A stretch of DNA of 64,000 bases. Origin: Astropecten irregularis. Taxonomy: Eukaryota > Echinodermata > Asteroidea > Paxillosida > Astropectinidae. Every line of letters starts with the position of its first letter. Within the stretch, counting starts at the first letter, position 1. The notes under the pieces were generated by a model. It saw only the letters and a program-made list of their open reading frames with translations, had not been told where the DNA came from and ran no database searches. The stretch covers positions 7,626,001-7,690,000 of the forward strand of contig OZ020259.1 in NCBI GenBank assembly GCA_963971285.1, in the 5' to 3' direction. The position numbers and the translations under genes are program-made. This document shows positions 1 through 64,000 of the stretch, one piece after another.

Positions 1-890
1 CAATGGCCAGGGGCACAGAGGCAATGACTGGGGGCACATAGGCAATGACCAGGGACGCTGAGGCAATGACCTGGGGCGCTGAAGCAATGACCTGGGGCAC
101 CAGAGCAATGACCAGGGGCACAGAGGCAATGTCCAGGGACACCGGGGCAATGACCAGGGGCGCTGAGGCAATGACCGGGGCACCGGAGCAATGACCAGTG
201 GCGCTGAGGCAATGACCGGGGACGCTGAGGCAATGGCCAGGGGCACAGAGGCAATGACTGGGGGCACATAGGCAATGACCGGGGACGCTGAGGCAATGAC
301 CTGGGGCGCTGAAGCAATGACCTGGGGCACCAGAGCAATGACCAGGGGCACTGAGGCAATGACCGGGGGCACCTAGGCAATGAACTGGGCACTGAAGCAA
401 TGTTTATGAGCACCGAGGCAATGGTCAGGGACACCATGGCAATGTTCGGGGACACAGAGGCAATGTCCAAGGGCACTGGGGCAATAACGTGGGGCACCGA
501 GGCAATGACTGGGACACAGAGGCAATGACAAGGGGCACAGAGGCAATGACCAGGGGAACCGGGACAATGATGTGGGGCTAAGAGGCAATGACGAGGGCCA
601 CACTGACAATGACAAGGGGCGCAGAGGCAATGACCGGGGGAACCCAGGCAATGACTGGGGCTAAGAGGCAATGACCAGGGGCAGAGAGGCAATGACCAGG
701 GGCATCGGGGCAATGACCAGGGGCACCGAGGCAATGACCAGGGGCAGAGAGGCAATGACCAGGGGCAGAGAGGCAATGACCAGGGGCATTGGGGCAATGA
801 CCGAGGGCACTGAAGCAATTACCAGGTCACTGAGACAATGACCAGGGGCACCAAGACAACCAGGCATACTGAAGCATCATACCTTAATGA
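1..890. repeat. 21-bp minisatellite with a higher-order repeat
   Basis: About 42 tandem units of roughly 21 bp follow the pattern gaggcaatgaccaggggcac. The sequence from 1 to about 120 recurs almost unchanged from 231, so eleven units form a 230-bp higher-order repeat. The array lies inside the minus-strand CULT gene, beyond its fourth exon, and is therefore intronic. Because the unit is a multiple of three, it gives long Pro/Leu/Ser-rich minus-strand frames; these are artefacts of the repeat. Confidence 0.93.
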
Positions 891-948
891 GCTCCAAGCC
901 CAGAGAATTGACTTCCCCTTATAATCGGTAAATGTGAAAGTTGCTTAC

Positions 949-3900
949 CAGCCAAGGTGGACCTTGCAGTGAGGACATGATACTATTCTCCACAGATAAG
1001 CAGGGAACCAGGTATGCTCAGCAAATGCCTAACAAAAAAAGGTTTGACAAAACTACAGAGTCAACATTTTCACCAGGTCTATGGATCTAAATGTATGTAT
1101 ATACAATATGCTGAAAATCATCTCTGTAATCCCATGTACATGCCATATGCTGAAAATATAGGTTGTAGTTTTTCATTGAAACTGAAGCTCTGCTTTCTTT
1201 TTCAAACCAGAGAATCTCCTTCTGAATCACAGCAAAAAGCATCTATTTTGAAACCTGTCATTTTACAATGGATTCACGAAATAGAACCGGAACCCAAGCA
1301 TGGGCCTCCATTTCGTAAACCCACCACTATATGTATTTATATTGAAATCCAGAAAAGACAAGAAAACGTAGACATGGAAGGTTTGGACTGAGCCGGAAGT
1401 TGGACCTCAAACCTCTAGATGAGGGTAATCAGTGCTCTACCATCTGAGTTTTCCAGGCATACAGCTTTTTTCCAAACGGTTCAACCTTGGCTGTGTCTCC
1501 GGCTCCGGCTTTGGCTCAACATCCAACATTCATTTTAAAGTCAAATTAAAACACACATTAAAATAGAGGCTTTTGGCACAGCTTTGAGGAAGATGTACTT
1601 ATAGTGAATGTTCAACTGAGTTTCAACTTCATTGAAAACAAAGAACAATTGACCGGAGTGAGTTTCAAAACCAACGACCCCTGGAACAGCCAAAGTACAT
1701 GTATAGCGGTATGTGTGTGGTTTCATGGACTCTGACAAAATAAAAAATGATTGACTAGGGACACAACCAACATATGACTGGATAGCTCAGTCGGTAAGGC
1801 ACTGGTACGGTATTACATGGTGTCGTTGGTTTGAATCTCACTTCAGTCATGTTTTTCTTTGTTAAATTTTCAAGGAATTAAAATCAAACCAGTCAGCTTC
1901 CAAAAAATACCCTTTCAAACATGTACTTTCAACATGTACATTGCGAACAAGACACCTGTACTAGAACCTTTGATTAAAGTTTGAAAAAAGACTGTGAACT
2001 GTCAACTGCATTAAATGTCAACTGCATAAAGTTGTTGTCCATGATTTGCAGTCTAACTCATAATTTCCCATCACACTTAATGCACATTCTATGAAAGTTA
2101 ACTTGGCATCAAACAGTCACGAGCAATAGTGGTAATATGGATGGCAACAAGAGAGTGATATTTCTTGCCATAGGAATGGGGTTTTATATGGTGAACCAGA
2201 GCCAAGGAGTGATTGGGATGGGAAACATAGTTGACATGTACCTGCTCTCCTTTCTTCACACCAGCATGACTTGCAGTAATCAGTTCAAACATCCGTCCTG
2301 TATGTGAACAACATAAAAATACCAAAACTAAAATCAAGAAAAAATAACTGAGGTTACCAACCAGGTGAAAACCAAAATGAAAAGGGTACAGAAGTACATA
2401 TCTTGAAAAAGACAAAGGAAACCCTTGTTCAAACCACAAAGCTAGGGCTTGATGATGCGGGTATTCCTATTAAAACTCACACCATATGTCCTTCTCAATG
2501 TCCTGTAAATTACCGGTAACATGGTTGTATTTCCCTGTTCAAAGAAACAGATTGATTTCATTCTCATTTGACAAGCAGAGAATCAAGCACCATCAAGTAA
2601 GGAAAGGGGTAGTGAATAGTGCCAGTATCAATGTAACCGGGACACCAACACAAATCCTGCCCCAGCTTGGTGGAATGATCCAGCCAAGAGAAAGCAGCCA
2701 CGCCACATACTTGCCTTGTGGGTTCTTGAAGAGTTGAATCAAAACATCCTCCATCCCTAAAATGGTGTCGTTCCTCTGGCCGAGTGACAGGATGCTTGTC
2801 TGCCTGATGAGATCAGTTGCCTTAGCAACCTCATGACCACACTGCCGACACAGCAGGAAAGCTACAACATTAATTGACAAAAAAAGAGAATTGTAATCAC
2901 AGTCTTTAAGAACATACTGAACCTGTCTGTTTAACATACAGCAAAATAAAAATGACACATTGCAAAGAAATAGCAGTACATAGTAAAGTGTATGCATTGT
3001 TAGTTTGTAATTTTGTTTTTCATTTTTAATACATGATTAAGATTTAAACGGACTCCCCCCCCCGAAAATCAGAGTGCTACAAGTAGAAGGCTAGTCAAAC
3101 TGTTGTAGTACTTTTGTTTAGTACTGAGGGTAATGGTTTAGTATACATGTACATGTACATGTAGCACCCCGTAATAATATGAAGAGATTTCATTTCCACT
3201 CAACAGATTTAAATTAAAAACAACTGACAACTTTCCAAACCCTCACTCTTATTACGAAACAAACTGTTTAAGTGAGTTTGGTACCAATTAGGCCTAAGTG
3301 TAATTCACGGGAAAAATTCCATGACGGCCATTACTTGTGTTGTGCACAAACCCTCATTGGACCAACAGAGGGCATTATTTTAAAAAATGGTTGCCACCAG
3401 ATTTGAAGTGCTAAGTTAAAAAAAGAAGCCTTTTGGCCTCTGAGAAAGATCCTGCTAGGTTCGAAACGCAGGCATTTGATATTACATTTGATATTACATT
3501 TCAGGTCATTTTGGCTGATGAGCAGTTTGCAGCAGTTTAATTAATGTATACAAATTAGTGTCAAACTCACTTTATATGCCACCCCAGCCCGAAGCTGAGA
3601 TTGAAGCTATTTATTCTTGTATATCTACTATAGTCTTACCGGCATTTACAATGGATAAGGAAGGGCCTAACCCTTTTTCTGTAAAATCTAGGCCAAATAG
3701 TCGTCAGTGACGCAGTGGAATTCTTTCCTCAAACATACTCGATACTAGTAGTAGACTAGTAGGCCCCTACTACAACTAGTACTAAGAACTTCACTTCTTT
3801 TTACAGTTTTACTAGCGGACTAGACCCAGTAACTGGGGCGCTAAACCCTTGTTTTTAATGTTGGGGTTAACGGTCAGTTGGACGACCGACCCTCAACCTC

Positions 3901-4905
3901 TCAGCGACCCAGTTACTGGGTTTGTTGCAACAAATTTGACAAAACTATATCATCCAGCTCCAGCTAGAAGTTTAGAAAGTTCTTTAGAAAAATGCAGCAT
4001 GCAATGCAGTACAGGAACCGGTGCCTATATACCATAGAATCAAATATTTAACTCTGGGTGCATTCGTTTAGCTAACACGGGTCAACCCTGGGAATGGTCG
4101 TGCTATATATACTGTACAAAACAACCGAGAGAGTGGGCACGAGGTTGACTGGTGTCGACCTGTGTTAGCTAAACGAATGCACCCAAAATGTCCGGTCGGT
4201 GCCCCAAAACCCACAGTTTGACTGGAAACACTAGCGTAAATGAACGTGAACGGACATGAACACTGACTGGCAACATGTTTTTACTTTTTAGCCTCGCCGT
4301 CCACTTAAATGATCATTTTTGAATCTTAAAATTAAATGAAACCCAAGTTGTTTTTCGTCTCAAATCTAATAAATAACAACAACTAAAACCAATTTGATAC
4401 ACTGGAAATAACCTTCTCAACCTAACCACGAATATCGCTTAATGCAACAACGGATTTGTAAAACCGTCAACGAAACTGGGATTCCTAGTTTACTCGCACC
4501 GGATTTGTAAATCCGACGATTCCAAGATTTGTTACAACTCAACAGTACAGGTCTACGACTAGTACAATCACCCTCACTAACTAGTATACTACTAGGCTAC
4601 TACTACTAGAACTTTTGTAGTAGTGCCGGTGCAGTGAACAATGTTTGTAAAATAACACAGTAACAACTAACACAGTCAGTAAATGTTGGACTTTGAATTG
4701 AGTTGGCCGTAAAACTAAAGGGGTCAATTAACTAGATCTACTACTGACCTTCCCATTCGTCATTGTCTGAGTCACATGCAGATGTACTACTAGCCACGGT
4801 CAGTATGGTAACCAGTGTAGCAATGTAGATGATTAAACAAGATATGCAACTATCACTTCCGCGGTGAATTGTATTCCACGTAACACAGCGCCAGGGCGCC
4901 GCCAT
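949..4905 (-). CDS. CULT-domain (cereblon-fold) secreted or membrane-anchored protein, four exons, 3' end off the window
   Basis: I assembled four exons by hand: 4905-4749, 2861-2715, 2297-2242 and 1028-949. The intron phases are 1, 1, 0 and all agree. Exon 1 opens with ATG in a good context (aacATGG) and encodes 52 residues with a hydrophobic stretch at about 20-40, read as a signal peptide or anchor. Exons 2-4 encode a CULT domain: a CRQC motif, then EHTWFPAYLW, then CPHC and HLGW. The spacing Trp-x5-Trp-x13-Trp and the two CxxC zinc pairs match the tri-tryptophan cage and zinc site of cereblon. There is no Lon-like N-terminal domain, so this fits the stand-alone secreted CULT class rather than cereblon itself. 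The last codon seen (TG/...) is split by a GTAAGC donor, so the end of the protein lies left of position 1. Intron 2 has a GC donor. The cage would be expected to bind a small ligand of the uridine or imide type; the natural ligand is unknown. Confidence 0.85.
1141..1640. mobile_element. Diverged fragments of the GGCCCTTTTCC MITE family
   Basis: The stretch 1148-1290 matches the interior of the better-preserved element at 23284-23526. Shared pieces include the gctgaaaat start, the actgaagct block and the final ggattcacgaaat. Inverted pieces of the same family (ttccaaac, ctccggctccgg, aatagaggcttttgg) follow at 1470-1580. The copy is rearranged and no clean ends are visible. Confidence 0.5.
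1392..1459 (-). repeat. tRNA-like (SINE head) sequence, minus strand
   Basis: Read on the minus strand it has a D-arm/A-box (actcagatggtagagc) and a B-box-like GGTTTGAGGTCC. It is degenerate and no full cloverleaf can be drawn, so it is called a SINE head and not a tRNA gene. It lies inside an intron of the CULT gene. Confidence 0.45.
1646..1849. repeat. Inverted pair of tRNA-derived SINE pieces
   Basis: At 1776-1849 on the plus strand there is a tRNA-like sequence. Its acceptor arms GACTGGA and TTCAGTC pair over seven positions, and it has a D-arm (gctcagtcggtaaggc) and a B-box (GGTTTGAATC). Its anticodon loop is far too long for a functional tRNA. A second copy of the T-arm lies inverted at about 1646-1693. 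The same family occurs at 63501-63574. Confidence 0.55.
3430..3475. repeat. Dispersed repeat with gcaggatctttctc motif
   Basis: The segment ctctgagaaagatcctgctag is the reverse complement of motifs found again at about 39580-39612 and 55510-55540, where a gcaggat...ttctccaaggct core is shared. It behaves as a dispersed noncoding repeat; its type is unknown. Confidence 0.4.
4056..4184. mobile_element. MITE with GGGTGCATTCGTTTAGCT inverted ends (copy 1)
   Basis: The 129-bp element starts GGGTGCATTCGTTTAGCTAA and ends in the reverse complement of the same sequence. Related copies are at 6010-6100 and 38591-38718. No ORF is present. It sits in intron 1 of the CULT gene. Confidence 0.85.
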
Positions 4906-6009
4906 GTTGGTTTAGGTTCTGGCAAGGCCAACAATTATTATTCAACTCCATAATTTGTTGGAAATAGATCGAGCAAGTTTCATAATAATATAATTTAAGA
5001 AATATTTCCATAGCAATTTAATATTATTTTAACAAATATGTTGGATAATTTAAAGCTAGAAAAGGGAGAAACAATTGTTCTGTCTGAGATGTTCTTTTCG
5101 AAAAGTTTCCCGAGGGTTTTCCCAATATCCGACGGCTGTTTCATAATAATATGCAAAGGCTGGAAAAGCTGAGTAGCACGCACAATTTATTATAGTCAAG
5201 AGGCATGGACCATGAAAAAAATTTGACTTCTCAACTCCGACCACATCTAAGGTGTGACTTAAGAAATTGATGGAGCAGACCTCAGGGAACATTAATTATT
5301 ATGTGGCCTGCCTCAAATTGTGGTAGCACTTTTGTGTTATATCCCGAAAATTATTGTAATATTTTCCTCAAAAAATTAAGAAAAACAAAAGAAAATTCAA
5401 CAAATGGGTTTAACTTGCTCTTGCTTATGACTTATTTTTTGTTTATGTTATTTCTCTGTGAATGGATTATGAGTGATATAATCACATAATCATTCACCAA
5501 AATACATATCAAGGACTTGGGTGGGGGCAGAAAATACGACCACGCCCCTTTTTTCAGTTGCATTGTGGGAAAGTTATTCTTGTTTTTTTTTTTTGTTCCT
5601 CAAACGATACCACATTTTCTCAAACGTGATACCACAATTTGAAGTTACATACTACCTAGCAAAGCTGTTATTGGTTTTAACTTCCACTTTATGAAGTCGA
5701 ACATGTAGTATGTGTTGAGCTAACTCCTTAATAAGAGGGTTTTTAGAACTTTGCTCCTTGACAACAATGTTTTGCTCCGAGAATCAGAGAATTACCCAAT
5801 AGGCCTACTTACCATCTCAACTAAACATAAGACCTTGGTGGAAAACATTCCAGAAACTAGAAACATGAAGCTCGTTCTATTGTCTTTATTCCAAGACAAT
5901 CATTAGTCTTTACCATAAGGCTGTGAAGCTGGCGGTGAGCGATCAGTATAGAACACGCACGGATGTCATTATAAATACTGGACTCGCAGTAGGCCTACTC
6001 GATCCTATA
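4906..6009. other. Region upstream of the CULT gene; no gene seen
   Basis: This is AT-rich sequence upstream of the CULT start codon. It must contain that gene's promoter, but I see no convincing TATA box. ORFs here are short, and none resembles a known family or is flanked by coherent splice sites. Confidence 0.4.
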
Positions 6010-6100
6010 GGTGCATTCGTTTAGCTAACATTGGTTAGTCCTTACTGGGAATGACCGTGTTTAACTGGTGTCGACCCGGGGGAGCAAAACGAATGCACCC
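6010..6100. mobile_element. MITE with GGTGCATTCGTTTAGCT inverted ends (copy 2)
   Basis: This is a shorter 91-bp relative of the element at 4056-4184. It keeps the left end and the right end (cgaatgcaccc) but lacks about 35 bp of the interior. Confidence 0.8.
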
Positions 6101-7244
6101 AAAATAAGTTATAAGCCTGTTGCAACGAATCTACGAATTCGCCGAAAATACAATTTATCATAAACGCCCTCTATCATTCGATTCCTATTTTCGGTACCGA
6201 ATTTTAGGTCACTAAAACCACAAGTATAACCGACGTCTTAGAGAGCCGAATACAAATATAACAAAGATAATGGTTTCCACCTTTTGTAGACTTTGGGTCA
6301 CTTCATCTTTTCAGTGGATTTCTTGGAACTTCTTGCATCGTTTCGCATTATTTTCTTGACCTTCAATTACTTTTAGCAACAGACCTGAATGTTTTCCCAG
6401 ATAACCACGTGACCAGGTAGCCCAGTTTACAGTTATAACACTGACACATGCATGAGTAAATAAATTGCACACTAAATGACAGGAGACACGTCACTAACTA
6501 TTGATAAGTTCCACACAGCCAAGATAACGAGACTGTAATAATACATTTGCAGAATCGCAAAACGCTGCCACTATTCACTACACAACAAGAAATACCCCTC
6601 GCTCTGTACCAGTCAGTTGTCATAGTTGATGTTAGTCTTGTTCAAGACGGTATTACGTAGTTGTACCTGGCCAACAGATCGCACGTACGTGTACGTGTCA
6701 ACACAACAAACGACCCGAAATAACGTCTACGCCACACACACAAGCCTGTAATACCGTCTTGTCCATTTACTCCAAACTGCCCGGAAAATACCGGGCAATA
6801 ACCCCCCGCGAAGTCGGCGCATCATGACGTAGCCTTATTTGCATTAATATATTCTGAAAATTTGCATGGGGATGAAGTCTAGTACCGCAACGACATCGCA
6901 AGCATTACATGCAGTACGCATACACACATGTAGGCCATATACTTTACAGTACTTGTAAATTACATGTGCTGTACATGAATTTGGAGGCCTTGGATTTTGC
7001 AACACAAAAGTTGGGATTCGAGAGCTTTCGAGAACAACAAGGCTCTTTATAGACAACTTGGGAATGGAATAAATTTACTAACCGTGCCCCTCGAAATCAT
7101 TCCGTGTCTTTATGGAGCCCGGGAACAGACTCCATGGTATCATAATTCAGTGAAATTATTTCATTCATCCCTTCATTTATTTATTTTGGCAACATACAAA
7201 GTACTGTACACATGAAATACACAATAAATAACGAATAACAATTA

Positions 7245-7749
7245 AAGCCGGTTCATACTCTCTGCGTATTCACGGCGTACGCAGTGCGGCGTTCCATTTC
7301 GAAGTGTCTGCCCTGCGTATAAGAAAGCGAGCCCTCGTCATCCGGAAATAGCGATAATGCGTTTCCTCATCGTATAAACGCATCTCACTGATGAGAGAAT
7401 GAAACTCTCCTAGTTGATCCCGTCGCCGATTTAAAGGGCGCACATACCATCGCCTCTCCTTTCTTTTAATAGACCTTGCCTGATTTCGACGGTGTGCAAT
7501 CCACAACAATGACAAAAGAATAATCTCGTCTACTCCCTCCATTGTGAATCAGTGAATTCATCGGAGTAGAATTGCACTGCGCATCACACGTTTTTTGAAA
7601 GTATGAACTGTACCATTTGCGCGTTTCCGCATTCGAATGCAGACTATCACTGCGTATCGAATTTCATACCTTGAAAGAGTATGAACATCGAATGCGACAT
7701 TCGCACTGTGCGCTGCGCGTGCGTAAACGCAGCGAGTATAAACCAGCCT
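7245..7749. mobile_element. Small Harbinger/PIF-type element nested in the TAGTCTTG element
   Basis: The left end (after TTA) is aagccggttcatactc. The right end (before TTA) is the reverse complement of aggctggtttatactc, with 3 differences in 16. The flanking TTA repeats fit the 3-bp target preference of Harbinger elements. The sister element at 31743-32841 lacks this segment, giving a natural empty site near 32385. It carries a transposase N-terminal fragment on the minus strand. Confidence 0.8.
7270..7542 (-). pseudogene. HARBI1-like transposase, N-terminal fragment (90 aa)
   Basis: The minus-strand frame starts at ATG (7542). It contains RRWYVRPLNRRRDQLGEFHS followed by LISEMRLYDEETHYRYFRM and runs to the element's terminal sequence. 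This is the conserved N-terminal block of PIF/Harbinger nucleases and HARBI1 proteins. The DDE catalytic part, normally another 250 or more residues, is absent. The fragment cannot be an active nuclease. The frame is intact, so it is either a recent internal deletion product or simply part of a MITE's sequence. Confidence 0.8.
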
Positions 7750-8210
7750 TTAAAGCCAAGGATAACCCAAAAAGCTGTAAAATACGGCTTGTTCATATCC
7801 TATAATTTCTCGAAATCTTTTTGTGCCGCATGACAGTTGATCGAAGTATATAATAAAGCCATGCCTTTGGTAATGACCATGGAGCTATAATGTTGTTATT
7901 GCTCCATGGCAATAACGGTTGCGGCTGAGTTTCAAACGACCGTCATTCCGTGATATGCACTGGTATATCACGCCATACCACGTGCGTGGATTGGAAGCTG
8001 ACCAAAACAGCGCATTGCACCCCGTTGTTGACCTCAATGAATATGCAATTTTTACCCACAGAGGTCACGCTCAGTCTTCGTCACGTGACACCATAGTAAA
8101 CCAACAAGACGTTGATATTTCGTAGGGCGGTGGAATGGTCCACTTGGTTCACGTGGGTCGGGTAATTGTTTGGAGGGACTAGCGCATAATCAACGTCTTG
8201 GACAAGACTA

Positions 8211-8634
8211 GGTTGATGTTTACGCGGACTGGATGATGGTTTGACATTTGGAATAGACATTGATTTTGTTGTGATAGGTGAGCGGCTGATGCAGTTCCCA
8301 CAATCCTCTCACTTTCTCCCTCTGTCGGCTGATTATTTGATCGCAGCTTGATAGGAAGGGATGTATATTGATATCTTGTCTCCGTTTGATGAGATACAGG
8401 CACGAATTTTATTTTAAAACAACCATCATTGTTTGGTGTAAAACAAATTTCTCATCAACTGGAATGTATTACCTCATGTGGATACTTATAACGTTTCCGA
8501 GTATGTAACTGCATCTTGAGCCGTCTCACTAGCATGTGATACAGCCTGCACGAGGCCAAATAAGACTTTCTAAGGTAGAATAGACCACTGAATGACGTTT
8601 GGAGTTTTGAAAAACTCACGCATTAATCACCATA
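8211..8634. other. 5' flank of the lectin at 8635; partly shared with the locus near 18330
   Basis: The stretch around 8280-8345 (gctgatgcagttccca...tcactttctccctct...tgattatttgatcgcagctt) matches 18330-18395 beside another lectin remnant. It is therefore old duplicated lectin-locus sequence. No clear TATA box is seen before the start codon. Confidence 0.5.
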
Positions 8635-9369
8635 ATGATCGATGTGAAATTCCTAATAAGTTTCACCTCAGCTGTGAGCTTGTTTCTGGCAGGGATCAGC
8701 CCAACTGCAATTGGTGTGAAGACTCGATGGACCCAGTGGGGTAACTCTCTTTACAAGATGCAACCTTGTGGTACAGACAAACTAACGTACGCCGATGCCG
8801 TTGAGTGTTGTAAGAAACACTGTGCATACCTGGCCGTGCCTTCTTCTCAATCAGAGAACGATTTCATGTTTGCGTTGCAACACGCATCAAATCCAGGCAA
8901 TGGTGTGTGGATCGGCTGCACTGGGGATGGAAACGGAGTGTGGAGTTGCATCGAAGGAGAAGACCGAGTCGATACCCAGTATAGAAACTGGTCACCGTCG
9001 ACTGATTGGTCATCGGGAATGTGTGCAGTCATTGCCGGAGAAGGCTCTGCAGATGAAAATGGACAATGGAACATAAAAGGTGCCGTTGAATTGAAGTACT
9101 ACATGTGCGAGAAGATAGTTTCCCGCCCTGACGTATGCGCCGGAGCTGCAGCCGATCAGCAGTGCCTATCTGCCAAGCTCATCGAAGCACTGGAATCCGA
9201 GCATCTCTCCAAAGTGGCGATGCAGGGACAGTCCGTGTACGGCATCACTCAAGATTCACAAGCTCAGAATGGAGACTACGAAATATCTGTCAAATCTACT
9301 GACGTCAGAGAGGGTGGAATGAAGGTTGTGTCCCATGATATCACCGTTGATTTCTGCTCTGGCAACTAG
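8635..9369 (+). CDS. Secreted C-type lectin-domain protein with C-terminal extension (244 aa), intact
   Basis: The single-exon ORF begins at ATG 8635. Residues 1-27 are a signal peptide. Residues about 33-159 form a C-type lectin-like domain: ECCKKHCAYLAVPSS with an EN.F motif near 74-77, VWIGC at 91-95, VWSC at 102-105, YRNW at 116-119 and a final YYMCE at 155-159. The usual EPN/QPD sugar-specificity motif is replaced by SPSTD, and the WND calcium site reads WNI. Canonical calcium-dependent sugar binding is therefore doubtful. A cysteine-containing tail (Cys 168, 177 and 241) extends about 85 residues beyond the domain, unlike the other lectins here. It is the most divergent lectin of the window, but its downstream flank matches theirs. 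The probable role is extracellular recognition. Confidence 0.88.
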   Translation: MIDVKFLISFTSAVSLFLAGISPTAIGVKTRWTQWGNSLYKMQPCGTDKLTYADAVECCKKHCAYLAVPSSQSENDFMFALQHASNPGNGVWIGCTGDGNGVWSCIEGEDRVDTQYRNWSPSTDWSSGMCAVIAGEGSADENGQWNIKGAVELKYYMCEKIVSRPDVCAGAAADQQCLSAKLIEALESEHLSKVAMQGQSVYGITQDSQAQNGDYEISVKSTDVREGGMKVVSHDITVDFCSGN

Positions 9370-9989
9370 GCTTGACATTGGAGTGTCCGTCGGACAGAAT
9401 GATCCATTCTGCTTATGAACACCGGAAACCTTTATTTAAGTTGATGCGATGAGATATGCCAAGAGCTGGCTACCACACGCATTGAATCAAATATCATTCA
9501 TCCGAATTTAGAGAAATGATGTCACACAAGGATGACTAATAATCATGGTGAACTACTTGTCATAATTTTGATTAGCCGACATTAATGTAAATGTTTACAA
9601 AATTAACGTTGAAACTGCCTAGTAATGGCTCAAAAATAGCATTGTAAGCATGAACTATCACGGACGCATTAGGACCGTTTTGTTCAGATGGTATCTTCAC
9701 ATGTTTACAGTAAAGGAATATCATGAATCAGTTCAGCAGATTTGGGCAGCAAATGATGAGCAACAAGTCAAAGACATTCCTGATAATATTCACGATGAGG
9801 TTAGTTTCTTGTTTTAAATCCTTATCCTATGGAGCAAACGATAGAAGATAATGAGCATCATACTTTTTTTTGACAACATTGGTTTGGTTTTCATATTAAT
9901 TGCGGGGATGCAATAGAAACGATTTATATTTTGGATGTCGTCAACTGTTATAAACACCAACATTTTTGAGACGGATTACCTAATTGGTG

Positions 9990-11440
9990 ATTAGAATTCG
10001 TATTTAGAGCAAATAACAGCAATCAATATAGGATGATCTAACAAGACATAATATAATCATGGAAACGAGAGCGGTGTATAATGCACTACAAACTGAGCTA
10101 CTCTCAATCCCTTTAAAACCGACATTTGAAATTAGTGTCCGCGGGTAACATTCTACTTTTTTTATGTATATGATATCGTGACATCCGACATGCCTAGTAT
10201 TTGTTGTGCCACCTTTGTAAATTGTGCGTAGATTAACCAAATCGTGAACCATACTATACGTGCTCTGGCTGAATGTAGAAAACCCAAACCAACAAACCAA
10301 ACCGGACCAAACAAAACTAAATTTAATCCAACTCAAATTTGAAGAGAGCACAAATCGTAAAACACCATTTTGAATATCAATAAGCATTAGTATAATATAA
10401 AATAAACACGTAGTCTGGTTACTGAAGTACTGCGAACTGTATTCGTGCGATTAATTGTATTCAAATTTTAGTGTGAATTCAAACAGTTTTCATTGTAAAT
10501 GACATTTGATCTGTAGATAGCCTGTTTTACATGAGACGTTTATAATTTACAACTCGGGTCAATCCCATAGCGCTGCTTAATGGTAAGCGAAATCATTTAC
10601 AAGATTGCTTACACTTGTCTGGTGATTTGCATTGTTCGGTCATAGATGCTTCTAAACAATCGGTGTAGACGGATTAAGTGTCCTCTTTCTGTACTGAATA
10701 ATAAGCAGCCACGTAAAAATGTATGTGAAAATCGATGAAACGCAAAAAAAAATTGATATGCATAAGCAGCTCTATTCAATTCGTCCCCCGTTATCATTTG
10801 GGCAAGATATTTGAGAAAAAAACACATCAAGCCAAAGATCTGGATCGATCGAATTCAGAAAGATATTAACAAAAAGACAAAAATGACGATCTCCATTCTT
10901 GGAGTTTTGAATTGTTTTTGGCGAATTGTTCATAATGACGTCGATTGTTTTCCTATAACATTAGATTGAAGCTAAAGACGTTCACTTAACAGAAAATATG
11001 TCATATTTACGTACCTGTACGTGCAAAATACAATGATTAATAAAAGTTTAAAGTGTATTAGTTCAATAAAATACTGTACATGTTTCATGCATTGTCATTT
11101 CAGTAATTTGTCTATTTTAAGTCATTAGCTTCACAGTGGATCGGTCTGTTGCCAAAAGCAGCAGCATTTTTGGCTGGCAAATACGCGTCATGCGCATTGG
11201 TTGCGCGGACATAATTCAAAGTGGAAGTCATTTTGAACAACGTGCGTGCGCTTGGAATATTCAAAGACACTGTAAATGCACATGGAAAGTTTTGCTCTTC
11301 AAAGATGACGTCCAATGAGATGAGATAATCTCATCACCTGACTGATGAACTTGGTGAATCGTGAACAAGCCATCAACCATTTCCAGATACAATCACAATC
11401 ACTGACATCATCTTTCTTCAATCCCTAGAAAAGGTGAAAA
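9990..11440. repeat. Lectin-locus downstream flank, copy A of a segmental duplication
   Basis: Long collinear stretches match 48000-49400, for example the caatcggtgtaga block near 10660 and gcttcacagtggatcg near 11127. A shorter part matches 20000-20660. The segment has no credible ORF. It marks the copied unit that moved with lectin genes. Confidence 0.8.
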
Positions 11441-11536
11441 GTCTTGTTTATTGCTTGACAGGTTATACTGCCAGCAATAAATTGGATATTTTACTAGCCA
11501 TGTTGGCCTAGTCCTAATAATAATAATTTATGAATA

Positions 11537-12056
11537 TGTAGCGGTCCGGCCCCCGGCCGATCGCTCGGAGGCGGCGGCTCGTCCGCCACTGAAGGTGGAT
11601 ACGGAGGCAAAAATGTTACAGGCAGGGAAAAGGGAATGCCAGGCAGGCAGAAAAAGGAAAGGACCAGTGGACACGGTGCAGTTGATCTTCAAGTGGGCTT
11701 GATCACGATCTTTATTTTACGACATCATCATCATCAAAAATAGGCCTACTACTATAGAGATACTTAGGTGATACCCACAGGCAGAGACGCCATTTTGCAC
11801 GTCTTTCCTCGACCATGCCCCAAGCTGCAGTCCCCGCCAAAGCGTGGGAAGATTGCCAAAAACACCAGTCTGACCCGCTAAAATGTATCAAAGTCAGCCA
11901 CTTCCGGCCGAAAGCGCGTGTCACCCATAGCAACACTCAGTGCATGCAACACGCAATGCACCACACATGGCCACGCACTGTTCACATGCACCGGAAGGTT
12001 AAAGGTCAAATAACTAACTGAGATTACACGGAATTGAAAAACCCCAGATCACCACA
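11537..12056 (-). repeat. 3' LTR of the minus-strand LTR element
   Basis: 520 bp with TG...CA ends. The minus strand carries AATAAAG near 11711-11717. It is preceded on that strand by the polypurine tract. It is paired with 16703-17222. Confidence 0.82.
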
Positions 12057-13053
12057 GGTTCCCTACTTTAAGACCACGCGACCCGAGTGGTCCTAAAATA
12101 AACCAAAATACATGTTTACATGAATAAATGCGGGTCATCAAAGTTATCTTACAAATCAAACTTCTGAGTCTGAATAATAACCTTCCACATACAAATTGTT
12201 GAGGTCACAACCACAAAGCTTAATTTAAACCAATGTAATGAGCTAATTTGCTCATTAGCAATCAGGTACATGAAGTGTCAGACAATAAGATTCATCATTA
12301 AATCATAATGACTTCCATCAACAAAGTAGAATAAGCAGAGCTAAATTCCTTTAGCTTTGAACACTTGGAAATGTTTCTTAACAACACAACTCTTTCACAC
12401 ATAATTGTTGCAACAGCAACTACACCAGATTCACATGATGTATAATAATTAAAAGGGTGCACAACTGCTATACCAACTGGCAATAATCAGATCAGAGTGG
12501 GTCGGAATTCAGACACGGTTGAGAGGAGGATAATCCATGTCCTGAAACAGCACAAGGCATCATGAGTCAGGCAACCTCACACCATATCCAGATCCTACCT
12601 AAACTACTCCAGTACAAAAATAATACATAAGTCCACAGACAATACACAATTTACAATTGTGCAAAGTGCAAAATAAGCTAGATTAGCTTATTATATGGTG
12701 AACCCATAATCAGTCACCAAAATAGAGCGGTTAACAAACAAAGCGTTCCGCTTGAATCCCAGAGTAAAAACCAGTCTAGGGAAACAACATCAGTGCTGTT
12801 AAATCGGATAAGATTTATCCATATCAGGCACATTACATATTTCCCCGGATCCTTCTCAATGATTGAGCAATGTTGGAATACGGTAACTATCTCCCGAAGA
12901 GCTGACAAACCGAAAGGAGCATCACCCCTCACTACACTATCAGTACAGGGTAAGATTCAATACAAATTGCAACATCAGAAACTGTTTTTAAAAACGGATT
13001 GTACATGCATTTCCCCAAAAAGTACAAAGTGGTATCACGGTAAACTGTCAAGT

Positions 13054-13297
13054 GACTAAAGCCCACCGCACACTATACGATCCGACATTCCGACTAGGAC
13101 CCGACTGGTTTTTGGAAGATCCGCAAAGCATTCTGGGAGTCTTAACCGTGATTGTTCCCAGTCGCAGACCGACTCTGATGGCCAGTCGACAAGATTTGAC
13201 TGTCGAATCACGGTTAAGACTCCCAGAATGCTTTGCGATCCTTCCAAAAACCAGTCGGGTCCTAGTCGGATCGTATAGTGTGCGGTGGGCTTTAGTC
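13054..13297. mobile_element. 244-bp hairpin MITE inside the LTR element
   Basis: The arms gactaaagcccaccgcacac...ccgactggtttttgga and their reverse complement pair over roughly 100 bp each. A second inner pair (gcattctgggagtcttaacc) completes an almost full-length palindrome. ORFs on both strands here are mirror images caused by the palindrome. Confidence 0.9.
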
Positions 13298-13500
13298 AGA
13301 CAAAAGGCTCGCGTACGGGGTCATAACGATATGCCCACCGATAGCGAGAACAAAAAGTCTCACTTACAGGGTCATGCCCACTGATGGTGAGAAGACAAAA
13401 GTCTAACGTACGGGTCATACAACAACAGTATGCCAACTAATAGTGAGAACCATAAAAGTCTCACTTACAGGGTCACGCCCACTGATGGTGAGAACACAAC
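13298..13500. repeat. Short tandem repeat, gtctcacttacagggtcatgcc type
   Basis: Several diverged units combine a gggtca(t/c)gcccactgatggtgaga part with an aaaagtctcacttaca part. They follow the hairpin element directly. Noncoding. Confidence 0.65.
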
Positions 13501-14932
13501 ATGCCGACAAACACTCAACAGCCACCCTGAGAGCCAAAGAACAAGCCGTCACAAACGTACATGGGCATGAAAATTTGGAATGCATTGTAAGATCAGTTTC
13601 CACAAGTAACCATAGTGATCAATCGACTTCCAACAATAACTCTGTGTCTCAATTTATGAGAAACACCCGTAACATCTAGTTACGAATAAGTATCGTTATT
13701 GATTTACTAAATCAATAATGACAACTTAGTATTTACTTGTTATACAGTCAAAATCCCACCAAAAAATGTGATATACTATCTTAATCACAACAATTAGACT
13801 GTAATAAATGTCTAGTCACTCCAGACAGAAAACAACATCTGGGGTTATAGTATTTGGAAGTACTGACCCAAAATCACTGGGTAAGAACTTCCCTACTTTT
13901 TTTCCAGATAAGAGTCTAAACACAACTCCATTAAAAATTTTGCTTAAATAATGTGACAAGATGGAAGATGGATCATGTTACACTGAGCAAAATACTTAGT
14001 GGTCAAAATTAGTTTATATTTCAGCTCTGTCAAACTCAAACGAGCATAATGATGAAACTGGCAAGCTATTACTCAATTTAACAGAAACAATTGTATTCAA
14101 TCACATACAAATAATGCATCCCAAGAAATGGCTTAATGGCAAGTGTCATACAAGGTGTCTCTCAACTGAGAACAAAAAGAGTCAGGTATACACAACCGAC
14201 TACAAAAATATACTTGCACAGACATAACAATGATATTATAATCATTCGCAATAAGCTCAACACATGTGGGAGCAACACCCGTCTCACAAAGTACTTAGGG
14301 TGAAAGGCATTGAAATATGGAGCAGCAAAACAAAAATGGCATTTGTTTATACACAGTCTAACCACAGACTATAGACAAAAGCCAGGCACTACACATGAAG
14401 CTGGTCACTATCAACTATATAAATATGCCGGCAACAATCTTAAAGAACCTGCAACCTGTCACAAGAAGTACATAGGGCTCATAAACACAGAAATGCAAAA
14501 TACATTCTCCAATTCCATTAAACCAGTGATTGATACAAAAATGCCACAAAGTTTATGTCAGAGCACTTCAATGAAATACAAATTGCCACAAGTATCTAAC
14601 TTACATGAATCCAGATTTCAAAATGCAAAACAGTCACATATACTGTTTAAAATACATATAATTATGCACAAAGGTTGAAATACAACCAATTCACAGAGTG
14701 AAACCAACTTCACCTTTAAACAAACTGTATAACCCTACAACAATGAGGGGCTAGTCAAACCTATGTTCAGCAACACCTGTGTGAAGCTGACAAACCTCTC
14801 GCACTTAAACACTTACACAAATGTATAGATATAGGGTGTAAACTTCAAAGAAATGACAAGGTTAACTTTTGAGCCTGTTATATAGCAATTTTATTTTGCT
14901 CATCATCTGCAAGAATGTGCCAGAAAATACAT

Positions 14933-15604
14933 CTATGTAATGGCATTTGGCCACAGTCCCCACAACCTTCGGTAAACAACATGGGACCAAGAACATGTCA
15001 CAAGCCAAGCCATACACATCAGAACAAACCCTAGTGGCACACGGGGGTTCCCCACTTTTTTCTTTCCTTTGCCCTTTGGCAAAGTAGAGTGGCTTTTTGA
15101 ATTTCTAGTCTTATTGAGACTAGCCTGAGGTAGCACATTAATTGTTGTCTCTACATCACTCACAGGTGAAAACAATAAACAAGATTCAATATCTTGCTCA
15201 GAATCACAGACAACCAAAGGGTGAACAGAATCATCACAACTGTCCTTTATGGAACATTCCAAAACAGGATCTGTCACCTCTACCCCAGGAACATTTGAAA
15301 CTATTTGTTCAAAATTTTCGTCAGCCACATGACTTAAATCGGAAACCTCATCATGATCATTATTAAAAGGAGGAACTACAGGACTACCAGGACTAAGACC
15401 AATTTCACTTTGTTTTTCAAAGAACTGCATAAAGACACGAAAACGGTCATTAAGAGCAGTACTGATGGTGTCAACAACATTACCATATCCTGCATCATTT
15501 ACAGGACACACATCATCATCTTGCATTATAAGGTCAGAAAATGCACTGGCAATAGTTTGAGCTAACATACAATTTGACTTCAAAACACTCTCTGGCAAAG
15601 ACAT
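14933..15604 (-). CDS. Unrecognised 223-aa ORF of the LTR element (possible gag)
   Basis: The ORF starts at ATG 15604 in good context (aaccATG) about 1.1 kb downstream of the 5' LTR, the position expected of gag. The protein begins MSLPESVLKSNCMLAQTI. It has a helical-looking first 70 residues, a long acidic Ser/Asp/Val-rich middle and a basic KGKGKKK stretch near residue 180. The tail after it is hydrophobic and may be out of the original frame. No zinc knuckle or other known domain is recognised in frame. It could be a degenerate gag or an element-specific or captured protein; I cannot name it. Confidence 0.45.
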   Translation of the reverse strand: MSLPESVLKSNCMLAQTIASAFSDLIMQDDDVCPVNDAGYGNVVDTISTALNDRFRVFMQFFEKQSEIGLSPGSPVVPPFNNDHDEVSDLSHVADENFEQIVSNVPGVEVTDPVLECSIKDSCDDSVHPLVVCDSEQDIESCLLFSPVSDVETTINVLPQASLNKTRNSKSHSTLPKGKGKKKVGNPRVPLGFVLMCMAWLVTCSWSHVVYRRLWGLWPNAIT

Positions 15605-16702
15605 GGTTGGAATTATACAATTGTACAGTATTAGTTAAGTATACACAAAATACGGCTGTACGGTACCTACAAACTTGGGTCAACAAACGACCACAAAGTA
15701 TAAACGGTCTCCACACACAGACACAAATGGTACACTACTCAAGCCAATGTCTAACTCTAGACCAAAACGTATACACCTGTACTTCAAAAACATTTACCAA
15801 CCGAAAATACAGTCTAGCAATAGGCAGACCTAAACATGCCAAGATTTAAACCAGAAGTCATTTAGCACAAGCACACATTCACAAGTGTGTAACAAGAATA
15901 CATGTCAAACATCGCCATGCCAAAATAACACGTACAGATGGAACAAGCCATATATAAGTACATAAAATATTCGACCTATGACTCAATGCAAAAGATATTA
16001 AAAGTGTAGACCAAGTATACGAATTACAAAAGGTCTGTTCCACAGATTCCACACTAGGAATATACAAATCAGAAGTGCCAGAAGAACAGATCAACAATGG
16101 CCTTAATAAATTGGTGAATATGCCTGTGCAATAAAGAAATTGTGACTTACACAATTCAAAAGAGTGTCATGATAACCTGGAAATGCAGAAAGTCCTCCGA
16201 TACATGAATGAGTTGATGAGCGGCCACAGGATACAGTTCAAACTAACTAAGGCTCCGTCCGGCATCACAGCGAACTAGCGAAGTTCCAGGGACTGGACGA
16301 AAGAATAGCGACACATCACACCGCGCCGAAACCGAAACCGAAACCGAAAATGTCCGTATAAAGGGACTAACGTTAGCGTCAGTCAAATCTTGTCTTGCGT
16401 CATGTTACAGCTCACAGCGTCAGGAACTCCCCAGCGGCAGCCCGGACCAGAAACTCCGCCGACCGCGTCTCCATTTCCGCGGCGGGGAAAAAGTTCGACG
16501 CGACCCGCGACGACCAGCAACAACAGGGTCTGGGTCTTCACGGACGTCACGTACGGCCAAAATAGTGGCTTCATCGTCAGCAGGCCACATCAGGAGCTAG
16601 CGGTCATCAGGACATCATAGCGGTCAACACTGGGACATCATGACGAAAATCGGCCTGCCCGTAAACAGTAAATAGCCTCCATCCTGTCTACGACGCCATT
16701 TT

Positions 16703-17222
16703 TGTAGCGGTCCGGCCCCCGGCCGATCGCTCGGAGGCGGCGGCTCGTCCGCCACTGAAGGTGGATACGGAGGCAAAAATTGCTGATGGCAGGGAAAAGG
16801 AAACGCCAGGCAGGCAGGAAAAAGGAAAACCAGTCGACACGGTGCTGTTAAACCTCTTGAAAGGCTTGATCAGCTACTTTATTATACGCCATCAAATCAT
16901 ACTCAGTAGGGACAATTAATTTAGGTGATTCCTACAGGCAGAGACGCCATTTTGCACGTCTTTCCTCTCCCACGTCCCAAGCTGCAGTCCCCGCCAAAGC
17001 GTGGGAAGATTGCCAAAAAACACCAGTCTGACCCGCCAAAATGTATCAAAGTCAGCCACTTCCGGCCGAAAGCGCGTGTCACCCATAGCAACACTCAGTG
17101 CATGCCACACACGCAATGCACCACACATGGCCACGCACTGTTCACATGCAACGGAAGGTTAAAGGCTAGGTCAAATTATAATATCGAGATTACACCAAAT
17201 GGGAAAACCCCAGATCACCACA
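16703..17222 (-). repeat. 5' LTR of the minus-strand LTR element
   Basis: 520 bp, same length as its partner at 11537-12056. On the minus strand it is followed after four bases by the primer-binding-site-like TGGCGTCG. AATAAA is preserved on the minus strand near 16879. Confidence 0.82.
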
Positions 17223-18150
17223 TTAATATCGAAAAACTGGGTAATACTATCAATGTTTGAAAATGACGGAGACAAAATCAAAGGGGGAGCATATCATTTT
17301 ATAAGCTAAAGTTTTAAACAGACACACTCAAATGATGAAGAAACTCAGGATACATCTGATGACTGATGTACAATGATAACTGTAGAGATTTATTTCTTTC
17401 AGACCTCATAAATCAAATTGTTTGAGGAAAGTCCTAATAATGATGAACAAAATTAAATTTTGGTTTATGGATCAGAGCATGGAGGTAGAAATAAAAGACA
17501 CAAGGGCCACTAGATTTTTGTTTGTGATGCATAATATGCATTGAATATAATTTTGTTTAAAGGTGAAGCCATTTTCTATACCGTTCAGCTGCCTGTTAAG
17601 TGTACGAATAAAGCAATCATGCTGATCAGTATTTCAGTCACGCAGTGTAAGTGTCTTTCAATATGCCATTAATTGATCACATACGTTCCAACATCTTCAC
17701 ATAACAGTTCAACTACGAAATGAGACCCAGAACACCTAGTGGTTGTTCCCATAACCACAATGTCTAGTTGTTTTTAATATTCGTAGTTATTCCTATTGGC
17801 ACGTATGGAGTGTCAGTTGTTGACAAAGACAGCCTGCACCAAAAGGCAAATAGTCACGCACCGCTAGCCACAGAGTTTCGATAATTGTTTCTTAACATCC
17901 TAAGACACGTCGTATGACAATAGCAAAAGGCAAACACTTGTTGCCTCTCATCATTTCAAGGTGTGAGCGACTGCTTGGTGCATCCATCTCACTGAAGTCT
18001 GGTCACATTCAACCTGACTGGTATTGTATCAATACTGAGGGTCAGGTGACCATATCACCATACACCTGAAAAGTGGCGAATATTGTACGTTAACATGTAC
18101 ATGATTCCCCGCCATTCGAACAGCCTTCAGGCGTATAGTTGCTCTTGATC
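17223..18150. other. No gene seen
   Basis: AT-rich sequence with no ORF worth calling and no repeat that I could pair within the window. Confidence 0.4.
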
Positions 18151-18324
18151 ATGTTGTCTGCAGAATTCATCATATTTGCCGCGTTTTCTACTTGCTCTGC
18201 CACATACGTTGAGGCTATATGCTTGTACCGTCGTCCACCCTGCCCTCCGGAGTGCCATCACTGGGGAACTTCTTGTTATTTGGTCACTGCGTTGTCACGT
18301 GAAACAGTGCCTTTATTGTGGTAG
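18151..18324 (+). pseudogene. C-type lectin, 5' fragment only
   Basis: From ATG 18151 the frame encodes a signal peptide (MLSAEFIIFAAFSTCSATYV). It continues with the family's CPPECHHWGTSCYLVT start of the lectin domain, where the usual Trp of CPPEW is Cys. After the TALS segment the sequence departs from the family and the frame ends at a stop by 18324. The remaining 110 or so residues are missing, so this is a truncated gene relic. The downstream flank matches sequence upstream of the lectin at 8635. Confidence 0.82.
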
Positions 18325-18526
18325 TTGAGCTGGTGCAGTTCCCAATCCCCTCACTCTCTCCCTCTCTGTCTTGACTGATTACTGATCGCTGAACTTCAAA
18401 GCTCTGGCTGTGTTTTGATTTGATGTCAGTGCGTGCGATCAGATACGATCACACGATGTCTCCTCTCTGTCTTCAATCTTATTGCTACTACTGCTAACAT
18501 TTATTTCAAACTTGCTATATAACAAC

Positions 18527-18767
18527 CAGTGGCGCACCCAGGGGGGGACTCGGGGGGCTTGAGCCCCCCCCCCCCCCCCCCCCCAAGAGGGTCCCTGAAA
18601 AAAAAAACGAAAAAAAAACCGAAAAAGAAGAAGGAAAAAACGAAAAAAGGGGGGGGGGGGAGGGAAAGGGAGAGGAGGAATTGGGGGGGGGGAGTCACAA
18701 AATGTTTTGTGGGAGAAAAATTTTCTTTGAGCCCCCCCCCCAAGACAAAATCCTGGGTGCGCCGGTG
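18527..18767. mobile_element. hAT-type MITE with poly-C/poly-G interior
   Basis: The ends are CAGTGGCGCACCCAGG and the reverse complement of CACCGGCGCACCCAGG. A perfect 8-bp target duplication ATAACAAC flanks it (18519-18526 and 18768-18775), as for hAT elements. The interior has long C, G and A homopolymers that create Pro/Gly/Lys-rich pseudo-ORFs on both strands. Confidence 0.92.
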
Positions 18768-18877
18768 ATAACAACAGGCATATAGATCGTTTCATTTTTG
18801 AATTGAATGTCAATTTAAACAGAACTATAGTTGTTGAATTTCTTTGGTAAGAGTGACGAGCGAGTTTGCCTTTAGTC

Positions 18878-19371
18878 ATGTTTTCTGCAGTTTTTATCGC
18901 ATATGCTGCTTTATCCACTTGCTCTGTCACTCAAGTTTCGGCGAAGTGTAGGAGTCTGCTCCGTGGTCCATCCTGCCCTCCGGAGTGGATTCACTGGGGA
19001 ACGTCTTGTTATATGCTCACTCAGTCCCAGTTTACCTGGTGGAGTTCTAGAGCCGAGTGCGCCAAGTTGGGTGGCATTCTGGCCGTGCCAAGCTCCCTGG
19101 AAGAGAATGGTTTCATTGTAGACAGTGTAATTCCGGACGGAGAGAGAAAGTTTGGATCGACTGCAACGATCAAGTGACAGAGGGAACCTGGGTGTGCGAG
19201 GAGGAAGGAGTGGAGATAAGCTACAAGAATTGGGCAGATAGGCAGCCTGATGACTACAATGGAGAAGATTGTGGTTTCATTTACCCTGATAGTAAGTGGG
19301 GTGACAGAAATTGCGATGAGTCCTATCGTGCAGTGTGCAAGGCGCGTACTTACTCACACCGAGACCTATAA
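18878..19371 (+). pseudogene. C-type lectin with one frameshift
   Basis: The true start by comparison with the intact paralogue is ATG 18878 (MFSAVFIAYAALSTCS, a signal peptide), not the upstream TTG. The domain begins CPPEWIHWGTSCYMLT and continues through ILAVPSSLEEN. Near 19140-19152 two extra bases relative to the copy at 46441 shift the frame. The other frame then gives WIDCNDQVTEGTWVCEE, NWADRQPDDYN and RAVCKARTYSH to the stop at 19371. Apart from that indel all conserved cysteines and a QPD motif remain. It is therefore either a young pseudogene or a sequencing error in a functional gene. Confidence 0.85.
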
Positions 19372-19404
19372 TTCAATTTTTTCTATCAACAATCCCATTG
19401 TTTT

Positions 19405-19558
19405 GGGAATCCCAGGAATTGGGCACCCGGGAAACCTGTGATCTTATGGAGAAGATTGTGGTATGGTTCTTGAAGATACTCATTGGAATGACGCGAGTTG
19501 CGGGCTGTCTCATCGCGCAGTGTGCAAGCAGCCCACTTACTCACACCGAGACCTGTAA
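19405..19558 (+). pseudogene. Duplicated C-terminal end of a C-type lectin
   Basis: After a short broken NWAPGKP segment the frame reads YGEDCGMVLEDTHWNDASCG and then a conserved HRAVCKQPTYSHRDL end. This piece keeps the WND calcium-site motif that the other copies have changed. Its 3' flank (ttcggaacacaattctgaat...) matches the 3' flank of the lectin at 46441. It is a second 3' end placed 35 bp behind the frameshifted gene, probably left by unequal exchange. Confidence 0.8.
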
Positions 19559-19989
19559 TTCGGAACACAATTCTGAATTAATGTTGAATCTGGCTGCCTT
19601 TCCCCATGCACCGCCCTCACACAATCATATACATCTCAATTTCTTTATCAACAATCCAAGTGTTTCTTCAGATAGTAACATTAATGACGTCTGAGCTCAA
19701 AACTGATCTTGATCGTGCTGGAAGTTCTGTTTGTTTGCAACGATGGCCGGCTGAACAATACTATAGTGCACTCACGGTGAGCATTAAATTAATCTGATCA
19801 CCTGTAATAATATTCACTCGACTTTACCAATTTGATCGCAACGATTGCCTGATATTTAGGCTCTAGCTGGACACATTCATCAAGGTGATCACGCTTTGCT
19901 CTCTATGTACATGTGTGTATTCATAATTTTTGTTACTTTTCACTTTATACCCTCAAGTTGATTTCGTATATTCACACATTGCTGATAAA

Positions 19990-20663
19990 TCCAAGACCCG
20001 CACTGTACCTGTATATAAGAGACTAGAAAGGCCAAGTCCAACATCTGACATGTTGACTTACTTGCGTTTTTTCAAGTTGTTTGATGAATTCTGCTCAGAT
20101 TAATATAACCGTATCCATATTTTAAATTTAAAGAGAACAATACATAAAGCAAAACAAAAAACAAAAAAATATTAAAAGAGCACAAATTGTGTATAAGTCA
20201 GCACCAATTTGAATATCAATAAGCATCATGCAGTAGAGTATAAAGGTAACCTGCTGTGTGGTAACCCTCTATTTGTGCGATCAAATTTATTCAAATTATA
20301 TTATATATTTTGCGTGAATTTCAAGCCATTTTCATTGTGAATGATATTTAATGTATAGATGGCCTGTTTTGTATCAGAGTTTTATAATTTGGGGCCAATT
20401 TAAGTTGTGAAACATGTGCTTAGATTATTTGAATAGATATGCCTACAGAAAATGAGAAGGAAAAAAATAATTACAATAAATATATTTTTAAAGAGCACAA
20501 ATAGTTTACACCATTTTCAATACCAATAAGCATGAGTAGACAGAAAAGTAACTTTTGTGGGTGTTATTGTTTTATTACATTTCGATCTAAGTGTGTACTT
20601 CAAACAAATGTCTTTGTAAATGACATTGATAGATAGCCTGGTTTGAATCAGACGTTTATAATT
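19990..20663. repeat. Lectin-locus downstream flank, copy B
   Basis: It is collinear with parts of 10000-10560 and 48000-48330, for example the repeated agcacaaat...accatttt and aataagcat blocks. Two internal sub-blocks resemble each other. No ORF. Confidence 0.65.
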
Positions 20664-20820
20664 AAAGGTAGTATCATACTTAAATTTGTATCAAAGATAT
20701 ACAGATTCATGGGCAAAAATATCAAGGAAGATACCGTAATAGTCATTATGTGAAAATTTCAGTCACATACAGTGCCCACTTTTTGAGAAAACAGTGAAAA
20801 ACAGCCAAAGTATTAATTGG
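20664..20820. mobile_element. Half of a TTAA-flanked MITE
   Basis: It starts ttaaaggtagtatcatac and continues with cagattcatgggcaaaa...gtgcccactttttgagaaaacagtgaaaa, matching the left half of the complete elements at 55046-55398 and 56570-56925. The right end is missing. Confidence 0.75.
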
Positions 20821-20925
20821 CTTTTTCGCGGAAGCGAAAAGCTTTTATTTTTGTTGTATTTTTTTTTCTTTTAGGCTTTTTCGCACAAGCGAGAAGCCTT
20901 TATTTCGGTTCTGTTTTTTTTCTTT
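20820..20925. repeat. Pair of short hairpins, ggctttttcgc type
   Basis: Two neighbouring copies of a short inverted repeat occur (ggctttttcgcggaagcgaaaagc and ggctttttcgcacaagcgagaagcc). Each can fold into a perfect or near-perfect small stem. Function unknown. Confidence 0.6.
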
Positions 20926-21407
20926 CTTTCTTCCTGTTCCGCTTCCTGTCGCTTGAGTTACTTTGAGTAGACTTTTTCTAGGTGGCACTTTTGTCACTTT
21001 TAAACAGCCGATTTTAACCAAACTTGGTCTGAAGGAAGTCCATATAAAGTAGTTGACTCCCGAAACTTTTCGACATCATGACGTCATGACTTTATTTTAT
21101 ATGAATTTTTAAATATTTCCCACAGCCCGTTAACTTTGTACACAGATAACGTGACAATATGGTCATGTACAAAACATATGATGCTCGAATGACTCAACTC
21201 TCCACATACATGTACACTGCACTGTACGTACGTATTTCGTCGCACTGTGTGTGTATGGCATTCATAATAATGTCCGCGGATTGCGTGACTCGATCAAAAC
21301 TTCGTTTATAATCTTGCCATAAACAATTTTATGTAAGACGTTTGTTCACGACCATTATGTCCGTTTGATTGATTACGTCCGACAACAGATTTTGGCGAGC
21401 AAGAAAC

Positions 21408-22005
21408 GATTATGTCCGACCCATTGTGTCCGATAAACGATTATGTCCGACCCATTGTGTCCGACAAACGATTATGTCCGACCCATTGTGTCCGACACAC
21501 GATTATGTCCGACCCATTGTGTCCGGCAAACGATTATGTCCGACCCATTGTGTCCGACAAACGATTATGGCCGACCCATTGTGTCCGACAAACGATTATG
21601 TCCGACCCATTGTGTCCGACAAACGATTATGTCCGACCCATTATGTCAGACACACGATTATGTCCGACCCATTGTGTCCGGCAAACGATTATGCCGACCC
21701 ATTGTGTCCGACAAACGATTATGTCCGACCCATTTTGTCCGACAAACGATTATGTCCGACCCATTGTGTCCGGCAAACGATTATGTCCGACCCATTGTGT
21801 CCGACAAACGATTATGTCCGACCCATTATGTCAGACACACGATTATGCCCGACCCATTGTGTCCGGCAAACGATTATGCCGACCCATTGTGTCCGACAAA
21901 CGATTATGTCCTACCCATTGTGTCCGACGCATTGTCCGACTAAAGATTATGTCCAACCCATTGTGTCCGACAGCGATTATGTCCGACCCATTGTGTCTGG
22001 CGATG
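21408..22005. repeat. 31-bp satellite, about 19 copies
   Basis: The unit is cgattatgtccgacccattg plus tgtccgacaaa. Because 31 is not a multiple of three, the same peptide (LCPTHCVRQTIMSDP-like) appears in all three plus frames, so the three long ORFs are artefacts. A shorter array with the same left flank is at 36470-36650. Confidence 0.95.
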
Positions 22006-22079
22006 TGATACTGAGTGTCATGTGACCAGTGATTTGAATTTAAAAGTCAACAAAAAATCAACGGTTTGAGATATTAACT

Positions 22080-22915
22080 TCATTCTTTCACCAAAAATGA
22101 CTGTTAGGCAGGGCCTTTCTTTGAGAAACATTAGTTGACCTCTGTGACCTCTACTTCCGGTCAAACAGGAAGTAGCTCCTCATTTAAAAGTGGAAAGAGC
22201 TATGATCATGATTCTTTCACCAAAAGGCAATGTTAAGCAAGGTCTATCATTTGTCACACATTGCTTGACCTCTGTGACCTCTACTTCCAGTCAAACAGGA
22301 AGTAGCTCCTCATTTAAAAGTGGTAAGAGCTATGATCATGATCCTTTCACCAAAAGTCAATGTAAGGCAAGGTCTTTCATTGTGACACAATATTTGACCT
22401 CTGTGACCTCTACTTCCGGTAAAACCGCAAGTAGCTCTTCCTTTAAAAGTGGTAAAGGCTATGATAATGATTCTTTCACCAAAAGTCAACGTTAGGCAAG
22501 GTATTTCATTTGTGTTACATTACTTGACCTCGGTGACCTTTAGTTCCGGTTATACCTGAAGTTGCTCCTCATTTAAAAGTGGTAAGAGCTACGATCATGA
22601 TTCTTTCACTAAATGTAAATGTTAGGTAAGATATTTCTTTGTGACACATAACTTGACCTCGGTGACCTTTAATTCCGGTAAAACCGGAAGTTTCCTCATT
22701 ATTTAGAAGTGGTAAGAGCTACAATCATTGTTCTTTTACTAAATATCAATGTTAGGCAAGATCTTTCTTTGTGACACATTGCTTGACCTCTGTGACCTCT
22801 ACTTCCGGTTAAACAGGAAGAGGTTCTTTATTCAAAAGTGGTAAGAGCTAGGATCATGATTCTTTCGCCAAAAGTAAATGTAAAGTAAGGTCTTTCCCTG
22901 TGACACAAACATGAT
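22080..22915. repeat. 130-bp tandem repeat, about 6.5 copies
   Basis: Units start near 22080, 22210, 22340, 22469, 22599, 22729 and 22858. Each contains gattctttcaccaaaag, cttgacctctgtgacctcta, cttccggt and ggtaagagctatgatcatg. Unit length is 129-130 bp, with a few substitutions per unit. Noncoding. Confidence 0.92.
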
Positions 22916-23283
22916 CAAGTCAAGTGACTTCAGATTAAAGGTGCACTCTTCAAAAGTATAAAGCTTAATATCTTAATCAAATGTTTTTGTGTGTATAATG
23001 TTTGGACAACTTTTAATATCATAAAACGGAGAAGCCATGTGTTCTGTTTTTTATCAATATCTAGTTGTATTTGAGTTTGTTCTGTGGCCAATACACGGTG
23101 TACACGTCATCATGACGTCGATCATTAGTTGTTTTTTCATAAATGTTTAAATATTTCTCACGCTAGTCCCTTAACTTTGCAAATAGTTTACGTGAAATTT
23201 ATGCCCATGTACAAAACATATGATGCTCGAATTCAGGAATTCCCAAAGTACGGAAATGTACGTTTTTCACTGTGTAAAACATA

Positions 23284-23526
23284 GGCCCTTTTCCAAACCT
23301 CGGCTCCGGCTCAGGCTCCGGCTTCGGCGCTGTCGTCCGTATGCTGAAAAAATTATGTTGTGGCTTTTTACTGAAGCTGATTCTCTGTTTTCTTGTTTAA
23401 AATAGAGTATCTACTTCCAAACCGTAGCCAAAAGCCTCTATTTTGATACCTGTTATTTTAAGATTGGATTCACGAAATGGAGCAGAAGCCGGAGCCTGAG
23501 CCGGAGCCGAGGTTTGGAAAAGGGCC
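23284..23526. mobile_element. MITE with GGCCCTTTTCC ends and CGGCTC repeats
   Basis: The left arm ggcccttttccaaacctcgg plus ctccggctcaggctccggc is matched by its reverse complement at 23482-23526. The element is flanked by ata on both sides. The interior matches 1148-1290. Occupied and unoccupied versions of the surrounding duplication confirm the insertion. Confidence 0.85.
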
Positions 23527-23844
23527 ATAATGTCCGATTGCCTGACTCAAAACTTCGATTACATCTTGCCATAGACAATTCACCTACGTAATACTGGCAA
23601 AAACATCTTAATCGAAATGCTACCGATGTAAATTGCGGTGTATTGTATGTCATTTGATGGGTCGTGTTAAGCTACACATTAACAACTTAATACTTGGGAA
23701 GATTGTATGGAAAAGTGCAATGATCCATATAGACTTTATCTTTCTGTACGTGGCAATAATTAAATGTCACTCCTTTCCCAATATAAGAATTCAGTACATA
23801 CAAGCAAATTATGTTTCGATGCCGTCGAAAAATGATTTCCTGTT

Positions 23845-24095
23845 CTCGAAATAATTTAGTATTTTCAATATGATTTCGTATTCGCGAATAATTTTGTATT
23901 CGCCTATGATATCGTCTTCGCAAAATGATTTCGAATAATTCGCAAATTGATTTTGTATTCGCAAATGATTTGTATTTGCAAAATGATTTTGTATTTGCAA
24001 AATGATTTTGTATTCGCAAAATGGTTTTGTATTCGCAAAATGATTTTGTATTCGCAAAATGAATGTTGAATTCGCAAAATAATGCATCCTCAAAA
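23845..24095. repeat. 19-bp tandem repeat (attcgcaaaatgattttgt)
   Basis: About 13 diverged units of 17-19 bp, becoming more regular toward the right end. The minus frames give Asn/Phe-rich repeats, which are artefacts. Confidence 0.9.
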
Positions 24096-25180
24096 GCATT
24101 CCATGTTCTCCAACGTCATCATGATGTCATCTTATGTCCAATGACAATGTGTTCTAAAAACCTTGCAACTGGGTTTAATTTTACTTTTCTACATTGAGAT
24201 ATGGTAACTTTTAAACCATATGTCTTAATTAAACAAAATAATTCATGTGTATTAATTTGAGAAAATAACCTATATCTAGGCGGAAAAGCCTTGTGTTCTG
24301 TTTTCAACAAACAAAACCTTTACAATTCATCGTCTGTACTTTTTTGTCCCACAACGTTTTTAAATAATACACTGGTAAAAACCTGCGTGTCATGGGACGT
24401 AGTGCTAATTAATTATTGAGCTTTATTTTCCAACATTTGCGTTTTCTTTTCTTAGTTTTCATTTTTTTCATTTTTACCGTTTTTTCCTTGTTTCACTACT
24501 TTTTCTTTATATGGCAAACGTTAACATCTACGTGGTGGGTCATGATAAGTTGAGCTTGACTTCCAAGCATTATTTTACTTCTCTTGTAAATATGTTATAA
24601 CGGATAAAACATGACATAAATGGCACTCTCTAACAAAATGACTGTAAAATAGTCATTCTTGATTTCACGTTTCGATGTATACACAATTAAACCAAATAAA
24701 GATAAAGCCAGGAACATTGACAAGATGAAGGATTGTGAATTTTGCGATGATACGGGAAATTTCTGACATTTAGTTTTACCAGGACACGTTGATGTTGTTT
24801 TGTTTATGGAAAACTTCATTTGAAGGAGGCTTGGAGCAAAATAATGAATAACTATTTACTGCCAATGAACATTTATTACAACACAATGTGGCAAAACAAT
24901 GACAGATATAATATTGAATATCATACAGTCTGCTGACGAAAGGCTGACGCTATTACAATAATACGCTTAACTGATTCTATCTGTGTGCGTGGAAATACGA
25001 AACTAAAAGCCCAAAGCGTGCAGCCCCATAGGAAAGACAATAGACTGCACCCAAGACGACGCCCATGCTGAAGGTCAATCAATAAAACGTGCAAACCTGA
25101 AGATCACAATCCCCCTTCATGGCTTCTCGCTTAAGGTCGATAAGACCCATGACAATGAGAAGAGCAATTAACGTAAATAT

Positions 25181-25435
25181 TTAATTCCATGCACGAGCCA
25201 ACAGATAAGCCAATGGAATATCAATAGGAGATGGTACAGACACGAACAAAAATGTAAATGTCAAGCCTTTGAAAAAAACACATACATCGGGATCCATTCG
25301 GTAAAGATGAAAACACTGCACTTGTAACGTAGCCTGGTAAGTAGTGCTACCTGCAAAGGGCGTTGTACCTACTATGCTTATGTGTGAGTGGAACGACAAG
25401 GGTTCTCCATACCCGATGAAGCCCTGGTAATAAAT
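25181..25435 (-). other. Frame of unknown meaning, partly conserved between the two duplicated units
   Basis: The minus-strand frame MIYYQGFIGYGEPLSFHSHI and following runs to a stop after ARAWN. The second unit keeps most of the same residues until a small indel near 27733 breaks the frame. The match could be simple recent duplication; no domain is recognised and no splice context supports it as an exon. Confidence 0.25.
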
Positions 25436-25530
25436 CACGTATAATTATGCCATGCTTGTCTATTTACAATGATAAACTAAAACATGTGTTTACGCTTTAT
25501 GAAACCTAGAGTGACATGATTCAATTTGAT

Positions 25531-26545
25531 ATGTATATATATATAAAGGTTTAATAAAACACTGCTCATTGCAGCCTGCCGGCTGAATTTCAAGACAGTT
25601 TACAATAAAAATACAAACAGGGAGACACAGAATTGAAATATGTAGTAAACAGTATAAAATACAATAAAACACCAAAACACAAAATTTCAGCTGAACTTAA
25701 AGGAGTAAAAATAGATATTGCACAACAAACAACACTTTTTTAAAATATACATTGAGTTGAGTTATGAGGCAATTAGATTGTGCTTAGAGCCTCATTAACA
25801 GGTCTTTTTAAGTATGGAACTGGGATGTTTTTTAAAAGATTGGTTTTACATGTCACTTCATGACGAATTCTTTTTGACTTGAGATTCATAGAATGTGTGC
25901 TTTTTGATTGGTCAAACAATTGGTTAAATTTATTTGAATTGTATGAATGCAAAGCAAATTTGGTGCAAAGCTTGGCTATTCTACTAGATAAAGGTTCCAG
26001 ACCCAGTGTGGATATTGCATAATCATAATTATAATACTTTTGACCTAAAATGATACGAGATATTCTTTTTTGAATGTTTCCTATTTGATCAGAAAGAGTG
26101 CAGGAAATACCGGAATGCCATAATGGTGTTCCATATTCCACAAGGGGTCGGAATATACTGCAACAAGTTCATTATTAGTAAGACATGTATTCTTTAATTT
26201 CCTCCACATGAAGAGTTTCTTAGATACTTTTTTGACTATGTTAGCAATATGCATGTCCCATTTCAAATTCTGCTGGAAAATAACGCCTAATAATTAAGCA
26301 CTCTGAACCTGTTGAAGTTGAACATCCAAAATAGAAACCTGAACAACCGGGGGGTTCCTTTCTGCCTGAATAGATTTGCATAACTTGGCATTTTGACGGG
26401 TTCAAAGACAGTTTGTTATTTACAGCCCAATCACACAAATTGTCTAAGTCGTTCTGGACCTTACTAGCAGCATTGATGTTTCTATTTTCACTAAGTGTAA
26501 TATCATCAACATATTTCCAGCATTTGCTATGAACAGGATATATGC
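25531..26545 (-). mobile_element. Degenerate LINE (reverse transcriptase C-terminal part), minus strand
   Basis: The minus strand encodes KYVDDITLSE, a reverse transcriptase YxDD catalytic box. It is followed by LDNLCDWAVNNKLSLNPSKC and, after frameshifts, by MEYGTPLWHSGI...IQKRISRIILG, the usual thumb/C-terminal region of CR1/Jockey/L2-like LINEs. The element is 5'-truncated and broken by frameshifts near 26270 and 26140. It is absent from the second duplicated unit, which gives an empty site. Confidence 0.82.
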
Positions 26546-28245
26546 ATTCTTGCTGAATGGCAAAGATTCTAACTCCTCGGTGAAGCCCTGGTAATACATA
26601 CATTCGAAGTGTATAGCTATAAGACACATTTTTTTCAAATAGATATATCAAAGATAAGAATGAAATGTGAAGTATTTTGTAAAATTTGACGATTAACGAA
26701 TTCAAAAAGTTAAGATAACTCGTAATTTTGCGATACTATGCTAAAAACCCCCTTGTTTTTTTGTTGTTTATTTTCTTTATTACAATTCATATGATATAGT
26801 AGGTATTTTTTCCCCACACAGTTTAAGCTTAATACACTGGTTAAAACCTGCGTGTGATGGGACGTGATGGTAATGACAGATTGGGCTTTACGCTCCTGCA
26901 TTTACGTTTTCATTTTTACAATTCTCCATTTTCACCGTCTTTGCCTTTTTCACCACGTTTTTATTATATGGAACACGTTAAAATAAGTTGAGCTTGACCT
27001 CCATGCATTATTTTACTTCTCGTGTAGGTATGTTATAACGTATGAAGATGACAAATATGTGACTCTCTAACTAAACTAAAGGACTATCAAACTCGATTCC
27101 AGTTTACAGACTCGATTCCCGTTTACTTTAAAATGTTCAATTTCAGCTCATTTCGTTGATTTCACGTTTCGGTGTATCCACAATTAAACCAAATAAAGAT
27201 TGAGCCAGGAACATGGACAAGATGAAGGATGGTGAACTTTTCAATGATACAGGTAATTTCTGACATTTATTTTAACGAGAAAACGTTGATGTTGTTTTGT
27301 TTATGGAAAACTTCATTTGAAGGAAGCTTGGAGCAAAATAATGAATAACTATTTACTGCCAATGAACATTTATTACCATACAATGTGGCAAAACAAGGAA
27401 AAATATAAGACTGAATATTACCCAGTCTGCTGATGAAATACTGATCTTATCACAATAATACGCTTAACTGGTTATATCTGTGTGCATGGAAAGACAATAA
27501 ATTGCACCAAAGACGACGCCACTGCTGAAGGTCAATCAATAAAACGTGCAAACCTGAAGATCACAATCCCCCTTCGTGGCTTCTCGCTTAAGGTCGATAA
27601 GACCCATGACATTGAGAAGAGCAATTAACGTAAATATTTAATTCCATGCACGAGCCAACAGATAAGCCAATGGAATATCAATAGGAGATGGTACAGACAC
27701 GAACAAAAATGTAAATGTCAAGCCTTTGAAACAACACATACATCGGGATCCATTGGGTAAAGATGAAAACACTGCACTTGTAACGTAGCCTGGTAAGTAG
27801 TGCTACCTGCAAAAGATCTTGTACCCACTATGCCTGTGTGTGATTGGAACGACCAGGGGTCCCCATACCCGATGAAGCCCTGGTAATAAATCATGTATAA
27901 TTATACCATGCTTGTCTATCTACAATGATAAACTAAAACATATATTAACGCAATATGAAACCTAGAGTGACATGTTTCAATTTGACAACTGTATTCTTGA
28001 TGAATGGTAACGATTCTAACTCATCGGTGAAGCCCTGGTAATACATACATTCGAAGTTTATAGCTATAAGAAAAATGTTCTCAAATACATTTATCAAAGA
28101 TAAGAATTAAATGTGAAGTATTTTGTAAAATTTAACGATTAACGAATTCACAAAATTAAGATGAATAAATTTGCGGTACTATGCTAAAAACCCTCCTGTA
28201 TTTTAGTCCGCATAGTTGCGGAAAAGCTATACTGTTTGTTAAGAT

Positions 28246-29074
28246 TTGTTGACATTTTCGCACATTCGAGTGGTGGCCGCCGCGGGTGCCGCGGCTGGAG
28301 TGCCCGCCTCTGCCCCGGCCCCTGTTGGGACGGATGGCGGGGGCCCGCCCTCGGCGTCCGTGGGTCCTCCCTCAGTGTCTCCTGGCCCGTCAACCTCGGG
28401 GTTATCTGCGGGGTCCGATCCGTTGGCCCGGTGGCTGCTGGGGACGTCGGGTTGGGTCTTTCCGCCCCTGGCGGATCGTCGTCGGGTGCACCGGTTGGTG
28501 CTGCTCCCAAGAAGAACCCGTAGTACTTTTGGGGGACACCACCCGCCCCCTCCCGCCTCTTCTCTGAAGTAACCAAGACGAAAATCTCTCCCTCCCAACC
28601 ATCCGACAACTCTCCTCGCCTCATACCCCTCAAGTCCCCCTCTCCGGTCCGTAAAATAGCCCGGAGTTAACACTCCAATGCAAGTCACTTCCCCCACCAT
28701 CTCCCAAGCCCTCGATGCCACCCCTCAACCCTTTGACCCCTGCCCACATGCCATCTACACCAGCCCAAATTTTGTCCACGCCCGCCTCCTCGGTTGATGG
28801 CACCGACACGGACTCTACCCTGTGGGAGGACACGAAGACTCAGCCTGCTGGTCTTCCCACCTGCAAGGGACCTCTCAATTCCGAAGATCTTCTCACTTTC
28901 CTCAAAACTGTCAAATCTAGCAAAAAAAACCCATCTTGTCGCACGGAAATTCACCCAAAACATCCCCGGTCTTGTCGCCCAACTAAGACCTCTAAAATCA
29001 GTCCTCTGCTTAAAAAGAACTTGCAGCAGAGGATTTACAAACTGGACGTGAAGTGCTTTTTTCCCTTTACATAA
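28246..29074 (+). pseudogene. LINE ORF1 (decayed)
   Basis: The first part gives an Ala/Pro/Ser-rich frame (28246-28572). After stops, the frame from 28715 gives SSVDGTDTDS and LNSEDLLTFLKTVKSSKKN. A neighbouring frame then gives ARKFTQNIPGLVAQLRPLK. These two blocks are the C-terminal signature of Tx1/L1-like ORF1 proteins, which bind nucleic acid and package the LINE RNA. At least two frameshifts are needed, so no full product is made. Confidence 0.65.
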
Positions 29075-29381
29075 TGGATTATATTAAACTTTTTTTATGA
29101 CACTGTCACTGTTGACACTTATATTGACAAGCTTGGTTCCATACCGGACACAATTTTTCTTCAGGAAACATCCAACATTAATGATCTTTCCCCTCCTTGG
29201 AACTCCTGGCCAAATTATACCCCATATTGCCACCCCAGCCCCTCGCGTGGATCAGGGGTCACTCCCCTCGTCAAAAATAATATTTCTGTTCTAGAATCTT
29301 CCACTATCTACAATGAGCATATTGCCATTTTCTCTAAATGAATAATCTCTGAAATTTCTCTAAATGACGTTATCTACAGTA

Positions 29382-29731
29382 GGCACGTTCCCACACACCA
29401 AATAGTCGCGCTTTTTGTTGTGTTTCCACAGCCAAAAAAGCGCGATCCAAATCGTGCCGGTACGATTTCTATCAAACTGCCCGTGCGCAGTGAGGCGTGG
29501 AGTTGGCAAGCGTCCTGTGCTAAAACCGGTATTTTTTGGTGCACCGTTCACACAGCAAATAATCGCGACTATTTGCAAAAAGACGCACTATAAGTGCGAT
29601 TCGGAGAGCGCTCCAAATCGCACAAATAGTCGCGATTATTCGTGTCCCCCCAGAAATAAGCGCGACTATTTGGTTCGCGCTCCAAATCGCGACCCAAATA
29701 GTCGGACTTTTTCGGTGTGTGAGAACGCGCC
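29382..29731. mobile_element. 350-bp MITE nested in the LINE, TA target
   Basis: The ends are ggcacgttcccacacacc and the reverse complement of ggcgcgttctcacacacc, flanked by TA on each side. Removing it with one TA puts the endonuclease frame back together (VIYS joined to NLYNF). The interior carries several copies of caaatagtcgcg in both orientations. Confidence 0.9.
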
Positions 29732-31742
29732 TAATCTCTATAACTTTCTTATCCCTCAATCCGACACTGATGAACTTCTGGCCATCAATTGCTTTCATAA
29801 ACACAGTGACCCGCTCAGTGACGGTGCCATTATTGTCGGAGGTGATTTTAATTGTACCTTTAATCCTGAGTCAGATCGTCTCGGTATGCCGACTGAGCAT
29901 CGCCCCAAAATGTCTGTGGCTCTCAAAGAGTCCTTTAGCAAACTCTCTTTGTACGATGTCAGGCGCAGACAGAACCCCAACAAACAAAATTACACCTGGT
30001 ACAGAGCTAATCCCCCCCAGTCAGTACGGCATTTCAAAGGCCAGACTGGACCGCTTTTATGCTCACTCTGCTCTTTTGTCGTCCGTCTCTTTGTGCAAAA
30101 TCCTTCCCTGTTCCTTATTAGACCACTCAGCCGTGATGCTTTCCATTCAACTCCCTTCTACTGACTCGAGACGAAGTGCCTACTGGCACTTAAACAAATC
30201 TCTTTTAGATGATCAGGCCTACAGGGATTTCATCAAAGACCTTTGGACGAGCTGGAGGGATAAACAGAACGAATTCCCTGATATTTGTGCGTGGTGGGAT
30301 TTCGGAAAGATACAAATAAAAACCCTCTCTATTTACGGGTCTAAAATGGCTAAGGAGAAACGCAATGTCCTCCTTAGAATAAATCAGACCATCGAAGATC
30401 TTCTGTCTGCGCCGGACTTCAATGACAATACTAAACGTTCTATTAAAGAACAAAATAAAAAAAAATACAAAAAAAAACAAGAACTTAACAAAATTCTTAA
30501 TAGTGAAGTCTCTCCTCTGGTAATCTTATAGACGATGCCGCTCAAATAAAAAAACACGTCCGTGATTTTTATCAAAACTTATACAGTCGTACTCAACCTG
30601 ACGAGGAACTTGATATTGCGGTCAAGCAACTTGGTAGAAATAAAACCCCTGGTTTAGATGGCCTCACTTCTGAATTTTTTCATTCTTTCTGGTCCCTGCT
30701 CAAGGATGATTTTTCTCTCCTTTCTTTCCTTTGCTTGCAGCTCTGAGACTCTTCCAATATCTCTTCCTAAAAAAGGGCGACCTTTCTGACTAGCTTATTG
30801 GCGTCCTGTCTCCCTCCTAAACACCGATTATAAAATTGTTGCCAAGTTGCTTGCAAATCGTTTGAAACAGTCTATTGAGAATGTTGTCCACGCAAAGATG
30901 CAAAGTTCCTTTCGGCTGAAAGGAACGATTCGTGACAACCTTTGCCTCATAAGAGACAGTATCAATTATTGTAACTTTAATAATCATCCTTTGGCCGTGA
31001 TCAACTTGGACCAGAAGAAAGCATTCGACAACGTTGACCACGGCTATCTACTTAATACTTTGAGAGCCATGGGTTTTGGTGATGCTTTCATCTCTTACGT
31101 CCAACTTCTGTATAATGGTACTGAGAGTCTGGAGAAGGTGTGCGGCTCCCTGACAGCTCCTCTCACCTTTGACAAGGGCATCCGTCAAGGATGTCCGCTC
31201 TCGGGCATACTCTACTCTATATCCATCGACCGTTTTCTGCACAAACTCCGCCAAAATCTCAGCCACCATAGCTTTCTCCTTTTCCACTCTCACTCTCGGC
31301 ATACGCTGACGACATCTCAATCTTTATCACCTCCGACACTGGTTTTAAAATAGTTGATCACACGTACGCTATTTTCAGTAAAGCCTCTGCTGCAAGTTTG
31401 AATACCCCAAAATCCCAAGGGCTATGGGTCGGGCCTTGGGCCGGACGGGACGACCAGCTTCTAAATTTCAAGTGGAATAATGAGGGTCTTAACTTAGTTC
31501 GCTTGGGAAACACTCATAACTTCCTTAAACAAAACTGGACCGTCTGTAAAGAAAACCTTAACTAATTTTATATCAAAAATCCGACAAGGGCGGTCTTGAT
31601 CTTGTCTGCCTCCAAGCACGCACGCTCGCCTTCAGAATGTCTACTATTCAACGTCTTTTCGGTTTTTGCTCCCATCCAGCCTACGCTATGCTAAATCATT
31701 TTCTGCGACGATACAAAAAACTCAGCCCTCAACCCTTCTTCA

Positions 31743-32841
31743 TAGTCTTGTTCAAGACGGTATTACGTAGTTGTACCTGGCCAACAGATCGCACGTACGT
31801 GTACGTGTCAACAAAACAAACGACCCGAAATAACGTCTACGCCACACACACAAGCCTGTAATACCGTCTTGTCCATTTACTCAAAACTGCCCGGAAAATT
31901 CCGGGCAATAACCCCCCGCGAAGTCGGCGCATCATGACGTAGCCTTATTTGCATTAATATATTTAGAAAATTTTCATGGAGATGAAGTCTAGTACCGCAA
32001 CGACGTCGCAAGCATTATATACAGTACGCATACAGGTGTATTTACAGTACTTGTAAATTACATGTGCCGTATGTAGGCCTTCATTGATATCGTACCATGG
32101 CTGCTGACGGATCGTATTGAATTAGGAGGCCTTGCATTTTGCAACACAAATGTCGGGGATTCGAGAGTTTTCCGGAGAACAACAAGGCTCTTAGACAACT
32201 TGGGTATGGAATAAATTTACTAACCGTGCCCCTCGAAATCATTCCGTGTCTTCATGGAGCCCGGGAACAGACTCCATGGTATCATAATTCAGTGAAATTA
32301 TTTCATCCCTCCCTTCATTCATTCATTTATTTTGGCAACATACAAAAGTACTGTACACATGAAATACACAATAAATACCGAATAACAAAAGCCCGAGGAT
32401 AACCCAAAAAGCTGTAAAATACGGCTTATTCATAGTACAATTTCTCGAAATCTTTTTGTGCCGCATGACAGTTGATCGAAGTATAATCAAGCCATGGTTT
32501 TGGTAATGACCATGGAGCTATCTGTTGTTATTGCTCCATGGCAATAACGGTTGCGGCTGAGTTTCAAACGACCGTCATTACGTGATATGCACACGGTATC
32601 ACGCCATACCACGTGCGTGGATTGGACGCTGACCAAAACAGCGCATTGCACCCCGTTGTTGACCTCAATGAATACGCAATTTTTGCCCACAGAGGTCACG
32701 CTCAGTCTTTGTCACGTGACACCAGAGCAAACCAACAAGACGTTATTTTTCGTAGGTCGGTGAAATGTTCCACTTAGTTTGCGTGTGGGTGGGTAATTGT
32801 TTGGAGGGGCTCGCGCATAAATAACGTCTTGGACAAGACTA
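31743..32841. mobile_element. TAGTCTTG-family DNA transposon (copy 2), nested in the LINE
   Basis: It has the same termini as the element at 6633-8210 and is closely similar along its length, but lacks the nested Harbinger segment. A perfect 9-bp target duplication CCTTCTTCA (31734-31742 and 32842-32850) flanks it. It interrupts the LINE ORF2. No transposase. Confidence 0.93.
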
Positions 32842-33179
32842 CCTTCTTCACTGCCTGCTGTCGCGCCTTCTTCCTGATATCCACCTGAACTTTGACCTTT
32901 ACTGGACCCTGATCCCCAGCGCGAGGAGTCGAGACCGGAATGCGGTCAATCTCGCAAACTTTCTCATCGTTAGCCTGAAAAATGTTGTCTACTGGTCTTA
33001 TCGTTCTGCAACCTTTACTGACCCTTTTCTCGTTTGGACACATCGCCTGAAATCGAAAATTATTATTGAGTTTCACTTCCACCGCATGAATTACTCTCTT
33101 GACCACTTAAAAAAAAATGGTCCATCAATAATAGTCTGTTCACAGTTATAAATAACAAGATAACATGGCTGATCTGATC

Positions 33180-33680
33180 ACTACCCTCTGCTGCCTCTCC
33201 CCCTGTTTTTCTTCTGCCTTTCCCTTGTCTCTTCCCCCTCCCTCCCCCTCCCCTGGCTCTTCCTAGGGACAGCTGCTTGCGTTTTAGCGAGACATAGTGT
33301 TACCACTGTCCCTTGGTTTGAGCCCCCCCCCCTTTTTCCTGTCTCCTCTTGAACCCCCTTTCTCTTCTTAATGATCCTTACAATTTGGTTGTTGTTTTTT
33401 CTCACAATATCTTAGTTTTGATTAATGTTTTCTTACAATTTCTAGGCTATTGTTGAACGCCCTCCCTCTTCCTCCCTCTTTGACCTGTGGAGGGTAGCTA
33501 CCACCAACCCAATGGTGGGGCGTGGCTTTTCTGCCGCCCATCCTGGCCATTGAAACATCCCCTCGGGGGTTGCTGGAAAATGGGCTTTTGCCCTTTCCTG
33601 TTTCCGGTTCTCCCCTCCCATCCCCCATCCCCTTTAACCTCCCCCTTTTTCCTGGCGTTACTTTACTCTTAGAAACATAG
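33180..33680 (+). repeat. Pyrimidine-rich 3' untranslated region of the LINE
   Basis: The plus strand is strongly C+T biased (runs such as cttccccctccctccccctc). This lies between the ORF2 end and the AATAAA at 33862. Strand-asymmetric 3' regions are common in L1/Tx1 LINEs. Confidence 0.6.
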
Positions 33681-34275
33681 GTTTCATTTTTCCTGGTTCC
33701 TGTTTTTGCTTATTTGTTGGTGCAAAATTGTTTACATTATACGATTTACACTTGTGTAACTATGTTATTACGTGTGCTCTTGTCATCACAATTCTTTTAA
33801 TTTGTATATTTGTTTCCCCTTGTTTTTGCATGTGCCTTGGTAATTTGTACTCTGTTTTGGAAATAAAGTTTACTAATTTTTAATAATCAAAATCTTCAAA
33901 AGTTTGAGATAGAAAAAAGTGTATCCATTTCCCGGTTGTAAATCATTTAACATGAAAAAGGGGCATTTTTAAATGATGTATACTTCCAGCTGTGTATGTT
34001 TATTACTTGGATGATCAGGACGCTGATTTGGAATTTCAAAAATTCAAAACATTCGTTTCGCAATGATTCCTTATATCACCAGCCATGTTACACAGGAATA
34101 TGATCTCGAAAAATCCTAATTAAAACTGCATCGACATGTGTATGTCTAGAATCAAACTCGCAACAACAACGTCTATGTATCTAAGTTTAAAACCATTTGT
34201 TAGGCCTGGTTTTCCCTCAGTTCGCATCTTTCACGCAAGAAATGAGAAGATGAGATTGACAGTGTTTCAATTTGT

Positions 34276-34823
34276 TTAAGATTTGTTTAACTGCATTTTC
34301 TCATGCACGAGATGTACATGTGTTATCGTTTGAATCGTAAAGATCAATGGCCAATGCCCGAGAAAGGCCCCGGTAGAACTGTAACGATGGACGTGACCAA
34401 TGTTTGATTCCTTCCCGTGTAACACGGCGTAGAAACTCTGGCTGTCCGCTCCGTATAGGAGACACTGCTGCACGGCATCTGCTACTCACAGGAGTCACAA
34501 CGAACACCCTGGTACCACTGCCGTCAATCTTCTAAATTTCCCCCGTGTCTGCTGATGAGAGGGTTGCCGTTCACACCCACCGCAATGAAGTACGGCGGCA
34601 TGGCGGTGAAATGGATCACATCACGGTACCGTCTACTGGCTCAGAGATGACAGAGCCGGTGTTCGAGGCCAACACGCGTACTATGTTGACCGGGGCTTGA
34701 GCGCCATCGCACGGTGGTGTCGTGGGGAAGTTGGGGGTACATTTTCCGGTTTATATTCTAGATTCGACGTTGTCTGTGTGACGAGCACAATGTTGTCATC
34801 CACTGAAGCTACGTCGCGAAGGG
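34276..34823 (-). pseudogene. NHL/TRIM-type beta-propeller exon, copy 1
   Basis: On the minus strand an acceptor-like ttctcAG at 34824-34828 precedes a frame containing SVDDNIVLV. Further on, other frames give CLLYGADSQSFYAVLHGKES, NIGHVHRYSS and TGAFLGHW. The pattern of a short hydrophobic strand, VHxYSS and a terminal FLG resembles the NHL blades at the C-terminus of TRIM2/3-like proteins. The frame changes several times, so this copy is dead. Family assignment is by resemblance only. Confidence 0.55.
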
Positions 34824-35435
34824 CTGAGAATGAAACAGTACAATTGAAATGTCCAGTCATCAAGTATCTGAGTACAAATAAAACTGTCAACCCGCTGTAA
34901 ATATTCTCATAAATCCAATCATTTTGCTAAATTTTTCACATGTAAAACGAGTAATACAAAATATTTCTATGATTACAATGTAATTCATCCTTTTTCGCAA
35001 CTAGCCATTTGAATGCAATTTATTTATTCTGTTGCATTGCCTTGCGTTTTCAAACAAGTAATATTTTGATTAATGATGCATATAACTATCCCTTACACTA
35101 AGTAAACATAGCGACAAACCATAAAGAATAAATTCATTCTCAAGATAACTGAGTAATGATGCCCACGGTTAAGGGAAGATGAAACGATTTTATTTAATAC
35201 AAACAGTCCTCTACAAACACATTGGTTGAACATTAAAAATAAAGACTAATTTAATATACGATTAAGCATTATCATGTATCTAGAGCTGCGATGCAAACTC
35301 CCAGAAATGCTTCATGTTATTTGAGATTAGCTTTGTCTCTCAATGTTATGGGTGTTTGCTGGTTTCACTCATTTGCTAGAACGACGGTCCCTAAATCAAT
35401 AACTCGAGTAGTGATGTGGGGAGGTTGGGGATCAT

Positions 35436-35870
35436 GGTGATAGTTCTGTTAATTGTGAATATGTGTTAATGTGAGATGATATGGTTGTGATATGGTGGTA
35501 ATATGGTTGTGACAGTGTTGATAAGGTGGTGATATAGGGGTGATATGGTGGTGATATTGTGGTGATATGGTTGTGATTTGGTTGTGATATGGTGGTAATA
35601 ATGGTGTTGATATGGTGGTGATATGGTGATAATATGGTGGTCATTATGGTGGTCATATGGTGGTAATATGGTGGTCATTATGGTGGTCATATGGAGGTAT
35701 AATGGTGGTCATTATCGTGGTCATATGGTGGTAATATGGTGGCGATATGGTGATAATATGGTGGTAATATGGTGGTAATATGGCGGTGATATGCTGGTCA
35801 TATGGTGTTGGTATAGTAGTTATATGGTGTTGATATGGTGTGATATAGTGGTGATGTTATGATTATGGCA
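35436..35870. repeat. GATATGGTGGT microsatellite
   Basis: About 40 diverged units of 9-12 bp. The minus frames read as His/Ile/Thr/Pro repeats and are artefacts. The same repeat sits at the equivalent position of the other block copies (37980-38080, 38830-38875, 53470-53625, 54275-54320). Confidence 0.92.
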
Positions 35871-36469
35871 GTTATATTGAACATTACAGTATACAAAGCG
35901 ACGCATTATAACTATGCCTGCATCGATTTCACCTCAGAATACAACCCGTGGCTTGTATCGCATCTATGCTCCACCGGTTGTTATGGTTACTAGAGAAGCA
36001 CATCTAGCATTTCTTTCTCTCTCGATACCGTATTCCAAATTCTACACTGTATGCAGTATATGTGTGTGTTATATGCATCTATTAATGACGATATGATATG
36101 AAGGCTATATCGGTAGACCTGCTTACTACATGTAGGCCCTACTGCATAATGTCAGACCACTACACCCCCCCCCCACCATCTAGCTTGGTTCAGCAGGGTA
36201 GATCGAATCAAATATCAAAGCGAGAACCGAAATTAATCAATGTTCATTGTAATTTCTCCACCTGAGCCATTGAATATATTTGTTTCTATTTATGAACTGA
36301 AAAGCGCTGTGTATGCAATGATAATATGATACATGTACCCAAACTATATTGAGAATTGTACACACTTCTGGGTGACAATTATGGTGTCCTATTTGGAAGG
36401 TAAGTACACGTATGTCCACGAACATTACGTCCGTTTGACCTATTACAACCGACAACAGATTTTGGCGAG

Positions 36470-36655
36470 CAAGAAACGATTATGTCCGACCCATTACGTC
36501 CGAAAAACGATTATGTCCGACCCATTGTGTCCGACAAACGAATAATTATGTTCGACCCATTGTGTCCGACAAACGATTATGTCCGACCCATTGTGTCCGA
36601 CATACGATTATGTCCGACCTATTGTGTCCGACAAACGATTATGTCCGATCCACTA
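36470..36655. repeat. 31-bp satellite, second locus (about 6 copies)
   Basis: The unit and the left flank (acaacagattttggcgagcaagaaacgattatgtc) are the same as at 21385-21415. One unit carries a 4-5 base insertion near 36541. The array ends next to a short tRNA-like SINE piece (gtgacctagtggtatggcatctgc). Confidence 0.93.
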
Positions 36656-36799
36656 GCTTTGTGACCTAGTGGTATGGCATCTGCACTCAACAACTCCGTT
36701 TACGTATCTATTTTCTTTAATCATTTGCTGTCCCAGATTGATAAACATTTACAGAGAAGCAGTCGGCCACTTGGACAGTTTTCCACGAGATGTAAGGGT

Positions 36800-37356
36800 G
36801 ACGCCGCTTGAGTCGTAAAGATCACTGGCCATCATCACCCAAGAAATTATCCGGTAGAACTGTAACGTTGGACGTGACCAATGTTAAGATTCCTGCCCGT
36901 GTAACACGGCGTATAAACCCCGCTCGTCCGCTGAGAAGCATACAGTGCGGCACATAACCTGTACCGCGGCAATTAATGAGTCACCGCGAGCACCCTGGTA
37001 CCACTGCCGCCAATCTCCCCAATTTCCCCGTGCGTGTTCACTGTGCTGATGAGCAGATTGCCCTTCACACCCACCGCGATGAAGTACGGCGGCACGGCGG
37101 TGGGAATGGATCGCATCACGGTACCGTCTCGCCATTTGGTGCTCCGTGATGACATTCCTCTGAACATCGCCGACCACGACAGAGCCGGTGCTCGAGGCCA
37201 ACGCGCTGACTATGTTGACCGGGGCTTGAGCGTCATCGCACGGCGGGGTGGTGAAGAGCGCGGAGTACATTTCCTGCTCAAAATTGTAGATTTTCACGTT
37301 GTCGGTGTGATCTACGACCACGATGTTGTCATTCACTGACGCTGCGCCGCGAACGG
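36800..37356 (-). pseudogene. NHL/TRIM-type beta-propeller exon, copy 2 (best preserved)
   Basis: After an acceptor-like ttattatcAG (37357-37366 region) the minus frame reads SVNDNIVVVDHTDNVKIYNF, then ALFTTPP and GSVVVGDVQRNVITEH. An adjacent frame continues DGTVMRSIPTAVPPYFIAV, GVKGNLLISTVNTHG and EIGGSGTRVLAV. A third gives LYAVLHGQES. These are typical strands of an NHL propeller. At least two frameshifts and a stop separate the pieces, so it is a pseudogene or a badly broken exon. Confidence 0.62.
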
Positions 37357-38590
37357 CTGATAATAAAATAATACAAATATTTTAGATGATTGTCCAGTCA
37401 TTTTTCTTTTTGGGTACAAATAAAAATGAAACCCCCCAGTAATTATTCTCATAAGTGTAAATTTTTCGCTCAATTGATCACATGTAAAACGAGTAGTGCA
37501 ATTTTTTTTATATTGTTATTTATCAATTTTTGCCAATATGAATTCGATTGCAATATTCGATTTCAATATTATTGTTCTGCATTGCCTATACCTTAGACGT
37601 GTATAAGTAAAATATAGCCATAAATCGTTGGAAAAGAAATATCCCAAGATAACTGATCAATGATGCCCATTGCTAAATGAAGACGGAACGTTTTTATCTA
37701 CACAACCACCCTCTACATACACATACATTAAACATTGAAAATGAAGATTAAATAAATCAATGATTAAGCATTATCATGCATCTAGAGCTGCAACGCAAAC
37801 TCTTTGAAATGCTTCATGCTAATTGAGATTAGCTTTATTTCTCAGTGTTTGCTGGTTTCGCTGATTTTCCAGAGCGACGGTGGCTAAATGAAAAACCCGG
37901 GTAGTGATGGTTTTAGTGGGGGATAGTTGTGACAAATCTGATAATTGAGTATGTATGAGTATGTTGAGTGAGTATGTGTTGATGAGTGGCGATATATGGT
38001 GGTGATACGGTGGTGATATGGTGGTGATATGTTGGTGATATGGTACTGATATGATGGGGAAGATATAGTGGTGAAATAGTGGTGTTATGATCATGGAAGT
38101 TATCTTGAACATAACAGTATACAAAGCGATGCATTCTAACTATGCCTGAATCGATTTCACCTCAGAATACAACCCGTGGCTTGTATCGCATCTATGCTTC
38201 ACCAGTTGCTATGGTTACTAGAGACGCGCATTTAGCATTTCCCCCTCTCTCTCTCTATGCCGTTCTCTCTATGCCGTATTCCCAATACCACACTGTATGC
38301 AGCGGATGTGTGTGTTGAATGCGTCCATTAATGGCGATATGATATAAAGGTTCTCTCTGCAACATTTCCTGCTTGTTGTGCATAATGTCAGACCACTAGA
38401 ACACCAATCTAGAAGTGTTCAGCATTGGAACCACAATAAGTCATTACTAATGTATATAAATGGTTTCCCATCTGAGCCTTTGAATTTTATTTCCATATGA
38501 ACGGAAATACACTGTGTATACAGTAATAATAAATTGTGATACATGCACTCAATGGATATTGAGAATGGTATAAACTGGGTGACAATTATG

Positions 38591-38718
38591 GGGTGCATTC
38601 GTTTAGCTCACACGAGTCAGCCCTTACTGGGAATGGTCGTGTTTTACTGCACAAAACAAGCGAGAGAATGGGGACGAGGTTGACTGGTGTCGACCCGGGG
38701 GAGCTAAACGTATGCACC
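38591..38718. mobile_element. MITE with GGGTGCATTCGTTTAGCT inverted ends (copy 3)
   Basis: Same family as 4056-4184. The equivalent site of the sister block near 54140 lacks it, so it inserted after the blocks were duplicated. Confidence 0.88.
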
Positions 38719-39904
38719 TATAGTATCATGTGTGGAAGGTAAATATATATCAATGGCGGTGTATGGCTGGAATGATCATGACAATAACGTTGAATGAATG
38801 ATGGGGGTAATGACAGGGATACGATGTGTGGCGGTGATGGTGGTGATATGGTGGTGATATGGTGGTGATAAGGTTCGCCTTATATTTACATGTTAATTTT
38901 GCCCTCGGAATGCAACACATGGATTGCATCGCATCCATGCTCAACCGGTTTTTATGGTTACTAGAGACGTGCATGTAGCTCCAGGTTTTCCTCAATGCCT
39001 CGATGTATTCTCAATTCTACACTGTATGCAGTGGATGTGTGTGTTGAATGCATCTATTAATGGCGACATGATATGAAGGCTCTCTCAGCACACCGTGGCA
39101 ATTGTATTAGTTGTCCATATACCCGTGCAATATCAGGTCACCTGTGGGATTGATCGTTATTGCTTGTGCAGGGAGCAGCCGTTTGAATCACTGACGTTAT
39201 GGAAGTGCATGCCATACAATAATCCTGTTGTAATAAACAGCGCCCAAAATAGAAGCAAAAACAGGAAAACGTGTCTCCAGCATCCTCAATTTCAAAATAT
39301 TGGGTGGGGTTCGAATCCTCCCTGCAATAAATATTAGATCCGCCCCCATGATGGTAATTATGACTTCACAAAATTTGCAAAAATATTATATCCTTCTAAA
39401 TTTAAAGATAGGAACATTCAGTTATACTTGTTGAAGTACTTTTTAGTTGAATAACAGTTTACAATAGCGCCCGTGTCCAATAAGATGTTCATTGTTAGTA
39501 TTAATCTGCTGCAAACTGCTCATCAACCACAAATTGATCTTGGATATATCAAATGCTTGAAGTTGGGAGGGCCTGACGTTTCGATCCCAGCAGGATGTTT
39601 CTCCAAGGCTAAACGACAAGTGTCCAAGAACATGAAACTAAAGACACACATGAGAGGATGTGGAGGGGGGGGGCAGAGTGACTATTGGAAACATGAAAAA
39701 CATGCAATACGGTATGGAAACCGGAAAGATATAGTATAGAAGTAAATATGTCCATGGGAATGAAGGCTTTGACATAGGCAAGATCCAATGGACATTAGAT
39801 CTGGTGGACACTAACAGGGTGAGTATTCATGTCAGTAAAATTGAATAGAATGAGGAGAACACGGGATATTACGAGTAAAGATGATGTAATTGAGATCATG
39901 GGGT

Positions 39905-41790
39905 TGGATTATCCTGGGAGATTTCATCCATACTTTCTCCCTGCAGAGCCTGACCAAGTCACTGTCGTAGCCGAGTGGTGTAAAGGAACAGTACATGATT
40001 GGATTTCATCCATACTTTCTCCCTGCAGAGCCTGACCAAGTCACTGCCATGGCCGAGTGATGTAAAGATACAGTACAGGATTGGATTTCATCCATACTTT
40101 CTCCCTGCAGAACCTGACCAAGTCACTGCCGTAGCCGAATGGTGTAAAGGAACAGTACATGATTGGATTTCATCCATACTTTCTCCCTGCAGAACCTGAC
40201 CAAGTCACTGCCGTAGCCGAGTGATTTAAAGGTACAGTACCGGATTGGATTTCATCCATACTTTCTCCCTGCAGAGCCTGACCAAGTCACTGCCGTGGCC
40301 GAGTGATGTAAAGGTACAGTACAGGATTGGATTTCATCCATACTTTCTCCCTGCAGAGCCTGACCAAGTCACTGCCGTAGCCGAGTGATGTAAAGGTACA
40401 GTACAGGATTGGATTTCATCCATACTTTCTCCCTGCAGAACCTGACCAAGTCACTGCCGTAGCCGAGTGATGTAAAGGTACAGTACAGGATTGGATTTCA
40501 TCCATACTTTCTCCATGCAGAGCCTGACCAAGTCACTGTCGTAGCCGAGTGATGTAAAGGAACAGTACATGATTGGATTTCATCCATACTTTCTCCATGC
40601 AGAGCCTGACCAAGTCACTGCCGTAGCCGAGTGATGTAAAGGTACAGTACATGATTGGATTTCATCCATACTTTCTCCCTGCAGAACCTGACCAAGTCAC
40701 TGCCGTAGCCGAGTGATGTAAAGGTACAGTACAGGATTGGATTTCATCCATACTTTCTCCATGCAGAGCCTGACCAAGTCACTGTCGTAGCCGAGTGATG
40801 TAAAGGAACAGTACATGATTGGGTTTCATCCATACTTTCTCCATGCAGAGCCTGACCAAGTCACTGCCGTAGCCGAGTGATGTAAAGGTACAGTACATGA
40901 TTGGATTTCATCCATACTTTCTCCCTGCAGAGGCTGACCAAGTCACTGCCGTGGCCGAGTGATGTAAAGGTACAGTACCGGATTGGATTTCATCCATACT
41001 TTCTCCCTGCAGAGCCTGACCAAGTCACTGCCGTAGCCGAGTGATGTAAAGGTACAGTACAGGATTGGATTCCATCCATACTTTCTCCCTGCAGAGCCTG
41101 ACCAAGTCACTGCCGTGGCCGAGTGATGTAAAGGTACAGTACAGGATTGGATTTCATCCATACTTTCTCCATGCAGAGCCTGACCAAGTCACTGCCGTAG
41201 CCGAGTGATGTAAAGGTACAGTACAGGATTGGATTTCATCCATACTTTCTCCCTGCAGAGGCTGACCAAGTCACTGCCGTGGCCGAGTGATGTAAAGGTA
41301 CAGTACAGGATTGGATTTCATCCATACTTTCTCCCTGCAGAGCCTGACCAAGTCACTGCCGTGGCCGAGTGATATAAAGGTACAGTACAGGATTGGATTT
41401 CATCCATACTTTCTCCCTGCAGAGGCTGACCAAGTCACTGCCATGGCCGAGTGATGTAAAGGTACAGTACAGGATTGGATTCCATCCATACTTTCTCCCT
41501 GCAGAGCCTGACCAAGTCACTGCCGTGGCCGAGTGATTTAAGGTACAGTACATGATTGGATTTCATCCATACTTTCTCCCTGCAGAGCCTGACCAAGTCA
41601 CTGCCGTGGCCGAGTGATATAAAGGTACAGTACAGGATTGGATTTCATCCATACTTTCTCCCTGCAGAGCCTGACCAAGTCACTGCCGTGGCCGAGTGAT
41701 GTAAAGGTACAGTACTGGATTGGATTTCATCCATACTTTCTCCCTGCAGAGCCTGACCAAGTCACTGCCGTAGCCGAGTGACGTAAAGGA
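39905..41790. repeat. 82-bp satellite array, about 23 copies
   Basis: Each unit contains ggatttcatccatactttct, ccctgcagagcctgaccaag and tcactgccgtagccgagtga followed by gtaaaggtacagtacag. Units differ by only a few bases, so the array is young or homogenised. Its length is not a multiple of three and the frames it creates are not genes. Confidence 0.97.
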
Positions 41791-41877
41791 ATCTTAATGT
41801 ACCCAAACAGAAATGTTCCATGATTTACGTATAACTTTCAGAGTATGAAGACGGTGCTGGTTGAAACAAACCGTTAA

Positions 41878-42612
41878 TAATAATAATAATAATATTTATT
41901 GTTTAAAGCCCATTACATCATAACACAGATCTCAACAGGCTGTACATAGGTAAAAACACTAAAATACGATTAAATATAAGATTATACATGTACAAAGTGA
42001 AATTGTCATAAAAAGTATACAATTAATAGTTACAAAAGACGACATACATTATAGGCTCCCTACCCAACACCAACAAACAAGCTACAAGTTATTTAATAAA
42101 AGGATAAAAATAATATAAACAATGAAACAAACATTACTTCACTTTAAACGCAATTAATTTACAGTAAAAACATAACACAAGCAAGGATGATACACTTAAA
42201 AACGATACGCGGCCCGAAAAAGATACGTTTTCAGCCGAGCCTTAAAACTGTCTAGAGTGGGGGCTTCGCGAACTGAAAGGGGAATGCCATTCCAGAGTCT
42301 AGGTGCCGAAACTGAAAAGGCTCGCTTCCCATAGGACTCCTGTCTATAGCGAGGTTCATCAAGCTGAGATACCGTTGATGATCTGGTATTCCTTTCTCTT
42401 TTGCGACGAGAAAGGAGGTTGGTTAAGTAAACAGGTGCCTGACCACGAAGTGACTTGTAAACCACGACTAAAATCTTGAAGTCGATACGTTGTGCAACAG
42501 GGAGCCAGTGCAGAGAACAGAGAACCAGGGTTATGTGAGAATGTTTTGAAGAACGACAAACGAGGCGTGCAGCTGCATTTTGAATGGAATGCAGGCGCTT
42601 AAGTAAGAGTAA
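41878..42612 (-). mobile_element. 5'-truncated CR1/L2-like LINE with 15-bp target duplication
   Basis: The 3' end is a TTA microsatellite (taataataataat on the plus strand). A perfect duplication GAAACAAACCGTTAA (41863-41877 and 42613-42627) flanks it. The inserted body encodes only the last part of the reverse transcriptase ORF. It landed in a dispersed repeat related to 55090-55200. Confidence 0.93.
42196..42604 (-). pseudogene. LINE reverse transcriptase, C-terminal end
   Basis: From about 42604 the minus frame is open to a stop at 42196: LHSIQNAAARLVCRSSKHSH, LHWLPVAQRIDFKILVVVYK, SLRGQAPVYLTNLL, then SAPRLWNGIPLSVREAPTLD and SFKARLKTYLF. This is the classic carboxy-terminal tail of CR1/L2-like LINE ORF2. 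The frame is uninterrupted, which fits a recent insertion, but it lacks the catalytic domains. Confidence 0.92.
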
Positions 42613-42970
42613 GAAACAAACCGTTAAATATATTTCCGTCTGAATTGGTGTATTTATCCAGAAACTAGTAAAACAAAGACCGAAAACAGTTTTAATATCG
42701 GGGTTAAATTAAAACCTTTCTTTATATTATACGGAAAATAGTGTTTTTTCGCATTTTGTTTATGACTACAAGAAGTCCGATTGAGCTCCAACTATCATAG
42801 GTATATTATTGTATGTACACATTGGATCAGACAAAGTGGGAGTCTTGTTCTGTAACCTTTACCGATCATGTATTATACCTGATTATGTATTATGCACCGT
42901 TTACTTTCCTACGCGTTCGTGTTTGTCTGTCAAGTAAGATTTGAAGCTTTGCTTGATGGAAGTCACGTAA

Positions 42971-43147
42971 TAAGGAAAGGTTTGCATAGACACCATGTAT
43001 AAACTCTGTATAGATTTGTGGTTCTGAAAAGAACCGATGAGAAGTTGGATGTCTGAGAAGTACAGAGATTCAACTTCTCACCGATTCTTTTCAGAACCAC
43101 AGATCTTATACAGTTTTATACATGGTTTCTCCTCAAACATTTCCTCA
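42971..43147. mobile_element. Hairpin MITE, about 177 bp
   Basis: The arm ccatgtataaaactctgtatagatt...tggttctgaaaaga..cgatgagaagttg pairs with its reverse complement across a loop of about 25 bases. A weaker outer pair (ggaaa.gtttg) extends it. No ORF. Confidence 0.85.
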
Positions 43148-43449
43148 TTATCCTTAATATATTTCCTTATAACTGTCGTTATTCGTGTCAATGTGTCATT
43201 TTATAATTTCAGTTAAAACTAAATTCACTCCCATTTTCCAAACCCTTAGCTTGCTAACATCAAAATGGATATCACACAAACTGTTTATGTGAGTTTGGTA
43301 ACAACACAGTATATAAAAATGTTATATTACTGGGGTGCTATTGTCAACCAACACGTATTGTAATTGAACTTTATGTACTTTAATTTAACTTTTTACCGGA
43401 CAATGTCAATATCGCAGTTGGCAATGTATTAAACGCTACATCTATAGAC

Positions 43450-43562
43450 CTTCCAATTCGTCATTTTCTGAGTCACATGCAAATGTTCTCGCCAAAATAA
43501 TCGTGTTAACCAATTAGGCAAAGAAGATGACTAAACGAGGAGGAATTGCGAGGAATTGTATA
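43450..43562 (-). pseudogene. Decayed copy of CULT gene exon 1
   Basis: The minus strand reads RLVIFFA, a stop (TAA), LVNTIILARTFACDSENDEL and a GAAG/GTCTAT donor-like end. It aligns with the end of exon 1 of the CULT gene (CLIIYIATLVTI...SACDSDNDEWE). The first codons and start ATG are gone. Sequence at about 43240-43310 also matches part of that gene's intron 1 (3230-3290: aaacaaactgttta.gtgagtttggta). So a piece of the gene was duplicated and then decayed. Confidence 0.78.
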
Positions 43563-43580
43563 CGATTACTGTCCCTAAAG

Positions 43581-43669
43581 ACTGCCGCACATGAAAGCCA
43601 AGTCCTTACGCAAAGCACAGGTTCACGAAAGAACACTGGCGTAAGCACTTGGCTCTCGTGTGCGGCAAG
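43581..43669. mobile_element. Hairpin element, about 89 bp
   Basis: The arm actgccgcacatgaaagccaagtccttacgc pairs with gcgtaagcacttggctctcgtgtgcggcaagt with a few mismatches; the loop is about 27 bases. Noncoding. Confidence 0.8.
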
Positions 43670-43978
43670 TTTCAGCAGTACGACTAAATATCTTGGCATA
43701 TTAAACCTACTTGGCTCTGAACAAGTATTCCAACATGAAATTCAGACTTACTGTTCAAACTCAATTGCCCCCGAGTAAACTATCAGATATATGGACAGCC
43801 TCTACTTCCTTTATTCAATTCACGCTTCTATATTTAAAATCCATGTAGCATACGGCATTGGGTCTACTACGATCGATCATGCACAAATAATATCCTTTCA
43901 TTTTCACTCGGTTTCAGCATTTTTGAAAATTGTTGTCACTTCATACTTTCAGTGGAGTACATGTATGCATGTCGGAGA

Positions 43979-44290
43979 AGGGCAAGCCTAATTTGCATAT
44001 TATCTATTTCCGGAAATAAAACATATAATATTCATGATTTACTGCGGTACCCGCCGCGATATTGGATTCGATTCACCCTGCAGACCCCAGCTAGCACGGT
44101 GGCCAAGCACGTATGGCATCTGCATTAGTAATCAAGAGGTCGTGGGTTCGAATCCAATCTGAGCCAGCGTGTGATTTGTTCACGTGCTCTCACAAGCACT
44201 GAGTATACAGTGATCATCCACGTTGGTGAAGGCAAGCTAAATTTGCATATTATCTATTTCCCGACCGAAATCATACAATATTCCTGATAT
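43979..44290. repeat. 60-bp direct repeats flanking a tRNA-derived SINE
   Basis: The sequence gcaagc.taatttgcatatta continuing tctatttcc occurs at 43981-44038 and again at 44231-44290. Between them at 44089-44167 is a tRNA-like head with B-box GGGTTCGAATCC and anticodon-like region cattagtaatcaagaggtcg. The repeats are too long for a normal target duplication; tandem duplication is more likely. Confidence 0.65.
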
Positions 44291-44391
44291 GTGTAAATCC
44301 TTGTCTGTTTTTGGAATAATTTTGTTGACCTTTGAACACTATAATCTACAGACCACGGGCAATTTTCGTAGAGCTGCTTAAGCACCAACAT

Positions 44392-44730
44392 TTACACCAA
44401 TACGATATAAACTGATTCTGCCATGACATGTAAATGGTTGTCATGGTGATCTGCCAAGGCGACTAAGCAGCCAATTTGGGAAACTTTAAAATGCGAAACA
44501 GTTAAACAGCTACGTAGCATATTTAGACCAGTGAATGCATGCATTACTACAAGATCAGGCAACGTGTAAATTGAATCATATGCATCAACACCCAGATTGC
44601 TCAAGGTTGCTGAATGGCAAAATGGAGATTGGCAGAATCGAATTGTTCCTAGACCCAAATCAATTAGTGTTAAATTGCTAAGGTTTGCGAATGCACTACC
44701 TGGATATTTTTTTAGGGATCCAATCACGTA
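44392..44730 (-). pseudogene. Leucine-rich-repeat fragment (Toll-like receptor type)
   Basis: The minus frame contains PGSAFANLSNLTLIDLG, ATLSNLGVDAYDSI and HAFTGLNMLRS. AFxxLxxLxxLxL is the LRR consensus of Toll-like receptors. The spacing of later repeats is lost, there is no proper ATG, and no signal peptide, transmembrane or TIR part is near. Assignment is tentative. Confidence 0.45.
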
Positions 44731-45911
44731 CTTAATGAAGTGAAACGGTGACCTTTTGTTGAGTTATTTTGAGCTGGTGCAGAGTGTGTATTTTGAGGAT
44801 TGTACACATGGAAATTGCTGTTCAGATACTGTTTCTAGTGAATGACCTTGACACAAGCTAATGCGTAGTAGTTATTATTCATCACTTATGCCCAAGTATT
44901 GGCATTATGTAAGGCCTACACCTAAGAAGCAAGTTCAAAATATGATAGATTGTTTAGGATTCCCTGTTTTTGGCACAAATCTCATTCATGTACTATGTTT
45001 CATTGCATAATGACAGTTTTCGGTGCTATTACAAGAGGTCAATGACCTTTGACCTAAAAATTGGAAGGTCGGGGTTTCATCGTAGAGTTCGAATTTTATT
45101 TTGGGTCTCCTTCCGGTGTGATTCTCTGCATTTTGACACCAATATCACCCTTTTACTTTATTTTATTGCCTAGTAACAGGTGTTAGTGCTATTAGAAAAG
45201 GTCAATGACCTTTGACCCCTAGAAAAAGTACTTTCCCCACCCCCAATCCCACCTAACTTTTTGGGGGTAAATGTTGACACCCATACCTACTCAAATCAGT
45301 AGAAAAACCTTTTCATATTTTTTTTCACAGATTGGCTATAAAAGTGGCTAATTTCGGGTTACTACCTAACAAAAATGCGCCTAGCCTGAAACCGACAATT
45401 TAGCTTCAATATTTTGCGTCGGTTTATTCATAATTATGTCTTTATGCCGTACCATACCAAGTGAGGACGAACAACAAACATTATTATTAAAGATGGTGAC
45501 GAATGTGTACGCTCGACTTGACTTTCTCTTTTTTATTAAAACTGGCCACACAATTACTGTGGTCTTGGAAATGAGACAAAGCCGCCAGTTAAACGAACGA
45601 AACCCAATATCATTGATGGTTTCACTGCTCAGGCAGTATCTTGAAACTACGTGTCTATACCGCGGCTCTTACGAGAACAAAGGCTATTTATTCCCCAAAA
45701 GAACACGCATTATACTTTTGTTAGAAAGGTTTGTCCTGTTTGATTATTAGTCAGCTTCGAGAAGGCCACTGGAAAGGCGATGAATTGTATTATGGTGGAT
45801 CGCGAGTGCACAGTTTTATATTACAAGTGTAATATTAAAAAAGCTTCAAATATTAAGGACGTGTGAACCCATTGCCGTGTATGTCACTGTTGTCGGTCTA
45901 ATCAAGCGTGT

Positions 45912-46063
45912 ATTGGAAATGGAAGACTTTGGTGAACCGGTCTTCAAGTCAACAGTGCACGCGCACGCAATTGTGATCATGCGCGCCTTGTTTTGCGCCT
46001 GCGCTGTTGTGCGTGCGCGTGCGCCGTTGATTTGAAGACCGGTTCTCCAAAGTTTCCCATTGG
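45912..46063. mobile_element. Hairpin MITE, about 150 bp, alternating purine-pyrimidine arms
   Basis: The arm attggaaa.gactttggtgaaccggtcttcaagtcaac.gtgcacgcgcacgca pairs with its reverse complement at 46005-46063. The arms contain GC-rich alternating gcgcacgcgcac tracts. No ORF. Confidence 0.85.
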
Positions 46064-46369
46064 AGGATGATGCTGCAAATCTAAAAAAAAAAATGGCAAT
46101 CGCTTCTGACCAGTAAAACATATTGAGCAGTCATGCAACCGCATGATAAGTAGTCATTCAACAGCGACAGTCAACCGGTGTAGGATTGTTGACGTAGTTT
46201 GGAATCAAAGAGATACGATAATTTATTCATGAGACTGCTATAAGCGACATCAGGCCTGAGAATAACACATGCCCTTGAAGTTATTGCAGAGGATTTGCAA
46301 AGTTCTGAGAGACTGGAACATTGACACTAACTCGTGACAGACGAATTTTGCAAAGAACTCTTTAATAAA

Positions 46370-46376
46370 TATAAAT
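46370..46376 (+). promoter_or_regulatory. TATA-like box of the lectin at 46441
   Basis: TATAAAT lies 65 bp before the ATG, a workable position for a short 5' leader starting near 46400. Inferred from sequence only. Confidence 0.4.
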
Positions 46377-46440
46377 TCGGGCAAAATAACCTGTTGCTAC
46401 GACTTTTGCTACGACAGCGTGTCTACTTGCTGAGTGAAGT

Positions 46441-46932
46441 ATGTTTTCTTCAGTACTGACAGTAGCTGTGGCTTTAACTATTTGCTGTGTCACTCAAGTT
46501 TGGGCCAGATGTTTGGACCATGGTCCACCCTGCCCTCCGGAGTGGCATCACTGGGGAACTTCTTGTTATTTGCTCACTCAATCATGGTTTACCTGGTCGA
46601 GTGCTTGATCCGAATGCGCCAAGTTAGGTAGCATTCTGGCCGTGCCAAGCTCCCTGGAAGAGAATGATTTCATCGCGCAAGATTTGATTCCGGACGGGAA
46701 GAGAGCTTGGATCGACTGCAACGATCAGGAGACCAAGGGAACCTGGGTGTGCAAGGAGGGAGGAGAGGAGGTCAGCTATAGAAATTGGGCATACTGGCAA
46801 CCAGATGACTATAATAATGGGCAAGATTGTTGTGCCATTCTTCAGGAAACTCGTCAGTGGGATGACGATCAGTGCGGAGTGTCGTATCGTGCAGTGTGCA
46901 AGCAGCCTACTTACTCTCACCGAGACCTCTAA
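46441..46932 (+). pseudogene. C-type lectin with one in-frame stop (163 codons)
   Basis: The frame runs from ATG 46441 (MFSSVLTVAVALTICCVTQ, signal peptide) to a stop at 46930-46932. It passes CPPEWHHWGTSCYLLTQS, ILAVPSSLEENDFI, AWIDCNDQETKGTWVCKE, YRNWAYWQPDDYN and YRAVCKQPTYSHRDL. Codon 56 (46606-46608) is TGA where the paralogues have an arginine codon. Everything else is intact, including a QPD motif. The calcium site WND is WDD. One base change separates it from a full gene, so it may be a recent null allele, a pseudogene or a sequencing error. Confidence 0.9.
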
Positions 46933-47793
46933 TTCGGAACACACTTCAGAATCGGTTTTGGATATGGCTGCTTTCCCATGCACCGCCCTCACATAATCAT
47001 GTACATCTCAATTTCTCTATCAACAATCCCAGTGTTTCTTCAGATAGTGAATGACATGAATGACGTTGTGCACGCTGGAGACACAGTGACATGGGTGTAC
47101 TATAACTACTAGCTACTATATTGCGAACACACGATCAAAGCAAACTGTTCGGAACGTCGAGTGTTCACCAATGGTTCTTCACAAAACCACACAAAAAGAG
47201 TTTTATCTGTACATGGTGCAACCGCAAGTCCTACCTTATTGAGTGGTTTATATTTGATGCCGTCATGCCGTCTGATGCTGAATGCCCAAACAAATTGCGC
47301 CTTGCGTCATCAGTGCCCATAGCCGGAAACCAAAATTGTTTGTCTCCATGCCGAACCTTGGGTACCAAGTGAGGCCAAACAACAAATTATAATTATTACA
47401 AATGATGTCGAATTTGTACGCTCGCCTCGACTTTTTTAATTAAAACTGGCAACACAATTACTGAGGTCTTGGAAAGGAGACAAAGCCGTTAGTTCAGTGC
47501 CAATAGCCGGAAACCAACAATTTAGCGTGAACATTTGGACTCCATTCCGTACCATTGTGAGGCTGAACACAACTATTAGTATTAAAGGAATGTTGCCTTT
47601 TGTCAAAGAAACGGCCACGAATATCAAGGAAGATACAGTAACAGCCATCTGTGAAATTTTAAGAACCATACGGTGCCCACTTTTTAAGAGAAAAAAATAA
47701 AAATTTCTAACAGGGTTTCTTCTTTTTGGTCACGGTTATTTTTGGAATCTAAGAAAGAACAAAATTGTTCTTGATTATTGCTTTCATAGGAGA

Positions 47794-47931
47794 GACGAGC
47801 AGCCCAATGACGGTAGTTGAGAAGATTGTGGTGTCACTTGCGAAGATACTTGTCAGTGGCATTACAATGATTGCGAAAATTATTATCTTGCAGTGTACAA
47901 ACAGACTACTTACTCTCATCGGAACCAGTAA
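47794..47931 (+). pseudogene. C-type lectin, C-terminal relic
   Basis: The frame reads DEQPNDGS, a TGA stop, EDCGVTCEDTCQWHYNDCEN and AVYKQTTYSHRNQ. It matches the last third of the lectins here, but the final conserved cysteine is tyrosine and the 5' two thirds are missing. Old pseudogene fragment. Confidence 0.8.
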
Positions 47932-47989
47932 TTCGGAAGTCAGAATCGGTGTTGGCTCTGTCTGCCTTTCCCCATGAACCGATAATTTT

Positions 47990-49400
47990 GTTGATAATTT
48001 CAGCCCAGACCCGCAATGCACCGGTATATTACAGACTAGAAAGGCCAAGTAAAACATCTCACATGTTGATTTAAATAATTTCAAATTGTATGTTCTGTGC
48101 TTAGATTATTTGAAAAAAAAAAATATGCATACACAGAACATTTATAAAAACAATTATAAAAAAGTAAAAAAAAATACATATAATCAAATTAGAAATTTAA
48201 GATTTTTTTAAATAAAATAGAAATAGCACAGATCGTTTACACTTTGGCACCATGGTTAATATCAAAGTGCATCGGTAGACAGAAAACAAGTACTTTAAGA
48301 TTAGTTGTCAGTATTACTATATAATTTGCATTGTGACTTTAAACTTTTTTATAATTATAGCAAATTGTTTCTTGATCACATAAAGTGTGAGTGCTGTTCA
48401 GCTTGTTCTGTGACCCTTAAGAGTCACGTATATCAAGATCACTGAGCATCACAATGGCTTAAAAGTAAATGTTGTTTGGTTTAATTGTATCCGTGCTGTT
48501 TTCATGGTAACTGACATTTAAATTTGTAGGTATCCTGTTTTGCATGACAGGTTTGTAATTTACAACATGGTTCAATTCCATAGAGCTGCCTAACGGTAAG
48601 CGATTCTCCCCTGCTTAATACTGCATCAGGAACGTTGGCTCAAACATACACGTTTTTCGAAGGTTTCCTTACACTCGCCTGGTAAATGGCGTTGAAAAGG
48701 CAGAGATATTTAAAAACAATCGGTGTAGAAGAATTAAGTATAATTGTGTGCTGAATATTAATCAGCCACATGAAAATTAATGTTAAAATCGATAAAGCGC
48801 ACAATAATTATTATGCATAGGCAGCTCTATGCAATTTGTCCCTCAGTTATTTCGGGAAGAGATTTGAAAACACACGATCAAAACATAATTCTTGAACGAT
48901 AGAATTTAGTAAGGAACTTACCCCCAAAAAAATAATAACTGTCTCAATTATTTCAGTCTTGAATAGGTTTTAGCGAATTGTTTATAATGTCAATGATCGA
49001 TTGTCTAATCGAAAAAGTATATATAATCATAAATAAAAGTGACAGTGTATTAGTTCCAAAAATAATTTACAAGTATCAAGCATTGTTATTTCGGAAATGT
49101 GATTTTTTTTTATCACCGATCCACTGTGACGTTTTTAACTTAAAAGTCATAAGCTTCACAGTGGATCGATCTGTTGAAAATAGCAGCAACGCTTCTAGCT
49201 GGTAAATAAGCGCCTTGCGAACCTTCGAAGACCCCAAAACGCAGTTGGAAAGTTTACTTCTTTAAAGATGGCGTCCCATGAGTTGAGATAATCTCACAAC
49301 TGACTGATGAACTTGGTGAATCGTGGAGAACCAGCCATCAACCATTTCCAGATACAATCACAATCACAAAATTGCATCTTTCTTCAAAACCCTAACTGGT
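47990..49400. repeat. Lectin-locus downstream flank, copy C
   Basis: Collinear with 9990-11440, including the catagagctgc..aa.ggtaagcga, aacaatcggtgtaga and agcttcacagtggatcg blocks and the caaccatttccagatacaatcac end. Many small indels. No supported ORF. Confidence 0.85.
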
Positions 49401-50050
49401 GAGAACTATTATTGCTTGCGGTAACTAGGATACTTTACTTAGGCCTACCAATTACAAAGCTAGTAGGCCTAATACAAATATTGATGAATTTTAAGTTTTT
49501 TCCCTAAACCATCCTTATATTTCTAGTGGAAAATATAACAACGATCTCGATATACATGTATATTCGTTGAGTGACAGACGTAGCCGTATAGTAGCCGTAA
49601 CGGAGGGAACGGGAACCAGTCTATCGATGGGTGGTTAGATAATAAATAAGATTAAACTTCAAATGTTCATCAACATTACTCATGAGCGAAGTTTTTGGAT
49701 TGCTGATACAGAAAGATTCTGCTAATACAATACAATCATCAAGCCAAAATAACTCAGAGGAACTCGAATAAAGTCCCACGCTGTCACAATTTGCCATTTA
49801 CCAATGGTACACGATGGTTTGCAAACCCTGACATGATCCCATGAAGTTCCCATGCTTCGTGCAGACATGTACAGTTAAACTTAACCGCACATTGAAACAA
49901 ATGTTAGCAGTTATTTTTTTAACACCAATAGACGTTTAAAATTTTGTTTATTAGCATTTTACAGACACATGACCAACTAACGCTTATTTCCGTCTTGTGG
50001 GCCTCGGAAAAGGAAAACTCAAAATAATTTCCCTAGCCTAGCCTTAAGCA
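49401..50050. other. No gene seen
   Basis: AT-rich unique sequence with only very short frames. Confidence 0.4.
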
Positions 50051-50051
50051 T

Positions 50052-50200
50052 GGGCCCGATTTCAAAAAGCTCTGCGACGCGTCGCAACTCGATTTGCGAC
50101 GCGTCCTAGCTGCGACGCGTCACATCTATGCGGTGAGTCCATAGAGAAAGGATGTGTCTTAACTCTGTGACGCGTCGTAAGTTTTATGAAAACGGCCCCT
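50052..50200. mobile_element. MITE with GGGCCCGATTTCA ends and gacgcgtc palindromes
   Basis: The left end gggcccgatttcaaaaagctctgcgacgcgtc is mirrored by the right end (gacgcgtcgtaagttttatgaaaacggcccct). Four copies of the perfect palindrome GACGCGTC lie inside. Confidence 0.75.
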
Positions 50201-50569
50201 GGTTTCGTGAAAGTCTAAACTGCGATGTCTGACTGGTCCACTGATTGTGATGACGGTGGCATCTGTGAGTCTCAGTGACGTCAGCGAGTTCCCGCTAGTG
50301 ATGAAACAACATTTTTTCGCCGAATCCTCGATTGTAGGCATGTAGAGGGCGCCATACACACTTCTCAAACCGTGCGAACGTCCGTTTAGAGCCAGGCTTA
50401 GTAGTATTATACTTCCAAATCCCCTCTGTATTTTCGTCTCCGATTAACAAAATGAACCTTGCCGGTTATGTTGATAACGCTGGACTCCCCATTCTCGATA
50501 CCTTAGTCTAATCTAGCGGCAGTGTTTGTATCATTTGATTATATTGCCCAATTATAATGATACCTATTT

Positions 50570-50720
50570 GGATCGGTTTGCGGAAACACCATGTAATAAT
50601 CGTTCGTACTTTCGCACTTCTATATCGTTCGCACTTCTCGCAATTAGGTCTCAACTTTTCGACTAGTCTGCTCTTTTCCTCATCAGGAGACCATTACATG
50701 GTGTTTCCGCAAACCGATCC
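50570..50720. mobile_element. 151-bp MITE with perfect 28-bp inverted ends
   Basis: The left end (50570-50597, ggatcggtttgcggaaacac and eight more) is the exact reverse complement of the right end (50693-50720). The interior has two copies of tcg(t/c)tcgcacttct. The perfect ends suggest recent mobility or gene conversion. Confidence 0.9.
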
Positions 50721-52189
50721 ACATACCAATTGTCACCATGCAAAGCCTCAAATCTTTCTTATAATGATACTCTCTTATTGATAAACATCAGACAGATGCA
50801 CACTGTATAAAAGCAGGTATCCGTTCGCTGGCCTTATCACTTCTACTTCTACTTCCTCCACTTCCACCACAGCCAACCCCTCTACTCCCTCCTCCTTTGC
50901 ACCAGCCCTCCCCTACCTCCTCATCAAAAGGCTTATCCCCACCCCTCCTCCTGGAACGCTCACAATAGGGCTTGATATGCTCCTAGTATGCTGCTGTTAT
51001 CTCGACGCAAAATCTCGTACAATGCATAAATCTACGAGCCCAGAGATGAGCAGGTGCAATCATATTCTATACATAACAATTGCTGAACTGATTTGGGCAA
51101 AACTAGACCACAACTCAAATGTTGCAAAAACGATCATAACAAAATGATACTACATGGAGAGTAAGTAGATCTTACTCTTATTTCTCATGTTACGCAATGA
51201 ATTAAAAGTTGTATCCGCTTCCATTCGTGTACGATGCAGACATTTTAACGGCAGTGGATGTGGATCAATGTTGTGGATAAAGGGGACATTTTCCAGATTT
51301 CAAGATGTTTTCAAGGTGTTTTTTGGGCGTTCCTGCTGTCTACTGTGTTGATTTATATTTTGATTGATTGATTGAATAATTCATCTCAGGATGTTGATTG
51401 ATTGCCCGTAAAATGTCACAATCCCGTCTGAATCTGGTTGGATCTTACATTAGGAGCTCAGAATCAAATACAGTATTGGAATTCTCCAACGCGAATATTT
51501 TTTTTTTGTATTTCTAATGATGCATACTAAGTCTTGAGCGCGCGGCAAGGAACATAATATGAAAATCCATGATCAACATGTTCACACATGATCGACCAAC
51601 GAAAACCAGCTTACATGTACATATGTTTCATTAAATTTGTAACAGCATTCTAATACCATTGCAAAATCATCGTTGCGTTGAGTTATCCTTAATTCTCCAC
51701 AACGATCGATTCATGTAGAAATTCAGACAGCACGGGACTTGATATACAATCTATATAAAGACACAACACAATGAGAACTGAAACTAATTATGATTGCCAC
51801 TAAGCACTGCATGTAAAAGCAATACAAGGACCACCTCTACACACAGCTTATACATGGCTGTAAAATGTGCACAGCGGCATAATCTGGTTGCAAATCATTC
51901 GAAGTGAAACGTGTGAAAATGATCTAAGCTTCCCGTGCATATATTGTATATACATAGTAATAACATCATTCATAATCATTCATAATATGCATAATTCCTA
52001 ATCATCTAGAGAACGGATCTGGTTCGAATTTTCATTTCAAAATGTATCAAAAAATCACTATACAAAGATTTCATTGACATCCCCATCCAAAACAAAATCA
52101 TGTATCTATTTGTTTAACCAATTGATGTGCCTGGTTACTATCACCTCAATTTGCATCCCTCACGCAAGAAATGATCAAAATGAGATATA
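50721..52189. other. No gene seen
   Basis: Includes a short pyrimidine-rich stretch (50840-50955) but no credible ORF, splice structure or repeat pair. Confidence 0.4.
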
Positions 52190-54970
52190 CTGTTTTTCAT
52201 AACCTTTTAAAGGGGAGCAGTTGGTCACTGCCAGTTTCCCACGAAATTGGAGGATGATCCCGTTTAAATAGTAAATATCACAGGACATACACCCAAGAAA
52301 GTCCCGGGAAGAAGTGTAACGATGTACGTGACCAATGTTCGATTCCTTCCCGTGTAACACGGCGTAGAAACTCTGCCCGTCCGCTCCGTATAGGAGACAC
52401 TGCGGCACGAAATCTTCTCCTCGGCAATCACAGGAGTCACCGTGAACACCCTGGTACCACTGCCGTCAATCTCCTCAATTTCCCCCGTGTCTGCTGATGT
52501 ACAGGTTGCCCTTCACACCCACCGCGATGAAGTACGGCGGCATGGCGGTGGGAATGGATCTTATCACGGTACAGTCTCGTCATCGGTGCTCCATGATGAC
52601 ATTCATCTTAACGTCGCCTATCACGACAGAGCTAGAGCTCGAGGCCATCACGCGTACTATGTTAACCGGGGCTTTAGCGTCATCGCACGGTGGTGTCGTG
52701 GGGAACTTGGACCACATTTCCTGGTCAGTATTATAGATGCTCACCCTGTCGCGTTATCTATGAGAACGATCATTCACTGACGCTACGTCGCATAGTGCTG
52801 AGAATAAAACAGCACAAATCATTCCAAATGTCCAGTCATCAAGTATTAGGATACAAATAAAAATGATAACCCGCAGTAAATATTCTCATAAATTTCAACA
52901 TTTCGCTCATTTGTTCAAATGTGAAAAGAGTAATAAGAAATATATCCATGAATACATTGTAATGTATCCTATTTCGCAACTAGCAATTTGAATGCAAAAT
53001 CTATATTGTGTTGCATTGCCTTGCATTTTCAAACACACCTCGATGGTTTCTTTATAAATGATGCATATAACTACCTCAGACGATTATTAGTAAAACATAG
53101 CGATAAACCATTTGAAATAAAGAACAAAATTAAATCCCAAGATAACTGGGATATGAAGCCCACGGCTAATGGAAGAGGAAGCGATTTTATCTAAACAAAC
53201 ACCCCTCTATATGCACAGAGGATTAACACTGAAAATGAAGAATAAATTAATATACGACTAAGCATTATCATGTATCTAGAGCAGCGACGCAAACTCCCTG
53301 AATTGCTTCATGTTTTTTGAGATTAGCTTAGTTTCTCAATGTTATGGGTGTTTGCTGGTTTCGCCCATGTGCTCTTACGACGGTGGATATAATCAATACA
53401 TCGAGTAGTAATTGGGGTTGGCTAGGAATAGTTATGATCTTTCTGATAGTTGTGACTTTATGGTGATGAGAGGTGATATGGTGGTGATATGGTGATGATT
53501 ATGATGGTGATATGGTGGCGATATGGATGTGAGATTGTGGTGATATGATGATGATATGGTGCTGATATGGTTGTGATAATAGTGGTGATATGGTGGTGAC
53601 AATATGGTGGCGATATGGTGGTGTTTTGATTATGGCAGTTATCTTGAACATTACAGTATACAAAGCGACGCATTATAACTATGCCTGCATCGATTTCACC
53701 TTAGAATACAACCCGTGGCTTGTATCGCGTATATGCTCCATCAGTTGCTATGGTTACTAGAGACGCGCATCTAGCATTCTTTATCTCCCCCTATGCGGTT
53801 CTCTCTATGCTGTATTTCCAATACTACACTGTGTGCAGCGGATGTGTGTGTTCAATGCATCCATTTATGGAGATATGATATAAAGGCTCTCTCTGCAACA
53901 GCTCCTGCTTGTTGTGCATAATGTCAGACCATTAGAACACCGATCTAGAAGGGTTCAGCATTGGACATCGAATCCAATATCAACGCGGGAACCACATAAA
54001 TCAGTACTAATGCATAGTAATGGTTTGCCCACCTGAACCTTTGAATTTTATTTCCATATGAACTGAAATGCACTGTGTATACAGTGATAACGTAGTACAT
54101 GTACTCAGTGGATATTCAGAATGATACAAACTGGGCGACAATTACTTTATACAGTATATTGTCTGGAAGGTAAATATATATAAATGGCGGTGTATGGCTG
54201 AAATGGTCATGACAATAACGTTGAAGGTGTAGTGGCAGGGATACGATGCTTATATAAATGCAATGCAGAAGTGTATGGTGGTGATATGATGGTGATATGG
54301 TGGTGATATGGTGGGGACATTGTGGTTATAAGCTGTGCCATAAAATAATATGTAAAAAGATTTTGCCCTCGGAATACAACCCATGGATTGCATTGCATCG
54401 CGTCCATGGTCAACCGGTTGTTATTGTTACTAGAGACGCGCATGTAGCTCCAGGTTTTCCTCAATGCCTCGATGTATTCTCAATTCTACACTGTATGCAG
54501 TGGATGTGTGTGTTGAATGCATCTATTAATGGCGACATGATATGAAGGCTCTCTCAGCACACCGTGGCAATTCTAATAGTTGTCCATATACCGAAGCAAT
54601 ATCAGATCACCTGTGGGACTGATCGTTATTGCGTGCATAAGGAGCAGCCATTAAGATCATGATTTTATGGAATTGCATGTCATGGAATAAACCCGTGAAC
54701 ATATCAAAAAATCTATTCCGAGTTACACAATAAAATAAAACAAAGTAAGACAGTAAGACCAAAGTAAAACACAAAAACAAACGAAACAAAAACAATATAC
54801 AAAAGAAGACAAAAACATATAGAATGGCGCGAAATCCTGTCTCCAGCATCTTCAATTTCACAAAAACAATCCTGGATCCGCCCCTGTGATGGTTTTAAAG
54901 TCTTCAAACATTTGCCTAAATATTAGTTCATGGAGTTGCATTCTAAATCTACAAATAGGCCAAGCCCTAC
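52190..54970. repeat. Segmental duplication block, copy C
   Basis: Collinear with 36790-39450 from the NHL-like exon through the GGTGATAT repeats to ggctctctcagcacaccgtggcaatt. It lacks the MITE of copy B. Confidence 0.88.
52240..52797 (-). pseudogene. NHL/TRIM-type beta-propeller exon, copy 3
   Basis: The acceptor-like ttattctcAG is kept just upstream (52798-52806 region). Recognisable pieces on the minus strand include IRSIPTAMPPYFIAVGVKGN, GDSCDCRGEDFVPQCLLYGA, DGQSFYAVLHGKESNIGHVH and YTSSRDFLGCM. Stops occur within the first 20 codons and the frame changes, so it is not functional. Confidence 0.58.
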
Positions 54971-55045
54971 ATTTTAGTATTACTTTATACATGTAGTAGA
55001 GTTTAATGGCTTGTAATTGCGCCCGTACCTATTAAGGTATTTTAA

Positions 55046-55398
55046 AGGTAATATCATACTTTGGTAAGACACCAAAAAAAAAAAAATGTTCACAGATTTA
55101 CGTATTACTTACAAGGTATGAAGATGGTGGTGGTAGAAACATAACGTTAAAGATTTTCCGCCTGAAATGGTGTATTTATCCAGAAATTAGTAAAACAACG
55201 ACCGGAAATCCTTTTGATCATTTAAAAGATCAAAAATAAAAGAGAAAAGAAATACTGTGGCCGTTTTTCACTGTTCTCTCAAAAAGTGGGCACCGTATGG
55301 GACTGAAGTGTTTACAGATTACTATTACTGTATCGTCCTTGTTATTTTTGTCCAAGAATCTGTTTTTCTATGACAAAAACCAAAGTATGATAATACCT
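55046..55398. mobile_element. 353-bp MITE flanked by TTAA (copy 1)
   Basis: The ends are aggtaatatcatactttgg and its near-perfect reverse complement, bordered by TTAA on both sides. It lies in the opposite orientation to 56570-56925. TTAA targets are used by piggyBac and Kolobok transposases. Confidence 0.9.
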
Positions 55399-56569
55399 TT
55401 AAATGCAAGTAATGAATTGCTGCTAACAAACTGCTTATCATTCTAAATAATGACCTTAAAATGTTAAGAAACATTCTTGGAGTTCAATACTAATCTTGAT
55501 GATTCAATACAAGCAGGATCTTTCTCCAAGGCTAACTGGCACGAGCCCAAGAACATGAAAGTAGACCCGAGTATGGTCAGGATTAAGGGAAAAGGTGGTG
55601 TTGCATTGGCAAGATCAAGGATGTTGGGCAAAGTCGGTTTCATCGGTTTATATGTTCGGTTTGTTGGTGGAAGAGAATATTTGCCGAAAATATATCCCAA
55701 TGAATCGTCTGCATTTGAATCAATTGAGCACATACTTGAATGAAACTTCCTATAAACGACAATTTTTCCAGAAACATTCACAATAATTTTTATTCCCAAT
55801 GAATCAATAAAAAGATACAATAATTGTAATGATAATTATATAAATCTTTCAAACACAAAATCGCTTTTGAATTGAATACATGTATTTCATTTAGAATCAA
55901 AGCATCCAGAAAACCAGCTTTCAAATATCAAGATGGATTATCAAACACATAATCATAATAACAGAACCACACGTGTTATTTATATGTGGTTAATTTTTAC
56001 ACATATGACTTGTTCTTTCAAACGTTACTTGATTCTACACATGTATATTGTTTAATTTCGCATGATTGTTTCCTATAAATGAACCTCAACAGTCACATTA
56101 ATACTTTCGTCATAAAAAGCCTATTTATTGGAACATAACAAAAAAGAAATCATAGCAGTTTCAGTCATCTGTGAAATGTTCATTCAAGACAGTGAAAAAC
56201 GTTCACGGTATTTTTTTTTCATCATGATTGCCAATCACTTCACAGTCAGCTAAGGGATAAAGCACTGTGATTGAGATCTTAATAGTGCGCCCTCTATCAC
56301 AGCGGATACCAACTGCTGGTTGGCCATATTAATTCATTAGTTCCAGCCTTCAGGCGACTTCTGCAAATTCTAATCAGTATGAAAGATCTTCATCCTTTTC
56401 TAATTAGTGGTAACACATTTTATTTTCGTGACTGTCTTTTATCAATAAGAATTGTTTTTTTCCAGATGCATCAGAAATTTATGACGCTACCTTTATTTGA
56501 ATTTAACGTGAATAAATAGAAATATCATAATGTTAATACCCATATCAAATCATTTATCTGCTTAATTAA
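55399..56569. other. No supported gene
   Basis: Frames at 55464-55820 on both strands overlap the dispersed gcaggatctttctc repeat and have no domain or splice support. The rest is AT-rich. Confidence 0.4.
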
Positions 56570-56925
56570 AGGTTGTATCATACTTTGGTTTTTGTCAAAG
56601 AAATACAGATTCGTGGGCAAAACAATCAAGACAGATACAGTGAAAGTCATCTGTGAAAATTACAGTCCCATACGTTGGCCACTTTTTGAGAAAACAGTGA
56701 AAAATGACAACAGTATTTCTTAAGTCTTTTCTCTTTTTTTTTTAATCTTTTAAAAGATCAAATATATTTCGGTCGTTGTTTTATTAATTTCTGGATAAAT
56801 ACATTATTTCAGGCGGAAATATTTTAACGGTAGGTTTCTACCAGCATCATCTTCATACCCTGAAATTTATATGTAAATCTGTGAACATTTCTGTTTTGGT
56901 CTCTTACCAAAGTATGATACAACCT
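56570..56925. mobile_element. 356-bp MITE flanked by TTAA (copy 2)
   Basis: The ends are aggttgtatcatactttggt and its reverse complement, and TTAA is duplicated at both borders. Related partial copies are at 20664-20820 and 47580-47700, and the LINE at 41878 landed in another. Confidence 0.92.
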
Positions 56926-58912
56926 TTAAGGTGAATTAATGTTAGCACAAGGGAAAACACATTCCATCTATGAATTATTTGACTTGCTTAAGTTCTAGTA
57001 TTACGCAGATATATGTATGCCTTCCGGGTCGATACATTTTGATATCAAAATCCTCTTCCATGACTCAAAATGTGGAGTTGCGTAACCCAGACAGATTTTT
57101 GTTTTCTTCGAGTATGTTTTAAATGTGAACATCCAATTGCTAATTTTCACGACAAAATCTGTAACCTTCAATTTTGGAAACCGACCGAAAATAGCCGATT
57201 CTTTTAAAAATTCAAATATGAGAAAAGTTTATCAATATACATTAGTTCTTATATTCAAAGTATATTATAACTGGAAATGTATAACTTATATTACAACTTA
57301 TACATTTATAGCACAGGCTGCTTATCGTCAAAGATGAGTATTTTTTCCCTAGCAGAAATAAATTCTGTGTAATTTGATTATGTAATTTGCACAGTGACAT
57401 CATAACTATGAACATCGATCACTAATAACAAAATTACGGACTATAGTCCGGTTCACCCATCTTTACAAAGTGAATGTCGGTACAGACGCCACAATATACA
57501 CACGGTTTCTTATAATTATTGTGATGCAATAAAGATTCATTTCGTTTCGCACGTTGGCACGAACTACGAACCGGGCTTTCAGTAGCTCTATGAGTTTTAG
57601 CAATTATATTTCAAGTACAATATGCATTCGTATACACATATTTGAATGGCTAATAAACCTGCATCGTTCGCTTAAGATTTATTCCTATGAATCACTTTGA
57701 CCAAATAGCGGACAATGCATCTTTAATAATGATGTGATCAGTGTATAACGAATTGATAAAGTCAGTGATACCGAATATTTATCTCATTCGCACTACTATC
57801 TAGTTAAGAAACATGTGAACTGTCCGTGACTTGTAAATTATTGCCATTTTAATTGTTTCTAGTAAACCTACAAAAAAACGACGACAAAAATGCAATAATT
57901 ATAATTAATGACACACTTATTAAATAGTAATTTTAGGGAAACCTCGTCAGCCTTTATCACAAACAATGGGTTTTTATCGATGCATTTCATTAATGCAATG
58001 ATCCTGACTATCTTACTGCACGAATTAACAGTACGGTAAAGGGATAAATTTTACAGTATTGCAACTGTTGATTGTTTAACAGACCTACGTTCTTTTATGG
58101 CAATTGCTACCATAATTCTAATTCATAACTCAAAAACATGGAATAAACATCACCGAATAAGTTCACAGCTACGGTAGATTTTTCGAGGTAAACACTAATT
58201 AACGACATTTGCCAACTAAGATAACTGAACCTATATGAAAGCAATGCAATGCGGTGACGAATATTCAAAACGAATCGCAACGGGTACCAAATGCTTCATT
58301 TAATTGAATATTTTGTGACGAAAAAAATAAAATAAAAAGAATACATTTTAAACAGATGAATAATGTGTTACTTAAAGGTTTGCGAATACATTGGATCTCG
58401 TAATAACGTTCGTTCCCACAAACAACTGATTTACCAATCAGTGCCATATATATTTATTAAGAAAAGTAAGTTTTGAATTGAATGCTTCATTGTACTGAAT
58501 GTGCGATAATTGTTGCATTAAATGTCATCTGGGAAATTATAATTTGCAACCGACCAAGCAAGATATGAATTTCAGCTACCAAAGTCATAAAACAATATGT
58601 TTCAAATCAAAACTTGTTAAGCCAATTAATTTCCGAAACAAATATAACAGTTGGACTGTTTTAACGGAATGGATAAAGACAAATTTGCATTTTCATTATT
58701 TACAGGCCAGAAACAGACATTTTCAATAATTTTCATAATCTTCGAAGGTGGACTGTAAAGTTAATTCCTAGGTTACGATTGTCTGCGGCCGCCGCACGTT
58801 TCTCTCGATTTTGGGTACAAACGGCCGCCGTACGCTAGCCGGATAGCAAATGTGACCGAGGTATTAATAGTCGATGCTATAATTGAGACATGTGGACTTG
58901 CCTGACTGAATG
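56926..58912. other. No gene seen
   Basis: AT-rich sequence with short frames only. A small GC-rich patch (gcggccgccgcacg near 58785) has no ORF. Confidence 0.4.
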
Positions 58913-59915
58913 TAGTCTTGGTTCAAGACGGTATTGGTGTGGATACTCGAATCGCACTGACCATACGTATGTACGTATAGGTAATCCGCACACACGTACG
59001 CACGGAGCTATCACTAATACCGTATTGGGAAACGTGTAAAATCTCCTCCCGAAATCGGGGGGAAACACACTGCGCATGCGTTGCATGTAAAGTTAGGCGC
59101 TGCCCATTTTAGGTTCACGCACGTGCATATACACGTAAACAAGGCACCCAATGAAGTTACACAATACATGTAGTATGGTCTTGTAACGGGCCTTTTGGTT
59201 AAAATTTCAACGATGTGACTGGGCGAAAGTTGGGGAGATATATGACTGTGTATTTCAGTGGCTAATTTACAACATAATGTAGAAATCCACGGTTGCTGAA
59301 TTATTGTACCTTATACTATGTTTTTCCATTGCATTTGGTAAAAACAAACATGGAGCAAGGAGTTTTAAACGTGCTATTAAAGTAATATTATTTTAGCCTG
59401 AGGCCTACAGTGAAACACTCCATTTTAAGTTACATGTAGGCATGTAGGCCTATAAACAAAAAAATACATTTAAACTGTTCACAATTCACACTGTATACAA
59501 CTCATGCATGCATGGTACATACACCTGTACACCGCATGCATGGCAATATCCACAGGTCGGCCGTGGGAAAGTATCAGATTACACATGCATCGATCTCTGC
59601 ATTGTTTGACCCGGCCATTGCCATGGTGGGAGCTGACCGCAGGCCTCGAAGTTCAGGTTTTGCCTGAGGGGAATGATCAGCGTCATTCATATATATCATA
59701 CATATTCAACAGTCTACCATGGTGACGAAGTAGCGCGCTACATACATTATACTAACGAGGTGCGCACGCAACTCACAGCCCTTACACGACTCCCAAGACT
59801 ATGTTTTAGATAGGCCTTTACGAATACATGTACGTACGTGCGTGCGTGCGGGTCAGTGCGGATAATCGGTTCGTACGTTCGAGTACGGTAATAACATAGT
59901 CGTGGACCAAGACTA
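58913..59915. mobile_element. TAGTCTTG-family DNA transposon (copy 3, different interior)
   Basis: The left end is TAGTCTTGGTTCAAGACGG. The right end is the reverse complement of TAGTCTTGGTCCACGACT. A perfect 9-bp target duplication GACTGAATG (58904-58912 and 59916-59924) flanks it. The interior differs from the copies at 6633 and 31743 except for the sub-terminal inverted pair (caagacggtatt and aataccgt). It has no transposase ORF. Confidence 0.93.
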
Positions 59916-59996
59916 GACTGAATGTTCCTCGTGAGTAGGAATGGGTGATGGTTTGGAGCCTTGCGTCAAAGATAATGGTTCAAGTTGTTTGAAATG

Positions 59997-60494
59997 CTAA
60001 TAGTCTCCTTGAGAATAAATAGGCTGTTTGCACACTGCGCCATAGGTACTCAGGCAATCGTAATCATGCCACTTCCCACGAGTCCCCCATGATCCAGAAA
60101 TAAAGCCACAATCTGGTCCGCTGTTGTTGTTTGGTTGATTACCATCCCAATTTCTGAAGCTGACCTCCATTCCTCCTTCCTCGCACACCCAGATTCCATC
60201 GGTCGCCAGATCGTTGCAGTCGATCCATGCATCCACCCCGTCAGGAATCATGTTATCTACGATGAAATCATTCTCTTCTAGGGAGCTTGGCACGGCCAGA
60301 ATGCCACCGAACTTGGCGCACTCTGATCTAGCATTATTCCAGGTAACTCTGGATTGAGTGAGCAAATAACAAAAGGTTCCCCAGTGATGCCACTCCGGAG
60401 GGCAGCGTGGCCCACAAAGCAGACTTCTATACGTACCAGAAACTAGAGGAGCATTTGATACAACAGCAAATACGACAACAATCGCAGCAAACAT
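59997..60494 (-). CDS. Secreted C-type lectin (165 aa), intact
   Basis: Single-exon gene from ATG 60494 to the stop at 59997-59999. Residues 1-20 are a signal peptide (MFAAIVVVFAVVSNAPLVSG). The C-type lectin domain fills the rest: CPPEWHHWGTFCYLLT (31-46), the WNNARSECAKFGGILAVPSS stretch from 52, EENDFI (73-78), AWIDCND (89-95), WVCEE (102-106), FRNW (113-116), QPN at 120-122, WHD at 142-144 and GAVCKQP (152-158). Nine cysteines are present, enough for the long-form disulfides. QPN with WHD is a mixed version of the usual QPD/EPN and WND sugar-binding motifs, so specificity cannot be predicted. It is the only uninterrupted member of this subfamily in the window and lies in the opposite orientation to the others. 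Likely an extracellular carbohydrate-recognition or defence protein. Confidence 0.93.
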   Translation of the reverse strand: MFAAIVVVFAVVSNAPLVSGTYRSLLCGPRCPPEWHHWGTFCYLLTQSRVTWNNARSECAKFGGILAVPSSLEENDFIVDNMIPDGVDAWIDCNDLATDGIWVCEEGGMEVSFRNWDGNQPNNNSGPDCGFISGSWGTRGKWHDYDCLSTYGAVCKQPIYSQGDY

Positions 60495-62050
60495 GATGAC
60501 AGCATCTACACGTTATTGTCCAAACGTCGAGAAAGAATAATTTCACAATTACTCCTCTGCAATGACCAAGCGAAATCAGTCAGTGTTCTATTTCTGCTTT
60601 CTATCTGGAGTCTGAAGTAAATAGTAATGTTGATATAAAACAAATCCTGCCAGGAATAGGTTTGTAAACATGTTTACTGGCTAGATTCTTACAATCACGG
60701 AGCAGACATCAAACCACTACAGACACACGCTTTCAAGTTCAGACACTGAAATGATCAGCCTAAACAGAGGCGAAGAGTGACGTGATATGGAAACATGGTG
60801 CGATGAATAATGGGAGCGTTTTGTCAATTAAACCAAGACAATATGAGAGAGAAGGGGAATTAGGGAGCGTACTAAGTAAATAACAAAAAGACTGCGTTGA
60901 ACTGCTTTATACCCGGTCGAATAAATAGAAAGTATCCAATCAAAACACAATTATGTCTGCCCATAATTTCAACCAAGACCGGCTGACTGCTATTTGAGTA
61001 AAGATCTTTGCAACAGGCAATTAAATATAGAAAGAAGAACTGTAAGAGTTAAAGGCGCAGGCTCGTCCAAAATAGAGCAACTTTTACAATAGCGCCCTCG
61101 ATAGCTTTATCGATGTTGTGCTGTTCTGGGAAGGCTCGTTACACCCCCTGTTAACGTAATACACCTGTAGCATGCAGTGCGCACATCACACGGAATAATA
61201 CATGTGTAGTCCTCCGCGGACCTGGAGGCAGAGCTTGCCGGTATGCCTCACAACACAATGCTTGGGAATCTGTTACATGTGCGACTTTGACATATATTAC
61301 AATTTACTAATGCTGATGTTTTGCCACTATTTTCAAAAAATAATTCTTGACGGATATCACCGTTCACTCATTACTGTGATTCACAAATCAGAAAATCAGA
61401 AACTCAAAGATTGAACTTTACTGGGGTTTATGGAATGCACAGGGTTTTTAAATGACAAATTGTGACCCAATGGAACGAAATGAGGTTATTCCCCCAAAAG
61501 TCTATTTCGTGTAATCGGCGTCTGAAGTTGCCGAATTAAAAAAAAAATTACTCCAACATCGATTTTTGCTTCTTTTTATTTTTTATTTTTGGATAGGAAA
61601 AGTATCAACGATCGATTTACTGTGTTGACAATTATGTCAAAGAAATGTAAGGAAATTGGGTAAAAAGGAAGTTTTCCAGAACGTCTTTGAGGTGTGTTTC
61701 TGTCTTATTTTACGAAATGTAAGGAAAATCTCTCAAAAAAACTTTTGTCACGGGGCGTATAATTCATGCTGATCCGGTTATGTGACGTGTACGTGATTTG
61801 GTACCATTGAAACAAGCTTTGACTCGTCTTTCTATCAATCCGCTGAAGTTTGTAAACAAAACATTGTGTGCATGTACAGAGTGAAATCGATTCGTTCGCC
61901 GGCAGGGCCCGCGTCATTCAAATACATCTCTCTGATTGGACCATTGCGCATACTGTTTACAGCGCCCGGCCAATCTCTGTGCGCGTATAGCGCCACAGTC
62001 GCTAGGCGACATTCGTTCTGTGTATACCGTGCAGTGTACAGCACGGTACA
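60495..62050. other. Upstream flank of the lectin and noncoding sequence
   Basis: It should contain the minus-strand lectin promoter. A TATAAAG on the minus strand near 60909 is the only candidate box, about 400 bp from the ATG. No other gene is seen. Confidence 0.35.
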
Positions 62051-62220
62051 GTCATAGAGCTATATTAAAATTGCTAGAGCGCTAGCTCCACGTTCTCCGC
62101 GCGTAGACGATTTGAAGCCGTTCTGGGCGCAGTCATTTTGAATTTTGAGTGCGTGTCTGTGGAACACTTTGACTGGAATGCGATCATAGAGTTATATTAA
62201 AAAACTAGAGGGCGCACCTC
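62050..62220. repeat. Direct repeat catagag(c/t)tatattaaaa...ctagag
   Basis: Two copies occur about 132 bp apart (62053 and 62185), each followed by an agagcgc or agggcgc stretch. They may be ends of a small element; type not known. Confidence 0.45.
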
Positions 62221-62571
62221 TGAATTGTCGCGTCACGAATTGAAGAATTGGCCGCCATTTTTCTAAGTGGGCAAAAATGCAAAATGCGCATTCATGGGGT
62301 TATGTTTACGTTTCGCGTTTGGCTGTGACGTGTGTTTGCATTGGCTTGATATGCCCAAAATTTCGCAGCCTTTGGCTGCAGGAATCGGAGTAATAAGACC
62401 AACAACGTTTCATTTCTTAAGTGAGTAGTACTGCTTAGTCTAACCTAAATATCATTATATTTGGGCGATTTTTCATGGAGTAAGAAGGGGTTAACGTTAC
62501 TTTAGGCCTATAAAAAGGCTAGGGGCCTATAGGAATTTGTGCTGCTATATTTTGTATTTTATTACTTAGTC

Positions 62572-62612
62572 GACTCTGGATCTGGATTTGGATCTGGATC
62601 TAGGTCTGGATG
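62572..62612. repeat. GGATCT hexamer repeat
   Basis: About six diverged tctgga(t) units. Noncoding. Confidence 0.8.
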
Positions 62613-63077
62613 TTTACTACGGCAAAGCTGGTGGAAAGAATTCCACTGATGACCATTACGGAAAAAGGATTATATCCTCCAAGAGTTAACTTAATGGATA
62701 CAAATGATGATTAACTTCAATCTCAGGTGTGGAAAACTTGGGTAGGATATCTGAAAAGTGAGTTTTACAGGGTTTTTTACCTACAAATTGTACACTTCCA
62801 ATATAGCGGCAGCCATCTTGCTCAAAACGCCCTCTGTTGGTTCCATAGAGTTGTGTGCAAATTATGGTCATCAGTGGAATTCTTTCCGAAACAGGTCAGA
62901 TCATCCTTGAAAAGTTGCCACCACCTTCCTCATAGTGTTGCCACTTTATTTACCGGCAAAATGAAGCGGAACATCGCACGGACTACCGTATTTCATTCGT
63001 TGTAACTAAATCTTTTTTAAACTTACTTCTTTTAACAAATTTATTTTTACTAATTCCAGATGCAAAATTAAGATAAG

Positions 63078-63200
63078 ATACAAGATCCACGTTTCAAGAT
63101 CCAAGTTTCAAGATCCAAGTTTCAAGATCCAAGTTTCAAGATCCAAGTTTCAAGATCCAAGTTTCAAGATTCAAGATCCAAGATCGACGTTTCAAGATGG
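63078..63200. repeat. 14-bp tandem repeat (agatccaagtttca)
   Basis: Seven to eight nearly identical units, breaking down at the right end. Noncoding. Confidence 0.92.
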
Positions 63201-63500
63201 AAGATTCTTCAGGGTTACCACCACCAACAAAATGGCCCTTTTCAGGACCACCAAATCATCCCAAAAGAGATTTATATTCAAGTCTGTTGATTACTGCCAA
63301 AAGATGAAATCCATTTTCTTTTTTTCAATTTCATTTTTTCGCACTCTCCTTCAAGAATACATGCAGGTCCAGATTTCAGGAATGGCGACTTGACTCAAGA
63401 TTCATGATGCAAGATGTCACTCAGATGCAAGATTTAAAGAAATAACTATTAGATTTTACAAAAAAATGTATTGTCATTGAAAAGTGAACAAAGAAAAATT

Positions 63501-63574
63501 GACTGGAGTGGGATTCAAACCGGTGACCTCCTGAATACCATATACAGGCGCTCTACCAACTGAGCCTTCCAGCC
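63501..63574 (-). repeat. tRNA-derived SINE head, minus strand
   Basis: On the minus strand GGCTGGA and TCCAGTC form a seven-pair acceptor stem. The D-arm gctcagttggtagagc and B-box GGTTTGAATCC are intact. The T-stem hardly pairs and the anticodon stem has a mismatch, so it is a SINE head or tRNA pseudogene. It is closely related to 1776-1849. Confidence 0.6.
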
Positions 63575-64000
63575 CTACGTTGGTGGTGTCGCTAATTATC
63601 TCTTGTTCATCTCTTGTAGTCTATTATCTTTGTTCATTTGGCAGTGAGAAGGCATGAGAACGAACTTTACCACGAATATTATGAGTGCGAGTACCTGAGC
63701 ACTTTTCCATGAGTGCGAGTATGAGTACGAAAACAGGAATTGACAAAGTTCATCAATGTAGAAACATAGGCCTAGTGAATCCATGTACTGGTGAGCTAAA
63801 ACAATTACCGGTACATAATTATAAAGTGTCTGTATTCATGGACATAGAGCTATGTATATGTAAACATTGCTGAGATAACTTATGTACATTTTTAGCTTGT
63901 CAAAAAAGTTTGTTCTTTCCCAGTGTGTTGATCTTTCATATACTGTTTCGACTTGTTAAATTAATTAACTGTGAAGAGCAAGTAATACTGTAAATAATTA

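Follow-up and report, generated by a model that had tools for sequence, protein, structure and literature searches.

The thalidomide-binding CULT domain is a major drug target. Secreted animal proteins with this as their single domain were described in 2015 as group II by Lupas et al. (PMC4287342), and the preliminary description of the present locus was right to place its product in a class known from comparative work. The group II proteins of that paper, including the product of the fish gene si:ch211-51h9.7, share with the protein described here a leader ahead of one CULT domain, in which both CxxC motifs, the three cage tryptophans and the NPxG tip are present. In the open-access literature, at the level of titles and abstract openings, we found this secreted group treated only by Lupas et al., with no function assigned to it; an open-access search with the fish gene name returned no paper.

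Cereblon (CRBN) has in common with the protein reported here the CULT domain, the W-x5-W-x13-W spacing, the zinc-binding CxxC pairs and an E-H-x-W sequence before the cage, whereas our protein has no Lon-like domain, carries a leader, and has 39 instead of 25 residues from the second cysteine to the asparagine of NPxG. Bacterial stand-alone proteins consist of the CULT domain only, according to Lupas et al. (PMC4287342), to which the present protein adds the leader. The cage base of MsCI4 from Magnetospirillum (PDB 4V2Y and others) is reported to hold Tyr101 (PMC8900816), where our protein has F149. Since the secreted class itself was already known, what this locus adds is a complete gene from a further species, its copies, two of them intact, an intron with a GC donor, and a widely shared glycosylation sequon.

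A six-exon CULT gene in Astropecten irregularis

The window, a stretch of 64,000 nucleotides (C23:7626001-7690000 of a 475.7-Mb genome), contains four minus-strand exons of 157, 147, 56 and 80 nt (Table 1), which we joined in silico. Entered in phases 0/1/1/0, they give a single frame without a stop; AG acceptors precede exons 2-4, and exons 1-4 are followed by gt, gc, gt and gt donors. As the preliminary description had proposed, the exons encode one protein, and its alignment to independently predicted asteroid proteins is unbroken at all three junctions, which excludes a chance assembly of exons. The junction of exons 2 and 3 depends on a GC donor (CACAAG/gcaagt) that was not mentioned previously and that is present in all three gene copies found (A, B and C). 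Two other candidates were rejected: a GT donor four bases past the GC site, after which the exon meets a stop, and an alternative exon between exons 2 and 3 (2534-2483), which produces a stop at its junction with exon 3 and has no equivalent insert in relatives. The earlier statement that the gene is invisible to single-frame scanning of open reading frames was too strong: among listed frames of at least 100 aa, exon 2 lies wholly within ORF 2593-2997 and exon 3 within ORF 2098-2439, both of them unremarkable, and tblastn with asteroid proteins finds the exons.

A last exon had been expected to the left, and extension of the genomic DNA in this direction revealed two further coding exons, exon 5 (C23:7624770-7624679, minus strand) and exon 6 (C23:7623750-7623707, minus strand), the latter with the stop codon; the gene is thus incomplete inside the window. 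As a whole it comprises six coding exons encoding 191 aa, with YADSLLMMPKVYGR as the C-terminal end of the protein. Exon 5 begins with a G that completes the W147 codon and confirms this tryptophan. A 21-bp minisatellite fills a large part of the intron that separates exons 4 and 5. Short inverted-repeat elements whose ends resemble TGGGTGCATTCGTTTAGC are located at 4055-4185 and 6010-6112, the former inside intron 1 and the latter upstream of the gene.

Table 1. Features of the CULT gene inside the window, in window coordinates.
Feature	Position	Strand	Basis
Coding exon 1: ATG, hydrophobic leader, acidic linker	4749..4905	-	Sequence; MAAP start as in Patiria P0001
Putative leader, aa 1-43, probable signal peptide	4777..4905	-	Hydropathy; aa 43 boundary guessed
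Coding exon 2: first CxxC, QRNDT loop, strand towards NPxG tip	2715..2861	-	Joined exons, alignment, tblastn
First CxxC codons (C57-C60), zinc ligands by homology	2839..2850	-	Invariant in 16/16 aligned and 64/64 of set A3
N83-D84-T85 codons, N-glycosylation sequon, family-specific loop	2764..2772	-	Translation and alignments
Intron 2 non-canonical GC donor gcaagtatgt; acceptor AG just before 2297	2705..2714	-	Copies A, B, C
Coding exon 3: completes NPQG (aa 99-102), second hairpin strand	2242..2297	-	Joined exons, alignment
Coding exon 4: W127, W133, second CxxC, first two bases of W147 codon	949..1028	-	Joined exons, alignment
Second CxxC codons (C138-C141)	966..977	-	Joined exons
Aromatic-cage codons W127 to W133	990..1010	-	Joined exons, cereblon match
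21-bp minisatellite, 40.8 copies in window, intron between exons 4 and 5	1..851	.	Repeat analysis

The product is almost certainly a single-domain CULT protein

The joined four-exon protein starts with MAAPW, after which come a run of hydrophobic residues (~20-38), a linker rich in acidic residues, a first CxxC (57-60), the sequence QRNDT, a hairpin tip in which NPxG is present as N99-P-Q-G102, and a tryptophan cage (W127-x5-W133-x13-W147) with the second CxxC (138-141). Both zinc motifs are therefore present, and all four of their cysteines are invariant across 64 relatives (set A3, picked by us out of 120 listed). Cereblon structures match the window protein by sequence, bearing out the earlier assignment to a cereblon-type CULT domain with both CxxC pairs, and the tryptophans stand at the cereblon spacing, as had been stated, once exon 5 supplies the last base of W147. 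The claim that there is no Lon-like domain also stands, since the complete 191-aa frame has only 56 residues ahead of the first CxxC and contains neither a Lon-like domain nor a DDB1-binding region.

The closest named relatives are asteroid proteins, entered as 'protein cereblon-like'. Over the part encoded in the window, identity is 66% to the Patiria, 62% to the Acanthaster and 62% to the Asterias protein (P0001-P0003), and the Patiria protein matches the joined window protein with an E-value of 3.8e-55 in the protein search. The structural comparison suggested in the preliminary description was made with this relative: the fold model of the Patiria protein, which is not a model of the window protein, resembles the cereblon beta-tent fold. 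We are nearly certain that the locus holds an intact gene for a single-domain animal CULT protein; judged from the intact frame and its alignment to asteroid proteins, the gene is not a pseudogene.

A sequon is conserved on an extended loop

For family-wide counts we used 192 relatives, namely the 204 proteins listed minus 11 outside 130-260 aa and minus P0079, whose first cysteine is missing, with the first CxxC and the asparagine of NPxG as anchors. In 184 of them, the second cysteine and this asparagine are 39 residues apart, versus 25 in human cereblon chain u119807 (residues 14 to 39), making the loop that leads from the first CxxC to the NPxG tip ~14 residues longer than its human cereblon counterpart. 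The Patiria model shows this loop as a strand (77-83) followed by the hairpin strands 86-95 and 101-107.

Among these related sequences, which are not independent and which were gathered by searches that begin from shared words, an N-x-S/T sequon lies on the loop in all 192 alignable relatives. It occupies the N83 column in 155 and sits eight columns further on in the other 37, of which 35 have species names, all 35 belonging to what we take from these names to be moths or butterflies. Set A3 has the loop sequon in 64 of 64 members, with 68 sites in 1680 loop residues (0.0405 per residue) versus 18 in 7082 residues in the rest of the domain (0.0025 per residue). P0079, which has no anchor and stands outside the 192, contains RNET in the same stretch. 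A cruder pattern count detected the sequon in 113 of 114 relatives, the segment not being located in 6 more; the only miss, P0055, is a case in which the pattern ended short, and NDT is visible in the alignment. To address search bias, a third protein search was started from distant members (query A4, with QRNDT in 2 of 10), and the sequon claim held.

That the sequon moves yet is never lost suggests that a glycan, and hence a lumenal position, is what selection keeps. The loop sequon supports a lumenal, secreted topology and a predicted glycan near the ligand groove; it is a family trait and does not distinguish the window protein from the group. The main text of Lupas et al. (PMC4287342) contains 'glycosyl' 0 times and does not name the sequon, and titles and abstract openings of the open-access literature name no glycosylated CULT form.

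The N-terminus of the window protein is hydrophobic, in agreement with the preliminary description, with a peak Kyte-Doolittle mean of 2.46 over 19 residues from aa 20. The leader is likewise hydrophobic in 85 of 103 testable relatives, while the other 18 fall below our mark, a best 13-residue Kyte-Doolittle mean of at least 1.8. The conserved sequon would place the domain on the lumenal side whether the leader is a signal or an anchor, and secretion with a glycan is highly probable.

A proposed extracellular reader and its alternatives

The residues that hold glutarimide in cereblon are present in our protein: the three tryptophans, H125 (His378) and W127 (Trp380), and F149, encoded in exon 5, at the cage base. 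The position of F402 is F or Y in 186 of 192 relatives. The His378 position is more variable (F in 75, D in 74 and H in 23 of 193 relatives), which is not decisive, because the reported contact of glutarimide inside the tri-Trp pocket is with the His378 and Trp380 backbone and because bacterial CULT has Phe at this position (PMC8900816). The isolated human domain, which has been called the minimal motif needed to bind cyclic-imide degrons, has a KD of 253 nM for a thalidomide probe, indicating that a stand-alone domain is enough for binding; the same report gives C-terminal cyclic imides as cereblon's natural degron (PMC11974815).

We propose that the leader would route the protein into the secretory pathway, where the sequon on the extended loop would be glycosylated, and that the three-tryptophan cage would bind a ring with an imide or uracil-like edge, the likeliest ligand being a C-terminal cyclic imide on aged or broken proteins. 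As the Lon-like part is missing, the protein should not feed a ubiquitin ligase; instead of directing degradation, it would read, carry or cap its ligand outside the cell. The cage residues, together with the binding of cyclic-imide degrons by the isolated domain, favour an extracellular reader or carrier, with uracil-like molecules as the main rival ligands. Cyclic-imide reading by the predicted cage is a tentative assignment, and to the whole chain, a secreted, glycosylated CULT reader of cyclic-imide ends, we give a probability of roughly 0.38. The complete echinoderm gene and the shared sequon point to expression in the secretory pathway, not in the bacterial cytosol, as the correct route, and make it possible to ask if a sign of protein damage that is read within cells is also read outside them. 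No effector or receptor for the window CULT protein was found.

A bolder version of this proposal concerns the hairpin. In a bacterial crystal without ligand, the NPxG hairpin is described as belonging to one of three unfolding regions (PMC4449219), and the longer, glycosylated hairpin may be better ordered than the bacterial one. A glycan kept by selection on the extra hairpin strand near the groove could order the NPxG hairpin, which would make this an animal-wide family of readers that are constitutively closed, act outside the cell and recognise cyclic-imide damage to proteins. The family would then be the lumenal or extracellular equivalent of the cereblon degron pathway inside cells; we consider this unlikely.

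Instead of reading protein ends, secreted CULT proteins might scavenge or carry free small rings, such as those of the uracil or uridine type, lactams, or cyclic imides from the diet or from microbes. Uracil and uridine are reported ligands of bacterial CULT, and the same cage is found in the window protein and its relatives; the case made by Lupas et al. (PMC4287342) for a widespread ligand that also occurs outside the cell speaks for a small molecule at least as strongly as for protein ends. The cereblon domain, however, binds cyclic-imide protein ends, and such ends should arise extracellularly too, leaving the small-ring carrier a possibility that we would not bet on.

A second alternative concerns topology, with the leader as an uncleaved type II membrane anchor that would leave the CULT domain facing the ER lumen or displayed on the cell surface. 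In the window protein, ~18 residues precede a hydrophobic stretch of ~18-19 residues, and ~19 more separate this stretch from the first CxxC, dimensions that would suit an anchor. In relatives, the stretch is broken by R (Patiria) or D (Asterias), which leaves a shorter core, as in signal peptides, and favours a cleaved signal; in addition, a sand-fly member cited by Lupas et al. was identified as a salivary protein (PMC4287342). We regard the anchor as rather improbable.

A third alternative concerns the cage itself, which could be a structural relic in a protein that functions mainly through protein contacts of the glycosylated hairpin and of the C-terminal tail YADSLxxxPKxY. The extended loop and this tail are indeed conserved in aligned relatives, but a relic should drift, and the cage tryptophans are kept in 190, 190 and 189 of the 192 relatives and the cage residues are invariant in set A3, making this reading distinctly improbable. 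Finally, a Yippee or Mis18 family protein in place of CULT is very improbable: Yippee-Mis18 (PF03226) is the best of three weak Pfam matches to the four-exon part and is a label carried by some relatives, but its 15.4 bits are below the cut-off of 26.6, cereblon and bacterial CULT are the best sequence and fold matches, and the cage and NPxG tip are present. The Pfam search recommended in the preliminary description thus gave this sub-threshold match only, so a check by Pfam alone would have missed the CULT domain that the cereblon sequence matches support.

Gene copies and surroundings

The gene in the window (copy A) has an intact, inverted counterpart on the same contig, ~0.59 Mb away (copy B, C23:7034560-7042081, plus strand), whose product differs in 3 residues. 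Of the coding changes between the two copies, 3 are non-synonymous and 4 synonymous (pN 0.0067, pS 0.0318), a pattern consistent with constraint on the coding sequence, but made up of few changes. Copy C, on contig C112 (22470 bases; L007, L008, L020), looks decayed because its exon-5 donor is lost and its divergence over exons 1-4 is greater (pN 0.032, pS 0.051).

Copies A and B are surrounded by inverted matching pieces, with a best identity of at least 99.3% among the matches listed, from about -4883 to 61227 in window coordinates; pieces of at least 300 bases and at least 85% identity were retained, and repeats add extra matches. Much of window 1-61227 has its inverted counterpart ~0.6 Mb off, in C23:6960001-7044641, with the inner end near C23:7621117 / 7044641 among the matches listed. 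This arrangement reflects a recent inverted duplication or, alternatively, the placement of two haplotypes on a single scaffold.

Elsewhere in the genome, a weak match at C21:17081904 (E 0.94) was taken as chance, with no recognisable CULT exon in 10 kb there. The search with the CULT query did not locate the canonical cereblon of this genome. A pattern search for bacterial CULT sequences in a collection of genome contigs gave 32 matches, none of them confirmed.

Other elements in the window include C-type lectin ORFs at 8635-9369 (plus strand) and 59997-60494 (minus strand), with Lectin_C scores of 55.8 and 61.8 bits (cut-off 22.6), and similar-looking ORFs at 18866-19371, the first of which has no Pfam match. 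Reverse-transcriptase fragments are found at 30847-31353 (plus strand; RVT_1, 60.5 bits) and 26241-26705 (minus strand; 24.5 bits, below the 29.6 cut-off). A repeat array at ~39920-41789, with matches offset by 82-base steps, has related arrays near C23:6985500-6988000 and 7074060-7080000. A tRNA-Thr(agt) prediction at 44092-44168 (plus strand) and a weak Rfam tRNA match at 63500-63574 (minus strand; 30.3 bits versus a gathering threshold of 29) are both possibly tRNA-derived repeats.
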